The notes: generated from the letters alone by a model not told the origin. Numbered from the stretch's first letter, positions 1-64,000 are shown. The stretch: DNA of 64,000 nucleotides from Halioglobus sp. (GCA_029287595.1 JARFQU010000109.1:1-64000), one strand, 5' to 3'. Numbers and translations are program-made.

Positions 1-2
1 CC

Positions 3-965
3 CCTTTCAGGCCTGGCGGTATCACCTCTCCCCTGTTCTTTATTTTTATGTGGGCACCGCTACTTGGTCTGGGGTATTTTATCCCCCGTGTGCGCAAGTC
101 TGTAGACTTGCCCATAGAGGGAATTCTGCTCACTGCCCTCACTCTGGCCATGGCCCTGACCAGCCGACGTTTTATCCCTTTGTTTGGCATGTCGTTGGCG
201 GTTATGCTGGCGCCGTTACTGGCTTTGGCGTTTAACTCCTTGTCGCTGCGACGCTATGCCCTGCCACTTTCCCTGGTAGCCCTGGTATTCGCAGGTTTGC
301 GCGCAGCGCCATATCCGCTCAAGGCCGGTCCCGCCTTTCATTACCTGGTCGCGGAATACAGCTACCCCGTGGACATGCTCAACTATATCGAGACCAACAA
401 TATCCAGGGCAAGGTCTATGCGCTCTACAATTGGGGAGGATATATTCACTGGCGGGTCGATGGTGACCTGAAAGTGTTTATGGATGGCCGGGCCGATACG
501 ATTTACGATGCCCAGACCTATTACGACTATACCCATGTGCTGGCCTCAAGGCCGGGGTGGATAGACCTGGTTGAAGATAGTGGTGCGCAATACATGCTGT
601 GGCCACACCTGGGGAAAGGAGGCCAGGAAAAACTGCAACAGCTGCTGGCCACCGGGCGCTGGCGACCGGTCTACCGCGACGCGGTAGGCTGGCTGTTGGC
701 GAAGAAGACTACGGCCCTGCCCACTGATTTGCAGTCCTCCCCTGAAACGCCCTGGAGAGATATGTCAGCCGCGCAGATAAGCGCCTGGAGCGGCAAACCG
801 GACATTGCCATTACCTATGGCAACAAGGTCCGCGAGGCGATCCCCTGGCATCTCAGCGCCTGTAATCTGCTTGCCGAGATGTATCCCCAGCAGGGTGAAG
901 CCGATGCAGCGGAGTCTGTGTTACAGGATTGCCGCAGTTATTTTCCCTCCCGGTATTTGCGCTAG
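3..965 (+). CDS. Polytopic membrane protein, C-terminal part (5' end outside window)
   Basis: The reading frame is open from the left edge through the first ATG at 48, so the true start lies upstream. Roughly the first 100 visible residues are hydrophobic, with about four membrane segments. A soluble part follows, containing YNWGGYIHW and KVFMDGRAD. This YNWGGY...DGRAD pattern recurs after the membrane region in a broad group of bacterial GT-C-like membrane proteins whose substrates are unknown; that link is from memory. The last 45 residues look helical and TPR-like (LLAEMYPQQGEADAAESVL). It ends 27 bp before the convergent acyl-CoA dehydrogenase. Being a membrane protein is well supported; the enzymatic role is not. 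Confidence 0.6.
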   Translation, partial: PFRPGGITSPLFFIFMWAPLLGLGYFIPRVRKSVDLPIEGILLTALTLAMALTSRRFIPLFGMSLAVMLAPLLALAFNSLSLRRYALPLSLVALVFAGLRAAPYPLKAGPAFHYLVAEYSYPVDMLNYIETNNIQGKVYALYNWGGYIHWRVDGDLKVFMDGRADTIYDAQTYYDYTHVLASRPGWIDLVEDSGAQYMLWPHLGKGGQEKLQQLLATGRWRPVYRDAVGWLLAKKTTALPTDLQSSPETPWRDMSAAQISAWSGKPDIAITYGNKVREAIPWHLSACNLLAEMYPQQGEADAAESVLQDCRSYFPSRYLR

Positions 966-992
966 TTAGCGGCTGTGCCTGCCTGTGCAGTG

Positions 993-2114
993 TCAGGTGT
1001 AGGCTGCACAGATGTCCTGGCCCAATTGCGCGGTCAACAGCGCGCTGCTGCCAGCAGACAACTCAATTTGCCTGGCCAGCAGGCAGAAGCGATGCAAGGG
1101 GTAATCCCGGTCTACCCCGGTGCCGCCGTGACAGTGCTGGGAGGCCTGGCTGACCCGGTGGGTCACGTCACCACACCAGATCTTGGCAATGGCGACAGCC
1201 TCTCGGGCCGGCCTGCCCTGGTCTAACCGTGAGGCCGCCTGCTGGGTAACCAGGCGCAGGCATTCCACGTCGATATAGCAGTCGGCGACGCGGTGGCTGA
1301 CCGCCTGGAAGGTTGCGATGGCGCGACCAAACTGTTCCCGCTCCGAGGTGTACTGGCCGGTAATGCGCATCATCTTGTCGCACACGCCCACCGCCATGGC
1401 GCACAGCGCAGTGCGAGTGGCCTGGTGTGCCCACTCCATGGCCTCCAGCGCCTTGCCGCCGGTGGCGATGATATCGTCGCCGGGTACCTGGACGTTTTCC
1501 AATTGCAGCTCGTGGCAGGTTTCGCCACTGGTTACCACCTGTGGCGTCAAGGTGACCCCTGCGGCCAGCGGGTCCACCAGCGCCACCACCAGTTCATCGC
1601 CGGTGGTCGCAGACAACAGAATGCGTTTCGCGGAACCGGCGCTGCTAACGCAGATCTTGGTGCCGCTAATGGCGTAGCCGCCCTCCATGGCCGTGGCGCT
1701 GCAGGCGGGCTTTGCCGGATCGTCATTATTGTATTCTTCCAGTGCAGCACTGAGCAGGCTACTGCCATTCGCGATGCCGGGCAGCCACTGCTCTTTCTGC
1801 GCGGGACTGGCGAAGCGACGCAGGGTGCCCGCCGTCGAGACCAGCACGGGGATGACCGGGACCGGTGCCACCGTGCGGCCCACTTCTTCACATAACATGG
1901 CCAGGCTATAAAAACCCATGTCAGTGCCGCCCATGCTCTCCTCGATATCGAGGCCCAGCAGTCCGGCCTCGGCCAGCGCATGCCACAGTTTGCCGTCAAT
2001 GCGTTCCTGCTGTTGCTCGATGATGCCCAGTTGATCGACCCCGGTGAAGTCGGCCAGTATCTGTTGCGCCAGTTGTTGCACGCTGCCCAGTTCTTCTGAA
2101 ATAGTGAAATCCAT
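993..2114 (-). CDS. Acyl-CoA dehydrogenase family protein (small subunit-like)
   Basis: This 373-residue protein has the acyl-CoA dehydrogenase fold: helical N-terminus, middle beta domain (ISGTKICVSSAGSAKR) and C-terminal helical domain with REQFGRAIATFQAVSHRVAD. The motif near the end reads HGGTGVDRDYPLHR. The usual glutamate of GGxGxxxEYP is aspartate here, a form common in the paired dehydrogenases of steroid side-chain breakdown in actinobacteria, where two different subunits form one active enzyme. The gene lies 12 bp downstream of a second dehydrogenase, so the two are probably co-transcribed and may form a hetero-oligomer. Substrate is unknown; a bulky acyl-CoA is my inference. Confidence 0.85.
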   Translation of the reverse strand: MDFTISEELGSVQQLAQQILADFTGVDQLGIIEQQQERIDGKLWHALAEAGLLGLDIEESMGGTDMGFYSLAMLCEEVGRTVAPVPVIPVLVSTAGTLRRFASPAQKEQWLPGIANGSSLLSAALEEYNNDDPAKPACSATAMEGGYAISGTKICVSSAGSAKRILLSATTGDELVVALVDPLAAGVTLTPQVVTSGETCHELQLENVQVPGDDIIATGGKALEAMEWAHQATRTALCAMAVGVCDKMMRITGQYTSEREQFGRAIATFQAVSHRVADCYIDVECLRLVTQQAASRLDQGRPAREAVAIAKIWCGDVTHRVSQASQHCHGGTGVDRDYPLHRFCLLARQIELSAGSSALLTAQLGQDICAAYT

Positions 2115-2126
2115 TGCCGATAGCTC

Positions 2127-3308
2127 CTAGCGTGTGCGGGGCATCCACAGCCCCGCCATGGCGATAATGTCCCGCTGCACTTCATTGGCGCCGCCGCCAA
2201 AGGTGAGGATAGAGCCCACCCGCCAACGGAATTCCAGCTTGCCCTTGAGTACTGCTCCGGGAGAATCCGTGGCAATAGCGCCGGCCTGCCCCATGACTTC
2301 CAGTAACAGGCGGTAGAGCTCTACGAAAAACTCACTGCCGTATACCTTGGCAACCGAGGCGTCTGCCATATCCAGTGCACCCTGGTCCATTGACCAGGCC
2401 TGCTTCCAGCAGATCAGCTTGACCACCTCCAGGCCGCTTTTGACCCGTGCCAGGTTGTGCTGCACCCAGGATTGTTCGATCAGCTTGCCCCCGGCGGGAG
2501 AGGGTGTTGCAGCTGCCCACTCGCATACGCCCTGGTAGAGGGAATCCACCTGACCGTGGGTAAACAGCGAGAGTCGCTCGATATTGAGCTGGCCGGTGAT
2601 CAGTTTCCACCCGCCATTGATTTCACCCACACGGTACTTGTCCGGCAGGCGAATGTCGCTGAAGTAGGTTGCGTTGGTGCGCACTCCCAGGGTGTGTACC
2701 GGGGTATGTGAAAAGCCCTCCAGGGTGGTGGGGACCAGGAACATGGTCAGACCCTTGTGCTTTTTACTCGCGTCTGGATCGGTGCGCGCTGCCAGCCATA
2801 CGTAGTCGGCGAAATTCGCCAGGCTGGTCCACATCTTCTGGCCGTTGATGATCCAGTCATCCCCGTCCCGTTCGGCTTTGGTGGTCAGGCTGGCCAGGTC
2901 GGTGCCTGCATTGGGCTCGGAGTAGCCAATGGCGATAACCACCTTGCCATCCCTGACGCCGCCAACCACCTCATCCCGGACCTTGTCATTGGCATTTGCC
3001 GCGATGACCGGGGTGACCGCCTCCGTGGTCAAAAAGGGGTAGGCAAAGCCGGAGCGCACCACTTCATCGGTGAAGATGTATTGCTCAACGTGGGTCATTT
3101 CCCGACCGCCCAGCTCCTTTGACCAGCTGAGACCGATCCAGCCGTCGGCTCCCATGCGAGCGTATTGCTTGCGGAACTCTGGGCCACCGCCTTCCTTGTA
3201 CTCGGGAATCTTCATTTCCTGCAGCAACTCCGGGGTCATGATGGTTTTCATGTACTCCCGGACTTCCAGCTGCAGTGCCTTTTGTTCCGTGGTTAACTCG
3301 ATATTCAA
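2127..3308 (-). CDS. Acyl-CoA dehydrogenase (FadE-like, large subunit-like)
   Basis: This 393-residue flavoprotein should introduce the alpha-beta double bond into an acyl-CoA, passing electrons to ETF. Visible family motifs are SEPNAGTDLASL (substrate/FAD loop), WIINGQKMWTSLANFADYVW (flavin beta domain) and GGGANEVQRDIIA near the C-terminus. Length is normal for the family. It is the upstream partner of the dehydrogenase at 993-2114 (12 bp gap) and follows the fructosamine-kinase-like gene by 10 bp, which suggests one minus-strand transcription unit. It resembles the FadE group acting on branched or steroid-derived acyl-CoAs more than medium-chain enzymes, but specificity cannot be read from sequence. 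Confidence 0.88.
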   Translation of the reverse strand: MNIELTTEQKALQLEVREYMKTIMTPELLQEMKIPEYKEGGGPEFRKQYARMGADGWIGLSWSKELGGREMTHVEQYIFTDEVVRSGFAYPFLTTEAVTPVIAANANDKVRDEVVGGVRDGKVVIAIGYSEPNAGTDLASLTTKAERDGDDWIINGQKMWTSLANFADYVWLAARTDPDASKKHKGLTMFLVPTTLEGFSHTPVHTLGVRTNATYFSDIRLPDKYRVGEINGGWKLITGQLNIERLSLFTHGQVDSLYQGVCEWAAATPSPAGGKLIEQSWVQHNLARVKSGLEVVKLICWKQAWSMDQGALDMADASVAKVYGSEFFVELYRLLLEVMGQAGAIATDSPGAVLKGKLEFRWRVGSILTFGGGANEVQRDIIAMAGLWMPRTR

Positions 3309-3318
3309 ATGTCCGCCC

Positions 3319-4203
3319 TCAGGAAACTTCCGCGATCAACTGGTCTATCATGCCCCGGGCCTGGCGCGCGTAAGCGCCGCCGAACAGGTTGTAGTGATTC
3401 AGGACGTGATACAGCTTGTACAGTACTTTACGCGTTGTATAGCCGGGATCAATGGCCCAGCAGTACCGGTAGGAGTGGTAAAAAAGATCATCGAAGCCCC
3501 CGAACAACTCGGTCATCGCCAGGTCTGCCTCGCGATCGCCATAGTAGACCGCCGGGTCAAAGACTACCGGCTGCCCGCGGCTATCGGCGCCCCAGTTACC
3601 TCCCCAGAGATCCCCGTGCAATAGCGATGGTCGCGGCTGGTAGCTGGAAAAGAAGGCGGGCAAGGCGGCCAGTAGTATCTCCCCGCGCTCGAGCAGCCCA
3701 GCGGGTGCGCCGTTGTCCCCGGCCAGAGCCAGCTGGTAAGCCAGACGGTGATCCCGTAAGAAAGTGACCCAGTTCCGTTCCGGTTGATTGAGCTGCGGAG
3801 TAGCACCGATGGTATTGTCGCGATGCCAGCCAAAGCGCTCGCGGATGCAGCTGTGCATGGCGGCCAGCTGCTCACCCAGCCGTGCGCTGCAGTCACAGCC
3901 CGGCGCCGCTAGCTCGATATACTCCAGCGCCAACCAGCTCCGTGCCCCGTCGGCCCCTGACGAAATCGGCCGGGGCACACGCAGGCTCTGGCTATCCTGG
4001 ATTTCCTGTAATCCCGCCGCTTCCGCCGCAAACATCTGCAGCCGGCCTGGATGGTTCAGCTTGACGAAGTAACGACCCCCGCCGGCGTCCTCCAGGCATA
4101 CCGCCTCGTTGATACATCCACCACCCAGTGCATGGCTGTGCCTGACCTGAAACGCCTTGCCTGTTGCCGTTGAAATGTCCCTTTCTATCGATTCCCAGGT
4201 CAC
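3319..4203 (-). CDS. Fructosamine/ketosamine-3-kinase family protein
   Basis: The 294-residue product matches the FN3K/YniA kinase family, which phosphorylates sugar adducts on proteins or small amines. Seen in order: a glycine-rich N-lobe (HALGGGCINEAV), YFVKLNHPGRLQMFAAEAAGL with the ATP-binding lysine and alpha-C glutamate, catalytic LLHGDLWGGNWG, and the metal-binding VFDPAVYYGDREADLAMTELF. The length matches the usual 285-300 residues. It is the first gene of a minus-strand group continuing into two acyl-CoA dehydrogenases. That pairing has no obvious metabolic logic, so a repair or housekeeping role is assumed. The physiological substrate is unknown. Confidence 0.88.
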   Translation of the reverse strand: MTWESIERDISTATGKAFQVRHSHALGGGCINEAVCLEDAGGGRYFVKLNHPGRLQMFAAEAAGLQEIQDSQSLRVPRPISSGADGARSWLALEYIELAAPGCDCSARLGEQLAAMHSCIRERFGWHRDNTIGATPQLNQPERNWVTFLRDHRLAYQLALAGDNGAPAGLLERGEILLAALPAFFSSYQPRPSLLHGDLWGGNWGADSRGQPVVFDPAVYYGDREADLAMTELFGGFDDLFYHSYRYCWAIDPGYTTRKVLYKLYHVLNHYNLFGGAYARQARGMIDQLIAEVS

Positions 4204-4247
4204 TTGTTTCCCATCATCTTCGCCAAGATATTCATTCTTCCGAGGTG

Positions 4248-4276
4248 TTGAGCAAATACCGTCCTACCCTTATAAT
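4248..4276 (+). promoter_or_regulatory. Sigma-70 promoter of tRNA-Val
   Basis: A -35 box TTGAGC (4248-4253) and a perfect -10 box TATAAT (4271-4276) are separated by exactly 17 bp. The next bases, GCCCGCCC, form a GC-rich discriminator typical of stable-RNA promoters under stringent control. The tRNA begins 15 bp after the -10 box. Confidence 0.85.
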
Positions 4277-4291
4277 GCCCGCCCTCTTTAT

Positions 4292-4368
<77 letters not shown>

Positions 4369-4381
4369 AAATTGCTGTAAG

Positions 4382-4798
4382 TGGTTGAAACAACCGCGAA
4401 CATCCTTTAATTTTCTACAATAGCAGGATCGCTTCGATACCTTCGTGGAGGTTTACAATAATGAGCGCCCGCATCAGGCGCTTGAAGGACAGTATCCGGG
4501 CGACCTGTATACACCTTCAGCCAGGGCCTGCCGGCCTCCTGAATAGCCTGAGTATCCTTACCATGACCGCTCTGTCCATGTGACTCAGTGGGGCAGAATC
4601 TGTATTGGTAGACGCAAAATCAATCTGAGCACGGTATTTGCCGGGCAAACAGTGGGAATACGAGAAGTTGAAGACAAGATCTGGCTTGTCAGCTTCATGG
4701 AGTATGATTTGGGCTTCTTTGACAGGGAGCTAAACAAGGTGGAGCCGGTGGGGAAGAATCCCTTCGCTCCAAAAGTGTTACCTATGCTCTCGGAATAA
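4382..4798 (+). pseudogene. IS481-type transposase, 3' remnant with two in-frame stops
   Basis: One frame from about 4382 encodes the C-terminal third of an IS481-family DDE transposase. It includes DRFDTFVEVYNNERPHQALE, then a tail with RRKINLSTVFAGQTVGIREV and IWLVSFMEYDLGFFD, ending near PFAPKVLPM. The integrase core with the first two acidic catalytic residues is missing. TAG codons interrupt the frame at 4421-4423 (in a glutamine-rich stretch) and 4544-4546. The longest intact piece, from the ATG at 4580, is therefore a relic and unlikely to be a functional 72-residue gene. It lies between tRNA-Val and tRNA-Arg, consistent with an old insertion near tRNA genes followed by deletion. Confidence 0.85.
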
Positions 4799-4822
4799 TC
4801 TGTTACCTATGCGACCGGAACA
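4776..4822. repeat. Right terminal region of the IS481-type remnant
   Basis: TGTTACCTATG occurs twice, at 4776-4786 and 4801-4811. The second copy is followed by CGACCGGAACA ending at 4822. Read inward, this gives TGTTCCGG..., the TGT-type terminus expected for IS481 elements, so 4822 is the likely right boundary. tRNA-Arg ends 13 bp further on. No matching left terminus was found. Confidence 0.55.
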
Positions 4823-4835
4823 GACCTTTGGAGAA

Positions 4836-4912
<77 letters not shown>

Positions 4913-4924
4913 ATCGGGCTGCGC

Positions 4925-4953
4925 ATAATACCCGTCTTGCCCAAACGAGTCTA
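4925..4953 (-). promoter_or_regulatory. Sigma-70 promoter of tRNA-Arg
   Basis: On the minus strand, TAGACT (4953-4948) and TATTAT (4930-4925) form -35 and -10 boxes with a 17-bp spacer, followed by GC-rich GCGCAGCCCG before the tRNA. The -10 box matches consensus at five of six positions. The -35 box is weaker. Confidence 0.65.
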
Positions 4954-5057
4954 TAAAGCCGGCTTTGGCCTGCCGGGCCGGTTTCCAGCGCGGTGAATCT
5001 GCTGTAGCCGTTGTAGCGTATACTGGGCATCTCTTTATCAACCCAGGAAATCACACT

Positions 5058-5741
5058 ATGCGCGTCCTCATGGTCCTCACCTCTCACGATCAGCTTGGCG
5101 ATACCGGCGAAAAAACAGGTTTCTGGTTGGAGGAGTTTGCCGCCCCTTACTATCGGCTGCTGGATGCGGGTGTGGAGTTGACCCTGGCATCCCCTGCTGG
5201 CGGTCAGCCTCCGCTGGATCCGAAAAGCAGCCAGCCAGATGCGCAGACCGACGCCACCCGGCGCTTTGATGCGGATCCAGATGCACAGGCCGCGCTAGCC
5301 AATACGGTGAAATTGTCTGAAGTGAGCGCGGACAACTACGATGGCGTCTTTTATCCCGGTGGCCATGGCCCCCTCTGGGATTTGGCCGTCGATAGCGCTT
5401 CAATTGCCCTCATCGAGCAATTCATGGCGCAGGGCAAACCCGTGTCCGCGGTGTGTCATGCCCCGGCCGTAGTGGTCAATGTCACTGCAGCCAACGGCGA
5501 ACCCTTCGTCAAGGGTCGGCAGGTCACCGGCTTCAGTAACAGCGAGGAGGCGGCGGTCGGCCTCACCGATGTGGTGCCCTTTTTGCTGGAGGACCGACTG
5601 CAGGCTCTCGGTGGTATTTACAGCGCAGGTGAAGATTGGCATCCGCATGCCGTGGTCGATGGGCAGCTGATTACCGGGCAGAATCCCGGTTCGTCGGAAT
5701 TGGTGGCTGACAAGTTGCTCGCCGCGCTGAATTCGAAATAG
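5058..5741 (+). CDS. DJ-1/PfpI family protein (Hsp31-like)
   Basis: This 227-residue cytosolic protein belongs to the class I glutamine-amidotransferase-like fold. It has the nucleophile elbow SAVCHAPAVV (Cys133, His134), the upstream acidic residue in TGEKTGFW (Glu18) and GVFYPGGHGPLWDL in the oxyanion region. This combination fits the Hsp31/YajL-like branch proposed to act as glyoxalase III, deglycase or chaperone; which one cannot be told here. The start at 5058 is chosen because AGGAAA lies 7 bp upstream and the protein then begins MRVLMVLTS, the usual first strand. A fructosamine-kinase-like gene nearby hints at a shared glycation-damage theme, but they are on opposite strands. Confidence 0.9.
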   Translation: MRVLMVLTSHDQLGDTGEKTGFWLEEFAAPYYRLLDAGVELTLASPAGGQPPLDPKSSQPDAQTDATRRFDADPDAQAALANTVKLSEVSADNYDGVFYPGGHGPLWDLAVDSASIALIEQFMAQGKPVSAVCHAPAVVVNVTAANGEPFVKGRQVTGFSNSEEAAVGLTDVVPFLLEDRLQALGGIYSAGEDWHPHAVVDGQLITGQNPGSSELVADKLLAALNSK

Positions 5742-5781
5742 CGTCTACTATTAGAGTCAGTGCAGGCTATAAGGGGGTTTT

Positions 5782-6219
5782 ATGTACAGAATGATATACA
5801 GGAGCCGCAGTGTTGAGCCACTGAACTGGGATATTGTGCGCAGCATCACCAGCGTGAGCGAGCGCAACAATGCGGCCTCCGGGGTGACCGGCGTGCTGCT
5901 GGCCGGCAGATCACACTTCATGCAGACCATAGAGGGCAATTTTGAGGATGTGAATGCGACGTTCAGGCGCATCTGCCGCGATGACAGGCACACAGACCTC
6001 AGCATTGTCGGCTTCAGTATCATCGATGCGCGCCTGTTTGGCGGCTGGGGCATGCGTGGCATTGGTGCCTTCGATTTCAATAAGCAGATAGAAGAAGAGA
6101 TGAAGAACAAGTACGGAGAGGAGGAGGGCGGTATACGCTTCCCCCTCGAAGAATGGCAGGCGCTGGCCATGATCAATGATATAAAAATGATGCGCGAATT
6201 GCCTGAGTGGAAAAAGTAG
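5782..6219 (+). CDS. BLUF-domain blue-light photoreceptor
   Basis: This is a short stand-alone BLUF protein of 145 residues that should bind FAD and sense blue light. Aligned to AppA by spacing, it keeps the photocycle residues: Tyr6, Asn30 and Gln48 (AppA Tyr21, Asn45, Gln63), plus Trp89 and Met91 (AppA Trp104, Met106). GVTGVLLAG and FMQTIEGNFEDV are typical. The 45 residues after the domain are charged and helical (KQIEEEMKNKYGEEEGG), and no output enzyme is fused, so it probably signals through a partner protein. AAGGGGG precedes the ATG. It begins 40 bp after the DJ-1-like gene and may share its transcript. Confidence 0.95.
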   Translation: MYRMIYRSRSVEPLNWDIVRSITSVSERNNAASGVTGVLLAGRSHFMQTIEGNFEDVNATFRRICRDDRHTDLSIVGFSIIDARLFGGWGMRGIGAFDFNKQIEEEMKNKYGEEEGGIRFPLEEWQALAMINDIKMMRELPEWKK

Positions 6220-6314
6220 CCGAGCCAGCTCGCTTCAGTTGCGCGGCCTGTGTGCGGCCACTGCGCCACTGATTGCTATAGCCTCAGCTCGGCGTCGTGT
6301 TGCTGTTCCCGCCG

Positions 6315-6932
6315 CTAGGGCGGAGGAAAGCCGGCGAAGATGGCCGTGGCCGCTTCATTGTATTTGCCCTGGTCTTCACTGTGCTTACCCTTGAGCTTTG
6401 ACTGGGTTACCCCGCGCCACACTGACTTCTTCATCTTCGGGTCGATCATGTCCACGATGAAGGTGCCCTGGGTATAATTCTGTACCGATACCTCGGTGCG
6501 TGTGGGCGCGCAGCTCCAGCAGTTGTAAGCGCTGTAACGGTTGTAATACCCATAGCGGCTGTAGCCGTAACCCGCGCCGTAAGCCGGTGTCTCGTAGGTG
6601 CGCACGTCGGTCTTGTGCTGGGTTACCAGGTGCCAACTGAGCAGCATGTCGGCCTGGGCCGGATCATCTACTATCTGAAAGCCACGGTTGCCCAGGGCGT
6701 AGGTTAATGCCGTATCAATACGTTCGCGCTGGATGTCACTGAGCTGCAGCGGGTTGTCGCCGGTGACCTGGCCGGATTCCCGGTAGAAACCAATCTTTTT
6801 TACATCCATGAAACTGTAGTCCTGCTTGTAGTCCACAGTGGGCTTCGGCGGTCCGCTGGCGCAGGCCATCAGCAGGGTCGTCATGGCCAGCAGGATGAGG
6901 CCGCGCTGGATTGTCCCTTGGTTATAGATCAT
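6315..6932 (-). CDS. DUF4136-type lipoprotein
   Basis: The N-terminus is a lipoprotein signal peptide with lipobox LLMAC (Cys24) followed by ASGPPKP. The 205-residue product then shows the pattern I associate with DUF4136: VDYKQDYSFMDVKKIGFY near the start, a central FQIVDDPAQADMLLSWHLV, and a late FIVDMIDPKMKKSVWRGV. An unusual tyrosine/glycine-rich stretch (YGAGYGYSRYGYYNRYSAYN) sits in the middle. It is probably anchored in the outer membrane facing the periplasm. No function is known for the family. Confidence 0.8.
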   Translation of the reverse strand: MIYNQGTIQRGLILLAMTTLLMACASGPPKPTVDYKQDYSFMDVKKIGFYRESGQVTGDNPLQLSDIQRERIDTALTYALGNRGFQIVDDPAQADMLLSWHLVTQHKTDVRTYETPAYGAGYGYSRYGYYNRYSAYNCWSCAPTRTEVSVQNYTQGTFIVDMIDPKMKKSVWRGVTQSKLKGKHSEDQGKYNEAATAIFAGFPPP

Positions 6933-7025
6933 CAGTATCTCCGAACAAGTGTAGCCACAGGTACATGGTCAGGCGGCCAGTGTAACCAATTTGTATGCTT
7001 ATTGGCATATTCCAGCACAAGCGCC

Positions 7026-8567
7026 TTACAGTTGATTGCGCACAGGCAGGACACGACCCAGGTTGGCCTTGAGTCGCTGGTAGCCGGTGGTATCGGGTTC
7101 CCTGGTAAGTATCTCTGTCTGCCCGTTGTTGATTTTGCGCCAGCGCAGGCGACCCTGGTCGTCAAGAAATGGGATGTAGCACATCTCGGGGGCCAGTTTA
7201 TAAAAACGATCTGCAAGCCGAGTCGCAATTTCCGGGGACTTGATGATGATACCTAACTCGGTATTGATGTCAGCAGAGCGCGGATCCCAGTTGAACGAGC
7301 CCATAAAAAAGTAGCGCTTGTCGACAATAAAGGCCTTGGTGTGCAGGCTGCTTTTGGCTTTCCTTTGGCCGGACTCCTTGGTGCCCTCTATATGCAGGTC
7401 GCCACGCACCTCGTACAACCTTACCCCGTGTTCCAGCAGCGCCTTGCGCGACGAGGCATAACCGCTATGTACCAGGGTGTGGTCACTGGATGTCAGTGAG
7501 TTAGTCAGGATGTCTACCTGTATCCCGCTGTCTTGCAATGCCTCGTAGCCGGTGGCTGCATTATCGCGCGGCACCAGGTAGGGCGAAACAATCAGTAATG
7601 ATTCCTGGGCTGAGCGCACTGAACGCAATAGCGGTGTCACGATGCCCGGGGCTTCCTCGGCCTCTTCCTCGCCCAGGGATTTGTCCGGGGAGTCGAACAC
7701 CAGTTGGTAAGGTGCCCAGGTCAGTTTTTTGTCTTCACCTTCAATGAAAATTTCCAGGGAGCTGTGCACAGCGTCCGCGTAAGGCGTGTCGCGCAGGGCG
7801 TCAGCATTATCCTCCAACGTCTCCCTTACTGCCTGCAGGCGGGCGCCGTCGTCTTTCTTCTGGCCCGATAATTGTTGATACGGTACGGCGTTTCGGTGAT
7901 TCCAGTACGCATCGAACATGCGCGAGGTATCGCGCACTACAGGGCCCACGGCCAGAGTATCCAGGTCACCAAAATTATACTCGTTATTGGCTGCGAAGTA
8001 CTCGGTGGCAATGTTGCGCCCGCCAATGATGGTGAGCTGGTTATCCACGGTAAAGGACTTATTGTGCATGCGCCGGTTGATGCGCCCGAAGTCCCAGGCA
8101 TCGAATGCCCGGAAACTGCGGTTGGCAAAGGGGTTGAACAGCCTCAGCTCGATATTGGGGTGATCTGAGAGCCCCGCCAGTTTGTGTTCCATACCCCCGG
8201 TGTTGATGTCATCGATCAACAGGCGGACCCGAACTCCTCGGTCTGCTGCGCGCAGTAGTGAATTAAAGAACACCTTGCCGATAATGTCGTTATTGATCAT
8301 GTAGTACTGGGCGTCAATGCTCTTCTCTGCCCACTCTGCCGCTAATAGCCTGATCGCCAGCGCATCGATGCTGTCGGTTACGATGTAGAAACCGGATTCA
8401 TTTTTTGGTCGCGTGGCATGTCTGGCAAACAGCTTGCCCAGGCGGGTGTCGCCGGTATCGGTGATCGCCTGGGAGGCTGCTTTCGGTGCGTCGAAGTCCA
8501 CTGTGGCACAGCCCCACAGCAGGCTTATAAGCAGGCTCGCTAGTAGCTTTTTTAGCGCGGAGGGCAT
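7026..8567 (-). CDS. Phospholipase D-like lipoprotein (ClsC/YmdC-like)
   Basis: Two HxKxxxxD motifs are present: MHNKSFTVDNQLTIIGGRN in the first half and LHTKAFIVDKRYFFMGSFNW in the second. The protein therefore has both halves of a phospholipase D active site. The layout and length (513 residues) fit the ClsC/YmdC group, in which E. coli ClsC makes cardiolipin from phosphatidylglycerol and phosphatidylethanolamine. I start at 8567 because the product then opens MPSALKKLLASLLISLLWGC, a lipoprotein signal with Cys20. An in-frame start at 8624 would bury this signal. Whether it is a synthase or a hydrolase is not determined by the motifs. Confidence 0.85.
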   Translation of the reverse strand: MPSALKKLLASLLISLLWGCATVDFDAPKAASQAITDTGDTRLGKLFARHATRPKNESGFYIVTDSIDALAIRLLAAEWAEKSIDAQYYMINNDIIGKVFFNSLLRAADRGVRVRLLIDDINTGGMEHKLAGLSDHPNIELRLFNPFANRSFRAFDAWDFGRINRRMHNKSFTVDNQLTIIGGRNIATEYFAANNEYNFGDLDTLAVGPVVRDTSRMFDAYWNHRNAVPYQQLSGQKKDDGARLQAVRETLEDNADALRDTPYADAVHSSLEIFIEGEDKKLTWAPYQLVFDSPDKSLGEEEAEEAPGIVTPLLRSVRSAQESLLIVSPYLVPRDNAATGYEALQDSGIQVDILTNSLTSSDHTLVHSGYASSRKALLEHGVRLYEVRGDLHIEGTKESGQRKAKSSLHTKAFIVDKRYFFMGSFNWDPRSADINTELGIIIKSPEIATRLADRFYKLAPEMCYIPFLDDQGRLRWRKINNGQTEILTREPDTTGYQRLKANLGRVLPVRNQL

Positions 8568-8638
8568 GAACCGTGGATTTCTCTGTCCAAGTGTAGTGGC
8601 ACTTAGTTTAATACCTGGCGGCAATGATTTGCGACTTC

Positions 8639-9682
8639 TTATTTTTTGCAGGGGTCTTGCAGCGCTTTGAGCTGTTCCACGTGCCGCAGTGGCGCCTCGT
8701 AGTAGTCCTCAATCCGGGTGTCTCTGGCCCGTTGCCAGTTCCGATAAAGCTGCGGTAGGGCAGAGTGCAGCAGATCTTCCAGCTCTGACACCTCCGGGAG
8801 GAGTTCGTGGTAGCGCCTGCCCAGTATTGCCGATTGGGGTTGAATCTCGCCGATAAAATACTTGCGGATAACATTGGGCAGAATATCGGCTGCTGCCGGG
8901 CGCGAACCGGGGGTGCACAGCGGACCCTTTGCCAGGCGCTGCTGCACCAGAGTGTCGGCGGCCGCCAGCCAGCCGTCCTGCCGTGCCAGCGCTTTTAGCA
9001 GGGCCCCGCCATCGCCACCGGCCACCGTACTGAGCAATATCTCAAAGGCTCGATTGTCTGCCGGGTAATCGCCCGCCAGCCAGCGCCTGGCGTTATTGTT
9101 GATGGCTTCCAGTGCGGTAATAACCTCACTTCCTCCAGCGGTTGGCCGACTGGTGCGGGCTTCAGGGCTGCTCCAGAAGCTGCGGTATTCCGCGCTGGCC
9201 AGGGTTGCGTTAAAGATAAGTGCCGGCAGCTGTTGTTGTTTTAATTGCCACGCCTGCTCCAGGGTGTCGGCGGCTTCGCTATTGCCCTGCTCGCGCTGGA
9301 AGGCGATGCATTCCGGTGCCAGCTGCAGAAATTCCAGATTGAGCAGCAGGCGCTGTGAATCGCGGGCCATGCGGCCCAGGCTGCTGTTGCGCTTGCCAAT
9401 CGTGACCTGCACGGCGCAGCCGCTGACCGCGAGAAAATCCAGGGCGTCCAGGCGGGAAGCGGCCAGCTCCAGTTTGAGCTGTCCCGGGCGGGGGGGGCGC
9501 GCTATGGCAGCAAGCGAGGGCTGCGGGGCCGGCACCTCCAGGGTGCGGCCCAATCGGGTCAGGTAGTTCTGGTATATCGCATCCGGGTGATCTGACTGGC
9601 AGCCGGTGGTTAATACCGTCGCCAGCACGGCAGCCACTGCGACCAGCGCCGCAAATATCCTGTAATGCCCTGGTTTTGGCAC
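8639..9682 (-). CDS. DUF3080 family lipoprotein
   Basis: A hydrophobic signal ends in lipobox LTTGC (Cys28). The 347-residue protein then carries YLTRLGRTLEV, RPPRPGQL and LDFLAVSGCAVQVTIGKRNS, the N-terminal pattern I associate with DUF3080, a helical family of gammaproteobacterial lipoproteins without known function. It is transcribed away from the LolA-like gene at 9808, sharing a 125-bp upstream region, and runs toward the phospholipase-like lipoprotein 71 bp downstream. A lipoprotein beside a Lol-like export cassette is suggestive, but no functional link is shown. Confidence 0.8.
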   Translation of the reverse strand: MPKPGHYRIFAALVAVAAVLATVLTTGCQSDHPDAIYQNYLTRLGRTLEVPAPQPSLAAIARPPRPGQLKLELAASRLDALDFLAVSGCAVQVTIGKRNSSLGRMARDSQRLLLNLEFLQLAPECIAFQREQGNSEAADTLEQAWQLKQQQLPALIFNATLASAEYRSFWSSPEARTSRPTAGGSEVITALEAINNNARRWLAGDYPADNRAFEILLSTVAGGDGGALLKALARQDGWLAAADTLVQQRLAKGPLCTPGSRPAAADILPNVIRKYFIGEIQPQSAILGRRYHELLPEVSELEDLLHSALPQLYRNWQRARDTRIEDYYEAPLRHVEQLKALQDPCKK

Positions 9683-9807
9683 AAAATGGCTCCTCGGTAA
9701 TTGCCGCAGTTATACCGTAATCTGCTGTGACATGCGTCACCATTTTCGGGCGGGCGTGCTGCGCTATTATTGTTTACACTGACCTTATCGCGTTCGAGGA
9801 TATGGCA

Positions 9808-10557
9808 ATGTACAAATTTTTAGTGGCCTGTAGTGTGCTGATGTTCAGCACGGCAGCGGTCGGCCAGGAGCTGACCGCGGATGAGATCATTCGCAAGGCC
9901 ATGGACCACTATCGCGGGCAGACCTCCCATGCCCAGATGAGCATGGTGATTCACCGTCCGGACTGGCAGCGCGAGATGGGCATGAAGACCTGGACCGAGG
10001 GTGACAAACGCACCCTGGTGCGTGTGACTGTGCCCGCCAAGGACGCGGGCAATGGCACCTTGTCGGTTGACGGTAACATGTGGACCTACACCCCCAAGAT
10101 CAACCGGGTGGTCAAGGTGCCCTCATCGATGATGAGCCAGAACTGGATGGGCAGCGATTTCTCCAACAAGGACATCAGCAAGGATACCGATATCATCGAC
10201 CAGTACGACCATGAGCTGGTGGGCAATTATCAGCAGGATGGCCACTACGTCTACGTGATCCAGTCTGTGCCACACGAAGAGGCAGCGGTGGTATGGGGCA
10301 AGGAAGTGCTGCATATACGCGATGACTGGGTCATGCTGGAGCAGCAGTTCTGGGACCAGGATGACCAGCTGGTGAAGACCTTGCGCACCCTGGAAATACG
10401 CGAAATGGATGGGCGCGAGGTCGCAGCGGTTATCCGTATGTCCAGGGAGGGCGTCGAGGAAGAGTGGACGGAGGTGCGCACGGCCGCGATAGATTTCGAC
10501 GTGGAATTAGCGGAAAACCTGTTCACTCTCTCCAATTTGAGAAATCCTCGGGAGTGA
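9808..10557 (+). CDS. LolA-like outer-membrane lipoprotein-sorting family protein
   Basis: A cleavable signal peptide (MYKFLVACSVLMFSTAAVGQ) leads into a 249-residue periplasmic protein of the LolA/LolB-like fold family: ADEIIRKAMDHYRGQ, MKTWTEGDKRTLVRV, GNMWTYTPKINRVVKVP and LENLFTLSNL-like ending AENLFTLSNLRNP. Such proteins have a hydrophobic groove that carries acylated cargo. The start at 9808 is favoured over 9802 because GAGGA lies 7 bp upstream. Its stop overlaps the GTG start of the next gene (GTGA), so it is translationally coupled to two permeases, an ATPase and an outer-membrane barrel. It is not LolA itself, which normally lies elsewhere and is shorter (about 200 residues). Confidence 0.85.
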   Translation: MYKFLVACSVLMFSTAAVGQELTADEIIRKAMDHYRGQTSHAQMSMVIHRPDWQREMGMKTWTEGDKRTLVRVTVPAKDAGNGTLSVDGNMWTYTPKINRVVKVPSSMMSQNWMGSDFSNKDISKDTDIIDQYDHELVGNYQQDGHYVYVIQSVPHEEAAVVWGKEVLHIRDDWVMLEQQFWDQDDQLVKTLRTLEIREMDGREVAAVIRMSREGVEEEWTEVRTAAIDFDVELAENLFTLSNLRNPRE

Positions 10558-11783
10558 GTGTCACCTGGCGCCTCGCCTGGCGCAATCTCTGGCGGCACAG
10601 CCGCCGCACCTGGCTTACGGTGGGCGCCATGGTGTTTTGCAACGTGTTGCTGATTTTCCTGATTTCCCTGCAGCTTGGCTCCTACCAGATGATGATCGAC
10701 AACAGCCTGGCCAGCTTCAGCGGTCACGCCCAGGTTCAGCACCGGGATTATCTGGAAGAACAACGCATGCGCCAGAGCGTGCCACGTGCCGCTGCGCTTG
10801 CGGCCTCGGCGCGCGACGCGCTGGGGTTGGAAACGACAGCGGCGCGGGGCATGGCTTTTGCCCTGGTCTCCAGTGAACAGCGCTCCTTCGGCGTGTTATT
10901 GCAGGGTGTGCAACCGGTGTATGAGCCAGGTGTGTCCACGTTTCCCGGCCTGGTGCGCCAGGGGCGTTACCTGGCCAGTGGCGACGGCGGGCATATCGTG
11001 CTGGGTTCGGTGTTGGCGCAGAACCTGAAAGTGGGCCTGGGGGATGAGCTGACTTTTCTCGGCAGCGGGCGCGATGGCTCCTTTGCCGCGGGGGTGGCCA
11101 CTATCGTGGGTATTCTGGACACCGGGATGGACGAGATAGATCGCAGTGTCGCCCAGGTGCCGCTGGCCTGGTTCCAGGATATATTCAGCATGGGCGACCA
11201 CGCTCACAGTGTGGTGGTGCGTTTGCCTTCGCTGGAGCAGGTGCCAGTTGCCGTGGCTACCCTTGAAGGCCTGGTGGGGGGGCAGGATGAACTAGTGGTG
11301 CGGGATTGGGATGCCCTGCAGCCGGGACTGCGCCAGGCGATTGCCTCGGACATGGCCAGTGGGTGGTTCACCTATGTGGTGCTGATTGTGCTGGTGGCTT
11401 TCAGTGTACTCAACACTCAGTTGATGTCGGTATTGGAGCGCACCCGGGAATTCGGCGTGATGCTGGCGCTGGGTATGCGCCCGGCGCAACTGGCGCGGCT
11501 GGTGGGCATGGAAACCCTGTTGATGTCCGGTCTGGGTATGGCCCTGGGGGTGTTGCTGGGCGCGTTGCTGACCTGGTACCTCAGCGTCGCTGGATTTGCC
11601 TACCCGGGGATGGAGGAACTGGGGGCGAAGTTCAATATGCCGGGCCGCATGTATCCCGAGGTCAGCCTGCTGTCCCTGCTCTGGGGCCCGGTGGTGGTGT
11701 TGTTCGGTGCCATGCTGGCCGCTATTTACCCTGCCCTGCGACTGTTTCGGCTGGCCCCGGTGGCGGCCATGAGGGCAGTGTGA
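10554..11783 (+). CDS. ABC transporter permease, FtsX/LolC-like (first of two)
   Basis: The 409-residue protein has the LolC/E-MacB topology. One membrane helix follows the N-terminal WRLAWRNLWRHSRRTW, then a periplasmic domain of about 230 residues, then three C-terminal helices that include LMSVLERTREFGVMLALGM, the FtsX coupling segment. The GTG start at 10554 overlaps the preceding stop as GTGA. The end overlaps the next permease as ATGA in the TGATG arrangement. A paired permease and a LolD-type ATPase follow, so it should form half of a heterodimeric mechanotransmission-type ABC transporter in the inner membrane. Confidence 0.9.
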   Translation: MSVTWRLAWRNLWRHSRRTWLTVGAMVFCNVLLIFLISLQLGSYQMMIDNSLASFSGHAQVQHRDYLEEQRMRQSVPRAAALAASARDALGLETTAARGMAFALVSSEQRSFGVLLQGVQPVYEPGVSTFPGLVRQGRYLASGDGGHIVLGSVLAQNLKVGLGDELTFLGSGRDGSFAAGVATIVGILDTGMDEIDRSVAQVPLAWFQDIFSMGDHAHSVVVRLPSLEQVPVAVATLEGLVGGQDELVVRDWDALQPGLRQAIASDMASGWFTYVVLIVLVAFSVLNTQLMSVLERTREFGVMLALGMRPAQLARLVGMETLLMSGLGMALGVLLGALLTWYLSVAGFAYPGMEELGAKFNMPGRMYPEVSLLSLLWGPVVVLFGAMLAAIYPALRLFRLAPVAAMRAV

Positions 11784-13015
11784 TGGTGGCGCCATTGGGA
11801 GTCATTGCCACCCTGGCCTGGCGCAACCTGTGGCGCAACCACCGACGCACCTTCATTATGTTGTTGGCGATCGCTATCGGGGTCTGGGCGATGATCTTCA
11901 TGTCTGCGCTAATGCGGGGAATGACTGACGAGATGGTCGCCAACGGATTGCGCAATCTTCCCGGGGAGGTGCAGGTGCACCAGGCGAGTTATCGCGCGGA
12001 TCCCAGCGTGGTGAACAGCATGCCGCTGCCCTCCGGTGAGCTTGCCAGGGAGCTGGAGCAACCACCGGTGCTGGCCTGGTCTGCCAGGGTCCGGGTGCCG
12101 GCGGTGGTTGCCAGCGAGCGCGACAGCCGCGGGGTGACCCTGCTGGGAGTGGATCCCCTCGCTGAGCAGGCGTTGGGCTCGTTGCCAGAAAACATCATAG
12201 CGGGGCGCTTTTTACACGACGAGGATGATCGCGGCCTGGTGCTTGGCGCGAAACTGGCGCAGCGCCTGGAAACGGGGTTGGGCAAACGCGTGGTGGTGAT
12301 GTCCCAGGACCCCGATAACAATGTCGCCGACCGCGGTATGCGTATTGTCGGCATTTATCGCGCCCGGCTGCAGGGCACCGAGGATCAATTTGTCTATGTC
12401 GGGCGCGCTGCCCTGCAGGAGATGTTGGGTATCGGGCCATTGGTGTCGGAGGTAGCGGTGACTGCGCATGACTACCGCAGCGTGGCAAACTGGTACCCTC
12501 GGCTCGCCGCAGCGGCGGGGGAGGACCTGGAGGTGATGCCCTGGACAGAACTGGATACTTTTCTCGCTACCTACTTATCGGTACAGGACGGTTTTGCCCT
12601 GATCTTTATGGTGGTGGTGTTCCTGGTGCTGTCTTTTGGCCTGGTTAACACCCTGGCCATGGCCGTCTTCGAACGGGTGCGCGAAATAGGCCTGATGCAG
12701 GCCTTGGGTATGCCGCCGATGATGATTCTCGGCCAGTTATTGCTGGAGAGTCTCTACCTGCTGGTGCTCGGGCTGTTGCTGGGCAACCTGCTGGCACTGG
12801 CCAGCATCAAATCACTGGAAGATGGCATCGATATTTCCAGTGTCGCCCAGGGCATGGAAATGATGGGTATGGGCACGATTCTCTATCCGGTACTGGCTTT
12901 GCAGGATATGGTCATGTCTACCGCGGTGGTAATCGTCCTGGGTTTGCTGGCCAGCCTGTTGCCGGCCTGGCGTGCGGCGCGACTGGATCCGATCCGGGCC
13001 CTGAACACAATTTGA
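11783..13015 (+). CDS. ABC transporter permease, FtsX/LolE-like (second of two)
   Basis: This is a diverged paralogue of the upstream permease: it opens with LAWRNLWRNHRRTFIMLLAI, has one N-terminal membrane helix, a periplasmic domain and three C-terminal helices with NTLAMAVFERVREIGLMQAL. Length is 410 residues. The ATG at 11783 overlaps the preceding TGA, indicating translational coupling and near-equal synthesis of both subunits. The shared N-terminal RNLWRxxRRT patch in both subunits is probably where the ATPase or inner-leaflet contacts occur. As in LolCDE, one subunit may bind the periplasmic carrier and the other the cargo; this is inference. Confidence 0.9.
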   Translation: MVAPLGVIATLAWRNLWRNHRRTFIMLLAIAIGVWAMIFMSALMRGMTDEMVANGLRNLPGEVQVHQASYRADPSVVNSMPLPSGELARELEQPPVLAWSARVRVPAVVASERDSRGVTLLGVDPLAEQALGSLPENIIAGRFLHDEDDRGLVLGAKLAQRLETGLGKRVVVMSQDPDNNVADRGMRIVGIYRARLQGTEDQFVYVGRAALQEMLGIGPLVSEVAVTAHDYRSVANWYPRLAAAAGEDLEVMPWTELDTFLATYLSVQDGFALIFMVVVFLVLSFGLVNTLAMAVFERVREIGLMQALGMPPMMILGQLLLESLYLLVLGLLLGNLLALASIKSLEDGIDISSVAQGMEMMGMGTILYPVLALQDMVMSTAVVIVLGLLASLLPAWRAARLDPIRALNTI

Positions 13016-13030
13016 TGAGGTGATGCAGCA

Positions 13031-13735
13031 ATGAGTGCCATATCCTGCCGCAACCTATGCAAGACTTTCCGCCAGGGCGAGGAAGTTATTACCGGTCTGG
13101 ATCATGTGAATCTGGATATCGAGGGCGGGTCCTTCGTCTGTTTGTCGGGCCCCTCGGGTTCCGGGAAGACGACCTTGCTCAATGCCATGGGTGGGCTGGA
13201 TACCCCGGATGAGGGTGAGATCACGGTGGGGGAATACCGGGTCGATCGCCTGTCCAAGGGTGAACTGGCGGATATGCGCTTGCGCAGCATCGGGTTTGTA
13301 TTTCAGTCCTATAACCTGATTCCGGTGTTGTCCGCGCGCGAGAACGTTGAGTTCGTGATGCAGGTGCAGGGGCTTCCGGCCCCGGAGCGCCGCAGCCGCG
13401 CAGAACAGGTGCTGGCGGAAGTGGGCCTGTCGGGTCTGGAGGAGCGTCTGCCCGGCGACATGTCCGGAGGCCAGCAACAGCGGGTCGCGGTGGCCCGCGC
13501 TATCGCCAATCAACCCGCACTGGTACTGGCGGATGAACCCACCGCCAACCTCGACACCCGCACCGCGGCCCAGTTGATGGACCTGTTTGTCGCCCTGAAC
13601 CGGGAGCGGGGGATCACTTTTGTGATCGCCACTCACGACGTCAGGGTGATGGGCTATGCCCGGCGCTTGGTGAGCATGCGCGACGGCCTGATCGTGGCCG
13701 ATGAGCAGCAGGAATCGCACTCAATGGAGGTGTAA
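13031..13735 (+). CDS. ABC transporter ATP-binding protein, LolD/MacB type
   Basis: This is a canonical 234-residue ABC ATPase: Walker A GPSGSGKT (residues 40-47), Q-loop FQSYNLIPVLSA, signature MSGGQQQRVAVARA, Walker B LVLADEP with TANLDT, and the switch histidine in VIATHD. The IGFVFQSYNLIPVL form is typical of the LolD/FtsE/MacB class that works with FtsX-type permeases. It starts 15 bp after the second permease (SD GAGG) and is followed at once by an outer-membrane barrel gene. It should power the two upstream permeases. Confidence 0.93.
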   Translation: MSAISCRNLCKTFRQGEEVITGLDHVNLDIEGGSFVCLSGPSGSGKTTLLNAMGGLDTPDEGEITVGEYRVDRLSKGELADMRLRSIGFVFQSYNLIPVLSARENVEFVMQVQGLPAPERRSRAEQVLAEVGLSGLEERLPGDMSGGQQQRVAVARAIANQPALVLADEPTANLDTRTAAQLMDLFVALNRERGITFVIATHDVRVMGYARRLVSMRDGLIVADEQQESHSMEV

Positions 13736-14989
13736 TTGCGGCCTCCGGTTTTCATTCCTGTCCTGTTGTTACTGTGCCTGCGCGTCCAGGCGGGAGACAT
13801 ACCCTGGCTGGAGGGCGGGCACACCAAGTTGCGCGCGCTGGCAGGCTACTACCCGGATGACAGCATTTTCCGGGAAGCATTCGGGGAGTGGGAAGACAGC
13901 GAGGGAGCGGGCCTGCGCCTGAAATTTGCAGGTGACCATGGGCGTTTTGGCCTGACTGCGCACTATCAGTTGCTGGGGCAGTCTGGTGACAGTCCGGATT
14001 TACTGCAGCAGTCGTCTGGCCTGCTGCCGTTATCTCCCCGGCTGCCCGATGATGACCGGCGTTGGTGGGATCTTACCGACCAGGTCAGTGACAGCGGTTC
14101 CCATGAACTGGTGCAGCGCCTGGACCGACTGCACCTGGATTACCGCGGCGACACTACCGTGCTGCGCTTCGGCCGCCAGGCGATCACCTGGGGCAATGGC
14201 CTGGTCTATTCTCCCATGGATCTTTTCAATCCCTTCGACCCCGCGGCCGTGGATACCGAGTACAAGCTGGGCGATGACATGCTCTACGGCCAGTACCTGC
14301 TGGACAACGGCAGCGACTGGCAGTTTGTGTCGGTGCAGCGTCGGGACGAGGATGGCGATGTGGACAGCCGGGTCAGCTCCAACGCATTGAAGTTCCATGG
14401 CTTTGGCCTGGCCCGGGAATTTGACCTGCTGGTGGCGGAACACTATGACCAGTTTATCCTCGGGGCCGGTGCGGTCATGAACCTGGGGGAGGCAGTGCTG
14501 CGCGGCGATGTTACTTTCACCGACGCCCACGATGGCTGGGAAACCAGCCTGGTGGCGAATTGGTCCTATTCCTGGGTCTGGGCGGGTTACAACGTGAGCG
14601 GCGTGGCGGAGTATTTTTATAATGGCTTCGGCCTGCGTGAATCGGACTACACCCGGGAAAATTTCCGTGAAAATCGGGATCTGCTGGAGCGCCTCGCGCG
14701 CGGTGAGCTGTTTACTATCGGGCGGCATTACCTGGCGGGTTCACTGCCTCTGGAGCTGACTCCACTGCTGACACTGACACCCAACCTGTTTTTCAATATG
14801 GGAGACAGCTCTGCGCTGGCGCAGTTGGTATTGCAGTGGGACATGGCGCAGAACTGGCAAGTGCTGGGGTCTCTGGCCGTTCCCCTGGGGTCAGCGGGCA
14901 CGGAATACGGTGGACTGGAGACCGAGGTGGACGACCTGACCCTGGAGGTCGGGCCGTCCCTGTTTGTGCAGTTGGCCTGGTATTTCTAG
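13736..14989 (+). CDS. Outer-membrane beta-barrel protein of the Lol-like cassette
   Basis: The gene begins with TTG directly after the ATPase stop; GGAGG at 13726-13730, 5 bp upstream, supports this start. A short signal peptide (FIPVLLLLCLRVQA) precedes about 395 residues of alternating polar/aromatic strands such as LHLDYRGDTTVLRFGRQAIT and GNGLVYSPMDLFNPFDP, with a C-terminal SLFVQLAWYF. The terminal phenylalanine is typical of outer-membrane barrels. It partly resembles DUF1302-like porins but I cannot name a family. Its fixed position after a LolA-like carrier, two permeases and an ATPase suggests it is the outer-membrane end of that machine. The stop shares CTAG with the convergent GST gene. 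Confidence 0.72.
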   Translation: MRPPVFIPVLLLLCLRVQAGDIPWLEGGHTKLRALAGYYPDDSIFREAFGEWEDSEGAGLRLKFAGDHGRFGLTAHYQLLGQSGDSPDLLQQSSGLLPLSPRLPDDDRRWWDLTDQVSDSGSHELVQRLDRLHLDYRGDTTVLRFGRQAITWGNGLVYSPMDLFNPFDPAAVDTEYKLGDDMLYGQYLLDNGSDWQFVSVQRRDEDGDVDSRVSSNALKFHGFGLAREFDLLVAEHYDQFILGAGAVMNLGEAVLRGDVTFTDAHDGWETSLVANWSYSWVWAGYNVSGVAEYFYNGFGLRESDYTRENFRENRDLLERLARGELFTIGRHYLAGSLPLELTPLLTLTPNLFFNMGDSSALAQLVLQWDMAQNWQVLGSLAVPLGSAGTEYGGLETEVDDLTLEVGPSLFVQLAWYF

Positions 14990-15606
14990 CCCAGCTGCGT
15001 GGTGACGCGTTCGTACCAATCCTTGAGATTGGCGCAGTCCTCCGGAACGGACTGTTTTACCCAGGCCATGAAGCCCACGGATACCATCAAATCGATATCG
15101 GCGAAGGTCATGTTGTCGCCGGCCATCCAGGTATTTTCGCCCAGGTGCGCGTCCAGTTTGGGCAGGATATCCTGCAGCATGAGCTGGCCGCGATCGACCA
15201 ACTCGGGTATCTGCGGTACGTCCAGTGCACCCGGCAGTGCCCGGTCGCGAAAGGCCTCGCTTTTGTTGCGCAACATGCTGGCGATGGACATCATCAACCC
15301 GACGAACAGCTTATGGTCCCAGCTGATAACCCGGGCTTTTTCCGCCGGCGTGGCGCCCAGCAGTGGCTTGTCCGGGTACAGCTCTTCCAGGTAGGTGCAA
15401 ATACCGATCACCTCGGTCAGTATGGAGCCGTCATCGAGCACCAGGGTCGGCAAGGTGCACTCGGGGTTGATGGCGCGAAAGTCGTCCCCCAGCTGCTCTC
15501 CCGCCATGATGTCGATTTGCTGGGTCTCAATCTCTATGCCCTTGTGCTGCATGAACAGATTCAGGCGCCTGGGGTTGGGGGCTGGGTCATAGGTATACAG
15601 TTTCAT
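14986..15606 (-). CDS. Glutathione S-transferase family protein
   Basis: This 206-residue protein has the two-domain GST layout. The thioredoxin-like N-terminus starts MKLYTYDPAPNPRRLNLFMQ, with CTLPTLVLDDGSILTEVIGI providing the cis-proline (TLP) and the glutathione-binding aspartate/serine-like turn. The helical C-domain contains NTWMAGDNMTFADIDLMVSV, the N-capping box. I use the ATG at 15606 because the longer in-frame start at 15666 would add 20 unrelated residues. Substrate is unknown. It overlaps the barrel gene tail-to-tail by 4 bp. Confidence 0.9.
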   Translation of the reverse strand: MKLYTYDPAPNPRRLNLFMQHKGIEIETQQIDIMAGEQLGDDFRAINPECTLPTLVLDDGSILTEVIGICTYLEELYPDKPLLGATPAEKARVISWDHKLFVGLMMSIASMLRNKSEAFRDRALPGALDVPQIPELVDRGQLMLQDILPKLDAHLGENTWMAGDNMTFADIDLMVSVGFMAWVKQSVPEDCANLKDWYERVTTQLG

Positions 15607-15785
15607 TGTGGGCCGGGTCCTTGGTAGTGAGGGAAATTTCCCATTAGGGTCGCCAATATTAGGCATTTATCCCTTATTGCGCCAGTTGTGGCGGGATCGG
15701 CGGTAGAAATGCCCCGAATCCTCAGTTTTCCCTCACGCCATAACTGGCTATAATGCGCGCCGGTCCAGAAAAGGAAGTAAGTCTA

Positions 15786-16208
15786 ATGTCACGTATCATT
15801 TGCAGTATTGTCGCCATCCTGCTGGCCTCCAGCGCCCTCGCTCTGGAGCTCAGTGATAGCCAGCGGGCGGATATTGAAACGCGTATAGCCCCCGTGGGTG
15901 AAGTTTGTATGCAGGGCGATAACAGCTGCGGTGGCGCCGCAGTGGCCGCCAGTAGCGGCCCCCGCTCGGGAGAAGATGTCTACAATAGCGCCTGTATGGC
16001 CTGCCACACCACCGGTGCCGGTGGCGCACCCATGCTCGGTGATGCCACTGCCTGGGCCGATCGTATAGCCAAGGGTAACGAGGTCCTTTATGCCAGTGGT
16101 GTCAACGGTGTCCCGGGTACCGGTATGATCGCCAAGGGCGGCTGCATGCAGTGCTCCGATGAAGAAATCCATGCGGCAGTTGATTACATGGTCGCCGGCA
16201 GCCAGTAG
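15786..16208 (+). CDS. Cytochrome c5-like monoheme protein
   Basis: A signal peptide (MSRIICSIVAILLASSALA) exports this 140-residue protein to the periplasm. Heme attachment CMACH is at residues 70-74. The distal part, GTGMIAKGGCMQCSDEEIHA, provides the axial methionine and the extra cysteine pair characteristic of cytochrome c5. It probably carries electrons between the bc1 complex and terminal oxidases or reductases. AAGGAAG lies 6 bp before the ATG. A TATAAT at 15749-15754 is a plausible -10 box although no good -35 is seen. A strong terminator follows, so it is probably monocistronic. Confidence 0.9.
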   Translation: MSRIICSIVAILLASSALALELSDSQRADIETRIAPVGEVCMQGDNSCGGAAVAASSGPRSGEDVYNSACMACHTTGAGGAPMLGDATAWADRIAKGNEVLYASGVNGVPGTGMIAKGGCMQCSDEEIHAAVDYMVAGSQ

Positions 16209-16229
16209 CGATCCCGGCATTAGATCGAG

Positions 16230-16263
16230 AAGCCGCAGCGCTGTCGCGTTGCGGCTTTTTTTG
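16230..16263 (+). terminator. Rho-independent terminator of the cytochrome c5 gene
   Basis: AAGCCGCA (16230-16237) pairs with TGCGGCTT (16250-16257), and the 3' arm merges into a run of seven Ts. It lies 21 bp after the cytochrome stop codon. Confidence 0.85.
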
Positions 16264-16322
16264 TTCAGGACGCGCCATAAGCACTCTGCTACAGTGCGTT
16301 GATGTTATCCGGAGACCTTGCC

Positions 16323-17453
16323 GTGAATAGATCCCTGTTCTTCGCGACGCTCACCTTGTTGCTGCTGGCGGTGGTGGGCTGTGCCGAAGAGGTGCCGCCC
16401 CAGCGCACTGTGGAGGTGGTGGTTGATGAGGTGGTGCTGGAACCGTACCAGCCCAGGTCCCAGTATGTGGGACGCTTGCAAGCCCAAGACGATGTGACTA
16501 TCGAGGCCAGGATTACCGGCTACCTGCTTTCGAGGGAGTTTGTCGAGGGCGAGGTGGTGCAGGCCGGAGACGTGCTGTATACCATTGAGGCCTCCGAATA
16601 TGAGGCGGCCCTGGCCCGGGCCCGAGCTGATCTTGCGGCGGCTGTCGCCAACCAGGCCAACGCCCTGCGCAACTACAAGCGCGGCGAGGACCTGCTGCCC
16701 AAGGGCGCCATCTCCGAAGCGGAGATGGACGACCTTATCGCCAGGAAACTGGATGCCGACGCCCGCATTGAATCCGCCAGGGCCCAGGTTACCAGCGCCG
16801 AAGTCAACCTGGGTTTCACTACTATCCGCGCCCCGATTACGGGTCGCATAGGGCGCAGCACCGCCAGTGTCGGTGACCTGGTGGGGCCAAATACAGGTTA
16901 TCTCACTACGCTGGTCAGCGACGACCCCATCGAGGCCTTGTTCCAGATCAGTGAGGCGACCTACGTCGCAGCCGTGGGGCGCGGGTTTGGCAGGGAACTG
17001 GAGGCCGATTTCGTGCGCCGCCTCGAAGTCACCCTGCAACTGACCAATGGCACCGTATACCAGGAGGTAGGCAGGATCGACTATTTTGCCAACCGTATCG
17101 ACCGCACCACCGGCACCCTGGAAGCGCGTGCCCTGATTCCCAATCCCCACTCGCAGTTGCTGCCTGGGCAGTATGTACAGGTGATATTGCAGGACACGCA
17201 TCTGCTGGAGGGCCTGTTTCTGCCCCAGGCCGCAGTGCAGGCTGATCAGCAGGGCAGTTTCGTGCTGATCGTCGATGGCGGCAGTACCGTGGAGCGGCGC
17301 AATGTCGCACTGGGCGACAGGCGCGAAGACATGGTGCTGGTGAGACAGGGTGTGCATGAGGGTGACCGGGTGATCGTACGGGGCCTGCAGCAGGTGCGCC
17401 CCGGTATGCCGGTGAAGGTCAAGTCCATACACGCTATGGAGCCACAGGGCTAA
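16323..17453 (+). CDS. RND efflux periplasmic adaptor lipoprotein (AcrA-like)
   Basis: The adaptor has lipoprotein signal MNRSLFFATLTLLLLAVVGC, then the membrane-fusion-protein order: barrel-sandwich half (VGRLQAQDDVTIEARITGYL), coiled-coil hairpin (YEAALARARADLAAAVANQ ... SAEVNLGFTTIRAPITGRI), beta-barrel (LPGQYVQVILQDTHL) and membrane-proximal domain (VIVRGLQQVRPGMPVKV). I choose GTG at 16323 because GGAGA is 7 bp upstream and the signal peptide then has normal length; an ATG at 16302 is possible. It lies 3 bp before the RND pump and is surely its partner. No outer-membrane channel gene is adjacent, so a TolC-type protein from elsewhere would be needed. Confidence 0.92.
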   Translation: MNRSLFFATLTLLLLAVVGCAEEVPPQRTVEVVVDEVVLEPYQPRSQYVGRLQAQDDVTIEARITGYLLSREFVEGEVVQAGDVLYTIEASEYEAALARARADLAAAVANQANALRNYKRGEDLLPKGAISEAEMDDLIARKLDADARIESARAQVTSAEVNLGFTTIRAPITGRIGRSTASVGDLVGPNTGYLTTLVSDDPIEALFQISEATYVAAVGRGFGRELEADFVRRLEVTLQLTNGTVYQEVGRIDYFANRIDRTTGTLEARALIPNPHSQLLPGQYVQVILQDTHLLEGLFLPQAAVQADQQGSFVLIVDGGSTVERRNVALGDRREDMVLVRQGVHEGDRVIVRGLQQVRPGMPVKVKSIHAMEPQG

Positions 17454-17456
17454 GCC

Positions 17457-20400
17457 GTGTTCAGCGCATTTTTCATAGGCCGGCCCAAGTTCGCGCTGGT
17501 TATTTCTATTGTACTGACCCTGGCGGGCGGCCTTTCCATCTACATGCTGCCGATAACCGAGTACCCGACGATATCGCCTCCCAGCATCCGGGTCAGCGGT
17601 GTTTACCCCGGCGCTTCTGCGGAAGTCGTGGAGGCTACCGTAGGCACCCCGATAGAGGACGCGGTCAACGGTGTGGAAGACATGATTTACTTGTCCTCCA
17701 AGAGCGCGAATGACGGAAGTTACAGCCTTACAGTCACTTTCGCGGTGGGCACCGACCCCGACATGGCCCTGGTGCGGGTGCAGAACCGGACCAAGCTTGC
17801 GGAGCGCTCGCTGCCCGCCGAAGTCATCGCCATGGGGCTCAATATTGAAGAGCGCTCGCCGGATATCCTGAAAATCATCAGCTTCGCCTCTCCGGATGAT
17901 TCCCTGGATTACAAGTTCATCTCCAACTACGTAAAAATCAACGTGCAGAGCGCCCTGGCCAGGCTGGAGGGCGTTTCCTCGGCAGACATTCTCGGAGAGG
18001 CAGAGTACTCCATGCGCCTGTGGCTGGACCCGCAGCACATGGCGAACCTGGACCTGTCCGTGAAGGATATTCGCGAAGCCCTGCTGGAACAGAACATACA
18101 GGTGGCCGCGGGAAAAATAGGTGCGCCACCCTTTGACGGCCCGCTGCAGACTGAGTACACCCTGCAGACCAAAGGCCGGCTGCAGGAGGTGGAGGAGTTC
18201 GAGAATATCGTGCTGCGCGCCCGGGATGATGGCTCCGCTGTCTATCTGCGCGATGTGGCGCGGATCGAACTGGGCCAGTCTGAATACAACTTTTATGGTG
18301 AGATTAACGGCACGCCGGCGGTGAACGTGGCGCTCTACCTGCTGGCGGATGCCAATGCCCTGGCGGCGGGCGCGGCAGTGGATCAACGGGTGGCCGAGCT
18401 GTCCCGGTATTTCCCGGACGGCCTGGACTACCAGATCACCTACGACACCACCCGCTACGTGTCGACGGCGGTAAAGCAGGTGGTCATTTCCCTGTTCCAG
18501 GCAGTACTGCTGGTGATCGCCATTACCTTCGTGTTCCTCGGTAACTGGCGCGCCACCCTGGTGCCGGCAGTGGCCATTCCCGTATCCCTGGTGGCTACTT
18601 TCGCGGTGCTGCTGGCCGTTGGTATGTCCATCAATACGGTCACCCTGTTTGGACTGATCCTGGCCATTGGTATCGTGGTGGATGACGCCATCCTGGTGAT
18701 CGAGAACTGTGACCGGCATATGCGCGAAGATCCCACCATGGATGCGCGGCAGGCGGCCCTGATTACCATGCGCGAGGTCGGTGGCGCGATTATCGCCACC
18801 ACACTGGTGCTGCTGGCAGTGTTTATCCCGGTGGCGATGCTGCCGGGTATTACCGGCGAGATGTATCGCCAGTTTGCGGTAACCATCTGTGTGGCGGTGG
18901 TATTCTCATCCATCAATGCGCTTACCCTGAGCCCGGCCCTGTGTGGCCTGCTGCTCAAGCCCGGGGAGAAGCACGACGCGCGCTGGTACCGGATATTTCT
19001 CAGTGGCTTCGAACGCATTACCGCGGGTTATGACCGGGGAGTGCAGTGGATATTGCGCAGGCTGCTGCTGGTCGCGGTGATCTTCCTGGCCTGGATGGGG
19101 GCTCTGGGCCTGGGTGTCTTGGGTACGCCCACAGGGTTTGTTCCCGATGAAGACAAGGGTCTGTTGCTGGTCAACGTACAGTTGCCCGACGCCTCATCGC
19201 TTACCCGTACCAAGGACGCGGTGGATAAGGTGACCCGCATCCTGGCCAATGACCCGGCCGTTGAGTCGGTCACCGCGATTACCGGCTACTCCATACTCAG
19301 CGGCGCCATGGCTAGTAACGGCGGCACCCTGTTTGTGGTGTTGAAGCACTGGGATGACAGGCAGGAGCGGAAAAACCTGGTGTTCAACGTGGTGCGACGG
19401 GTAAACGGGCAGGCCTTTGTAATGGTTCCAGAGGCCCAGGTTTTCGCCCTGGCGCCACCGGCGGTGCCCGGGATGGGCGCCGTGGGCGGCCTTGAGGCGA
19501 TGCTGCAGGATACCCTGGCCCGCTCGCCTGCAGAGTTGGCTGGCGTGCTCAATAACCTTATTGTTGAAGGCAACCATACGCCTGGGCTTCAGGGGGTGTT
19601 CAGTACCTACCGGGCCAACGTGCCCCAGTATTTCATCGACGTGAACCGGGTAAAGGCGAAGAATCTTGGCGTTGAGCTTTCGGAGATTTTCATGACCCTG
19701 CAGGCCCAGATGGGCTCTCTTTATATCAATGACTTCAATAAATTCGGGCAGACCTACAAGGTCATCATGCAGGCGGAGTCCCCCTACCGTTCGGACCTAT
19801 CGGATCTGGATCATTTCTATGTAAAATCCTCCAACGGGACCATGGTGCCCTTGAGTACCCTGGTGACCACCCAGCCGATCCTGGGGCCCGATGTGGCGCC
19901 GCGCTATAACCTGTACAGCGCCGCCTCGGTGCGTGCCAGCACCGCTCCCGGTTACAGTACCGGGGAGGCGATGACGGCCTTCGAGCAATTGGCGGCGAAG
20001 GCGTTGCCCGCGGGCTACAGGATAGAGTGGACCGGGATGGCCTACCAGGAGAGGGAGGCGGGCAGCACCGCCATCTTCGCCTATACCCTGGCACTGATGT
20101 TCGTGTACCTGTTCCTGGTGGCGCAATACGAAAGCTGGTCTATCCCGGCGGCGATAATACTGGTGGTCCCCATGGCAATTGGCGGTGCTATCGCGGCGCT
20201 GCTGCTCAGTGGGGTGCCGCTTAACCTGTATGCACAGATCGGGTTGGTACTGCTGATAGGCATGGCGGCGAAGAACGCCATTCTCATCGTGGAGTTCGCC
20301 CGCCACCGGCGTGAGCAGGAAGGCCAGGAAATCCTGGTAGCTGCCCGTGAGGCCGGTCGCCTGCGTTTCCGGGCGGTGTGTATGACCGCCGTATCGTTCA

Positions 20401-20609
20401 TCCTGGGTATCATGCCCCTGGTTTTTGCCACCGGTGCGGGCGCCTTCGGCCAGCGTTCGCTGGGTATAACGGTACTTGGCGGTATGCTGGCCGCGCTGCT
20501 GGTGGGTACGTTTTTCATACCCGGATTTTACGCGATCGTGCAGAGCGCACGGGAGCGCATTAAGCGAAAACTGGGTATGGCAATTCCCGCCGATGACGCC
20601 ACCCGCTAA
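17457..20609 (+). CDS. RND multidrug efflux transporter (AcrB/HAE1 type)
   Basis: At 1050 residues it has the full RND length, with 12 membrane helices in two repeats and two large periplasmic loops. [20 protein letters not shown] opens helix 1. [13 protein letters not shown] (Asp409-Asp410) is the proton-relay pair of helix 4, and the mirrored [20 protein letters not shown] lies in helix 10. Start is GTG, 3 bp after the adaptor stop. Substrates for this pump class are hydrophobic drugs, bile-like molecules or solvents; which apply here is unknown. The antisense strand is open for about 800 codons across the junction, which I consider a codon-bias shadow. Confidence 0.95.
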
Positions 20610-20654
20610 CGTATTGATGGCTGGAAGTCTTCCCTCAGCTGGGGTCGGGCCTAA

Positions 20655-20981
20655 GTGAAACTAGTGTATACCAACGGCAGTGGTATTTTAGTTGCTCAGG
20701 TTCGCGGCAATCTGGAGATGGCGGGTATAGAGTGCGTCATTCGCAACGAGTACGCCTCGGGAGCGGTGGGGGAACTTGCCCCAATAGATGCCTGGCCCGA
20801 GGTTTGGATTCTGCGCGATCGCGACCTGGAGCGGGCGCAGCAGGTGGTGCGTCAGCTACAGACCGACGACGGCGAGGCTGACTGGCAATGCCGGCAGTGC
20901 GGTAACGACTGCCCGTCGGCCTTTGATTACTGCTGGCACTGTGCCAGTGACCGCTACGGCTCTATTGCACCACAATCGTAA
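20655..20981 (+). CDS. DUF2007 domain protein with C-terminal zinc ribbon
   Basis: The 108-residue product opens with MKLVYTNGSGILVAQVRGNL and continues EMAGIECVIRNEYASGAVGEL, the DUF2007 (putative signal-transducing, PII-like) fold. After PEVWILRDRDLERAQQVV comes a two-CxxC ribbon: CRQCGNDCPSAFDYCWHC, able to bind zinc. The start is GTG at 20655. The last 20 bp overlap the convergent DUF4399 gene. Role unknown. Confidence 0.85.
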   Translation: MKLVYTNGSGILVAQVRGNLEMAGIECVIRNEYASGAVGELAPIDAWPEVWILRDRDLERAQQVVRQLQTDDGEADWQCRQCGNDCPSAFDYCWHCASDRYGSIAPQS

Positions 20982-21387
20982 TTTTTGGCGACACCACAGG
21001 CGGGTTGTGGGGCATGTGGCCCATATCTCCCATCATTAACTGCAAGGTGTGTTTGCCCGGTGCCAGCTCGATGGTGGTTTCTGTCTGGCCGCCGCCAAAG
21101 TGGATGTGCTGTGCATCGGCGGGCAATGGCTGATCTGCGGCCGGCAGCTCTTCAAGGTCGATCAGCAGGTGGTGATGGCCGGTGTGCTTGCGATCTACGC
21201 CAGCTGGCGCAACCCCCATGCCCTGCAACCCGAAGCGCACGGTAACCGGGCTGGTTACCGTCTCGCCATCCTGTGGGGCAATGATATAGACCGCCGCGCC
21301 CTCGGGAGAGGGGGAGCGGGCGAGGGCGGGGCCTGCCAGCAGAACGAGGCATGACAGGGCCAGGAAGCTGATATTTTTCAGGTGCAT
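20962..21387 (-). CDS. DUF4399 family periplasmic protein
   Basis: A signal peptide (MHLKNISFLALSCLVLLAGPALA) precedes a small beta-rich domain. Histidine-rich motifs dominate: KHTGHHHLLIDLEELP and AQHIHFGGGQTE, then APGKHTLQLMMGDMGHMPH. These repeat patterns match DUF4399, and the clustered His/Met/Asp residues suggest metal binding (copper would be a guess). The start at 21387 removes 11 residues from the longer frame because the signal peptide begins there. It overlaps the DUF2007 gene tail-to-tail by 20 bp. Confidence 0.85.
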   Translation of the reverse strand: MHLKNISFLALSCLVLLAGPALARSPSPEGAAVYIIAPQDGETVTSPVTVRFGLQGMGVAPAGVDRKHTGHHHLLIDLEELPAADQPLPADAQHIHFGGGQTETTIELAPGKHTLQLMMGDMGHMPHNPPVVSPKITIVVQ

Positions 21388-21455
21388 GTGCGAGTTCCTT
21401 ATACGATGAGAGAGCGGCACGAACGTGAATAGTAATGCATACGGCCCTGGGCAAG

Positions 21456-23453
21456 CTACGCAAACAGGTTTTTTAATCCCGCCAGGGTTTCCTGCCCGCG
21501 TTCCTCATTTGCTTCCACGGTTTCAGCGCCGCCACCCTGCCACTGCAGGTCATCCTGGGGGAGCTCGTCAATAAAGCGACTGGGTTCGCAGTTGATGGTT
21601 TCACCAAATTGACGCCGTTTAGTGGCCATGGTCATGGCCAGCGTCTGCTGCGCCCGGGTAATGCCCACATAGGCCAGGCGCCGCTCCTCCTCGATATTGC
21701 CGTCCTGCACGCTGCTGCGGTGGGGCAGCAGGTTTTCCTCCATGCCGATGATGAACACATGGGGGAATTCCAGGCCCTTGGAGGAGTGCATGGTCATCAG
21801 CTGCACATTGTCGGGACTGGCGTCTTCCTCCTCCTGCTGCTCCAGCAGGTCGCGCAATACCAGGCGGGATACGGCCTCGTCCAGCGCGACCTGCTCTTCA
21901 TTCATCACCCGCTGCAGGCTGTCTATGAGCAAATGTACATTGCCCATGCGCCGCTGGGCCACATCTTCACTGGAGCTCAGTTGGTTCAGCCACTCCTCGT
22001 ACTGCATCTCACGCACCATCTGCCGCACGCCCGAGACATTGTTGTTACCGTCGCATTGCCGGCGTATGGCGTCCATCCAGTTGCGGAACTCGCGCAGTCG
22101 CTGCAGCCCTGCCTCGGGAACGTGCTCCTTGCCTATGCGCCCGCAGGCCTGGTTCAGGCTGCAGTGTTGGGCATTGGCGAAATTGCCCAGGGCCTCCAGG
22201 GTAGAGGCACCCAGTTTGCGGCGCGGCACATTGGCGATGCGCAGGAACGCATTATCGTCATTTTCATTAATGATCAGCCGCAGGTAGGCCATGATGTCCT
22301 TGACCTCGTTGCGAGCGAAAAAGGAGGTGCCGCCGCTGAGGTGGTAGGGCACCTGTTGCTGCTGCAGTGCCAGTTCAATCAGCCGGGACTGGTGGTTGCC
22401 GCGGTAGAGTACGGCATAGTCGCCAAAGCGGGTGCGTTTGCGCAGCTTGTGATCCAGTATCTCTGCCACTACCTGGTCAGCCTCGTGCTGCTCGTCGCTG
22501 CAGCGAATGACCCGCAGGGGGTCACCGTAACCGAGCTCTGACCACAGCTGCTTGTCGAATACGTGGGCGTTATTGGCAATCAGGGTGTTGGCCGCCTTGA
22601 GAATACGCGAGGTGGAGCGGTAGTTTTGTTCCAGCTTTACCAGCTTCAGGCCGGGGAAGTCCTGCTGCAGCTGCGCCAGGTTTTCCGGCCGCGCGCCGCG
22701 CCAGGCATAGATGGACTGATCGTCGTCGCCCACCACGGTGAGCCCGCCTCGCAGGCCTATCAGCTGTTTGACCAACAGGTACTGGCTGGAGTTGGTGTCC
22801 TGATACTCATCTACCAGCAGGTGGTGTATCTGGTTCTGCCATTTTTCCAGAACATCGGGATGATGCTCAAACAGCACCGTTGGCAGCAGGATGAGATCGT
22901 CAAAATCCAGAGCGTTATAGGCCTTGAGTGCTCGCTTGTAACGCAGGTAGGCCTGGGCGCAGAGCATATCTGCCGGGCTTTTGGCGCCGGCCAGTGCCTG
23001 CTCCGGCAGTACCCGGTCATTCTTCCAGTTGGAAATCCGCTGCTGGATGACGCCCGCCTGATCGCCTTCGGCGCCATGCTCTTGTATCAGCAGGTCCTTG
23101 ATCAGGGTCTGGGTGTCCTGGCCGTCAAAAATGGAGAAGCCGTTCTTCAGACCCAGCAGCTTGCGCTCGCTGCGAATGATTTTCAGACCCAGCTGGTGAA
23201 AGGTACTGACGGTTAACCCCTCGGAGGCGTTGCCCCCCAGGATTTTACCTACACGCTCTTTCATTTCCCGGGCGGCCTTGTTGGTAAAGGTCACGGCGGC
23301 GATGCGTTCGGCTTTGATGCCACAGGTTTTTACCAGGTAGGCGATCTTCTGGGTGATCACGCTGGTTTTGCCACTGCCGGCCCCGGCCAGCACCAGCAGG
23401 GGGCCGTCGATATAGCGCACGGCTTCGCGTTGGCGGGGATTGAGTTTAGTCAC
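21456..23453 (-). CDS. rep: ATP-dependent DNA helicase Rep
   Basis: This superfamily 1A helicase of 665 residues is close to E. coli Rep (673). It contains LNPRQREAVRYIDGPLLVLA and Walker A GAGSGKT (residues 24-30), motif II VDEYQDTN, motif III VVGDDDQSIYAWRGA, motif IV LEQNYRST, motif V MTMHSSKGLEFPHVF and motif VI EERRLAYVGITRA. The GARP..NLAQLQQDFP wording and the length favour Rep over UvrD (about 720 residues). It restarts blocked replication forks by clearing proteins from DNA. Start is GTG. Confidence 0.93.
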   Translation of the reverse strand: MTKLNPRQREAVRYIDGPLLVLAGAGSGKTSVITQKIAYLVKTCGIKAERIAAVTFTNKAAREMKERVGKILGGNASEGLTVSTFHQLGLKIIRSERKLLGLKNGFSIFDGQDTQTLIKDLLIQEHGAEGDQAGVIQQRISNWKNDRVLPEQALAGAKSPADMLCAQAYLRYKRALKAYNALDFDDLILLPTVLFEHHPDVLEKWQNQIHHLLVDEYQDTNSSQYLLVKQLIGLRGGLTVVGDDDQSIYAWRGARPENLAQLQQDFPGLKLVKLEQNYRSTSRILKAANTLIANNAHVFDKQLWSELGYGDPLRVIRCSDEQHEADQVVAEILDHKLRKRTRFGDYAVLYRGNHQSRLIELALQQQQVPYHLSGGTSFFARNEVKDIMAYLRLIINENDDNAFLRIANVPRRKLGASTLEALGNFANAQHCSLNQACGRIGKEHVPEAGLQRLREFRNWMDAIRRQCDGNNNVSGVRQMVREMQYEEWLNQLSSSEDVAQRRMGNVHLLIDSLQRVMNEEQVALDEAVSRLVLRDLLEQQEEEDASPDNVQLMTMHSSKGLEFPHVFIIGMEENLLPHRSSVQDGNIEEERRLAYVGITRAQQTLAMTMATKRRQFGETINCEPSRFIDELPQDDLQWQGGGAETVEANEERGQETLAGLKNLFA

Positions 23454-23776
23454 GATGTCTCTGGGGTGGGTGCAACGTCGGTCGCGCAGTCTAGCAAATG
23501 GGTTGCCACGTTGGCGAGATATGCTCTGAAATTCGGAGCGTGGCGGCGCGATGAATCAAGACAGCTGGGTTGCTGCGTCGCGGTGCTCTAATTTGTCAGT
23601 GCCCGATGGCCGATTGCCCCACTCGGTCTGTGAGGTCGGTTCAAATGGGTATACAGCCCTGTGGAATTGCTGGCGAAGCCTTGTAGACCGGGTGAGGTCC
23701 GGTATGTTGGCAGCCCTTGAATATCGGTCCCCGGCGCAGAGGCTGGACCGCCGCAACGAATACGAAGAGGTATTGC
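23454..23776. other. Intergenic region, rep / thiolase
   Basis: These 323 bp separate the divergent rep and thiolase genes and must hold both promoters. I could not find a convincing -35/-10 pair or palindromic operator. A plus-strand frame (23551-23784) would give 77 arginine-, cysteine- and tryptophan-rich residues without recognisable features; I do not accept it as a gene. GAAGAGG at 23764-23770 is the thiolase ribosome-binding site. Confidence 0.5.
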
Positions 23777-24979
23777 ATGAGTAACGACGCCTTTATCTAC
23801 GATGCTATCCGCACCCCACGGGGCAAGGGCAAGCCCGGGGGTGGGCTTTATGAGGTCAAGCCCATCGACCTGGTCACCAATCTGCTGGAAGAGATGAAGT
23901 CCCGGCACGACCTGGATACTACCCAGGTAGAAGATGTGGTGCTGGCCACCGGCGAGCCGGTGAACGAGCAGGGCCAGAATATCGCCAAGACCGCGCTGGT
24001 GTATTCCAGCTGGGATGACGTGACAGTCGGGGCCCAGTTGCACCGGTACTGTGCCGGCGGCCTGGACGCGGTTAATACCATCGCAATGAAAATCATGTCC
24101 GGCATGGAGTCCATGGGCGCGGCCGGTGGTGTGGAGAGTATGTCCCGCCTGGGGATTGGAGCCAGCGGCGCGGCCGCCGGGGACGCCTGGGTGGCGATGA
24201 AAAGCTATGGCATTTCCCAGGGCCTGGGGGCGGACCTGATGGCGAGCCTGGACGGTTTCAGTCGCGAAGACGTGGACCGTTACGCCTGTGAGTCCCAGCG
24301 CCGTGCCGCCCACGCCCGGAATAAGGGCTACTTTGATAAATCCATCGTGCCGGTGAAAGACCTCAACGGGGTTACCGTGCTGGATCACGATGAGTTGATC
24401 AGGCCCACGGACATGGAGGGTCTGGCAAAGCTGAAGCCCTCCTTTACCATGTTCAATGATTATGGCCACGGCGATTTCCTGAAGTTCAAATACCCCCAGG
24501 TGGAGCGGGTGGAGTGTATTCATACCCCGGGCAATTCCTCTGGCGTGGTGGATGGGGCTTCGCTGGTGCTGCTGGGCAACCGGCAGGCGGGCGCGGACCA
24601 GGGCCTGAAGCCGCGGGCGCGTATCGTGTCCTGTGCCGTTACCGGCAGCGAGCCGACCATCATGCTGGCGGGACCGGCTCCGGCCTCGCAAAAAGCACTG
24701 GACCTGGCCCGGATGACCACCGCCGATGTCGACCTGTTCGAACTGAACGAGGCCTTCGCCGCAGTGGTGCTGCGTTACCAGCAGCTGCTGGATATTCCCG
24801 GGGACAAGATCAATGTCAACGGTGGCGCCATTGCCATGGGTCATCCTATTGGCGCGACCGGCGCCATGATTCTCGGTGCCGTGCTCGACGAGTTGGAGCG
24901 CCGCGATCTCAATACTGCACTGGTGACCCTGTGTGCCGGGGGCGGCATCGGCATTGCCACCATCATCGAGCGCGTGTGA
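23777..24979 (+). CDS. Acetyl-CoA C-acyltransferase (thiolase, FadA/FadI type)
   Basis: The 400-residue enzyme should cleave 3-ketoacyl-CoA with CoA in the last step of beta-oxidation. The acyl-accepting cysteine is Cys92 in HRYCAGGLDAVN, and the catalytic His356 lies in GHPIGATGA and Cys386 in CAGGGIG, matching the thiolase triad. AIRTPRGKGKPGGGLYEVKP is the typical N-terminus, which supports the ATG at 23777 with GAAGAGG just upstream. The FadJ-like multifunctional gene follows by 28 bp, forming a beta-oxidation operon. Gene order thiolase first, then the multifunctional protein, is that of fadI-fadJ rather than fadB-fadA. Confidence 0.93.
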   Translation: MSNDAFIYDAIRTPRGKGKPGGGLYEVKPIDLVTNLLEEMKSRHDLDTTQVEDVVLATGEPVNEQGQNIAKTALVYSSWDDVTVGAQLHRYCAGGLDAVNTIAMKIMSGMESMGAAGGVESMSRLGIGASGAAAGDAWVAMKSYGISQGLGADLMASLDGFSREDVDRYACESQRRAAHARNKGYFDKSIVPVKDLNGVTVLDHDELIRPTDMEGLAKLKPSFTMFNDYGHGDFLKFKYPQVERVECIHTPGNSSGVVDGASLVLLGNRQAGADQGLKPRARIVSCAVTGSEPTIMLAGPAPASQKALDLARMTTADVDLFELNEAFAAVVLRYQQLLDIPGDKINVNGGAIAMGHPIGATGAMILGAVLDELERRDLNTALVTLCAGGGIGIATIIERV

Positions 24980-25007
24980 ACGCGGACAGCATTGGAGTAG
25001 ACAGCAA

Positions 25008-27164
25008 ATGAGTTACATTCGATTGGAAAAAGATGCCGACGGCATCGTGGAACTGATCTTCGACCAGCAGGGCAAATCCGTCAACGTGATGGGTGACGAG
25101 TATGCCGAGGCCATGCCGGGGGCGCTGGATGAGCTGGAAGCGCAGCGCGATTCTATTACCGGGGTTTATATCCGCAGTGGCAAGCCCGGGCAGTTTTTCG
25201 CCGGAGGTGATATCACCCAGATGCTGGAAATGGATCTCGATCCGGACGAGATGGAAAAAGAGCGCATGTTGCAGGGTATTCTCGAGGCGAAAGAGCCCCT
25301 GGCCCGACTGGAGCGATTGGGCGTGCCCATCGCAGTGGGTATCAATGGCCCCGCCCTGGGGGGGGGTTATGAGATCGCCCTGGCCGGTCACCACCGAATC
25401 GCACTCGACAGTCCCGCGGTGAAAGTAGGTTTGCCCGAGGCCATGCTGGGCCTGATGCCCGGCGCTGGCGGCGTGGTGCGTATGGTGCGTTTGCTGGGCA
25501 TGCAGGAGGCCCTGACGCTGATCTCCCAGGGTAAACAGCTCAACGCCCAGCGAGCGCTGGAAAAAGGTTTACTGCACGAACTGGCGAGTTCGGAACAGGA
25601 GATGGCGGCGAAGGCCAAGGCCTGGATCACAGCCAACCCGGGGGCGAAGCAGCCCTGGGAACAGCCTGGCTACACTATTCCCGGGGGCGGCCCGCAGGAC
25701 CCGGCCACCCAGGGACTGACCTACTTTGGCCCGGTGAACGTTATGGTGCAGACCAAGGGCAATATGCCCGCACAGCAGGTGATTATGGCGGCGGTGATCG
25801 ATACCGCCCGGGTGGATTACGCTACCGCGCAGGTCATTGAGGCGCGCTATTTCCAGCGTCTGCTGCTGGATCAGGTGGCGCGCAACATGATGACCACTTT
25901 TTTTGTGCAGATGAATAAAATGGATGCCGGTGCTTCAAGGCCGGATGGCATTGAGAAGACCGAGGTGAAAAAGCTTGGCATCCTCGGTGCCGGGGTGATG
26001 GGCGGTGGAATTGCCTTTGCCGCCGCCAAGGTGGGCATCGACGTGGTCCTCAAGGACCTGAACCAGGACAACGCGGACAAGGGTAAGGCCTATGCCTTGG
26101 CTGCCTGCGAGCGAAGCCGGCGCATCGACGAGGAGCAGGCAGGGCAGATACTGGCGCGCATTCACCCCACCGCCGAGGTAAGCGACCTGGCGGGCTGTGA
26201 CCTGGTGATTGAGGCCGTGTTTGAAAACCGCGAGGTTAAAGCCGCGGTCACTCGGGAAACCGAAGCGGTGCTGGGTGAGTCAGCTATTTTTGCTACCAAC
26301 ACCTCGGCTCTGCCGATCACTGAGCTGGCGCAAGCCTCGGTGCGGCCACAGAACTTTATCGGCATGCATTTCTTTTCTCCCGCTGAGCGCATGCCCCTGG
26401 TGGAGATCATCACCGGGGCGCAGACCTCCGACGAGGCGCTGGCCCGGGCTTTTGACCTGACCCAGCAGTTGGGCAAGAAACCCATTGTGGTGAAAGATGC
26501 CCCGGGTTTCTTCACCACCCGGGTGATCGGCCAAACCATTACCCAGGGGCAGCGCATGCTCGCTGAGGGGGTTAATCCCGCGTTAATCGAAAATGCTGCT
26601 GCTTTTAACGGATCGCCGATGGGCCCCCTGGAAACCCTGGATAGCATCTCACTGGAAACGGCCTATCACGCTGCCCGGCAGCAAAGCGCAGATGCCGAGG
26701 CGGCGGGAGAGGTGGTGGAGCCGCGGCCGGAGTCCGAGGTCATTCGCATCATGGTTGAGGAGGCGCAGCGCGTCGGGCAGGCGAAGGGCGCAGGGTTCTA
26801 CGATTACGACGCAAACGGCAAGAAAGTGAAGACCTGGGCGGGACTCAAGGACCTGTTCGCGCCGAATGGCTATGTGGAAATGCCCTTTGCAGATGTAAAG
26901 GACCGCTTGCTCTTCCCCCAGGTGCTGGAGGCGATCCGCATTATGGAGGAAGGTGTTCTGACCTCCGTGGGGGACGGCAATATTGGTTCTATCATGGGCA
27001 TTGGGTTCCCGCCCCATACCGGTGGTGTCTACCAGTGCGTCAACGCCTACGGAGTGCAGGCCTTTGCCCATCGCGCCAGGGAGCTGGCGCATAAGTACGG
27101 TGCGGCTTTTGAGCCGCCGCAACTGCTGCTGGATATGGCTAGCGAGGGCAGGAGCTTCTCCTGA
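25008..27164 (+). CDS. Enoyl-CoA hydratase / 3-hydroxyacyl-CoA dehydrogenase (FadJ-like)
   Basis: The 718-residue protein combines two activities. The N-terminal crotonase domain shows GQFFAGGDITQML and NGPALGGGYEIALAGHHRIAL, with VGLPEAMLGLMPGAGG carrying the second acidic site. The Rossmann domain begins GILGAGVMGGGIAFAAAKVG (NAD-binding), with IGMHFFSPAERMPLVEII for the catalytic histidine-glutamate pair, followed by two C-terminal helical domains (DAPGFFTTRV). It hydrates enoyl-CoA and oxidises the 3-hydroxy product, feeding the thiolase encoded 28 bp upstream. Start at 25008 gives the normal N-terminus MSYIRLEKDADGIVEL. Confidence 0.93.
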   Translation: MSYIRLEKDADGIVELIFDQQGKSVNVMGDEYAEAMPGALDELEAQRDSITGVYIRSGKPGQFFAGGDITQMLEMDLDPDEMEKERMLQGILEAKEPLARLERLGVPIAVGINGPALGGGYEIALAGHHRIALDSPAVKVGLPEAMLGLMPGAGGVVRMVRLLGMQEALTLISQGKQLNAQRALEKGLLHELASSEQEMAAKAKAWITANPGAKQPWEQPGYTIPGGGPQDPATQGLTYFGPVNVMVQTKGNMPAQQVIMAAVIDTARVDYATAQVIEARYFQRLLLDQVARNMMTTFFVQMNKMDAGASRPDGIEKTEVKKLGILGAGVMGGGIAFAAAKVGIDVVLKDLNQDNADKGKAYALAACERSRRIDEEQAGQILARIHPTAEVSDLAGCDLVIEAVFENREVKAAVTRETEAVLGESAIFATNTSALPITELAQASVRPQNFIGMHFFSPAERMPLVEIITGAQTSDEALARAFDLTQQLGKKPIVVKDAPGFFTTRVIGQTITQGQRMLAEGVNPALIENAAAFNGSPMGPLETLDSISLETAYHAARQQSADAEAAGEVVEPRPESEVIRIMVEEAQRVGQAKGAGFYDYDANGKKVKTWAGLKDLFAPNGYVEMPFADVKDRLLFPQVLEAIRIMEEGVLTSVGDGNIGSIMGIGFPPHTGGVYQCVNAYGVQAFAHRARELAHKYGAAFEPPQLLLDMASEGRSFS

Positions 27165-27278
27165 AGTCGCCGGCCAGTCGCGCGTTCAGCGTGCAGCCCG
27201 ACCGGGGTGCTGCATGCCCATTGATCCTCGCTGCTGTTACTATCGTATACACAGATAATATCTAATGAAGGGATCCCC

Positions 27279-27935
27279 ATGTCGGATGAACTATCTGCGG
27301 CGCAGGCAGCCAATGGAGAAGACGCCGATACGGCCAGCACTATGGAGATGCCAGTCGAGCAAAGTCCCGCCCTGGCATTAACGAAGCACGCAGCGATCCA
27401 TCTGCTGCTGTGGGTTGTGGTATTTTCCCTGTACGCCGCAGCCGACAGCTGGTACCTGCTGACCAATCTCGGGCTGGCGCTGTTGCTCAGCGTGATGACG
27501 GGCCTGCTCGCGGGAATTACCACCACCACCCTGGTGCATGAATGGTTCCACTTGCTGGGCGCTTGGCGCTCGGGTGGCGCCTACAGTATTCCTGCCAAAC
27601 CCGGCTTGTTTGTCTACGACTGGAAATTTGCCGATAACACCGTAGGGCAGTTCAATATCATGAGTGTGGCCGGCAGTGTGGGCGGCGCTATTGCGTTACT
27701 GCTGCTGTGGTATGCGCTGCCGGTGCCCAACCCCGGACGCGCCGCTGTACTGGCGGGTGCTGTGGCCAGCTTCGCCTTTGCCGGGGCCATTGAGTGGCCG
27801 GTGTTGGCGCGCACGCGTCACAGCCGCGACCCCCTGGCGGAGCTGTCCAAGATTACCCCCCCGGTATTGCTGCGCAGCCTGTTGGTGGGGGTAGTCGTCG
27901 GTGGACTGGTGTTGCTGGCCTATCATCCCGACTAG
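27279..27935 (+). CDS. Membrane protein of unknown function with HEXXH motif
   Basis: About 35 polar residues precede four to six membrane segments in 218 residues. The second segment leads into TTTLVHEWFHLLGAW, giving HEWFH (His87, Glu88, His91), the zinc-binding signature of metalloproteases. It is placed at a membrane boundary as in site-2-protease-like M50 proteins. A later conserved-looking NIMSVAGSVGGAI could correspond to the third-ligand region, but no clear LDG is seen, so catalysis is uncertain. I do not recognise the family. A GATAAT 10 box-like sequence lies 20 bp upstream. It ends tail-to-tail with the DUF1329 gene, sharing CTAG. Confidence 0.65.
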   Translation: MSDELSAAQAANGEDADTASTMEMPVEQSPALALTKHAAIHLLLWVVVFSLYAAADSWYLLTNLGLALLLSVMTGLLAGITTTTLVHEWFHLLGAWRSGGAYSIPAKPGLFVYDWKFADNTVGQFNIMSVAGSVGGAIALLLLWYALPVPNPGRAAVLAGAVASFAFAGAIEWPVLARTRHSRDPLAELSKITPPVLLRSLLVGVVVGGLVLLAYHPD

Positions 27936-29290
27936 CGCACCCCACCGCGGGCCAGGCCCTTGGGTGAAAAGTACTTCTCGTTTTGCTTGACGCCAACACG
28001 GTATTCACCAGGGATGGGCTTGCCGTTCAGGTTGTAGATATTCTGTAGCAGGTCATAGGCGCCGTAGGCTGAGCCAAAACCCGATTTGAGGTCGTACAGG
28101 TTGGCCGCGTAGTTGTACTGTACGCGCCACAGCTGGTCCCGGCCGTCATACATCTCACCGGCCACGGCCAGCCAGCTGTCTTCATCGATGTAGAAGGTAC
28201 GGCGGCTGTAGAGGTGGCGGCTGCCCTCTTTCAGGTGGGAGTCGACAACCCAGACCCGGTGTTTTTCCCAGCGTATCGCATCCGGGTCGAGGAATTTTTC
28301 CCCCAGCATATCCTCTACTTTTTTCTGAAAGACGAAGTCATAGCTGTTGGCGGGGATAATAATTTCCTTCTTGCCCATCAGGGTCCAGTTGAAGCGTTCC
28401 GGCGAGCCGTTGTAGATAAACGAGTCGTCGTAGGTGGTAGTGCCCGCAACCCCGGGGTTGGGCGTGTCAAAAGCGACTGCCGGGGCCAGGCGCACCCGGC
28501 GCTGGCCCACCAGGTACTGCCAGGCCTTGCGCCCTTTGCCCGCGGTGTAGTCTGCCCCCGGCTCGTGCACCAGCAGGATTTCCCCGGCACGCCGCGCCGG
28601 GGCTTTATAGTTTATGCGCAACTTGGTCCAGTTGTTTTCCCCTACCAGCTCGTCTGGATTCCTGAACATGGGAAACACGGAGCTGGACACCGCCGTGGTG
28701 GACAGCACCGGCTTGCCATTGGAGCCCACGTAGTACACGTCGTAGTCCATGTTGAAATCGGTGCCGTAGCGCACCATGTGGTTCCACATCACTTCCAGTG
28801 CTGACTGGGGAATGGGGAAGGGTACCCCGGGATAGTTGCCATCAATTTTCTGGCCGTCCTCTACCAGGGTCGCCCCGGTGGCATTTTTCAGGGTATTGGC
28901 ATAGTACCAGTCTGGTCGTATGGTCCCACGGTGGCTGGGGTAGACGTGCATCTTGTAACCGTCCGCGCCGAACTTCTCGAACATCCCCCGCGTACCCACG
29001 GTCAGGTTGTCGGCGTGTTCTTTCCAGTTGCTGCCGTCAATGGTAAACAGCGGCTGCTCGTCGGCGTAGGGGTTGGTATAGTTGCCCGAGCCGGGTACGA
29101 AATCTGCCGGGATGGCCGTGCCCTGTGAATTCCACGGGGGGATGGAGCCATCGGCATTGCCCGCCATTTCCGCGCCCATGGGGGTGAGGTCCTGGCCCAG
29201 GCGGGCCGCTTCCTCGGGGGAGACTGCGCCCAGAGTCGAACCCGCCGCGAGCGAAGTCAGGTAAAGTGCCGTCAGAGTCTGTTTGATCAT
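27932..29290 (-). CDS. DUF1329 family protein
   Basis: A signal peptide (MIKQTLTALYLTSLAAGSTLGA) precedes a 430-residue mature protein. AVSPEEAARLGQDLTPMGAE, the tryptophan/tyrosine-rich beta strands, PNPGVAGTTTYDDSFIYNGS and FYIDEDSWLAVAGEMYDGRD all match DUF1329. This LolA-like periplasmic family is usually found in operons with DUF1302 barrels and RND-type lipid exporters. Those partners are not adjacent here. It may shuttle hydrophobic compounds between membranes. A cytochrome P450 lies 117 bp upstream on the same strand, so cargo related to its substrate is conceivable. Confidence 0.88.
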   Translation of the reverse strand: MIKQTLTALYLTSLAAGSTLGAVSPEEAARLGQDLTPMGAEMAGNADGSIPPWNSQGTAIPADFVPGSGNYTNPYADEQPLFTIDGSNWKEHADNLTVGTRGMFEKFGADGYKMHVYPSHRGTIRPDWYYANTLKNATGATLVEDGQKIDGNYPGVPFPIPQSALEVMWNHMVRYGTDFNMDYDVYYVGSNGKPVLSTTAVSSSVFPMFRNPDELVGENNWTKLRINYKAPARRAGEILLVHEPGADYTAGKGRKAWQYLVGQRRVRLAPAVAFDTPNPGVAGTTTYDDSFIYNGSPERFNWTLMGKKEIIIPANSYDFVFQKKVEDMLGEKFLDPDAIRWEKHRVWVVDSHLKEGSRHLYSRRTFYIDEDSWLAVAGEMYDGRDQLWRVQYNYAANLYDLKSGFGSAYGAYDLLQNIYNLNGKPIPGEYRVGVKQNEKYFSPKGLARGGVR

Positions 29291-29407
29291 CGTGGGTCTA
29301 GCTCCTGTCGTTATCTTTATATTGCAGAAGACTAGATCAGATACCCGAATATTGCCACTTTGGCCCTGCTGCTTTTGGCTGCCTTCGCAGCGCGTGTAGT
29401 CAGTCGC

Positions 29408-30664
29408 TTATGCCGCGCTGGCGTTTGTCACCTCGGGATCAAAGCGGATGTTCATTTCTTTCATGGCGTTGACGAAGAAGGAACGCACAAATTTGGGCTG
29501 GTCCAGGAACTTCGGGTTGCGCAGGCGCGGGATGATCTCCTCGAACATAATGCGCAATTCCAGGCGTGCCAGGTGGGTGCCTATGCAGAAGTGCTGGCCG
29601 ATGCCGAAGGAGCGCAGCTGGTTGTAAAGGTCCGGCATGCGCTCGGCCCGGGTGACGTCAAATGCCATGGCATCGGGCCCGAACACGTCCTCGTCATGGT
29701 TGATGGTGTGGTAGTGCAGCAGGACCTTGTCACCCTGCTTGATATGTTGTCCACCGAGTTCGGTATCGTGCATCGCCGTGCGGCGCATTGATATGAAGGC
29801 GGTGTTATAGCGCAGGATTTCCTCGCAGGCATTGGCAATCTTGTCCGGGTTGTCCACCAGGTATTGTAATTGGTCGGGGTGCTCCATCAGTAGGCGCATG
29901 CCCTGGGCGATCACCGTGCGGGTGGACTCGTTGCCGCCGACCAGGATAAGGATGAACATCCAGCCAAACAGGTCTTCAGAGATCGGTGCGCCATCTAATT
30001 CCGCGTCCAGCAGGGCGCCGGTAATATTGTCCATGGGTTCGCTTTGGTGCTTCGCAGCCAGGTTCATGGCGTACTGGATGACCTCCAGCGACGCCATTTG
30101 GCCCTCGAGTTCCGAGATGGACATATCGGGGTCGTCGGCAAAGATCATGGTGTTGGTCCAGTCGAAGAACTTTTTGCGGTCTTCCAGCGGCACTCCCAGC
30201 AACTCCAGAATCGCGATCAGTGGCAATTCCGCTGCCACCCCTTCCACAAACTCGCACTCGCCGCGGCTGGCTACGGCATCGACGATGCGCCTGGCGTGTT
30301 CGCGGAATTTGGGCTCATAGGATTCCACCCGCTTGGGGGTGAAGGCGTTGCGCACGATGCGTCGCACCTTCTGGTGCTGCGGCGGGTCCATATTGATGAT
30401 GGTGTTGGAGTGGATGCCATCGACCATCTCCTGGTCGTATTCCATGGGGAATGCACTTCTGGCGGCAGAGGAATACAGTGAGGGGTTCTTGGAGACCAGG
30501 TCCAGGTCCTCGCGACGCGTTACCACCCAGTAGGGTACGCCAGTCAGCGGGTCTTCCATATGAACGACCGGACCCGCCTCCCTGATTTCCCGCAGTTTTT
30601 GATAGGGCATACCCTGGGCATAGGTATCAGGGTCCAGCAGATTGGCGAAGGGGCATTGGCTCAT
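29408..30664 (-). CDS. Cytochrome P450
   Basis: This soluble bacterial P450 of 418 residues has heme-ligand Cys360 in SFGIGQHFCIGTHLARLE, the ExxR pair in ACEEILRYNTAFISMRR, and I-helix LVGGNESTRTVI. The I-helix reads GGNEST where most have (A/G)GxxTT. The wording resembles the actinobacterial and proteobacterial steroid/terpene P450s (CYP125/142-like neighbourhood), but assignment needs a tree. It would need a ferredoxin and reductase from elsewhere, as none is encoded here. Fatty-acid or sterol side-chain hydroxylation followed by the beta-oxidation genes in this window is a reasonable inference. Confidence 0.93.
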   Translation of the reverse strand: MSQCPFANLLDPDTYAQGMPYQKLREIREAGPVVHMEDPLTGVPYWVVTRREDLDLVSKNPSLYSSAARSAFPMEYDQEMVDGIHSNTIINMDPPQHQKVRRIVRNAFTPKRVESYEPKFREHARRIVDAVASRGECEFVEGVAAELPLIAILELLGVPLEDRKKFFDWTNTMIFADDPDMSISELEGQMASLEVIQYAMNLAAKHQSEPMDNITGALLDAELDGAPISEDLFGWMFILILVGGNESTRTVIAQGMRLLMEHPDQLQYLVDNPDKIANACEEILRYNTAFISMRRTAMHDTELGGQHIKQGDKVLLHYHTINHDEDVFGPDAMAFDVTRAERMPDLYNQLRSFGIGQHFCIGTHLARLELRIMFEEIIPRLRNPKFLDQPKFVRSFFVNAMKEMNIRFDPEVTNASAA

Positions 30665-30857
30665 GGTGGGCTCCGGTAATCAACAAAAAACTAACGACTA
30701 ATAGGTTGTAGTTAATTGTGGCACAGGTGTCAGTCCGGGTAAAGCTTCATTGGTTATAAGCTCACCCTTTTTTAGATCCACCGCGTGTTATAGGGCTGCT
30801 CGGGAAATCATCGAAATAGTGTGTTTTTGGGCCTGGGTTTGGTTTCGGCCAGCGGGT

Positions 30858-30924
30858 CCGGGCGGGAAAGTGTTTCTCACCAAGCGAATATCGTGGAGCG
30901 ACTGAGAAACACTTTCCCGCCCGG
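30858..30924. repeat. 22-bp perfect inverted repeat with 23-bp loop in the 311-bp P450/comM intergenic region
   Basis: Arms at 30858-30879 and 30903-30924 are perfect reverse complements (core GGGAAAGTGTTTCTCA). Pairing continues outward with one bulged C. The structure begins about 50 bp downstream of the comM stop on the minus strand and 194 bp upstream of the P450 start. No T-run follows on either strand, so a simple intrinsic terminator is unlikely. The rest of the 311-bp gap (30665-30975) holds no gene I can support. A weak, interrupted dyad CTAACGAC/GTTGTAGTTA lies near 30700 upstream of the P450 and could be an operator. Confidence 0.85.
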
Positions 30925-30975
30925 GACCGATTGAGCATCTTTGAGCAAGGCGAGCCCGTTAGTGCAGGTCTGATT

Positions 30976-32475
30976 TTATGTCTCCAGATCCAGGTTACGA
31001 TAAGCGAGCGCTTCGCTGATATGGCTGCTGCCGACGGCGTCTGAGCCCGCGAGGTCTGCAATGGTACGCGCTACCCGCAGGGTCCTGTGCAGCGCCCGGG
31101 CAGACAACTGCAGGCGCTGCGCCGCGGCTGCCAGTGCTGCTTCCTGGGCGGAATCGATTGCGCAGGTGCTGGCCAGGCGGGCTGGAGGCAGCAGCGCGTT
31201 GGGGGTTCCCTGGCGCTGCAGTTGCACTTCCCGGCTGCGCCGCACCCTGGCGCGCACCGTTGTGGAGTCCTCGCCCGCGGGGCCCGGCCTGAGCAGCTCT
31301 GACGCCGGCACCCGGCAGACGGGAACATGCAGGTCGATGCGGTCCAGCAGGGGGCCGGAGATGCGGGAGCGATAGCGCTGGACCTGGTCGGGCGTGCAGC
31401 GGCAATGTCGCTCCGGGTCCCCCAGGTAGCCGCAGGGGCAGGGGTTCATTGCCGCTATCAGCTGGAAGCGCGCAGGGTACACCACTTTTTGCCGCGCCCG
31501 GGACACGTTGATTTCGCCCGATTCCATGGGTTCACGCAACACCTCCAGGCTGTGGCGGGTGAACTCGGGCAACTCGTCGAGAAACAGTACGCCCCCATGC
31601 GCCAGGGAAATCTCACCGGGGCGGGGCTTGCTGCCACCGCCCACCAATGCGACGGCACTGCAGGTGTGATGTGGGCTGCGAAAAGGACGCCTGAAACCAT
31701 GGCCGGCATTGGCGTAGTGGTAACTGTCCCGCAGGGCCAGTCCGGTCAGCGCCTCCTCCGCACCTGCCGGGGGGAGAATGCCCGGCAGGCGGCTGGCCAG
31801 CAGGGTCTTTCCCGTACCGGGTGGGCCGTACAACAGCAGGTTGTGGCCGCCACTGGCGGCTATTTCCAGTGCCCGCCGGGCGCTGTTCTGGCCGATTATG
31901 TCCTGCAGGTCAGGGTAATCTTCGCGGTCGGCCCCATCGCGAGGTGCCTGGGCCATGATGGTTTGGCTGCCGTTGAGGTGGGCGCACAAGCTCAGCAGGT
32001 CTGTTGCCGGGATAATGTAACTGCCGGGCACCTGTGCCGCGACTGCGGCGTTTTCCGCCGGCACCACCAGCTTGCGCCCGGTATCCAGTGCCGCGCGGGC
32101 CGCCGCGAGGGTGCCTGGCCCTGGCCTCAGGCTGCCGTCCAGTGCCAGTTCCCCCAGGCATTCGTGCGCCTGCAGCCTATCTTCCGGGACCTGCCCCGAG
32201 GCAGTGAGAATGCCCAGCGCGATAGGCAGGTCGAAGCGCCCGCCCTCCTTGGGCAAATCTGCGGGGGCCAGGCTCACCGTGATTCGGCGGTCAGGAAATT
32301 CGAAATGGGAATTGAGAATGGCGCTGCGTACCCGGTCCTTGCTTTCACGCACCGCGGTTTCGGGCATGCCGACAATATGGAAGGCGGGCAGGCCATTGGA
32401 AAGGTGGGTCTCCACCCTGACCAGGGGCGCCTCCAGGCCGGTCAGGGCCCTGCTGTAAACGATCGATAATTCCAT
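30976..32475 (-). CDS. comM: ComM/YifB family AAA+ helicase
   Basis: The 499-residue protein starts with the ComM N-domain (RALTGLEAPLVRVETHLSNG, HIVGMPETAVRESKDRVRSA). The Mg-chelatase-like AAA+ core has Walker A GPPGTGKTLLA, GGVLFLDELPEF as Walker B, then MNPCPCGYLGDPERHC, the C-rich loop typical of the family. The C-terminal domain ends with ARTIADLAGS and ISEALAYR. In Vibrio, ComM is a hexameric helicase promoting branch migration during natural transformation; presence here does not prove competence. ubiK lies 46 bp upstream on the same strand. Confidence 0.94.
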   Translation of the reverse strand: MELSIVYSRALTGLEAPLVRVETHLSNGLPAFHIVGMPETAVRESKDRVRSAILNSHFEFPDRRITVSLAPADLPKEGGRFDLPIALGILTASGQVPEDRLQAHECLGELALDGSLRPGPGTLAAARAALDTGRKLVVPAENAAVAAQVPGSYIIPATDLLSLCAHLNGSQTIMAQAPRDGADREDYPDLQDIIGQNSARRALEIAASGGHNLLLYGPPGTGKTLLASRLPGILPPAGAEEALTGLALRDSYHYANAGHGFRRPFRSPHHTCSAVALVGGGSKPRPGEISLAHGGVLFLDELPEFTRHSLEVLREPMESGEINVSRARQKVVYPARFQLIAAMNPCPCGYLGDPERHCRCTPDQVQRYRSRISGPLLDRIDLHVPVCRVPASELLRPGPAGEDSTTVRARVRRSREVQLQRQGTPNALLPPARLASTCAIDSAQEAALAAAAQRLQLSARALHRTLRVARTIADLAGSDAVGSSHISEALAYRNLDLET

Positions 32476-32521
32476 GGCTCATCCGTGAGCGCCGGGTTAG
32501 TGGCCCGATTCCGGGCCCGCG

Positions 32522-32785
32522 TCAGTCGCTGCTGCTAATGCCTTCCAGTTCCCGCCCCAGTTGTTCCAGTTCCTGTTCCAGTTGCTCTACCCTGGCGCGA
32601 GTGCGCTGCAGGATCTCGGCCTGCGCATCGAACTCCTCCCGGCTAACCACATCCAGGCGCGCCAGGGCGGACTGGGCCAGGGCGCGGGCGCTCTTGTCCA
32701 TCTCACTGCCCAGCCCGCTGCCGCCCAGCAGTTCGCCAACCTGTTGCAGTACTTCCCAGGGGGGAGGAGGGGGTTTCAGTGCCAT
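32522..32785 (-). CDS. ubiK: UbiK (BMFP/YqiC) ubiquinone biosynthesis accessory factor
   Basis: At 87 residues it has the usual BMFP length. An amphipathic N-terminal helix (WEVLQQVGELLGG) precedes VSREEFDAQAEILQRTRARV, and the C-terminus is a trimeric coiled coil with leucines every seven residues (VEQLEQELEQLGRELEG). The first ten residues (MALKPPPPPW) are proline-rich, which differs from most homologues. UbiK binds UbiJ and lipids in the aerobic ubiquinone complex. It sits directly upstream of comM, a common gammaproteobacterial neighbour order. Confidence 0.88.
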   Translation of the reverse strand: MALKPPPPPWEVLQQVGELLGGSGLGSEMDKSARALAQSALARLDVVSREEFDAQAEILQRTRARVEQLEQELEQLGRELEGISSSD

Positions 32786-32864
32786 GCTTGCTGTCGCCAG
32801 TGTAGTGAATGTGCGTGTCGAGGATTCTAGAGGAAATTACCGGTCAGGCACAGCTCAGCGGGAC

Positions 32865-32897
32865 GCACTATTTCGGTGCACTGCACCATATTGGAGC
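32865..32897 (+). promoter_or_regulatory. Tandem NtrC-type enhancer sites
   Basis: Two 15-bp dyads follow the GCAC-N7-GTGC pattern of NtrC sites. Site 1, GCACTATTTCGGTGC (32865-32879), has both outer half-sites perfect. Site 2, GCACCATATTGGAGC (32883-32897), matches GCACCA-N3-TGGTGC except for one base. Their centres are 18 bp apart and 110-130 bp upstream of the sigma-54 element, the usual enhancer distance. Confidence 0.75.
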
Positions 32898-32986
32898 GAA
32901 AAGAGGTGATTTTTTTTGTGCGTTGGTCTACCTGTGTCAAGGTAATAATCCCCTAACTCTTTGAAAGTTAATATGTATTATGCCGC

Positions 32987-33002
32987 TGGCACACCCCGTG
33001 CA
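32987..33002 (+). promoter_or_regulatory. Sigma-54 (-24/-12) promoter of torF-glnK-amtB
   Basis: TGGCACACCCCGTGCA fits the RpoN consensus TGGCAC-N5-TTGCA with one mismatch, and keeps the invariant GG-N10-GC spacing. Transcription would start near 33013, leaving a 5' leader of about 90 nt before torF. Two NtrC-type sites upstream strengthen the call. The whole 319-bp ubiK-torF gap is thus explained by regulation. Confidence 0.8.
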
Positions 33003-33104
33003 GACAGAGAGTGACAGATCGTGTTTAGCGCGCACCATGCGCCCGTAGCAAGTCGACGCGACACATTTTCTGTAAACCAGAAACAAACCATGGAGATTTG
33101 AAAC

Positions 33105-33872
33105 ATGTTGAACAAGAAATTGCTTACCGCAGCAGTGGCTACAGCGGTTCTGACCGGCGCGGGCTTTGCCCAGGCTCAGGAAAAGGAAGACGCGATCGTT
33201 ACTGGCGACGAGCTGGTTGGCGGCTTTGAAATCAGCGGCAACGTAGCGCTCACCTCTGATTATCGCTTCCGCGGTATCTCGCAGTCCGCTGAAGACCCTG
33301 CGGTGCAAGGCGGTTTTGACGCCGAATTCGGACCCGGTTTCTATATAGGTACCTGGGGTTCAGTGGTAGATTTCGGTGGCGGCGAGTATGGTAGCCTGGA
33401 GCTGGACTACTACGCCGGTTGGGCCAGCTCTATTGGCGATACCGATTTCGGTATCGATGTGGGCTACATCTACTACGACTACCCCGGTGATGACGGCGAC
33501 GTCGAAGGTGACTACCAAGAGTTCTACGTAAGTGGCTCCTGGCGGGATCTGGCAATCGGGGTGCACTACTCCGATGACTACTACGCGGAGACCGACGAGT
33601 TCTGGTATGTCTACGGCGACTACAGCCTCGGCCTGTTTGACACCGGTGTGACCCTCGACCTTCATGTCGGTTACAACATGCTGGAAGAAGGTGAAGGCTT
33701 CCTGTCATCTGACGAAGACGCCTACACCGACTACTCGGTAGCCCTGACCTATACCTGGGCCTCTGTAGACTTCTCCGTGGCCTGGGTCGGTACCGACCTG
33801 GACGAGGAAGACTACTTCGACACCGACTATGCCGACGACACCGCGGTATTCACCATCGCTAAGAGCCTGTAA
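33105..33872 (+). CDS. TorF family putative porin
   Basis: A signal peptide (MLNKKLLTAAVATAVLTGAGFAQA) precedes a 230-residue acidic beta-barrel. The mature part starts with GNVALTSDYRFRGISQSAED, the conserved TorF/TIGR02001 signature, followed by strands such as GFYIGTWGSVVDFGGGEYGS and LELDYYAGWASSIGDTDFGI. It is very rich in Asp, Glu and Tyr, suiting a cation-exposed outer-membrane protein. In other marine gammaproteobacteria it sits before glnK-amtB, and here it follows the sigma-54 promoter. A role in taking up nitrogenous solutes or ammonium is inferred from that placement only. Confidence 0.9.
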   Translation: MLNKKLLTAAVATAVLTGAGFAQAQEKEDAIVTGDELVGGFEISGNVALTSDYRFRGISQSAEDPAVQGGFDAEFGPGFYIGTWGSVVDFGGGEYGSLELDYYAGWASSIGDTDFGIDVGYIYYDYPGDDGDVEGDYQEFYVSGSWRDLAIGVHYSDDYYAETDEFWYVYGDYSLGLFDTGVTLDLHVGYNMLEEGEGFLSSDEDAYTDYSVALTYTWASVDFSVAWVGTDLDEEDYFDTDYADDTAVFTIAKSL

Positions 33873-33875
33873 TAA

Positions 33876-34271
<396 letters not shown>

Positions 34272-34305
34272 CCCCTCACAAGACTGTTAGTAGAGAGTTA
34301 TTCCT

Positions 34306-35556
34306 ATGGAAAACAATATTTTCGAACTACAGTACGCCCTGGATACGTTTTATTTCCTTATCTGCGGCGCACTGGTAATGTGGATGGCAGCTGGCTTCGC
34401 GATGCTCGAAGCCGGCCTGGTCCGTTCCAAGAACACCACTGAGATCCTGCTCAAGAACGTGTCCCTGTACGCGGTGGCCTGTACCATGTACATGGTGTGT
34501 GGCTACATGATCATGTACGGCGGCGACGCCTTCCTGTCGACCATCACGGGTGATGGCGTGGCGGGGGCCGAAGAGCCTGCGACATACGCACCCTCAGCTG
34601 ACTTTTTCTTCCAGGTGGTGTTTGTCGCCACTGCGATGTCTATCGTTTCCGGTGCCGTCGCCGAGCGTATGAAGCTCTGGGCTTTCCTGCTGTTTGCAGT
34701 GGTCATGACCGGTTTCATCTATCCGATGGAAGGTTCCTGGACCTGGGGTGGCAATGCTGTGTTTGGCATGTACACACTGGGCGACCTGGGCTTCTCTGAC
34801 TTTGCCGGCTCTGGCATTGTGCATATGGCGGGTGCCTCAGCGGCCCTGGCAGGTGTATTGCTGCTGGGCGCTCGTAAAGGCAAATACGGTGCCGATGGCT
34901 CCATCAAGCCTATTCCCGGTGCCAACCTGCCTCTGGCAACACTGGGTACCTTCATCCTGTGGATGGGCTGGTTCGGCTTTAACGGTGGCTCCGTGCTCGC
35001 TACAGCGAGTGTCGAAAGTGCCAATGCCGTGGCCATCGTCTTTATGAACACCAACGCGGCCGCCGCCGGCGGCTTGATCGCGGCGATGATTTTGGCCCGC
35101 TTGATGTTTGGCAAGGCCGACCTGACCATGGCACTTAACGGTGCTTTGGCTGGCCTGGTGGCGATCACCGCTGAACCTTCTACTCCTACGGCACTGCAAG
35201 CCACCCTGTTTGGCGCTATAGGCGGCGTTCTGGTGGTCTTCTCTATCATCGCTCTGGACAAGATGAAGATAGACGACCCTGTTGGTGCGATCTCTGTACA
35301 CGGTGTGGTCGGTCTGCTGGGTCTGTTGCTGGTACCGGTTACCAACGGCGAGAACTCATCTTTCAGCGGCCAGTTGATTGGCGCTGCGACCATCTTTGTC
35401 TGAGTGTTCGTAACCAGCCTGATCGTCTGGGGCATTCTCAAGGCCGTCATGGGTATCCGTGTCAGCGAAGAGGAAGAGTACGAAGGTGTGGACATGTCCG
35501 AGTGCGGCATGGAAGCCTACCCCGAGTTCGTCGGTGCCAGCGGCAGCGGCACCTGA
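34306..35556 (+). pseudogene. amtB: Ammonium transporter AmtB interrupted by an in-frame TGA
   Basis: The frame encodes a typical Amt protein: ALDTFYFLICGALVMWMAAG, GLVRSKNTTEILLKN, PMEGSWTWGGNAVFGMYTLG, and FAGSGIVHMAGASAALAGV with the first pore histidine, then ISVHGVVGLLGLLLVP with the second. After 365 codons ...ATIFV is followed by TGA (35401-35403). The same frame then continues [20 protein letters not shown] and [20 protein letters not shown] to a second stop at 35554-35556. In homologues a Trp codon (TGG) occupies this place. Without readthrough, the product lacks the last membrane helix and the C-terminal tail needed for coupling and GlnK control. It may be a true nonsense mutation, a sequencing error, or readthrough. 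Confidence 0.9.
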
Positions 35557-35593
35557 TACCAAGCTTGCGGGCGCATTTTAGAATGCGTGCTTT

Positions 35594-35617
35594 GGGGGCC
35601 TTTTGGCCCCCTTTTTT
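35594..35617 (+). terminator. Rho-independent terminator after amtB
   Basis: GGGGGCC (35594-35600), a TTTT loop and GGCCCCC (35605-35611) form a perfect 7-bp GC stem, followed directly by six Ts. It separates the torF-glnK1-amtB transcript from glnK2. Confidence 0.95.
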
Positions 35618-35738
35618 ATGTTTCATTGCATATAAATAGCCGGCTGAAAGATCTTTAGCGCTATGCGGCCAGCTCGATCGCGCTTTAAAGACTCCGCAAC
35701 CGGCAAATCCGCGATCGGCTTTTTTAGGTCTGTGGCTA

Positions 35739-35766
35739 TTGCCATTCTCGCGCTCCGCCGCATAAT
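35739..35766 (+). promoter_or_regulatory. Possible sigma-70 promoter of glnK2
   Basis: TTGCCA (35739-35744) and CATAAT (35761-35766) are spaced 16 bp. No -24/-12 element was seen here. Just upstream, CGATCGCG (35674-35681) can pair with CGCGATCG (35710-35717) across a long loop, followed by GGCTTTTTT. This could act as an extra terminator. Confidence 0.45.
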
Positions 35767-35780
35767 AACTATCGTTTTAA

Positions 35781-36137
<357 letters not shown>

Positions 36138-36236
36138 ACATAAGCTTGCAACAGCTTACTTCACTCGGGGCATAACCCGATAGCAAGAACGTACAGGGAG
36201 GCATGTGTCGTGCCCGTCGCCAGCCTGGCGGGTAGC

Positions 36237-36941
36237 CTAAGCGGTATGCAGGCTGGCAATAGCCTGGGGTAGTTGCCGCAGGTTGTCGATTTCCTGATCG
36301 GCCCGTTCACCGCCTGGCCAGGCCTGTCCCCGGGCGTTCATCCACACCGTATGCATACCCACGTCCCGTGCGCCGCGAATATCGTGCTCCGGGTCATCCC
36401 CCACATGCACGATTTGCTGCGGGCCCACACCAGCGCGTTCCAGGGCCGCGTGGAACATATCCGGGCGGGGTTTACTGGCGCCGATGTCTTCCGCCAGGAA
36501 GGCGAAATCGAAATACTCGCCGGCGTCCGTCTTGTAGATGTCGGCGTTGCCGTTGGTCAGGGCGCCCAGGGTGTAGTGCTGCGCCAGCACTTGCAGCACC
36601 TCCAGCGCCTCCTCGTAAAGTACGACCTTGTGGCGCTCCGCCAGGAATGCGTCAAACGCCAGGCGGGCGCCGCCGTGTGCCTGCTTCTCGTCGAAGCCCG
36701 CTGCGATCTGCAGTTCATAGAGCATCTGGATGCGCATCTGGCTCACGTGATGCGCTAAATGCGGGTGGCGCTGCCATACGCTTTTCTTGAATTCCCAGAG
36801 GGCATCATGGTCGTAGGCATCGATGCTGCCCGGGCGATGCTGGAGCAGCCACTCCTGCTGCGCCTGTTCCGCCCTTAGTAGTGCGGGTTCCACGTCCCAC
36901 AGGGTGTTGTCCAGGTCAAAAGTGATGACCGCTATCGTCAC
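36237..36941 (-). CDS. HAD-superfamily hydrolase (YigB-like)
   Basis: The 234-residue protein carries all four HAD motifs: ITFDLDNTLWD (Asp9, Asp11), LGALTNGNADI (motif II), the lysine in EDIGASKPRPDMF and HVGDDPEHDIRGARDVGM (motif IV). The helical cap follows motif I. It is the last gene of the lptM-lysA-dapF-DUF484-xerC operon, the standard place of yigB, which in E. coli hydrolyses FMN and sugar phosphates. It starts 9 bp after xerC. Confidence 0.9.
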   Translation of the reverse strand: MTIAVITFDLDNTLWDVEPALLRAEQAQQEWLLQHRPGSIDAYDHDALWEFKKSVWQRHPHLAHHVSQMRIQMLYELQIAAGFDEKQAHGGARLAFDAFLAERHKVVLYEEALEVLQVLAQHYTLGALTNGNADIYKTDAGEYFDFAFLAEDIGASKPRPDMFHAALERAGVGPQQIVHVGDDPEHDIRGARDVGMHTVWMNARGQAWPGGERADQEIDNLRQLPQAIASLHTA

Positions 36942-36950
36942 CGCGCCGCC

Positions 36951-37886
36951 TCAGCTGCCTTTGCGCCGCTTGGCGCGGGGGTGGGCGGCATCGTAGACCT
37001 TGGCCAGATGCTGAAAATCCAGGTGGGTGTAAATCTGCGTGGTGGATATGTTGGCATGTCCCAGCAGTTCCTGCACCGCACGCAGGTCGCCGCTGGATTC
37101 CAGCATGTGACTGGCAAAGGAGTGGCGCAGCATGTGCGGGTGCACGTCCTGGTGCATTCCCGACTTGCGTCCCTGCAGTTTCAGCCTCGCCTGTATAGAG
37201 CGCACACTGATACGCTGTCCCCGGCTGCTGGTGAACAGGGCAGTAGCGCTGTCCGGGTCGGTCGCGGAGGTCGGGCGCACTGCCAGCCAACGGGCAATCG
37301 CCTCCAGGGCGACTGAGCCCACCGGTACAGTGCGGGTTTTATTGCCCTTGCCGGTGACCGTCAGTAATTGTGAATCCCGGTCGATATCGTTGGTGTTGAC
37401 GGCGACCAGTTCGGCCAGGCGCAGGCCAGAGGAATAAAATAACTCGGCGATGGCGCGATCGCGGCGGGCGATGGCTGTGTCCTCGGCGAAAGACAGGTAT
37501 TTCTCTACCTGGTCTGCATCCAGCGTCTTTGGCAGCTTGCGCGGCTTACGCGGTGCCTGCACGCTGGCAGCGGGATTGCGCAGGCGGCCGCTTTCCCGGC
37601 CCAGGTAGTTAAAAAAGGAGCGGGCGGCAGAGAGGCTGCGCTGTATGCTGCTGCCCGCCAGGCCGCGTCGGTGCAGCTGGCTGACCCACTGGCGGATGTC
37701 GGCCTCAACCAACTGCTCCGCGCAGGCCCTGTTGTGCTCGGCGCAGAAATCCTGCAGGGAGACCAGGTCGCGGCGGTAGTTGTCCAGTGTGTGCGCGGAT
37801 AATTGGCGCACATCTTTCAGGTACGTGATAAAGGCGGCGGCCGAGCGCTCGAACTCGGTGGTTGAAGTTGCCCCCGCGGTAGTCAC
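36951..37886 (-). CDS. xerC: Tyrosine recombinase XerC
   Basis: The 311-residue protein has a SAM-like N-terminal DNA-binding domain (FERSAAAFITYLKDVRQLSA) and the catalytic domain with all active-site residues: Arg156 in SSGLRLAEL, Lys180 in TGKGNKTR, His251 and Arg254 in HMLRHSFASH, His277 in LLGHANIS, and nucleophile Tyr286 in TTQIYTH. With XerD it resolves chromosome dimers at dif. It starts 3 bp after the DUF484 gene, the conserved gammaproteobacterial order, which supports XerC over XerD or an integron integrase. Confidence 0.95.
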   Translation of the reverse strand: MTTAGATSTTEFERSAAAFITYLKDVRQLSAHTLDNYRRDLVSLQDFCAEHNRACAEQLVEADIRQWVSQLHRRGLAGSSIQRSLSAARSFFNYLGRESGRLRNPAASVQAPRKPRKLPKTLDADQVEKYLSFAEDTAIARRDRAIAELFYSSGLRLAELVAVNTNDIDRDSQLLTVTGKGNKTRTVPVGSVALEAIARWLAVRPTSATDPDSATALFTSSRGQRISVRSIQARLKLQGRKSGMHQDVHPHMLRHSFASHMLESSGDLRAVQELLGHANISTTQIYTHLDFQHLAKVYDAAHPRAKRRKGS

Positions 37887-37889
37887 GTA

Positions 37890-38600
37890 CTACCCGGTAC
37901 CGCCGCAACCGAGGCGCGGTAGCAGTCGTACCATCACGTCGGCGATATGGCTCAGGAACAGGGTGCCCATATTGCTGCTATAGCGACCGGCATCGGAGCT
38001 GCCGACGGCAATCAGCCCTAACTTGGCATTGCTGCGCAGTGGCATCAGTGCGGCGGAGCCCACCCCGCCGGTGTCGGGGAACAGGTACTCCAGCTCGGCC
38101 TTGCGCAGCGCGCCGCAGACGGCTTTGCGGCCCTTGAGCAGTGGCCCGATTTCTATCTTGGCTCTCTCCAGGCTGTCGACGCGGCAACCCGGGTAGTCAT
38201 CCTTGTCGCCAAACAAAATGATGCTGGAGTGCTCCACTTCAAAATCCCTGGCCATGGCGGCGGAGAATGCCTCGCACAGTTGCGCCGCTGATTCGGCCTC
38301 CAGCAATTGCAGCACCAGGGTGCGGGTTTTTTCATACAGCTTGTCGTTGTCCCGGGCGTTGCTGGTCAGCGAGTTGAGGCGATGGCGCATGTCCATGTTG
38401 CGCTCGCGCAATACGCTGACCTGTTTTTCCACCAGCGATACCGCACTGCCGGAAGGGTGGGAGATATGCAGGTAATCCAGCATATCCGGGTTGCGCTGCA
38501 GGAAATCACTGTTGTCTTTCAGGAATTCCCGGACGGTGTCGTCACTGAGTTCGGTAATAGCCACCTGTGCGGCCCCGGCCTGTTCTTTACTGGCTGCCAT
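37890..38600 (-). CDS. DUF484 family protein
   Basis: The 236-residue protein starts with a helical segment containing EFLKDNSDFLQRNPDMLDYL and HPSGSAVSLVEKQVSVLRER, the DUF484 signature. A coiled-coil linker leads to a GAF-like domain (LPDTGGVGSAALMPL-like strand LFPDTGGVGSAALMPLRSNA and GLIAVGSSDAGRYSS). The function is unknown; its fixed place between dapF and xerC is strongly conserved. It ends 3 bp before xerC, so translation is probably coupled. Confidence 0.9.
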   Translation of the reverse strand: MAASKEQAGAAQVAITELSDDTVREFLKDNSDFLQRNPDMLDYLHISHPSGSAVSLVEKQVSVLRERNMDMRHRLNSLTSNARDNDKLYEKTRTLVLQLLEAESAAQLCEAFSAAMARDFEVEHSSIILFGDKDDYPGCRVDSLERAKIEIGPLLKGRKAVCGALRKAELEYLFPDTGGVGSAALMPLRSNAKLGLIAVGSSDAGRYSSNMGTLFLSHIADVMVRLLPRLGCGGTG

Positions 38601-38624
38601 TGCGATTCCTGCCCCCTGGTCGCT

Positions 38625-39455
38625 CTAGATTTTTATCGTTCCCTCGAACACCACCGCAGTGGGGCCGGTCATAACAACGGACTGATCGAAACCAGCCCAG
38701 GATATAGAGAGCTTACCTCCCGGCAGCTCCACTGTCACGGGATCCTGTAGCCAGCCGCGCGAAATGCCATAAACCACAGCGGCACAGGCGCCGGTGCCGC
38801 AAGCCAGGGTTTCCCCCACGCCGCGTTCAAACACCCGCAGGCGAATCTCCTGCTCCGACACCACCTGCATAAAGCCGACGTTGACCCGCTGGGGGAAATC
38901 CTCGTGCACCTCCAGCAACGGCCCAAGGCGTTCCACCGGTGCCGTATCCACGTCATCCACCCGTAATACCGCGTGGGGATTGCCCATGGACAGGGCGCCA
39001 ATCTCCAGCGCAGTCCCATCTGCTTGCAGTGAGTAACTGTCGGCGCGCTGCGGTGCCTTGAAAGGAATGGCGGCGGGCTCGAATACCGGCACCCCCATAT
39101 CAACTTCCACGTCATCGCGGTTGTGCACGCGCAGCTCGATAACCCCGGCGGCAGTTTCCACCGTGATCACGCGCTTGCTGGTAAGCTTTTTCTCGCGCAC
39201 AAAACGGGCAAAGCAGCGTGCGCCATTGCCGCACTGTTCAACTTCCCCGCCGTCCGCGTTGTAGATGCGATAGCGAAAATCAACCTCCGGGCTTTGGGGT
39301 GCCTCCACCACCAACACCTGGTCGCAACCCACACCGCGGTGCCGGTCGGCGAGCGTGCGCACGTCCCGGGGTCGCAAGCGATAGCGCTGGCTGATCAGGT
39401 CTATGACCACGAAGTCATTGCCTGCGCCGTGCATTTTGGTGAACTTGAGCTGCAT
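38625..39455 (-). CDS. dapF: Diaminopimelate epimerase
   Basis: DapF interconverts LL- and meso-diaminopimelate for lysine and peptidoglycan synthesis. The 276-residue enzyme has both catalytic cysteines: Cys75 in [13 protein letters not shown] and Cys219 in [13 protein letters not shown]. It opens with the typical [13 protein letters not shown]. Two alpha/beta halves of similar size are evident. It follows lysA by 18 bp. Together they supply meso-DAP and lysine. Confidence 0.97.
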
Positions 39456-39473
39456 GGTGGTTTCTCGTTTCGG

Positions 39474-40739
39474 TTATCCGGTCGGCCCATTGGCCGGCAG
39501 GCAGCTTTCAGTGCTCATCATATCAGCAATCGTCTCGCGCTCCCTGACCACCTGGGCGATATCGCCATCCACCATGATCTCCGGCGCCCGGGGGCGGGTA
39601 TTGTAATTGGAGCTCATAGTGAAGCCGTAGGCCCCGGCGCCAAATACGGCTAACAGGTCACCCTGCTGCAGGCACAGCTCCCGGTCCTTGCCCAGGAAAT
39701 CCCCGGTTTCGCAAACCGGTCCCACCACGTCCCAGTGCGCAGTCTGGCCGTGCCCGTTGCGCTCCACTGATTGTATGTCCAGCCAGGCCTGGTACAGGGC
39801 CGGCCGGATCATGTCGTTCATTGCCGCGTCGACCAGCGCAAAATTGTGCTCCGCGGTGGGCTTTAGGTATTCCACCCGGGTGACCAGTATTCCGGCATTG
39901 GCGGCAATCGAGCGCCCCGGTTCGAACAACAACTGCAGGTCACGCTCGCCCAGGGCCTGGCGAATGGCGGCGATATAGTTGGCGATAGAGGGAGGTTGCT
40001 CGTCGCGGTAGCGCACACCGAGTCCTCCGCCAACATCCAGGTGCCGCACACGGATGCCGCTTGCCGCCAGGGTATCTATCAGTGACAACAGGCGTTCCAG
40101 GGCAGCGATAAACGGGCTGATTTCGGTTAGCTGGGAGCCGATATGACAGTCGATACCGGCTACCTCGATATGGGGTAACTCCGCCGCGCGCTGGTACACC
40201 GACAGCGCCTCTTCCATGCTGACACCGAACTTGTTTTCCCGCAGGCCGGTGGAGATGTAGGGGTGGGTGCCGGCATCCACATCCGGGTTGACCCTCACCG
40301 AGACAGGTGCCACCCGACCCATTTCCCCCGCCACCCGGTTGAGTACTTCCAGTTCCGCGGCGGACTCCAGGTTGAAGCAGTGAATTCCCAGTTCCAGAGC
40401 CCGGGCCATCTCGCCGGGCTGCTTGCCTACGCCGGAAAAAACCACTTTTGCAGGGTCTGCGCCTGCGGCCACCACGCGCTCCAGTTCGCCCTGGGAGACG
40501 ATATCGAACCCCGCCCCCAGGCGCGCCAGCAGGTTGAGTACCGCCAGATTGGAATTCGCTTTCACGGCATAGCAGACCAGGTGTTCACAGCCTTGCAGCG
40601 CGCCCTGGTACTCGCCAAAGGCGGATTCCAGTGCGGCGCGGGAGTAGATATAGCAGGGCGTGCCGTGAGCGCTGGCGATATCGCTTACGGGGATGTCCTC
40701 GGCATACAGGCGACCGTCCCGATAGGGGAAATTTTCCAT
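39474..40739 (-). CDS. lysA: Diaminopimelate decarboxylase
   Basis: The 421-residue PLP enzyme makes L-lysine from meso-DAP. The PLP lysine is Lys60 in VCYAVKANSN. GGGLGVRY binds the cofactor phosphate, FEPGRSIAANAG is the typical glycine loop, and GPVCETGDFLG supplies the cysteine of the partner active site. AGAYGFTMSSNYNTRPR ends the barrel. Located between lptM (12 bp upstream) and dapF. Confidence 0.97.
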   Translation of the reverse strand: MENFPYRDGRLYAEDIPVSDIASAHGTPCYIYSRAALESAFGEYQGALQGCEHLVCYAVKANSNLAVLNLLARLGAGFDIVSQGELERVVAAGADPAKVVFSGVGKQPGEMARALELGIHCFNLESAAELEVLNRVAGEMGRVAPVSVRVNPDVDAGTHPYISTGLRENKFGVSMEEALSVYQRAAELPHIEVAGIDCHIGSQLTEISPFIAALERLLSLIDTLAASGIRVRHLDVGGGLGVRYRDEQPPSIANYIAAIRQALGERDLQLLFEPGRSIAANAGILVTRVEYLKPTAEHNFALVDAAMNDMIRPALYQAWLDIQSVERNGHGQTAHWDVVGPVCETGDFLGKDRELCLQQGDLLAVFGAGAYGFTMSSNYNTRPRAPEIMVDGDIAQVVRERETIADMMSTESCLPANGPTG

Positions 40740-40751
40740 TGGTTTATCTCT

Positions 40752-40922
40752 TCAGGGGGCGCTGGTGGATTGCGGCGCGCTGTCAGTCGGCGTCGCCACA
40801 GCTGCCGGCGCGGTGGCTGGCAGGGGCTCTTCCTCAGGCATGTAAAGGGGCCCCAACTGCCCGCAGCCGGCCAGTACGGGTAGGGCCAGGGCGAAGCTGA
40901 TGATGGCAAACGAAGTGCGCAT
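40752..40922 (-). CDS. lptM: LptM (YifL/LppL) small lipoprotein
   Basis: This short gene of 56 residues encodes MRTSFAIISFALALPVLAGC followed by GQLGPLYMPEEEP. Lipobox LAGC and the CGQxGPLYxP start of the mature protein are diagnostic of LptM, which helps assemble the LptD/LptE lipopolysaccharide translocon in E. coli. The tail is Pro/Ala/Thr-rich and disordered. The stop lies 12 bp before lysA, the conserved gene order, and the divergent cyaY gene starts 135 bp away. Confidence 0.92.
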   Translation of the reverse strand: MRTSFAIISFALALPVLAGCGQLGPLYMPEEEPLPATAPAAVATPTDSAPQSTSAP

Positions 40923-41057
40923 GATTTCAATCCACTGTGCAAAAGGAAGCGATTATACCGCCCGCACCCCCCCGTGGACACTGTTGCAGGCGGCGCTGTT
41001 CAGCTTGGCGGCAAGCCCTTATGATGTAGTATTTCCCGCAGTGACCGCGAGCAGCTG

Positions 41058-41381
41058 ATGATGACCGAATCGGAATTCAATGACCTGATAGACCAGACCT
41101 TTGCCACGCTGGAGTATGCGTTGGATGAGGTTGCCGAAGACCTGGACTATGAAGCCAGTGGGGGTGTATTGACGGTCACTTTCGAGAACGGCACCAGCAT
41201 GGTCTTCAGCCGCCAGCCGCCCACGCGACAATTGTGGCTGGCGGCGCGCTCCGGCGGTTTCCACTTCGCCTACGATGAGGCTGCCGGTGACTGGCGCAAC
41301 ACCCGCGATGACACCCTGTTTCAACCCTTTGTGGTAGCGCAGATGCGCGAGCAGGCGGGGGTCGATTTTGCCTGGAGCTGA
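41058..41381 (+). CDS. cyaY: Frataxin homologue CyaY
   Basis: The 107-residue protein has the frataxin pattern: an acidic first helix (SEFNDLIDQTFATLEYALDE), then VLTVTFENGTSMVFSRQPPT, QLWLAARSGGFHFAYDEAAG and WRNTRDDTLFQPF. Acidic residues of helix 1 bind iron, and the tryptophan strand contacts IscS. It regulates iron-sulfur cluster assembly. Two ATGs (41058, 41061) are possible. Its placement opposite lptM-lysA is the normal gammaproteobacterial arrangement. Confidence 0.93.
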   Translation: MMTESEFNDLIDQTFATLEYALDEVAEDLDYEASGGVLTVTFENGTSMVFSRQPPTRQLWLAARSGGFHFAYDEAAGDWRNTRDDTLFQPFVVAQMREQAGVDFAWS

Positions 41382-41382
41382 C

Positions 41383-42351
41383 ATGGGGCGTCGCGTCCTG
41401 CCGCTGATGCTGGGGAGCTTGCCCGTGATAGCCGGCGCCGCGGAACCGCTGTACGTCAAAAACCTCACTCCGGTGACTGGTCTGCTGGGTCTGCCTTCAC
41501 AGCGCAGTGCGGATACGCTGGACAAAGGAGCCCTTTCGGGCGCCTTGCACACGGGCGTTGCCAATTTCTATATATTGGATGCCGATGCCGATGAATACCT
41601 CAACCTCGATGGCGAAATCACGCGGGTTGCCCTGGAGCTGCGCTACGGCCTGTTGGCGAATTGGGAGCTGCAGCTGGAGCTACCCTGGATGGATCACAGC
41701 GGTGGCAACCTGGATAAGGCGATTGACGATTGGCATGACTTCTGGGGGATGTCGGACGGCGGTCGCGACCAGGTGCCCAGGGATTTGCTCGACTACCGCT
41801 ACGCAACCCCGCAAGGTGGCTTTGGTCTGCAGGAGGACAGTTCGGGCCTGGGCGATATCAGTCTGTCACTGAGTCACGCGTTTTATCGTGACGCTGGTGC
41901 GGTGGCCAGCCTGGTGCTGGGCTACAAGTTTGGTACTGGCGATGAGGATGATTTTCTGGGCAGTGGCGCTGACGACGGCTTTGTCGCCCTGCGTTTTTCC
42001 GGAGAGCACCTGGCGCAACTGCCCCTGAGTTGGCACGGCCAGGCGGGTTACCTGCGCGCCGGGGACAGCGACCTGCTGGCAGATTCCCAGGAGCAGAACC
42101 TGTGGTTTGCGGGTGTGGCGGTCGATTGGCAGTTGGCGGATAACTGGTCACTGCTGGCGCAGGTAGACAGCAATGCCGCGCCGCTGGACGGCGACCTCAA
42201 GGCCGTGGGGGGCGAGGCCTACCTGATCACTGTGGGTGGGCGCTGGCGCTTCGCCCGACACTGGTCTGCCGAACTCAGTGTGATCGAGGATATCCGCGTG
42301 CAGACCGGCCCGGACGTCACCTTTCAGGCCAGCCTGCGTTATCGGCCGTAG
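41383..42351 (+). CDS. DUF3187 family outer-membrane protein
   Basis: A signal peptide (MGRRVLPLMLGSLPVIAGA) leads to a 300-residue beta-rich protein. VKNLTPVTGLLGLPSQRSAD, ELRYGLLANWELQLELPWMD, SGLGDISLSLSHAFYRDAGA and a C-terminal VTFQASLRYRP are characteristic of DUF3187 barrels. ATG at 41383, 1 bp after the cyaY stop, is chosen because the signal peptide begins there. A TTG at 41368 is less likely. The close spacing suggests co-transcription with cyaY. Function unknown. Confidence 0.85.
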   Translation: MGRRVLPLMLGSLPVIAGAAEPLYVKNLTPVTGLLGLPSQRSADTLDKGALSGALHTGVANFYILDADADEYLNLDGEITRVALELRYGLLANWELQLELPWMDHSGGNLDKAIDDWHDFWGMSDGGRDQVPRDLLDYRYATPQGGFGLQEDSSGLGDISLSLSHAFYRDAGAVASLVLGYKFGTGDEDDFLGSGADDGFVALRFSGEHLAQLPLSWHGQAGYLRAGDSDLLADSQEQNLWFAGVAVDWQLADNWSLLAQVDSNAAPLDGDLKAVGGEAYLITVGGRWRFARHWSAELSVIEDIRVQTGPDVTFQASLRYRP

Positions 42352-42397
42352 GTTGTTTACTGCAGTTTGTTTACGACAGTGAGTTTGCGATAGTGTT

Positions 42398-43795
42398 TTA
42401 GCGCTGCTCCAGCAGCGCCATGGCGCGCCGGGCCGCAGCCGCCACCTGCGCCGGGGCAGTGCCGCCCAGGTGATCCCGCGCGGCAATGGAACCCTCCAGG
42501 GTCAGTACCTCGAATACATCCTCCCGGATGTCGGCGCAAAAGCCCTGCAGTGTCGCCAGGTCCATCTCTGCCAGGTCCAGGTCGTTGGCCACGCCGTGGG
42601 CTACCGCCTGGCCCACCACCTCGTGGGCATCGCGGAAAGGCAGGCCCAGGCCCACCAGGTAATCTGCCAGGTCGGTGGCCGTGGAGAAGCCGCGCCGGGC
42701 TGCCTCGCGCATCTGCTCCTGTTGCGGCCGGATAGCGGGAATCATGTCGGCGAAGGCCCTTATTGAGTCCAGCACGGTATCCACCGTATCAAACAGCGGC
42801 TCCTTATCTTCCTGGTTGTCCTTGTTGTAGGCCAGGGGCTGGCTCTTCATCAGGGTCAGCAGGGAAATCAGGTGGCCGTTGACGCGGCCTACCTTGCCCC
42901 TTACCAGCTCCGGCACGTCCGGGTTTTTCTTTTGCGGCATGATGGATGAGCCGGTGCAGAAACGGTCCGGCAGCTCGATAAAATTAAATTGCGATGACGT
43001 CCACAGCACCAATTCCTCGGACATGCGCGACAAATGTGTCATCAACAGCGCGGCAAAGGAGCAGAATTCAATGGCGAAGTCGCGATCGGAGACCGAGTCC
43101 AGGGAGTTCTCCGTGGGTTTGTCAAAGCCCAGGGCGCTGGCAGTGTGTTCGCGATCTATCGGATAGGTGGTGCCGGCCAGTGCCGCTGCTCCCAGCGGCG
43201 ACTGGTTGAGACGCCCTCGACAATCCATCAGCCGGCCGTAGTCGCGCTGCAGCATCTCGTTCCAGGCCAACAGGTGATGGCCAAAGGCCACCGGTTGCGC
43301 GGTCTGCAGGTGGGTAAAGCCAGGCATGATGGTATCCGTATGCTGTGCGGCCAACGCTATGGTGCCGTGCTGCAAGCGGCTGAGCTGCGCCGCGATGGCG
43401 TCGATGCCGCTGCGCAGGTAAAGGCGGATATCCGTGGCCACCTGATCGTTGCGGGAACGGCCGGTGTGCAGTTTTTTGCCGGTGACACCAATCAGCTGAG
43501 TGAGTCGGGCCTCTATATTCATGTGTACATCCTCCAGCTCAATGGACCACTGGAAACTGCCTGCATCTATTTCTGCCTGGATCTGGGCCAGACCCTGCTC
43601 TATTTCTTCCAGTTCGGCAGCGTCCAGCACACCGACCTGGCACAGCATGGCGGCGTGTGCCAATGAGCCCTTGATATCCTGGGCGGCCATACGCTGGTCG
43701 AACTGCACTGAGGCCGTGAAGCGTTGCACGAAGGCATCGGTCGCCTCGCTGAAGCGCCCACCCCAGAGTTTACTGGTGTCCTGTTCTTTACTCAT
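42398..43795 (-). CDS. argH: Argininosuccinate lyase
   Basis: ArgH splits argininosuccinate into arginine and fumarate. The 465-residue protein shows [20 protein letters not shown] at the N-terminus, [13 protein letters not shown], and the fumarase-superfamily signature [12 protein letters not shown]. The catalytic serine loop is that GSS, and [14 protein letters not shown] carries the partner histidine region. The start at 43795 gives the typical [16 protein letters not shown]. The longer frame to 43897 runs into the algZ promoter region. It diverges from algZ. Confidence 0.97.
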
Positions 43796-43916
43796 TCCGC
43801 TGGAGATCCTGCTGTAGCACGCTGGCACCGGTGGTGCCTTCGTGACGGTAAAAGTTCGGCTTGTTCGCGCCAACCAAGGGTGCAAGTATATCAGCACCAG
43901 GAGGTGTAGCGTATCT

Positions 43917-44981
43917 ATGCAGGACGCGCCGAAACAACAGCTAGCAGTAACGGGTGGCGATCGGGTAGCCCCGGAGTTTTTTATTCCGGACCTGTGCGCA
44001 CCGCGGCCGGTGTTCGTGATGATACTGCTGGCGCAGCTGATGGTGATTGTCTACGTGCTGGCCAGCAGCGCGCTGCCGCGTTTTAACTGGGATCTGCTGG
44101 GCACCTGCTCGCTGTTTGTGCAATGGGTGGTATTGCTCAGCGCGGCCATTCTCTGCCAGCTGCGCGCCCCCTTCAGCAGGATCAGTCTGCCCGTGGCTAC
44201 CCTTGGCAGTTTGTTGTTGGTGATGGCGGTAACTGCCCTGAGCAGCTATGTCGCCCTGCAACTCTACCCGCAGATCCACCGCGCCACCGAAGAAACCTGG
44301 TGGGTGCTGCGCAACATGCTGGTCGCCCTGGTCGTAATGGGTATCCTGTTGCGTTACTTCTACCTGCAGCAGCAACTGCGCGTGCAGGAGAAACTGGAGC
44401 TGCTGGCGCGTCTGGATTCGCTGCGCTCGCGTATCCGGCCGCACTTCCTGTTCAACACCCTTAACAGCATCGCCAGCCTGATCATGTCGCGTCCCGAGGC
44501 GGCGGAGCGGGCGGTGGAAGACCTGTCCGAACTGTTTCGGGTAAGTCTGCAGGAAACCCAGCGCCCCACCACGGTGGCGGATGAGTTGCACCTGTGTGAA
44601 CTCTATCTGGATATAGAGCAGCTGCGCCTCGGGGACCGCCTGCAGGTGCGCTGGCAGGTGGATGCGGGCGCCCGGGAGCAATCCATGCCCAGCCTGTTGT
44701 TGCAGCCATTGGTGGAAAATGCGATCTACCACGGGCTGTCGCAATTACCCCGGGGCGGCGTTATCACCATCGATGTCAGTTTCAGGCAGTCAGAGATACA
44801 GGTCAGTGTGGATAACCCGTTGCCACAACAGGCGCGCAGTGAGCAGGGCCACCACATGGCGCTGGAAAACATCGAGCAGCGTCTGCATGCGCTGTACGGT
44901 CCCGGTGCCCGCCTTGAGGCCGGGCCCCGGGGCGACCATTTTATTGTGCGGCTCAGTTATGCACCCGGGGCGTTGCTGTGA
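43917..44981 (+). CDS. algZ: LytS/AlgZ-type sensor histidine kinase
   Basis: The 354-residue protein has four or five N-terminal membrane helices with almost no periplasmic domain. The His_kinase domain of the LytS class follows: [18 protein letters not shown] with phospho-acceptor His176, and [20 protein letters not shown] as the N-box. The glycine motifs of the ATP lid are weak, as in AlgZ/FimS. The GTGA overlap with the response-regulator gene (4 bp) shows they form one pair. AGGAGGTG lies 10 bp before the ATG. In Pseudomonas this pair controls alginate and twitching; here the target is unknown. Confidence 0.88.
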
Positions 44982-45709
44982 AAATCCTGGTAGTGGACGA
45001 CGAGGCGCTGGCGCGGGAGCGCCTGGAACGACTGGTGACCCGGTTGCTGCCCGAGGCCTGTTGTCTGGAAGCCGGTGACGGGTTGCAGGCCTTGCGCATA
45101 GTGGAGCAGCAGGCCCCGGACCTTCTGTTGCTGGATATCCGGATGCCGGGCATGGACGGTATAGAGGTCGCCACCCACCTGGACAGTCTGGAAAACCCCC
45201 CCGCGGTGATTTTCTGTACCGCCTACGATGAGTACGCGTTACAGGCACTGCAGCACCAGGCGGTTGCCTACCTGTTGAAGCCGGTGCGCGAGACGGAACT
45301 GGCCCGGGCCCTGGCGGGTGCCGGCAGGGTCAATCGCCTGCAATTGGCCAGTTTGCGCGGTGGCGAGGGTGGGGTCGCCCGCAGCCATGTGAGCAGTCAC
45401 TCTCATCGCGGGTTGGAGACCATGCCGGTGGCGGAGGTGCGCAGCTTTATAGCAGAGCAGAAGTATGTCGTGGCGCGCGGCCCGGAGCGGGAATTGCTGT
45501 TGCCCGATACACTCAAGGAGTTGGAGTCCGAGTTCGGCGACGACTTTTTGCGCATCCACCGCAACGCGCTGGTTGCGCGGCGCTACCTGCTGGGCCTGGA
45601 GCGCGACGATGCCGGTGGCTGGCGGGCGGTGCTGGAGGGCGTCGATGAGCGGCCGGCGGTCAGTCGACGTCACCTGGCCCAGGTAAAGCAGCGCCTGCTG
45701 GCCAGTTGA
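44978..45709 (+). CDS. algR: LytTR-family response regulator (AlgR-like)
   Basis: A CheY-like receiver ([16 protein letters not shown], phosphorylated Asp53 in LLLDIRMPGMDG, YLLKPVRETEL with the conserved lysine) is joined to a LytTR DNA-binding domain ending FLRIHRNALVARRYLLGLER. Length is 243 residues. The GTG start overlaps the kinase stop. The AlgR-like placement just upstream of hemC, 64 bp away, is shared with Pseudomonas. LytTR regulators bind direct repeats, which I did not find here. Confidence 0.93.
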   Translation: MKILVVDDEALARERLERLVTRLLPEACCLEAGDGLQALRIVEQQAPDLLLLDIRMPGMDGIEVATHLDSLENPPAVIFCTAYDEYALQALQHQAVAYLLKPVRETELARALAGAGRVNRLQLASLRGGEGGVARSHVSSHSHRGLETMPVAEVRSFIAEQKYVVARGPERELLLPDTLKELESEFGDDFLRIHRNALVARRYLLGLERDDAGGWRAVLEGVDERPAVSRRHLAQVKQRLLAS

Positions 45710-45773
45710 GCGCCGGTCGCTGCCACGGGTCTTCGCTGGTATCATTGCCGCCCCGTTCCAAGGAAACAGATGA

Positions 45774-46709
45774 ATGTCCCGCACCCTGACCATAGCAACC
45801 CGCGAGAGCCCCCTGGCCCTGTGGCAGGCGGAGTATGTGCAGTCGGCGCTGATGCAGGCGCACCCGGGACTGGAGGTCAGTCTTCTGGGTATGACCTCCC
45901 GGGGCGATCAGCTATTGGACGTGCCTCTGGCCAAAGTGGGTGGCAAGGGCCTGTTCGTCAAGGAACTGGAAACCGCGCTGCTGGATGGCAGCGCCGACAT
46001 CGCAGTTCACTCTATGAAAGACGTGCCTATGGAATTTCCCGCGGGACTTGGCCTGGGGGTGATTTGTGAGCGGGAGGACCCCTCCGATGCCTTTGTCAGC
46101 AATCGCTATGCCTGTCTTGAAGAATTACCTGCCGGCAGTGTGGTCGGCACTTCCAGCCTGCGTCGTGAGTGCCAATTGCGCTCGCGGCGTCCGGACCTGC
46201 AAGTCAGGTTCCTGCGTGGCAACGTGAACACCCGCCTGCGCAAGCTGGATGAAAATGAATACGACGCCATCATCCTGGCCAGCGCCGGGCTGCTGCGTCT
46301 GGGCTTTGCCGGGCGCATCGCGCAGCGTATCGACGTGGCAGACTCGCTGCCGGCTGGCGGTCAGGGTGCAGTGGGTATCGAGCTGCGCAGCGATGACAGG
46401 CACACCCTGGAACTGCTGCAGGTGGTGCACCACGAGCCCACCGCGCAGCGGGTAATTGCCGAGCGCGCCATGAACCAGCAATTGCAGGGCGGCTGTCAGG
46501 TGCCCATCGCCTGTTTCGCGGAGCACCTCCAGGAGGGTCAGCGCCTGTGGCTGCGTGGCCTGGTGGGCCGCCCCGATGGCTCGGTATTGCTGCGCGCCGA
46601 GGCGGAGGCCGATTGTGCCCAGGCCGCCGAGTTGGGCGTGCGCGTCGCGCAGATGTTGCAGGAACAGGGCGCCGCGGACATCCTGGCCGAGGTGTATGGC
46701 GCGCGGTAG
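45774..46709 (+). CDS. hemC: Porphobilinogen deaminase (hydroxymethylbilane synthase)
   Basis: HemC polymerises four porphobilinogens into hydroxymethylbilane. The 311-residue enzyme has [16 protein letters not shown] at its start, [20 protein letters not shown] in the middle, and dipyrromethane-cofactor Cys241 in [20 protein letters not shown] precedes the ATG. It heads the hemC-hemD-hemX-hemY cluster; hemD begins inside its last codons. Confidence 0.97.
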
Positions 46710-47478
46710 CCCGGTGGATAAGGTGCTGGTCACGCGGCCGGCGGGACAGGCGGAAGGCCTGTGTCAGCTGCTGCATGACGCGGGTTACAGCGTCCTGCAT
46801 GAGCCGCTGATGCGACTTGAGGCACTGGCGGAGCTGTCTGCTGTACAGCGACAGCAATTGCTGGATCTGGATACTTATCAACACCTGATTTTTGTCAGCG
46901 CCAATGCGGTGCGCTATGGCATGGAACGTATCGCCGATTACTGGCCACAGTTGCCGGTGGGCCTTAACTGGTATGGGGTGGGTGCGGCCACCGCGTCACT
47001 GCTGCGCGACTATGGCATCCCTGTGACCGCCCCGGAGCAGGCCATGAACAGCGAAGCACTGCTGGCTCTGCCCGCGCTGCGCTCGGTCTTTGGAGACAAG
47101 GTGCTGATTGTGCGAGGCGAAGGCGGCCGCACCCTGTTGCGGGAGGAGTTGCAGCGCCGCAACGCCCGGGTTGAAGACTTCCCCTGTTACCGCCGCTTAT
47201 GCCCCCAGATACCTCCCGGTGAACTGGCGCGACGCTTGCAGCAAGCGAAAATCACTGTGATCATGATAAGCAGTGGCGAGGGGCTGGTTAATCTGCTGGC
47301 ATTGCTTAGCCGGGAAGAAACAACTAAGTTTAGAGACACAGTTTTGATAGTGCCGTCGTCCAGGGTAGCTCAGATGGCGGTGGATGCGGGCTTCGGCGCT
47401 GTCGTAACCGCTGCAAATGCCTCGGATGCGGCCATGTTGCGCGCCCTACAGGATTGGACAACCGGCTCTGGAGACTAG
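46696..47478 (+). CDS. hemD: Uroporphyrinogen-III synthase
   Basis: HemD flips ring D of hydroxymethylbilane to give uroporphyrinogen III. The 260-residue sequence is poorly conserved, as usual, but shows [56 protein letters not shown] and [20 protein letters not shown]. The ATG at 46696 overlaps hemC by 14 bp. A GTG at 46714 would start at [11 protein letters not shown] and is equally plausible. Placement supports the call. Confidence 0.92.
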
Positions 47479-47481
47479 CGA

Positions 47482-48684
47482 GTGAGCGATAAGGAAGACA
47501 AGAATATTGAGCAGGTCGTGGAAGAAGCACAGAGTGCCGCGGCCTCCGGCGACAATGACGAGACCACGACAGAAGCCCCCGAGCCCCATGTGCCGGTAAA
47601 CCCGCCGCCGGTGCCGGCCGCTGCAAAGCCCGCACCCGCTGCGCGCAAATCCTCCTCTGCCGTAGCCTGGTTAGCGTTGCTGCTGGTTCTGGTGCTGGCC
47701 GGTGGCGCGGCCTGGTATCTGCAGGATGTAATGCAACGGGAGACGGCTTTACAGCAACGGCTGGCAGAACTTGAAACGGTTACCGGGCAGCTTGAAGCGG
47801 TTACCGGGCAGAAAGAGGACAGGTTGGACCAGTTGGGCCAGCGCTGGCAGCAACAGTTACAGCAAAGCATGGGAGAACTGCAGGGGCAGGCAGAGCGCCA
47901 GGCGCAGGCGGTACAGTCTTTTGAGGAAGAACTAGCGACATTGCGCACGGAGCTGGCGCGCTTCAGTGCCCACGACCGCGAGAGCTGGTTGCTTGCCGAG
48001 GCGGAATACCTGCTGCGCCTGAGTAACCAGAGATTGATCATGGCGGGTGACACGGTGGCTGCCCAGGCTCTGCTGGCCAGCGCCGACGCAGTGCTGCGGG
48101 AATTGGATGATGTCAGCCTGCATTCAGTGCGCTCGGCGGTAGCGTCTGACCTGGCGGCGGTGCGAGCGGTACCCAAAGTAGACCTCGAGGGTATTTACGT
48201 GCGGCTGTCTGCCCTGGCGGAACAGGCGGACAAACTGGTCATTTTCCAGTTTCCCGAGCGCGACGCTCGCCCGCGCGAGGCCACGCAGGAAGACTGGCAG
48301 GCGCGCTTGCAGCAGGGTTATGAGCAGGCGCTGCTGAAACTTTCAGATTACGTCATCATCCGTCGCCGGGATGTGCCCATGCAGGCTTTGATGGATCCCC
48401 AGTGGGAGGGTCTGGTGCGGCAGAATCTGCGCATGCTGCTGGAGCAGGCGCAGGTGGCCCTGTTGTCATCCAATCAGGTGTTGTATGAGTCCAGCCTGGA
48501 ACGGGCGCAGCATTGGGTAGCGCAGTTTTTTGAATCCGATGCCGCCGCTGCGCAAGCCATGGCGAGGGAGATCAGGCAGCTTGCGGCTCTGCAGGTGCAG
48601 GTCACCATGCCGGAGATATCCCGTTCACTGGAGGCACTGGATGGCGCGATCGAACGTCGCCTGCAACAGGGAGGCGGTGAGTAA
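47482..48684 (+). CDS. hemX: HemX-like membrane protein (uroporphyrinogen-III C-methyltransferase domain)
   Basis: The 400-residue protein has an acidic and proline/alanine-rich cytoplasmic start, one membrane helix (VAWLALLLVLVLAGGAAWYL), a coiled coil rich in Gln and Glu (QRLAELETVTGQ), and a periplasmic helical domain containing ESWLLAEAEYLLRLSNQRLI. This is the HemX pattern; despite the family name there is no methyltransferase site. GTG start at 47482, 3 bp after hemD. Probably a membrane scaffold for heme synthesis with HemY. Confidence 0.9.
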   Translation: MSDKEDKNIEQVVEEAQSAAASGDNDETTTEAPEPHVPVNPPPVPAAAKPAPAARKSSSAVAWLALLLVLVLAGGAAWYLQDVMQRETALQQRLAELETVTGQLEAVTGQKEDRLDQLGQRWQQQLQQSMGELQGQAERQAQAVQSFEEELATLRTELARFSAHDRESWLLAEAEYLLRLSNQRLIMAGDTVAAQALLASADAVLRELDDVSLHSVRSAVASDLAAVRAVPKVDLEGIYVRLSALAEQADKLVIFQFPERDARPREATQEDWQARLQQGYEQALLKLSDYVIIRRRDVPMQALMDPQWEGLVRQNLRMLLEQAQVALLSSNQVLYESSLERAQHWVAQFFESDAAAAQAMAREIRQLAALQVQVTMPEISRSLEALDGAIERRLQQGGGE

Positions 48685-48687
48685 GCC

Positions 48688-49941
48688 ATGCGCAGAATCT
48701 TTACTATAGTCCTGATTGCGCTGTTGCTGGGGGTCGGTGTCGTGGCCCTGATCGAAACCGATCCTGGCTATGTACTGGTGGCCTATGGCAACTACACGCT
48801 GGAATCGAGCCTCTGGGTGGGGCTGTTACTGCTGTTCGCCTTCGTGCTGTTAACCTACCTGGTAATGCGCCTGGTTTATCGCCTTATCGGCGGTCAGCGC
48901 TCCCTGGTGAGTTGGCTGGGTACCCGCAAGGCGCACCACGCATCGCGCCTGACCAATCGCGGTTTGGTCTATTTTCTTGAAGGCCACTGGCAGCGTGCCC
49001 GGCGGCAGGTATTGCGCGGCGCAAGCAATAATGAAGCCCCACTGATCAATTACCTGCTGGCGGCCCGCGCCAGCCATCATTTGCAGGAACCCGGCATGGT
49101 CAGCCAGTACCTGGGCGCCGCGGCGGACTCCGATGCGACTGCGGTAGACGCACTGGAACTGGTGGACGCAGAGATCAAGGTGCACGCTGGTCAATATGAG
49201 CAGGCTCTGGCGGTTCTGGACAATATGTCCGACGCGGGGCGCTATCCCCGTGGCCTGGAACTGCGCCGCGCTGTCTACACTGCGCAGCAGGACTGGGACA
49301 AACTCGCGGGTTTGCTGCCACAGTTGCGCAAGCGGAAACTACTCAGCCCGGACCAGCTGCGTGATCTGGAAAGCAGCTGTTATCGCAATCTGCTGCAACA
49401 GTCTGTCGCCTCCGGCGATGCACCGTCTGTGGACGACCTGCACGGGATATGGCAGCGCGTACCCTCTGATCTGAAGCAGGAAGACGAAATGCTGCAGGCC
49501 TATACCGGGCTGCTGCTGCGCGCCGGTGACCACGCCACGGCGGAGAAAGTGATCCTGCGGGCGCTCAAGCAGGAGTGGCATCCCGCCCTGGTGCGCCAGT
49601 TCGGCTATGTGGAAAAGGCAGATTTACCCAAGCAGCTGGCCCTGGCAGAAAACTGGCTGTCCTCGCACCCGGAAGATCCCGAGTTGTTGTTGTGCCTGGG
49701 GCGCCTCTCTGCGCGCAATAAACTGTGGGGCAAGGCCCGGGATTATTTTGAAAACAGCTATCGCTTGCAGCGCAGCCCGGAAATCTGTGCGGAACTGGGG
49801 CGTCTGCTGACGGGCCTGGGCGAGCCTAAGGTGGCGGCCGCGTATTTTCGCGAGGGTTTGTTACTTAGTGAAAGCGGCCTGCCGCAGTTGCCGGAGCCAG
49901 AAAAATTACTGCCGCTGAGCCAGCGACTGGCGCGTTCCTAG
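48688..49941 (+). CDS. hemY: HemY-type membrane TPR protein
   Basis: Two membrane helices at the N-terminus (FTIVLIALLLGVGVVALIE and LWVGLLLLFAFVLLTYLVMR) enclose DPGYVLVAYGNYTLESSLW, the hallmark HemY_N segment. About 330 residues of TPR-like helices follow (ARRQVLRGASNNEAPLINYL, ALAVLDNMSDAGRYPRGLEL, WGKARDYFENSYRLQRSPEI). It starts 3 bp after hemX. It is not the protoporphyrinogen oxidase also called HemY in Gram-positives. Confidence 0.92.
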   Translation: MRRIFTIVLIALLLGVGVVALIETDPGYVLVAYGNYTLESSLWVGLLLLFAFVLLTYLVMRLVYRLIGGQRSLVSWLGTRKAHHASRLTNRGLVYFLEGHWQRARRQVLRGASNNEAPLINYLLAARASHHLQEPGMVSQYLGAAADSDATAVDALELVDAEIKVHAGQYEQALAVLDNMSDAGRYPRGLELRRAVYTAQQDWDKLAGLLPQLRKRKLLSPDQLRDLESSCYRNLLQQSVASGDAPSVDDLHGIWQRVPSDLKQEDEMLQAYTGLLLRAGDHATAEKVILRALKQEWHPALVRQFGYVEKADLPKQLALAENWLSSHPEDPELLLCLGRLSARNKLWGKARDYFENSYRLQRSPEICAELGRLLTGLGEPKVAAAYFREGLLLSESGLPQLPEPEKLLPLSQRLARS

Positions 49942-49960
49942 GTATTCCCCGGGACGCGCT

Positions 49961-51445
49961 TCAGAGGTCTATACCCAGTTCCTGCCACATCTGGTCAACC
50001 CGATCTTTGACCGCGAGGTCCATGGCGATGGGTTCCCCCCATTCGCGGGTACTTTCCCCGGGCCATTTGTTGGTGGCGTCAAAGCCCACCTTGGAGCCCA
50101 GCCCCGCGACAGGGGAGGCAAAGTCCAGATAATCGATTGGCGTATTGTCGATAAACACACAATCGCGCTGGGGATCCATGCGCGTGGTCATCGCCCAGAT
50201 AACATCCTTCCAGTCCCTGGCATTCACATCCTCGTCGGTGACGATAACGAACTTGGTATACATGAACTGGCGCAGGAATGACCACACCCCCAGCATTACC
50301 CGCTTGGCGTGGCCCGGGTATTCCTTGCGGATGGTGACCACCGCCATGCGGTAGGAACACCCTTCAGGAGGCAGGTAGAAGTCGACGATCTCCGGAAACT
50401 GCTTTTGCAGGATCGGAATGAATACTTCGTTAAGCGCTACCCCCAGCACAGCGGGTTCGTCCGGCGGACGTCCGGTGTAGGTGCTGTGGTAGATGGGTGA
50501 CTCCCTGTGGGTGATAACCTCTACGGTGAACACCGGAAAGCGCTCCACCTCATTGTAATAGCCCGTGTGGTCGCCGAAGGGGCCTTCCTCTGCAGTCTCG
50601 CCGGGCTCGAGGTAGCCCTCGAGGATGTATTCAGCACTGGCCGGTACCTGCAGGCCGTGCTCGCGGCACAGCGGGGTAAAGCACTCGGCCAATTCGGTCT
50701 TGCTGCCGCGCAGTAAACCGGCGAAGGCATACTCGGACACAGCATCCGGAATAGGCGTCACTGCCGCCAGCGTGGTGGCGGGATCCGCGCCCAGGGCGAT
50801 GGCCACCGGGTAGCGCTGTTGCGGGTGCTGTAATTGCCACTCGCGATAGTCCAGTGCGCCACCGCGGTGTGACAGCCAGCGCATGATTAACTTGTTGCGC
50901 CCCAGCAGCTGCATGCGGTAGATGCCCAGGTTCTGTCGCTCTTTGGTGGGGCCGCGCGTGATAACCAGGGGCCAGGTGACCAGGGGTGCCGCATCGCCGG
51001 GCCAGCAGGTCTGGACAGGCAGTTGGGTAAGGTCCACTTCGTCACCCTGCTTTACATGATACTGGCAGGGGGGATTGCGCACCGTCTTGGGGCCCATGTT
51101 CAGCACCTGCTTCAGCAGCGGTGCCTTGTCTATAAGCTCGCGCATTCCCTTGGGCGGATCTGGCTGGCGCAAGTAGGCCAGTACCTCCCCGATTTCCCGC
51201 AACGCCCCGATATTGTCAGCGCCCATGCCCAGCGCAACGCGCTGCTGGGTGCCGTAAAGATTCACCAGTACTGGTGTGGAGTAGCCCTTTGGATTCTCGA
51301 AGAGCAGGGCGGGGCCTCCCGCGCGTAAGGTGCGATCGGCAATTTCGGTCATTTCCAGCTTGGGATCGACCTCGGTCTGGATGCGCACCAGTTCGCCGCG
51401 CTGTTCCAGCATGTCGATGAATTCCCGCAGGTCTTTGTATTTCAC
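49961..51445 (-). CDS. ubiD: 3-octaprenyl-4-hydroxybenzoate decarboxylase UbiD
   Basis: This 494-residue prenylated-FMN enzyme decarboxylates octaprenyl-hydroxybenzoate in ubiquinone synthesis. It has [39 protein letters not shown] for the cofactor and metal site with the catalytic arginine, and [20 protein letters not shown]. Length equals E. coli UbiD. It is convergent with hemY (20 bp) and 46 bp downstream of rho. The prenylated FMN must come from a UbiX elsewhere. Confidence 0.97.
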
Positions 51446-51491
51446 TTCGTCTGTCTGTGCCTAATGCGTTTAGCGTCGCGGCGGTGATAGC

Positions 51492-52760
51492 CTACTTGCG
51501 CTTCATGGACAGGAAGAATTCGTCGTTGGTCTTGGTGTCCCTGAGTTTGTCGGACAGGAATTCGATCGCTGCGGTATCTTCCATGCCATGCAGCAGCTTG
51601 CGCAGAATCCACATGCGCTGCAGTTCTTCGTCACCCGTGAGCAACTCTTCGCGGCGGGTGCCTGAACTGCGGATATTAATCGCCGGGTAAATGCGCTTTT
51701 CCGCTATCTTGCGATCCAGGTGCAATTCCATGTTACCCGTGCCTTTGAATTCCTCGTAGATCACTTCGTCCATCTTGGATCCCGTAGCGATCAGGGCCGT
51801 TGCAATGATAGAGAGGCTGCCCCCTTCCTCGATATTACGGGCTGCCCCGAAGAAGCGCTTGGGGCGCTCCAGGGCGTGGGCGTCGACACCACCGGTCAAC
51901 ACCTTGCCGGAGCTGGGTATCACCGTGTTGTAGGCGCGAGCCAGGCGGGTGATCGAGTCCAGCAGGATAACAACATCCTTTTTGTGCTCCACCAGGCGCT
52001 TGGCTTTTTCGATCACCATGTCGGCGACCTGCACGTGGCGTGAGGGCGGTTCGTCAAAAGTCGAGGCGACCACTTCAGCACCCCGGATGCCTACAGAGCG
52101 CTGCATCTCAGTCACTTCTTCCGGACGCTCGTCTATCAATAAAACAATGATGTAGCACTCGGGATTATTGGTGATAATCGCCTGGGCTATATTCTGCATC
52201 ATGATGGTTTTACCGGCTTTGGGCGGCGCCACCAGCAGGCCGCGCTGTCCTTTTCCGATCGGGGCTACCAGGTCGATGATTCGGCCAGTCAGGTCCTCGG
52301 TGCTGCCATTGCCCATTTCCAGGGTCAGGCGCTGGTCCGGGAACAGAGGCGTCAGATTCTCGAACAGTATTTTGTGCTTGGAATTTTCGGGCGCGGTGAA
52401 ATTGATCTCACCGACCTTGAGCAGAGCGAAATAACGCTCACTGTCCTTGGGCGGGCGGATTTTACCGGAAATACTGTCGCCGGTGCGCAGGTTGAAACGG
52501 CGAATCTGGCTGGGCGAGACGTAGATATCATCCGGACCAGCCAGGTATGAGCTGTCGGCGGATCGCAGGAAGCCGAAGCCGTCCTGCAGAATTTCCAGTA
52601 CGCCGTCCCCGGAAATATCCTCGCCGCTTTTGGCATGTCGCTTGAGAATGGCGAAGATGATGTCCTGCCGGCGAGAGCGGGCCATGTTATCCAGGCCCAT
52701 CTCTTTGGCGATATCAATGAGTTCTTGGGTGGCTTTGGTCTTGAGATCAGTCAGGTTCAT
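51492..52760 (-). CDS. rho: Transcription termination factor Rho
   Basis: The 422-residue helicase starts [20 protein letters not shown] and has the RNA-binding cold-shock-like part ([20 protein letters not shown]). Walker A is VAPPKAGKT, and [19 protein letters not shown] is followed by the Q-loop/R-loop [21 protein letters not shown] use the ATG at 52760. An in-frame extension to 52913 has no Rho-like residues and lies in the leader, where Rho genes usually autoregulate. Homologues are about 420 residues. Confidence 0.98.
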
Positions 52761-52829
52761 AAGAGATAGGGGCGCTTGATTTCCAGGAGAGTGAAGAGGA
52801 GTCTTTAGGTGCAATGCTGTCGGCAACGC

Positions 52830-52912
52830 CAACGGTTCGCAGTTGTGTGATTGAGAAGCTTTTTTTGGATTGCTGGTTATTATTGCGGCACGAGAATGTG
52901 CAACGGTTCGCA
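52830..52912. repeat. 12-bp direct repeat in the rho leader region
   Basis: CAACGGTTCGCA occurs at 52830-52841 and 52901-52912, 71 bp apart, in the otherwise gene-free 252-bp region between rho and trxA. Both copies lie upstream of rho on its 5' side, so they could be regulator binding sites or parts of the leader RNA. Confidence 0.7.
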
Positions 52913-52982
52913 ATGTAGCATGCCCGACCTGAGCCGTCTACCGCTTTTTCGGGCTAAAAAATGCGCTAAATTCCAGGGCTTG

Positions 52983-53002
52983 AGCCCGGAGTGTTCCGGG
53001 CT
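52983..53002 (-). terminator. Hairpin downstream of trxA
   Basis: AGCCCGGA/TCCGGGCT with a GTGT loop forms a perfect 8-bp stem 10 bp after the trxA stop (minus strand). No T-run follows, so it may be an RNA-stabilising element or part of a Rho-dependent terminator rather than an intrinsic one. Confidence 0.45.
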
Positions 53003-53012
53003 GCAGGCAGGA

Positions 53013-53339
53013 TTATACGACTTCCTGGATAAACTCTGTGAGTTGGGTCTTGGACAGGGCGCCGACCTTGGTGGCCTCTGCGTTACCGCCCTTGAATACG
53101 ATCAGCGTGGGAATGCCGCGAATACCGAACTTCGGTGGGATATCCGGGTTGGCGTCCACATCGACTTTGCACACTTTCAGCTTGCCGTCGTACTCGCTGG
53201 CGATTTCGTCCAGTACGGGGGCGATCATTTTGCAGGGTCCGCACCACTCCGCCCAGAAGTCTACCAATACGGGAATTTCTGAATTCAGTACTTCTGCGTC
53301 AAAGGTGGCGTCACTGACGTGTACTATCTTGTCGCTCAT
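53013..53339 (-). CDS. trxA: Thioredoxin 1
   Basis: The 108-residue protein has the active site WAEWCGPCK (Cys33, Cys36), [20 protein letters not shown] with the cis-proline, and the E. coli length. Start at 53339 gives [18 protein letters not shown]; the in-frame ATG at 53375 would only add 12 residues. GGAGAAAG precedes the chosen start. Placed behind rho on the same strand as in many gammaproteobacteria (trxA-rho). Confidence 0.97.
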
Positions 53340-53592
53340 TGCTTTCTCCGGTTGATCTGCGGGGTGATTGCCCATTTGTTTTTGAGGGGGCTAATCATAC
53401 CACTGGATTATTGCGGTACAAGTTAGCCGTCTAGAGTTTTTGGATCTGTAGATATTCCCTGAGATGGGGTCCCTAAACTGAATATCAAGTGCGCTATCGC
53501 GGTATCGGATGTGGTGTGCGTGAACTATCATGATTGTCGCCAGTCTGACTCGTTAATCACTGACGCCTGCACTCACTACCCGAGGAGCTGTT

Positions 53593-55728
53593 TTGCGTAT
53601 CAAACAAATTTCCATCCTTGCCATCATCGTCATCGCTTTTGGTGCCTGGTTTTATTTTGACCTGGGGCAGTATCTGCAGTTGGAGGTGCTGCAGCAGCGT
53701 ATCGGCGGACTGCAGGCCTGGTATGAGGATAACCCGCTGCGGGCGGGGCTGGTGTATTTTGCGGTCTATGTGATGGTCACGGCCCTGTCGGTGCCGGGTG
53801 CGGCGATCATGACGCTAGCCGGTGGGGCGCTATTCGGGTTCTGGTATGGACTGCTGCTGGTGTCCTTTGCCAGCAGTATCGGCGCTACGCTGGCTTTCCT
53901 GGTATCGCGGGTGTTGTTGCGGGACTGGGTGCAGGGCAGGTTTGAACGACAGTTGCGCGCGGTGAATGCGGGGTTTGCCCGGGATGGCGCCTTCTACCTG
54001 TTTTCGCTGCGACTGGTGCCTGTATTTCCGTTTTTCGCCATCAACCTGCTGATGGGGCTGTTGCCGATTGCCATGCGGCGCTATTACTGGGTGTCGCAGT
54101 TGGGCATGTTGCCCGCCACGGCGGTGTACGTTAACGCGGGGACCCAGTTGGGGCAGTTGCAGTCAGCGGCGGGGATTATCTCGGCGCCCCTGCTGGGCTC
54201 CTTTGTGTTGCTGGCGGTGTTTCCGTTCCTGGCGAAGTGGCTGCTGGCATCCCTGCAGTCGCGCCGGGTACTGGCGCGCTTCCAGCGCCCGCGGCGCTTT
54301 GCTACCAACCTGGTGGTCATCGGCGCGGGCTCGGCAGGGCTGGTGTCATCGCTGATTGCCGCCACGGTAAAAGCGAAGGTGACCCTGGTGGAGCGCCATC
54401 GTATGGGGGGCGATTGTCTCAATACCGGCTGCGTGCCGAGTAAAGCGTTGATTCGTTCGGCGCGTATCGCCGATTATGCGCGGCGGGCGGAAGAATTCGG
54501 GCTGGCACCACAGCCGGTAGAGGTGAACTTTTCCAAGGTGATGGAGCGGGTACAAAAAGTGATAGCTGCCATCGAACCCCATGACTCGGTGGAACGATTT
54601 ACCCAATTGGGCGTGGATTGCGTGCTGGGACAGGCGCGCATTGTCTCCCCATGGGAAGTCGAGGTTGACGGCGAGATACTGACCACACGCAATATCATTA
54701 TTGCCAGCGGGGCGCGGCCCCGGGTGCCGGAAATCCCGGGGCTGGAAGCCCTTGATTACCTGACGTCAGACACGGTCTGGGAAATCCGTGAGGCGCCATC
54801 GCGGTTGCTGGTGCTGGGCGCCGGCCCCATCGGCTGTGAGCTGGCCCAGGCCTTTGCCCGCCTGGGATCCAGGGTGACCCTGGTCACCCATGCTGATCGG
54901 GTGTTGCCCCGGGAAGATCCGGAAGTGTCAGAGCAGGTGCATGCGGCATTTACCCGCCAGGGTATTACTGTGCTGCTGGCGCACGAACCCGGCGTCTTCA
55001 GCGTGTCGGAGTCGGGTCAGCATTGCACTCTCAACACGCCTGAGGGTAGCTGTGATGTGACTTTCGATCGGTTGCTATTGGCGGTGGGTCGCTCCCCCAA
55101 CGTGGAGGGCATGGGTCTGGAAGAGTTGGGCATCGGGCTCGCACCGGGAGGTACTGTTGCGGTTGACGCGTACCTGCGCACCGCGGTGCCGGGTATCTAT
55201 GCCTGCGGTGACGTGGCGGGCCCTTACCAGTTTACCCATATGGCCAGCCACCAGGCCTGGTACGCCACCGTCAATGCCCTGTTCGGGAAACTGCGCAAGT
55301 TCAAGGTGGACTATTCGATTGTCCCCTGGGCGACCTTCACTGATCCGGAAGTTGCCCGGGTTGGCCTGAATGAGACTGAGGCGCGTGAGCGGGGGATTGC
55401 CTTTGAGATGACCCGTTATGACATTGATGATCTTGATCGCGCCATTGCGGATGGCGAGGCTCACGGTTTCGTCAAGGTGCTTACTGAGCCCGGCCGCGAC
55501 CGTATAATCGGCGTCACCGTGGTCGGTTATCACGCGGCGGAACTGATCAACGAATTTGTACTGGCGATGAAAAACGGCATAGGCCTGAATAAGATCCTCG
55601 CCACCATCCATATCTATCCCACGCTCAGTGAAAGTAACAAGTTCCTGGCCGGAGAGTGGCGCAAGGCGCGCAAACCCGAGCGATTACTGGCGCTGGTGGA
55701 GCGCTACCATAGCTGGTTGCGCGGCTGA
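53593..55728 (+). CDS. Fusion of a VTT/DedA-type membrane domain and a flavin disulfide reductase
   Basis: Residues 1-230 form a TVP38/TMEM64 (VTT) membrane domain with several helices: ALSVPGAAIMTLAGGALFGF and FYLFSLRLVPVFPFFAINLL are its hallmark re-entrant and proline motifs. From about residue 240 a pyridine-nucleotide-disulfide oxidoreductase follows: VVIGAGSAGLVSS (FAD), redox pair Cys275/Cys280 in GDCLNTGCVPSKALIR, VLGAGPIGCELAQAFARLGS (NAD(P)H), GIYACGDVAGPYQFTHMASH and the dimer interface ending IHIYPTLSESNKFL. This resembles mercuric reductase, but there is no N-terminal HMA domain or vicinal C-terminal cysteine pair. TTG start with GAGGAG 5 bp upstream. The likely substrate is unknown. 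Confidence 0.9.
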   Translation: MRIKQISILAIIVIAFGAWFYFDLGQYLQLEVLQQRIGGLQAWYEDNPLRAGLVYFAVYVMVTALSVPGAAIMTLAGGALFGFWYGLLLVSFASSIGATLAFLVSRVLLRDWVQGRFERQLRAVNAGFARDGAFYLFSLRLVPVFPFFAINLLMGLLPIAMRRYYWVSQLGMLPATAVYVNAGTQLGQLQSAAGIISAPLLGSFVLLAVFPFLAKWLLASLQSRRVLARFQRPRRFATNLVVIGAGSAGLVSSLIAATVKAKVTLVERHRMGGDCLNTGCVPSKALIRSARIADYARRAEEFGLAPQPVEVNFSKVMERVQKVIAAIEPHDSVERFTQLGVDCVLGQARIVSPWEVEVDGEILTTRNIIIASGARPRVPEIPGLEALDYLTSDTVWEIREAPSRLLVLGAGPIGCELAQAFARLGSRVTLVTHADRVLPREDPEVSEQVHAAFTRQGITVLLAHEPGVFSVSESGQHCTLNTPEGSCDVTFDRLLLAVGRSPNVEGMGLEELGIGLAPGGTVAVDAYLRTAVPGIYACGDVAGPYQFTHMASHQAWYATVNALFGKLRKFKVDYSIVPWATFTDPEVARVGLNETEARERGIAFEMTRYDIDDLDRAIADGEAHGFVKVLTEPGRDRIIGVTVVGYHAAELINEFVLAMKNGIGLNKILATIHIYPTLSESNKFLAGEWRKARKPERLLALVERYHSWLRG

Positions 55729-55729
55729 A

Positions 55730-56026
55730 ATGATGTCGGCCACATGGCATGTGTATATGCTGCGCTGTGCCGACGGCACTTTGTATACCGGGGTTGCCCG
55801 GGATCTGGACAGGCGCCTGTTGCAGCACAGCGGGGAGCGCGCCGGTGGCCCCAAATATACCAGGGGCCGCCGCCCGGTGCAGCTGGTGTGGTCCGAGCCG
55901 GCTCCCGACCGCAGCAGTGCACAACAGCGCGAAGCGGCGATAAAGCGGCTGAAACGACGGGACAAGCTGCAACTGACTTTTGGTAACAATACCGGGGAAT
56001 CGCCAGGGCCGTCTGAAAGCTGTTAA
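55730..56026 (+). CDS. GIY-YIG domain protein (YhbQ/UPF0213-like)
   Basis: The 98-residue protein is a single GIY-YIG nuclease-like domain: VYMLRCADGTLYTGVARDLD has the GIY..YIG-equivalent pair (here YML and YTG). RRLLQHSGERAGGPKYTRGR and LVWSEPAPDRSSAQQREAAI, with the arginine and glutamate-containing ending, follow the UPF0213 pattern. A 24-residue polar tail is extra. ATG at 55730, 1 bp after the upstream stop, or 55733. Homologues are small nucleases of unclear role. Confidence 0.87.
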   Translation: MMSATWHVYMLRCADGTLYTGVARDLDRRLLQHSGERAGGPKYTRGRRPVQLVWSEPAPDRSSAQQREAAIKRLKRRDKLQLTFGNNTGESPGPSESC

Positions 56027-56071
56027 AATCCGGGGCTTCCGTGGCAATATGAATGAGATGGTAAACGTCCG

Positions 56072-57031
56072 GTGGCGGTAACTGTAAAAAAACGCCTGAT
56101 GCTTCCCGGTGTGTTCCTCACCCTGGGTGCTCAGCTGTGCCTGTCACAGAGTCTGCTGCAGCCGCTGGATTTCGCTATCCCGGCGCAGCTGTTCTCTACG
56201 GAATTCTTAGCGGACGGTCCTGGCCAGCTGCGTGAAGCCCAACTCAAGTCCGGACTTGATCTCAGCCTGGGTGAAGACCTGCTCGCGCTGGAGGTGGATT
56301 ACAAGTTGCAGGGTAAAGCGGACCAGGCCCAGCCTGCAGCTTTGGTATCGCAACAGATTGCGGCCTCGCTGGATAGCGGTGCGCTGGAAAAGCTGCTTGA
56401 TGTCGATCTGGGTCTCGAAGCTCTGGCCAGTTTCCGCGAGGGTGTGGATAGCTATCACTATCAGCTTACCCCGAGCGTCACCCGGGCATTCAGCGACCTG
56501 GCCAGGCTGCAGCTGAATTACCAATATGTATTGGACAAAACCGCACCTCTTGCCCCGGAGCGGGAGCGGCGTGGGTATGCCATGCTACTGGATGGTAGCG
56601 CCCGGGACGGGCGGCTCACCTGGAGTGGCAGCTACCGCAATACCAGTGTCTTCCAGGAGCGCCTGTTACTGACCGGGTCAACGCAAGCCCTGGAGCTGAA
56701 ATCCCGCTACCAGCTCGCAGACACTTTCCACCTGGAGTTGAGCAGTGCGCTGCGCCATCAGGCGCACTTCGGTGAGGTGGACCCTCAGTTGTCTTCGGTG
56801 AAACGCTACACGGCGGGCTTTGGCTGGTCGCCCTCGGCCCGGTATGCCCTGGCTTTCAGGCTTAACAACCTGGACGAACAGCGGGAGCAACAGCGGCAGG
56901 AGGCTTTCGGCAGCGGTTCATTGTCCTGGTTTCCGCGGCCCGATCTGGAATTTACCCTGGATTATGGTGAGCAATTGGTCGAGGGTAGCGCGGGCTGGAT
57001 GGTGCATACCCGTTTTGACCTGAACGGCTGA
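56072..57031 (+). CDS. Putative outer-membrane protein, family not recognised
   Basis: A signal peptide-like start (MLPGVFLTLGAQLCLSQ after a short basic lead) precedes about 290 residues of alternating hydrophobic strands: LEVDYKLQGKADQAQ, YHYQLTPSVTRAFSDL, QLNYQYVLDKT, LTWSGSYRNTSVF, YTAGFGWSPSARYALAFRLN and LEFTLDYGEQL, with a mildly aromatic last strand (MVHTRFDLNG). This looks like a beta-barrel or periplasmic beta protein, similar in style to system-associated outer-membrane proteins, but I do not recognise it. A GTG at 56072 or ATG at 56099 could be the start. It ends 1 bp from the convergent yheS gene. Confidence 0.6.
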   Translation: MAVTVKKRLMLPGVFLTLGAQLCLSQSLLQPLDFAIPAQLFSTEFLADGPGQLREAQLKSGLDLSLGEDLLALEVDYKLQGKADQAQPAALVSQQIAASLDSGALEKLLDVDLGLEALASFREGVDSYHYQLTPSVTRAFSDLARLQLNYQYVLDKTAPLAPERERRGYAMLLDGSARDGRLTWSGSYRNTSVFQERLLLTGSTQALELKSRYQLADTFHLELSSALRHQAHFGEVDPQLSSVKRYTAGFGWSPSARYALAFRLNNLDEQREQQRQEAFGSGSLSWFPRPDLEFTLDYGEQLVEGSAGWMVHTRFDLNG

Positions 57032-57032
57032 A

Positions 57033-58919
57033 TCAGGGACTCTCCAGGTCTTCCACGGATTGCTGTAACTCCAGCCAGCGCTCTTCGAGTTGCTCCGCCT
57101 GGGCTTTTAACCCACCTTCGGCCTGCAGCAGTTGCGCCAGTTCGGCCTTGCGCGCTTCGCTGTATAGCGCCGCGTCCGCCAGCGTTTCCTGTAGTAGCGA
57201 CAGCTCACGCTCGACCCGGCTCATGTCCGACTCTGTCCTGTTCAGTTCTTTCGTCAGCGGCCGCAGTTTCTCGCGCTGCGCCGCGGCCTGCTGGCGTTTT
57301 TCGCGGCGCGAGTTGTCGCCCCCCGATTGCGCCGGCGTGTCGCCCTGGCGGTAGCTGGACAGTATCCAGCGTTCGTACCCCCCCAGATCCTCCCGGTATT
57401 CCTCCACGCGCCCGTCGTGTACCAACAGCAGTTCCTCTGCGCTGTTGCGCAGCATGTGCCGGTCATGGCTGACCAGGATAAGTGCCCCCTCGTAGGCTTG
57501 CAGGGCGACCTCCATGGCGTCGCGCATCTCCAGGTCGAGGTGGTTGGTGGGCTCGTCCAGGACCAGCAGGTTGGGTTTTTGCCATACCACCATGGCCAGT
57601 GCCAGGCGCGCTTTTTCCCCGCCCGAAAACGGCGCAACAGCGGTGGTCGCAGCATCGCCGCGAAAATTGAACCCCCCCAGGAAATTCAGGATATCCTGCT
57701 CTCGGGCCTGGGGGCTGAGCCGCTGCAGGTGCAGCGCTGCACTTGCATCGAGATCCAGTACCTCCAGCTGCTGCTGGTCGAAATAACCGATGCTGCAGTG
57801 TTCCCCGGGGCTGCGTTTGCCGCCCAGCAGCGGTAATTCACCCACCAGGCTCTTCAGCAGGGTGGATTTACCGGCGCCGTTTTTTCCCAGCAAGCCGTAA
57901 CGGCTTCCGGGGCGTAATTGCAGGTTTACCCCGCGGAGGATTTCCCTGCCCGGGTAGCCCAGTACTGCATCGTCCAGGCGTAGCAGTGGATCGCTGCTGC
58001 GCTGTGGCGGCGGAAAGCTGAAGTCAAAGGGTGAATCCAGGTGGGCCGGCGCCAGGGTCTGCATGCGCTCCAGCTCCTTCAGCCTGCTCTGGGCCTGCTT
58101 GGCCTTGGTGGCTTTGTAGCGGAAGCGGCGCACGAAATCATCGATCTCACTGATACGCCGTTGCTGCTTTTCGTAGCTGGCCTGCTGGTTGGCCAGGCGC
58201 TCCGCCCGCTGGCGCTCGAAGTCGGAGTAGTTGCCCTTGTAAGTGAACAGCTGTTGTTGCTCTATATGCAGGATGCGCTCGCAGGTGGCATCGATAAAAT
58301 CCCGGTCGTGGGAAATCATCAGCAGGGTGCCGGGGTATTGCTGTAACCACTGCTGCAGCCACAGGGTGGCGTCCAGGTCCAGGTGGTTGGTGGGCTCGTC
58401 CAGCAGCAGGATGTCAGAGGGCGTCATCAGGGCGCGTGCGAGGTTCAGGCGAATACGCCAGCCGCCGGAAAAGTCGCTGACAGGTCGCGCAGCGGCATCC
58501 TCGGCAAAACCCAGGCCCTGTAGCAGTCGCTCCGCTTTGCGCTCAGCGCTATAGCCGTCAATTTCCTCCAACTGGCTGTGAATTGCCGCCGCGCGTTCGA
58601 ACTCTCCCTGTTCCTCCAGTTGTTGCAAGCGATCGCGCTTGCCAGCCAATTCGCTATCACCGCGCCACACGTACTCCGCGGCCGCCAGGGTGGTAGCCTT
58701 TACTTCCTGTGCCATATGCGAGAGACGCAGTTTGCCCATACCCTCGATAGTGCCATGGTCCGCGCCCAGCTCTCCCAGCAATAGGGACAGCAGGCTGGAT
58801 TTGCCACTGCCGTTGGCGCCTATCAACGCCAGGCGCTGACCGGGTTGAATCGTTACGTTGGCATCGTGCAGTAGCTGTTTGCTGCCGCGGCGCAGTGAGA
58901 TATCGCGTAGAATAATCAT
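57033..58919 (-). CDS. yheS: ABC-F family ATPase YheS
   Basis: The 628-residue protein has two ABC domains without membrane parts: Walker A GANGSGKSSLL and GKNGAGKSTLL, signatures DFSGGWRIRLNLARA and PFSGGEKARLALAM, Walker B LLLDEPTNHLDLD and LVLDEPTNHLDLE, and the ABC-F linker YKATKAKQAQSRLKELERM. The C-terminal coiled coil (LNRTESDMSRVERELSLLQE) and the overall wording match E. coli YheS (637 residues), which binds ribosomes. I begin at 58919; a frame open to 59486 would overlap the TIGR02444 gene and has no ABC features. Confidence 0.93.
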   Translation of the reverse strand: MIILRDISLRRGSKQLLHDANVTIQPGQRLALIGANGSGKSSLLSLLLGELGADHGTIEGMGKLRLSHMAQEVKATTLAAAEYVWRGDSELAGKRDRLQQLEEQGEFERAAAIHSQLEEIDGYSAERKAERLLQGLGFAEDAAARPVSDFSGGWRIRLNLARALMTPSDILLLDEPTNHLDLDATLWLQQWLQQYPGTLLMISHDRDFIDATCERILHIEQQQLFTYKGNYSDFERQRAERLANQQASYEKQQRRISEIDDFVRRFRYKATKAKQAQSRLKELERMQTLAPAHLDSPFDFSFPPPQRSSDPLLRLDDAVLGYPGREILRGVNLQLRPGSRYGLLGKNGAGKSTLLKSLVGELPLLGGKRSPGEHCSIGYFDQQQLEVLDLDASAALHLQRLSPQAREQDILNFLGGFNFRGDAATTAVAPFSGGEKARLALAMVVWQKPNLLVLDEPTNHLDLEMRDAMEVALQAYEGALILVSHDRHMLRNSAEELLLVHDGRVEEYREDLGGYERWILSSYRQGDTPAQSGGDNSRREKRQQAAAQREKLRPLTKELNRTESDMSRVERELSLLQETLADAALYSEARKAELAQLLQAEGGLKAQAEQLEERWLELQQSVEDLESP

Positions 58920-58970
58920 GAGGCTGCGAATTCTACCCGCAGCGGGGACCGGTAACCAGATGGAATAACT

Positions 58971-59438
58971 GTGAACAATCCACTGTGGGATTACTCCCTG
59001 GCCCATTACGCCAGGGAGGGCGTGGCCGAGGCCTGCCTGACGTTGCAGGATGACTGCGATCTGGATGTGAACCTGTTGCTGTACGGCGCCTGGCTGGCCT
59101 CCATGGGCCAACGCCTTAATGCGGAACACCTGGCAGGCCTGGAGCGGGGTGTTGCCCAGTGGCGACAGGAGGTAGTGCAACCACTGCGGCAATTGCGCCG
59201 GCAGTGGCGTGATTATGAACCCGCGCGGGAGCTGCGTCAGCAGCTGGCGGAGTTGGAATTGCGCGCCGAGCGCACGCAGCAGGATCAGATACTCGCTTAT
59301 TACCGCACCGCCCCGGCCCTGGCCGTTACCAATGCACAGGTGCGGGATAACCTGTTGCTGGTAGCCGAGTGCTGCGGCGCTGATGCGCCGGGCGCAGAGC
59401 TGCGTATCGCACAATTGGCGGGCCTTCTGGGGGCTTGA
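58971..59438 (+). CDS. TIGR02444 family protein
   Basis: The 155-residue helical protein begins MNNPLWDYSLAHYAREGVAE and continues CLTLQDDCDLDVNLLLYGAW and VVQPLRQLRRQWRDYEPARE, the TIGR02444 pattern. GTG start at 58971, 51 bp from the divergent yheS start. The family is gammaproteobacterial and has no known function; it is often beside yheS. Confidence 0.88.
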   Translation: MNNPLWDYSLAHYAREGVAEACLTLQDDCDLDVNLLLYGAWLASMGQRLNAEHLAGLERGVAQWRQEVVQPLRQLRRQWRDYEPARELRQQLAELELRAERTQQDQILAYYRTAPALAVTNAQVRDNLLLVAECCGADAPGAELRIAQLAGLLGA

Positions 59439-59526
59439 CCCGGGGGGTGGCATCACGGCTGGGTGGGTAGTAAGATGTCGTCCCATTGCGAGATCCTGCT
59501 TCCTTTTATGTGCCTGTGTGGATGCC

Positions 59527-59545
59527 GGCCGACACTGTGTCGGCC
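59527..59545. repeat. 19-bp palindrome upstream of the FKBP gene
   Basis: GGCCGACAC-T-GTGTCGGCC is a perfect dyad about 95 bp before the FKBP start and 88 bp after the TIGR02444 stop. It could be an RNA hairpin (GGCCGA/TCGGCC) ending the previous transcript, although no T-run follows, or a protein-binding operator. Confidence 0.6.
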
Positions 59546-59639
59546 CCTTCCGCTAGACCGGTTTTATCCCGATCAGGAACTTTGCTATGACAAGGGTGTC
59601 AACGATACCTACGATTTTTTTGAACTTGGAAGAACAACT

Positions 59640-60407
59640 ATGAAGAAGTACGCCCTACCTCTTGCCCTGGTCAGCGCGATCAGCCTACAAGCCTGTAACC
59701 AGCAATCCTCCGCACCGGAGGCCGCCGCGCCCGCCGCTGAGGCCGCCCTGGAAACCACGGAGCAGCGTCTCAGCTATGGTATCGCCTATGGCCTGGGCCA
59801 ACGCATGCAAGCCGATTCTGTGCCGATGGATGTGAATGCCTTTGTCGCCGGCCTGCGCGACGCTATAGACGGTTCAGAGCCGCGCATGACCCAGGAAGAA
59901 ATCAGCGCGGAAATGCAGGCCTACCAGGAAAAAATGGCGGCCGAGCAACAGGCGGTTCAGGCCGAGATGGCTACTGCCAACGCCGCTGCTGCTGCAGCCT
60001 TCCTGGCTGAGAATGCTAACGTAGAAGGCGTGGTCGTGACCGAATCCGGCCTGCAGTACCAGGTGATCGAGGCGGGCGAAGGTCCCATGCCCGGTGCCGA
60101 GGATACCGTGGAAGTACACTACCGCGGCACGCTGGTGGACGGTACAGAATTTGATTCATCCTACTCGCGCGGCCAGACGGTCAGTTTTGGTGTTGGCCAG
60201 GTTATCCCCGGCTGGACCGAAGCGCTGCAGCTGATGCCTGTTGGCTCGAAGTGGAAGCTGGCTATTCCGCCAGAGCTGGGTTACGGCGCCGGTGGTGCGG
60301 GCCAGATGATTGGACCCAATTCAGCGCTGATCTTCGAAGTGGAACTGGTTTCCATCCCCAGCCAGGCTGAGGACGAGCCAGCTGCCGAGGCGGCAGCAGA
60401 AGGCTAA
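59640..60407 (+). CDS. FKBP-type peptidyl-prolyl isomerase lipoprotein (FkpA/Mip-like)
   Basis: The 255-residue protein starts with signal MKKYALPLALVSAISLQAC (Cys19), followed by an Ala/Glu/Pro-rich linker. The Mip-type dimerisation helices come next (TEQRLSYGIAYGLGQRMQAD, EEISAEMQAYQEKMAAEQQA), then the FKBP domain: VEVHYRGTLVDGTEFDSSYS, SFGVGQVIPGWTEALQLMPV and LGYGAGGAGQMIGPNSALIF. It should assist folding of periplasmic or surface proteins. The C-terminal tail is again Ala/Glu-rich. ATG at 59640 chosen since the signal peptide begins there; 4-bp tail overlap with rsd. Confidence 0.92.
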   Translation: MKKYALPLALVSAISLQACNQQSSAPEAAAPAAEAALETTEQRLSYGIAYGLGQRMQADSVPMDVNAFVAGLRDAIDGSEPRMTQEEISAEMQAYQEKMAAEQQAVQAEMATANAAAAAAFLAENANVEGVVVTESGLQYQVIEAGEGPMPGAEDTVEVHYRGTLVDGTEFDSSYSRGQTVSFGVGQVIPGWTEALQLMPVGSKWKLAIPPELGYGAGGAGQMIGPNSALIFEVELVSIPSQAEDEPAAEAAAEG

Positions 60408-60892
60408 GTGGATTGCGGCGCCTGGTCTTTGACCAGGCGCCTGTGCCTGTTGTGCAGACCGGCGATCAGCCGGTCTTCCAATACAAAGCGTGACTCCAGT
60501 ACCTCTCCCAGTGCGGAAAGGTCGCGCTCCAGTGTTTCCGGGTAGTCTTTCTCGGCGCTGTATTTCTCTTCGTAAGCCATGATGACCTCGGTGGTATCAC
60601 CTATCGCTGGCATCAGTTTTTCGGCCAGGGCGCCGCTGCCATCGCCAAAGCTTTCCGCCTCGGCGATCAATTCGTGAAACACCTCAAAATGACCAGCCGA
60701 TACATAGTCCACCAGCAGCTGGCACAGGTCACGCTGGCGCTGCTGCAGGCCTTTGCCATCGGCGACGTTGTCCAGGGTCACCACAATTTCCGTATATTTA
60801 CCCAGCAATCCCCGGCGCTCTTTGAGCCAGCGGGTCAGTAATTCTTCCACCGCATTGAATTGCTGTTGTGGATTACTGTTTCTGTGGGGCAT
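60404..60892 (-). CDS. rsd: Anti-sigma-70 factor Rsd/AlgQ family
   Basis: The 162-residue all-helical protein contains FNAVEELLTRWLKERRGLLG, KYTEIVVTLD, LQQRQRDLCQLLVDYVSAGH, FEVFHELIAEAESFGDGSGA and LVLEDRLI-like FVLEDRLIAGL, the Rsd/AlgQ layout and length. Rsd binds sigma-70 region 4 and can shift RNA polymerase to other sigma factors in stationary phase. Which role dominates here is unknown. A 4-bp overlap with the convergent FKBP gene uses CTAA. Confidence 0.88.
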   Translation of the reverse strand: MPHRNSNPQQQFNAVEELLTRWLKERRGLLGKYTEIVVTLDNVADGKGLQQRQRDLCQLLVDYVSAGHFEVFHELIAEAESFGDGSGALAEKLMPAIGDTTEVIMAYEEKYSAEKDYPETLERDLSALGEVLESRFVLEDRLIAGLHNRHRRLVKDQAPQST

Positions 60893-61002
60893 GGGCTGTT
60901 CCCTGTGATGCGAATAGGCGATGTGAGCGGCTTACTATAAGTCTGTGGGTGTTTGCGGGCAAGGAAAGGGTTTCCGGCGCCGGGCCCTGGTGAGATTGAA
61001 GT

Positions 61003-61512
61003 TCAATCTCTCGTGGGATAGGTGCGAAGCGTTTGCCACAAGCAGACGAGCGTGGTGACGACAAACAGGATCAGGGTCTGTTCCGGGATACTGAGGCCCA
61101 TAAAGGTCCACATGGTCTCGGCGCAGTTGCCGTCGCCCATCAGCACGATACTCAGGGTTTCCGAGAAGGGCAGGGTTTCGAGCATGTACTCCAGGCTGGG
61201 TCCGCAGGCGGGTACCTGGTCCGGGGGCAGGTGCTGCAGCCACACGTGGCGCCCGGCGACAGCACCGCCGCCCGCCGCGCACAGTCCGCACAGGGCAGCG
61301 TAGCACCGGTTGCCCCATCCTGCGGGGTTATGCAGCATGGCAATCAGGGCGACAACGCCCCAGGCCACCACGAAAAACCGTTGCGTCATACACAGGGGGC
61401 AAGCCTCCAGTTCCATGAATTCCTGTAGAAACACCCGGGCGAACAACATGGAGGTGATGGCCAGTAACAGCAGACCGGCAAAGACCAGTCGGGGAGATAG
61501 AGAGCGCAGCAT
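61003..61512 (-). CDS. dsbB: Disulfide bond formation protein DsbB
   Basis: The 169-residue, four-helix inner-membrane protein re-oxidises DsbA using ubiquinone. It has both cysteine pairs: Cys38/Cys41 in EACPLCMTQR at the first periplasmic loop, and Cys103 (VPACGPSLEYML) with Cys130 (GNCAETMWTFMG) in the second. Extra cysteines (70, 75, 78) in the second helix are unusual. It lies 110 bp from rsd on the same strand. Confidence 0.95.
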   Translation of the reverse strand: MLRSLSPRLVFAGLLLLAITSMLFARVFLQEFMELEACPLCMTQRFFVVAWGVVALIAMLHNPAGWGNRCYAALCGLCAAGGGAVAGRHVWLQHLPPDQVPACGPSLEYMLETLPFSETLSIVLMGDGNCAETMWTFMGLSIPEQTLILFVVTTLVCLWQTLRTYPTRD

Positions 61513-61595
61513 GGGTGCATTATTCCGTTCTGTAGAGGGTGGATAAGGTAGGGGGTTTAGCCCCGCAGTGCAATCTTCGATACCGCCGGTGCTAC

Positions 61596-62183
61596 TTAGT
61601 TCACCGCCCGTTCCCAGTCGGCGCAGAACAGCTGCAGGTCCGGATAGAAATCGAGAAAGGCCCGCTCCAGCCCGGTCCTGGTCGGGGACAGGTCCCGGTC
61701 TATATCGAGGAAGGGGTTATGGCGACGGAAGCGTTCGCCGATGCGTGCGGCGCTGGCCGGGACCGTGTCCCATTCATGGTAAAGGCCCAGGATGTCGTGT
61801 TCCACCATGCGAGCCAGCATTTTTTGTGAGCCCGCACTCAGGGTGTGCTGCTGCTGGTCCAGGGTGTGGTAGATCTGCCGGTTGAAATCTGCCAGAGGAA
61901 TAGCGCTAAAACGATCCCAGTGCAGGCTCAGATAGTGATCGAAGCTCAGGTCAATGAGAATACCCGCGTAGCGTCGCAGGGTTGTCGGGAATTCGCGTCG
62001 TATCTGCTCTACGGCCGGGTGGCTGTCGGTGTAGGCGTCAATGGCCCGGTGCAGGCGCACCCCCCTTTCCAGGGCGCGAGGCAGGTCGCCGCGCAGGGGG
62101 CCTTTGTAATAATCGCCTTCCAGCCCGCCGGCCACCAGGCCGGCATCGGGCCACGCCAGGTGGAAGTGGGCGAGAAAATTCAA
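61596..62183 (-). CDS. acpH: Acyl-carrier-protein phosphodiesterase (AcpH)
   Basis: The 195-residue protein has the DUF479/AcpH pattern: MNFLAHFHLAWPDAGLVAGG with the conserved histidines, LERGVRLHRAIDAYTDSHPA, and ILIDLSFDHYLSLHWDRFSA. Family members remove the 4'-phosphopantetheine from acyl carrier protein. gshA ends only 2 bp upstream, so the two genes form an operon. Confidence 0.9.
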   Translation of the reverse strand: MNFLAHFHLAWPDAGLVAGGLEGDYYKGPLRGDLPRALERGVRLHRAIDAYTDSHPAVEQIRREFPTTLRRYAGILIDLSFDHYLSLHWDRFSAIPLADFNRQIYHTLDQQQHTLSAGSQKMLARMVEHDILGLYHEWDTVPASAARIGERFRRHNPFLDIDRDLSPTRTGLERAFLDFYPDLQLFCADWERAVN

Positions 62184-62185
62184 GG

Positions 62186-63778
62186 TCAGCCCTGGAGGGC
62201 CTGGTACTGGCCAAAGAAGTTTTCCAGGTACTGCTCAAAACTGATGTCATCGCTTGCTTCGATGTCCCGCTGGGCCTCCAGTGAGCGTCGGGATTCCTGC
62301 TCCAGTGCAACGGCGGTTTCCGTCGGTAATGGCCTTTGCTGAAAATATTCCGCCCACTGCAGACTGTAATTCATGGCCAGGCGGAAGAACGGCACGTCCT
62401 GTTCCCGCATTTCCCGCAGTACCCGCGCCGACGGGGTCAGCTCCGGGTCGGCAACCCTGGCCTGCTGCCGAGCCACGCTGGCCCCATACTGCTGCTGGCC
62501 ATGGGCCGCATCAAGTAATTTCGCCACGCTGTCCATGTCATCCAACAGCAACTGGCCCCAGTGTTGCAGGGTTTGTTCGCCGCCGTTGTTGCTCAGGGTC
62601 AGTCCCGGTTGCCGTCCGCGATTGACCACTGCCTCCAGGTTGGCTTGCTGCTCAGCTTGCTCGGACTCATCACAAGGTGGGCTATCCTGTAGCAGGCAAT
62701 ACAGCAGGAAGGTATCCAGGAAGCGAATCTGCTCGGCTTCAAGGCCCACCGGGGCGAACGGGTTGACATCAACACAGCGCACTTCGATATATTCAATGCC
62801 TCCGCGCACCAGCGCATTGAGCGGCGTTTCTCCAGGGAGGCTCACCCGCTTCGGCCGTATCGGGCTATAGAACTCATTTTCTATTTGAAGCAGGCTATCG
62901 TTGAGTTGTTGGTAGTCGCCGTTCTCGCCACTGGGAATCTCGCCGTAGGCGGGGTGCGGTTTTATGATCGCCTGATGCAGGGTTTCAACATAGTTTTCCA
63001 GTGAGTTGTAACAGATTTCCAGGTTTTTCTGCGCATCGCTGTTGTAGCCCAGATCGCCCATTCTCAAGGAAGTACTGTGCGGCAGGTAGAGGCTGCGGCC
63101 CTGCTCGTCAAAAGCCTGCAGCCCATGTTTGTCGCGGCCCTTTAGAAAACTGGCACAGACCGCGGGGGAAGCGCCGAACAGGTAGATCAGCAGCCAGGAA
63201 TGGCGTTTGAAATTGCGGATCAGTCCCAGGTAGCGCTCACTGATATAGTCGCGCAGTTCCCCCGGGCTGCCGGCCTGCTGCCAGGCCTGTTCCCAGTAAG
63301 CCTGGGGCATGGAAAAGTTGTAATGAATACCGGATATGGCCTGCATCAGGCGGCCGTAGCGATGGCCCAGGCCGTAGCGGTAGACGGTTTTCATCCGTGC
63401 CACATTAGAGCTGCCATAGTGGGCCACGGGAATTCCCTGGTCGCCGCTCACCACACAGGGCATGCTGGCTGACCACAGGATCTCATCCTGCAGCTTCCCG
63501 TAAACGAACGCGTGTATCTGCTCCAGGGTGGCCAGGCTTTCCTCTATGCCGGTACTTACCGGGGTAATGAATTCCAGCAGCGCTTCAGAATAATCAGTGG
63601 TAATGCAGCGATGGGTCAGGGCCGATCCCAGACCGGCCGGGTGTGGTGTTTGCGCAAGCTTGCCTTCAAGCGTTATGCGCAGGCTTTCCTTTTCGATGCC
63701 GCGCTGTATGCCGCGCAACCATTCCAGGGACTGAGGTGCCTCCAGTGACTGCAACTGGTTGTGAAAATTCGAAGACAA
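62186..63778 (-). CDS. gshA: Glutamate-cysteine ligase (type 1)
   Basis: The enzyme begins glutathione synthesis by joining glutamate and cysteine. The 530-residue protein shows GIQRGIEKESLRITLEGKLA, ALTHRCITTDYSEALLEFIT, FAYGKLQ-like VYGKLQDEILWSASMPC, FSMPQAYWEQAWQQAGS and YIEVRCVDVNPFAPVGLEAE, and matches the gammaproteobacterial GshA length. A TTG start at 63778 is chosen: AAGGAG is 5 bp upstream, and the product begins MSSNFHNQLQSLEAPQSLEW. acpH follows by 2 bp. Confidence 0.95.
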   Translation of the reverse strand: MSSNFHNQLQSLEAPQSLEWLRGIQRGIEKESLRITLEGKLAQTPHPAGLGSALTHRCITTDYSEALLEFITPVSTGIEESLATLEQIHAFVYGKLQDEILWSASMPCVVSGDQGIPVAHYGSSNVARMKTVYRYGLGHRYGRLMQAISGIHYNFSMPQAYWEQAWQQAGSPGELRDYISERYLGLIRNFKRHSWLLIYLFGASPAVCASFLKGRDKHGLQAFDEQGRSLYLPHSTSLRMGDLGYNSDAQKNLEICYNSLENYVETLHQAIIKPHPAYGEIPSGENGDYQQLNDSLLQIENEFYSPIRPKRVSLPGETPLNALVRGGIEYIEVRCVDVNPFAPVGLEAEQIRFLDTFLLYCLLQDSPPCDESEQAEQQANLEAVVNRGRQPGLTLSNNGGEQTLQHWGQLLLDDMDSVAKLLDAAHGQQQYGASVARQQARVADPELTPSARVLREMREQDVPFFRLAMNYSLQWAEYFQQRPLPTETAVALEQESRRSLEAQRDIEASDDISFEQYLENFFGQYQALQG

Positions 63779-63928
63779 GAAAGCTCCTTAGTGTGGACTG
63801 GCGGCATTGCCGCGCCGGTGCATCCACTGTTCCCAGTGGGCCGCGTTAGCAAATCGGCACCAAGTGTATATCCCGCAGCGGGCGTAGTACAGCCGTTGTA
63901 ACGGGCCCGCGCGACGGCGAAGGCGCGG

Positions 63929-64000
63929 CTATCCAGCGATCCGGTCGAAGTACTTTTGCAGCAGCTGGCAGGCGAAATTTCCCTGTACTTCGCTGTCCTG
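63929..64000 (-). CDS. Possible 3' end of a gene cut by the window edge
   Basis: One minus-strand frame is open from the right edge for 23 codons, reading ...NFACQLLQKYFDRIAG and a stop at 63929-63931. It may be the C-terminus of a gene upstream of gshA. It is too short to identify. The 150 bp between it and gshA hold no other recognised gene. Confidence 0.3.
   Translation of the reverse strand, partial: QDSEVQGNFACQLLQKYFDRIAG

Follow-up and report, generated by a model that had tools for sequence, protein, structure and literature searches.

Positions 9808-14989 of the window, that is of the whole 64,000-nucleotide stretch of Halioglobus sp. DNA that was analysed, carry five co-directional genes that together resemble the Lol lipoprotein export machinery. 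The question they raise is whether they form a second Lol system, as the initial annotation had suggested, or a transporter of another kind, and in that case what they carry and where. All five open reading frames are confirmed present as one operon:

9808..10557, + strand: PF17131 carrier of the LolA superfamily, periplasmic, 249 aa, with a signal peptide (Pfam PF17131 LolA_like, 2.4e-47)
10554..11783, + strand: permease A, type VII ABC, GTG start (Pfam FtsX, 1.4e-17, and MacB_PCD, 1.9e-11)
11783..13015, + strand: permease B, type VII ABC (Pfam FtsX, 3.7e-16, and MacB_PCD, 2.5e-20)
13031..13735, + strand: ABC ATPase, 234 aa, DevA/LolD/FtsE/MacB-like (ABC_tran, 5.8e-33)
13736..14989, + strand: predicted outer-membrane beta-barrel, 417 aa, probably a distant DUF1302-superfamily member, with a TTG start and a C-terminal Phe (family alignment, profile comparison and all-beta model)

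The close coupling of these genes, claimed at the outset, is borne out by their junctions. Read directly, the carrier TGA and the permease-A GTG at 10554 overlap as GTGA, and the permease-A stop and the permease-B ATG at 11783 overlap as TGATG. Permease B is separated from the ATPase ATG at 13031 by a 15-bp gap, and the ATPase TAA ends at 13735 with no gap before the barrel TTG at 13736, just upstream of which lies a GGAGG. The features of type VII ABC transporters are present, namely FtsX-type permeases with a MacB_PCD periplasmic domain and a MacB/LolD/FtsE-like ATPase. The terminal gene encodes a barrel, as described, where a Lol system would have LolB, which is encoded elsewhere in the genome.

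Is the operon related to Lol beyond its layout? The host genome (3.69 Mb, 94.7% complete) was searched for genuine lolA and lolCDE, and both were found, together with lolB. LolA (contig C193) matches PF03548 at 4.1e-30 and passes the lolA equivalog cut-off, LolB (contig C85) matches PF03550 at 6.8e-37, and a LolCDE operon on contig C2 has permeases scoring 444 and 371 bits on the NCBIfam lolCE equivalog, for a cut-off of 362. Since lolCDE is present elsewhere, the absence of these genes, the first result that the initial annotation had named as speaking against it, was not obtained. On the same lolCE model, the window permeases fall below the cut-off by a wide margin, with 97.5 bits for A and 125.5 for B. 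The window ATPase is close to both DevA (208.4 bits) and LolD (206.7 bits) and under the cut-off for both (307.75 for LolD); the genome's own LolD, with 289 bits, also falls short of the LolD cut-off. In a Pfam search, the window carrier has no match to PF03548 up to an E-value of 1, and comparison of its family profile with the genome's own LolA gives 0.6%. Finally, in a joint sequence alignment, the genome's own LolC and LolE have a five-residue insert in the Hook region that is absent from every permease-A and permease-B sequence. In Escherichia coli, LolA cannot be recruited without the LolC Hook (residues 167-179), and a Hook is predicted for the Lol systems of proteobacteria in general (PMC10865981). 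With no Hook insert in the window permeases, the carrier must, to judge from the alignment, dock on them through some other contact. A second Lol system was rejected on these grounds: permeases below the family cut-offs, a different carrier family and no Hook insert. The initial reading thus holds for the layout, with two FtsX-type permeases, an ATPase and a LolA-fold carrier as in LolCDE-LolA-LolB, and fails for kinship, as permeases, carrier and terminal component all lie outside the Lol families. By its sequences, the operon is not a Lol-family system.

A specialised second lipoprotein route could still be imagined without such kinship. The ABC pair would load only certain lipoproteins onto the carrier, and the barrel, as a substitute for LolB, would insert them or expose them at the surface. 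Among solved structures, the permease-B family is indeed closest to LolF, LolE and LolC, which its profile matches over most of its length (1.7e-41 for LolF), and the same role was proposed as possible for the Borrelia BBJ23-29 cluster, which associates an ABC transporter, a LolA-like protein and an Omp85 barrel (PMC13078400). However, the carrier is not a LolA, the Hook is missing, no lipoprotein gene occurs among the conserved neighbours and the relatives of the system run on RND/MMPL pumps; we regard this route as improbable.

The conservation of the operon bears on whether its five genes work together. The barrel occurs in 21 of 116 genomes of the order and, with weak matches to the family profile counted, in 84 of 398 genomes of the phylum. 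Outside the window, the neighbourhoods of 37 window-type barrels were read (L002-L004, L042-L057, L060, L106-L122). ABC genes are in the cluster at all 37 and the carrier at 33, and two of the four loci devoid of a carrier run off their contig. The usual order is carrier-permease-permease-ATPase-barrel, with one locus having a single permease and two a fused double permease of 834 aa; in these two (L056:8503-13563 and L057:8220-13280) the order is carrier, ATPase, fused permease, barrel. The five-gene order is far beyond chance. It is kept while barrel identity to the window drops to 19-25%, which argues that the linkage is old, and the same cassette is found in Vibrio campbellii LJC015 and in Persicobacter (Bacteroidota). 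The order looked for in other genomes was therefore recovered, and homologous barrels occur with the transporter; the contrary result, barrels mostly on their own, was not obtained.

What surrounds the module is much less constant. No gene family outside the module recurs in more than five of 35 loci, several of those that do recur being antisense readings, and no recurrent neighbour revealing the cargo was found in these 35 loci. Genes for DUF3080, DUF4136 and a glutathione S-transferase (GST) adjoin the module in four close relatives only, and a PLD gene in none of the neighbourhoods read. These genes do not travel with the module and are thus local neighbours rather than parts of it. The DUF3080 and phospholipase-like lipoproteins, initially put forward as possible clients or partners, were rejected as such for this reason. 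The product of the phospholipase-like gene (7026-8624, - strand) is predicted to be a lipoprotein and has two PLD domains; it comes nearest to the cardiolipin synthases, though far under their cut-off (103 bits against 290). On the other side of the operon, positions 15753-20609 (+ strand) encode a small cytochrome-c-like protein, then the adaptor and the AcrB-type pump of an RND system, and no evident outer-membrane factor is encoded immediately after the pump; this block and the GST gene adjoin the module in its closest relatives (L002, L003, L042, L044).

If the carrier is not LolA, its own family has to be considered. Its profile matches the solved structures 9tp6, 4z48, 3bk5 and 3buu at 1e-28 to 5e-22, and comparison with DUF1329 gives 87% (E 4e-6), so that at the level of sequence profiles the carrier is quite likely related to DUF1329. 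The label "outer membrane lipoprotein-sorting protein" is probably misleading for PF17131. The window also contains a stand-alone DUF1329-type protein of the LolA superfamily (27932-29290, - strand), with a weak PF17131 match at 28115-28267; its gene adjoins a cytochrome P450-like gene and has no DUF1302 neighbour within the window. A DUF1302 and DUF1329 pair is present in the same genome on contig C122.

The barrel has no Pfam or NCBIfam match, and a profile search of the PDB with it gave no match. Among 20 members of its family, DUF1302 is the commonest weak match (E<1 in 11 of them, best 3.8e-5), and there is no Pfam match to Omp85. Aligned with hhalign to 21 DUF1302 proteins, the barrel family gives 94% (E 1.5e-7), the alignment being centred on a common motif, GRQ-x-x-x-WG followed by P-x-D. 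The controls for the window barrel set gave 0.3% for the reversed profile, 4% for FadL and 9% for Porin_4, the last two with alignments drawn from the same order. A generic porin or FadL-type barrel was rejected by these profile controls. The window barrel is thus very probably a distant member of the DUF1302 superfamily, the profile match being at superfamily level. AlphaFold runs, made on alignments of 3-4 sequences only, gave an unusable model of the carrier (pLDDT 40) and a low-confidence, all-beta model of the barrel (pLDDT 56), for which Foldseek retrieved generic porin-like and other outer-membrane barrels and nothing more specific. Two weak homologues of the barrel, at L058:8480-9754 (E 5e-6) and L059:5117-6171 (E 2.5e-4), stand without the module, have outer-membrane-receptor-like and ExbB-like genes in place of the carrier, and were left out of the counts; by sequence they may represent a further branch of the barrel superfamily.

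Carrier and barrel are also found with other pumps. PF17131 occurs in 95 of 150 genomes of the phylum, and most of its neighbourhoods that were read correspond to three architectures, some carriers being without a recognisable partner in the stretch read. Architecture I is that of the window, carrier-permease-permease-ATPase-barrel, with a two-permease ABC transporter. Architecture II, ATPase-permease-carrier-barrel, has a single-permease ABC transporter, and in architecture III an MMPL/RND pump adjoins the carrier and the barrel. Barrels of the single-permease and MMPL clusters give 97-99.8% with the window family in hhalign; compared with DUF1302 directly, the MMPL barrel sets give 96-97% and the single-permease set 0.6%. 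MMPL-type members exceed the Pfam cut-off for DUF1302 (9.3e-15) and, in the case of a PF17131 relative, for DUF1329 (7.5e-12), which ties them to AmeABCD of Castellaniella defragrans and to PP_0765/PP_0766 of Pseudomonas putida. In a maximum-likelihood tree of 64 carriers, the pump types separate with 2 changes, the minimum possible, versus 24 with shuffled labels (support of 100/99 for types I and II, 90/73 for type III); because the barrel profile partly guided which carriers were sampled, and some branches are long, the tree can be read for clustering but not for the sequence in which the changes took place. Plasmid pHIC of Haliovirga abyssi (Fusobacteriota; L146:4401-9858) carries an MMPL pump, a PF17131 carrier, a ferredoxin-like gene and then a barrel scoring 123 bits on the window-type barrel profile. 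To judge from this score, the plasmid, whose host is not a proteobacterium, apparently pairs an MMPL pump with a barrel close to the window type. We give about an even chance to a general view in which a widespread class of envelope-spanning systems for hydrophobic cargo joins an interchangeable inner-membrane extractor to a LolA-superfamily carrier and a homologous barrel, the window representing the ABC lineage and each change of pump having occurred about once, with its own carrier lineage.

Taken together, the operon probably encodes a self-contained, ATP-driven ferry across the envelope for a hydrophobic molecule, ending in an outer-membrane barrel. The ABC complex would first pull the molecule out of the inner membrane, in the manner of LolCDE. 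Type VII ABC transporters are capable of such extraction, which has been proposed for YbbAP (PMC12646458). The PF17131 carrier would receive the cargo while bound to the periplasmic domain of the permeases, otherwise than through a LolC-type Hook. Once loaded, the carrier would cross the periplasm and dock on the DUF1302-superfamily barrel; from there the cargo would be released to the outer membrane or its outer leaflet, or else to the medium. The module, its conservation, its homologies and the occurrence of three pump types were established by computation, and we infer from there the direction, each transfer step and the kind of cargo. The latter would be a lipid, a lipid-like metabolite or a hydrophobic small compound; a lipoprotein is possible but less likely. 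Of the envelope-spanning lipid or lipoprotein path initially envisaged, a path for a hydrophobic cargo is hence the best reading, and its lipoprotein version is the weaker part.

The direction of transport could also be reversed. In an uptake or retrograde line, the barrel would admit a hydrophobic nutrient or strip lipid from the outer membrane, and the carrier would hand it to the ABC complex for delivery to the inner membrane. This alternative was retained in view of related RND sets that are required or induced on hydrophobic substrates. Indeed, the P. putida genes PP_0765/PP_0766 (DUF1302/DUF1329), whose products are predicted to form a complex, are needed with their RND pump for the use of Tween 20 (PMC10866462), and in TOL_3187/3188, a comparable MMPL set, both the MMPL-LolA protein and a putative porin encoded beside it are induced during growth on n-C28 alkane (PMC6304351). 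By analogy, these growth phenotypes could mean uptake. Nevertheless, the type VII ABC systems that have been characterised work outwards or in the periplasm (PMC12646458), AmeABCD acts as an efflux system (PMC6394551) and no catabolic genes are conserved next to the module, all of which make an inward route unlikely.

Efflux of drugs or solvents on the MacAB-TolC model, in which the LolA-like protein would serve as the adaptor and the barrel as the duct to the exterior, would fit the MacB_PCD domains of the permeases and the solvent tolerance given by AmeABCD (PMC6394551). But the operon has neither a MacA-type adaptor nor a TolC-type duct, its two permeases and separate ATPase are arranged as in LolCDE and not fused as in MacB, and the low-confidence barrel model appears to resemble porin-like, single-chain barrels. 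Such a mechanism is very unlikely.

If the outward ferry for a hydrophobic molecule is the correct reading, a single modular machine would exist with three pump types in many proteobacteria and at least one member of the Bacteroidota, and DUF1302, DUF1329 and PF17131 would be joined in one pathway. For proteins whose sole annotation is "outer membrane lipoprotein-sorting protein", a concrete and testable set of partners would become available.

How does this set compare with known systems? No description of an ABC, PF17131 and DUF1302-like barrel set in proteobacteria was found in the open-licence literature; the plan itself is already known in RND form, and an analogous ABC, LolA-like and Omp85 cluster has been described in Borrelia. 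YbbAP-TesA differs in its 10-TM permease, its hydrolase partner and the lack of a carrier or barrel (PMC12646458). The Borrelia BBJ23-29 cluster (2026), known from structure prediction, likewise unites a type VII ABC transporter, a LolA-like carrier and an outer-membrane barrel, but its barrel is of the Omp85 type, its permease is proposed to be a homodimer and two TPR proteins are added (PMC13078400). The clusters of architecture III (L061, L123, L124, L149-L158 and others) share the carrier family and have a homologous barrel, whereas their pump is of the RND/MMPL type and the tree sets their carriers apart as a group. In C. defragrans, AmeABCD is made up of a DUF1302 barrel, a DUF1329 protein of the LolA superfamily, a YCF48-like protein and an HAE3 RND pump, and protects the cell from monoterpenes (PMC6394551). 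As in the window, an inner-membrane extractor, a LolA-superfamily carrier and a barrel, probably of the same superfamily, are encoded together. In contrast, the window operon contains no RND (HAE3/MMPL) pump, its pump being a type VII ABC transporter; neither its five genes nor the neighbours scanned with Pfam include a fourth periplasmic gene of the YCF48-like AmeC type; its carrier is the shorter PF17131 form and its barrel has 417 aa instead of 605. On the reading favoured here, the window operon represents the ABC-driven form of a design that combines an extractor, a LolA-superfamily carrier and a DUF1302-superfamily barrel, and of which AmeABCD is the RND version.
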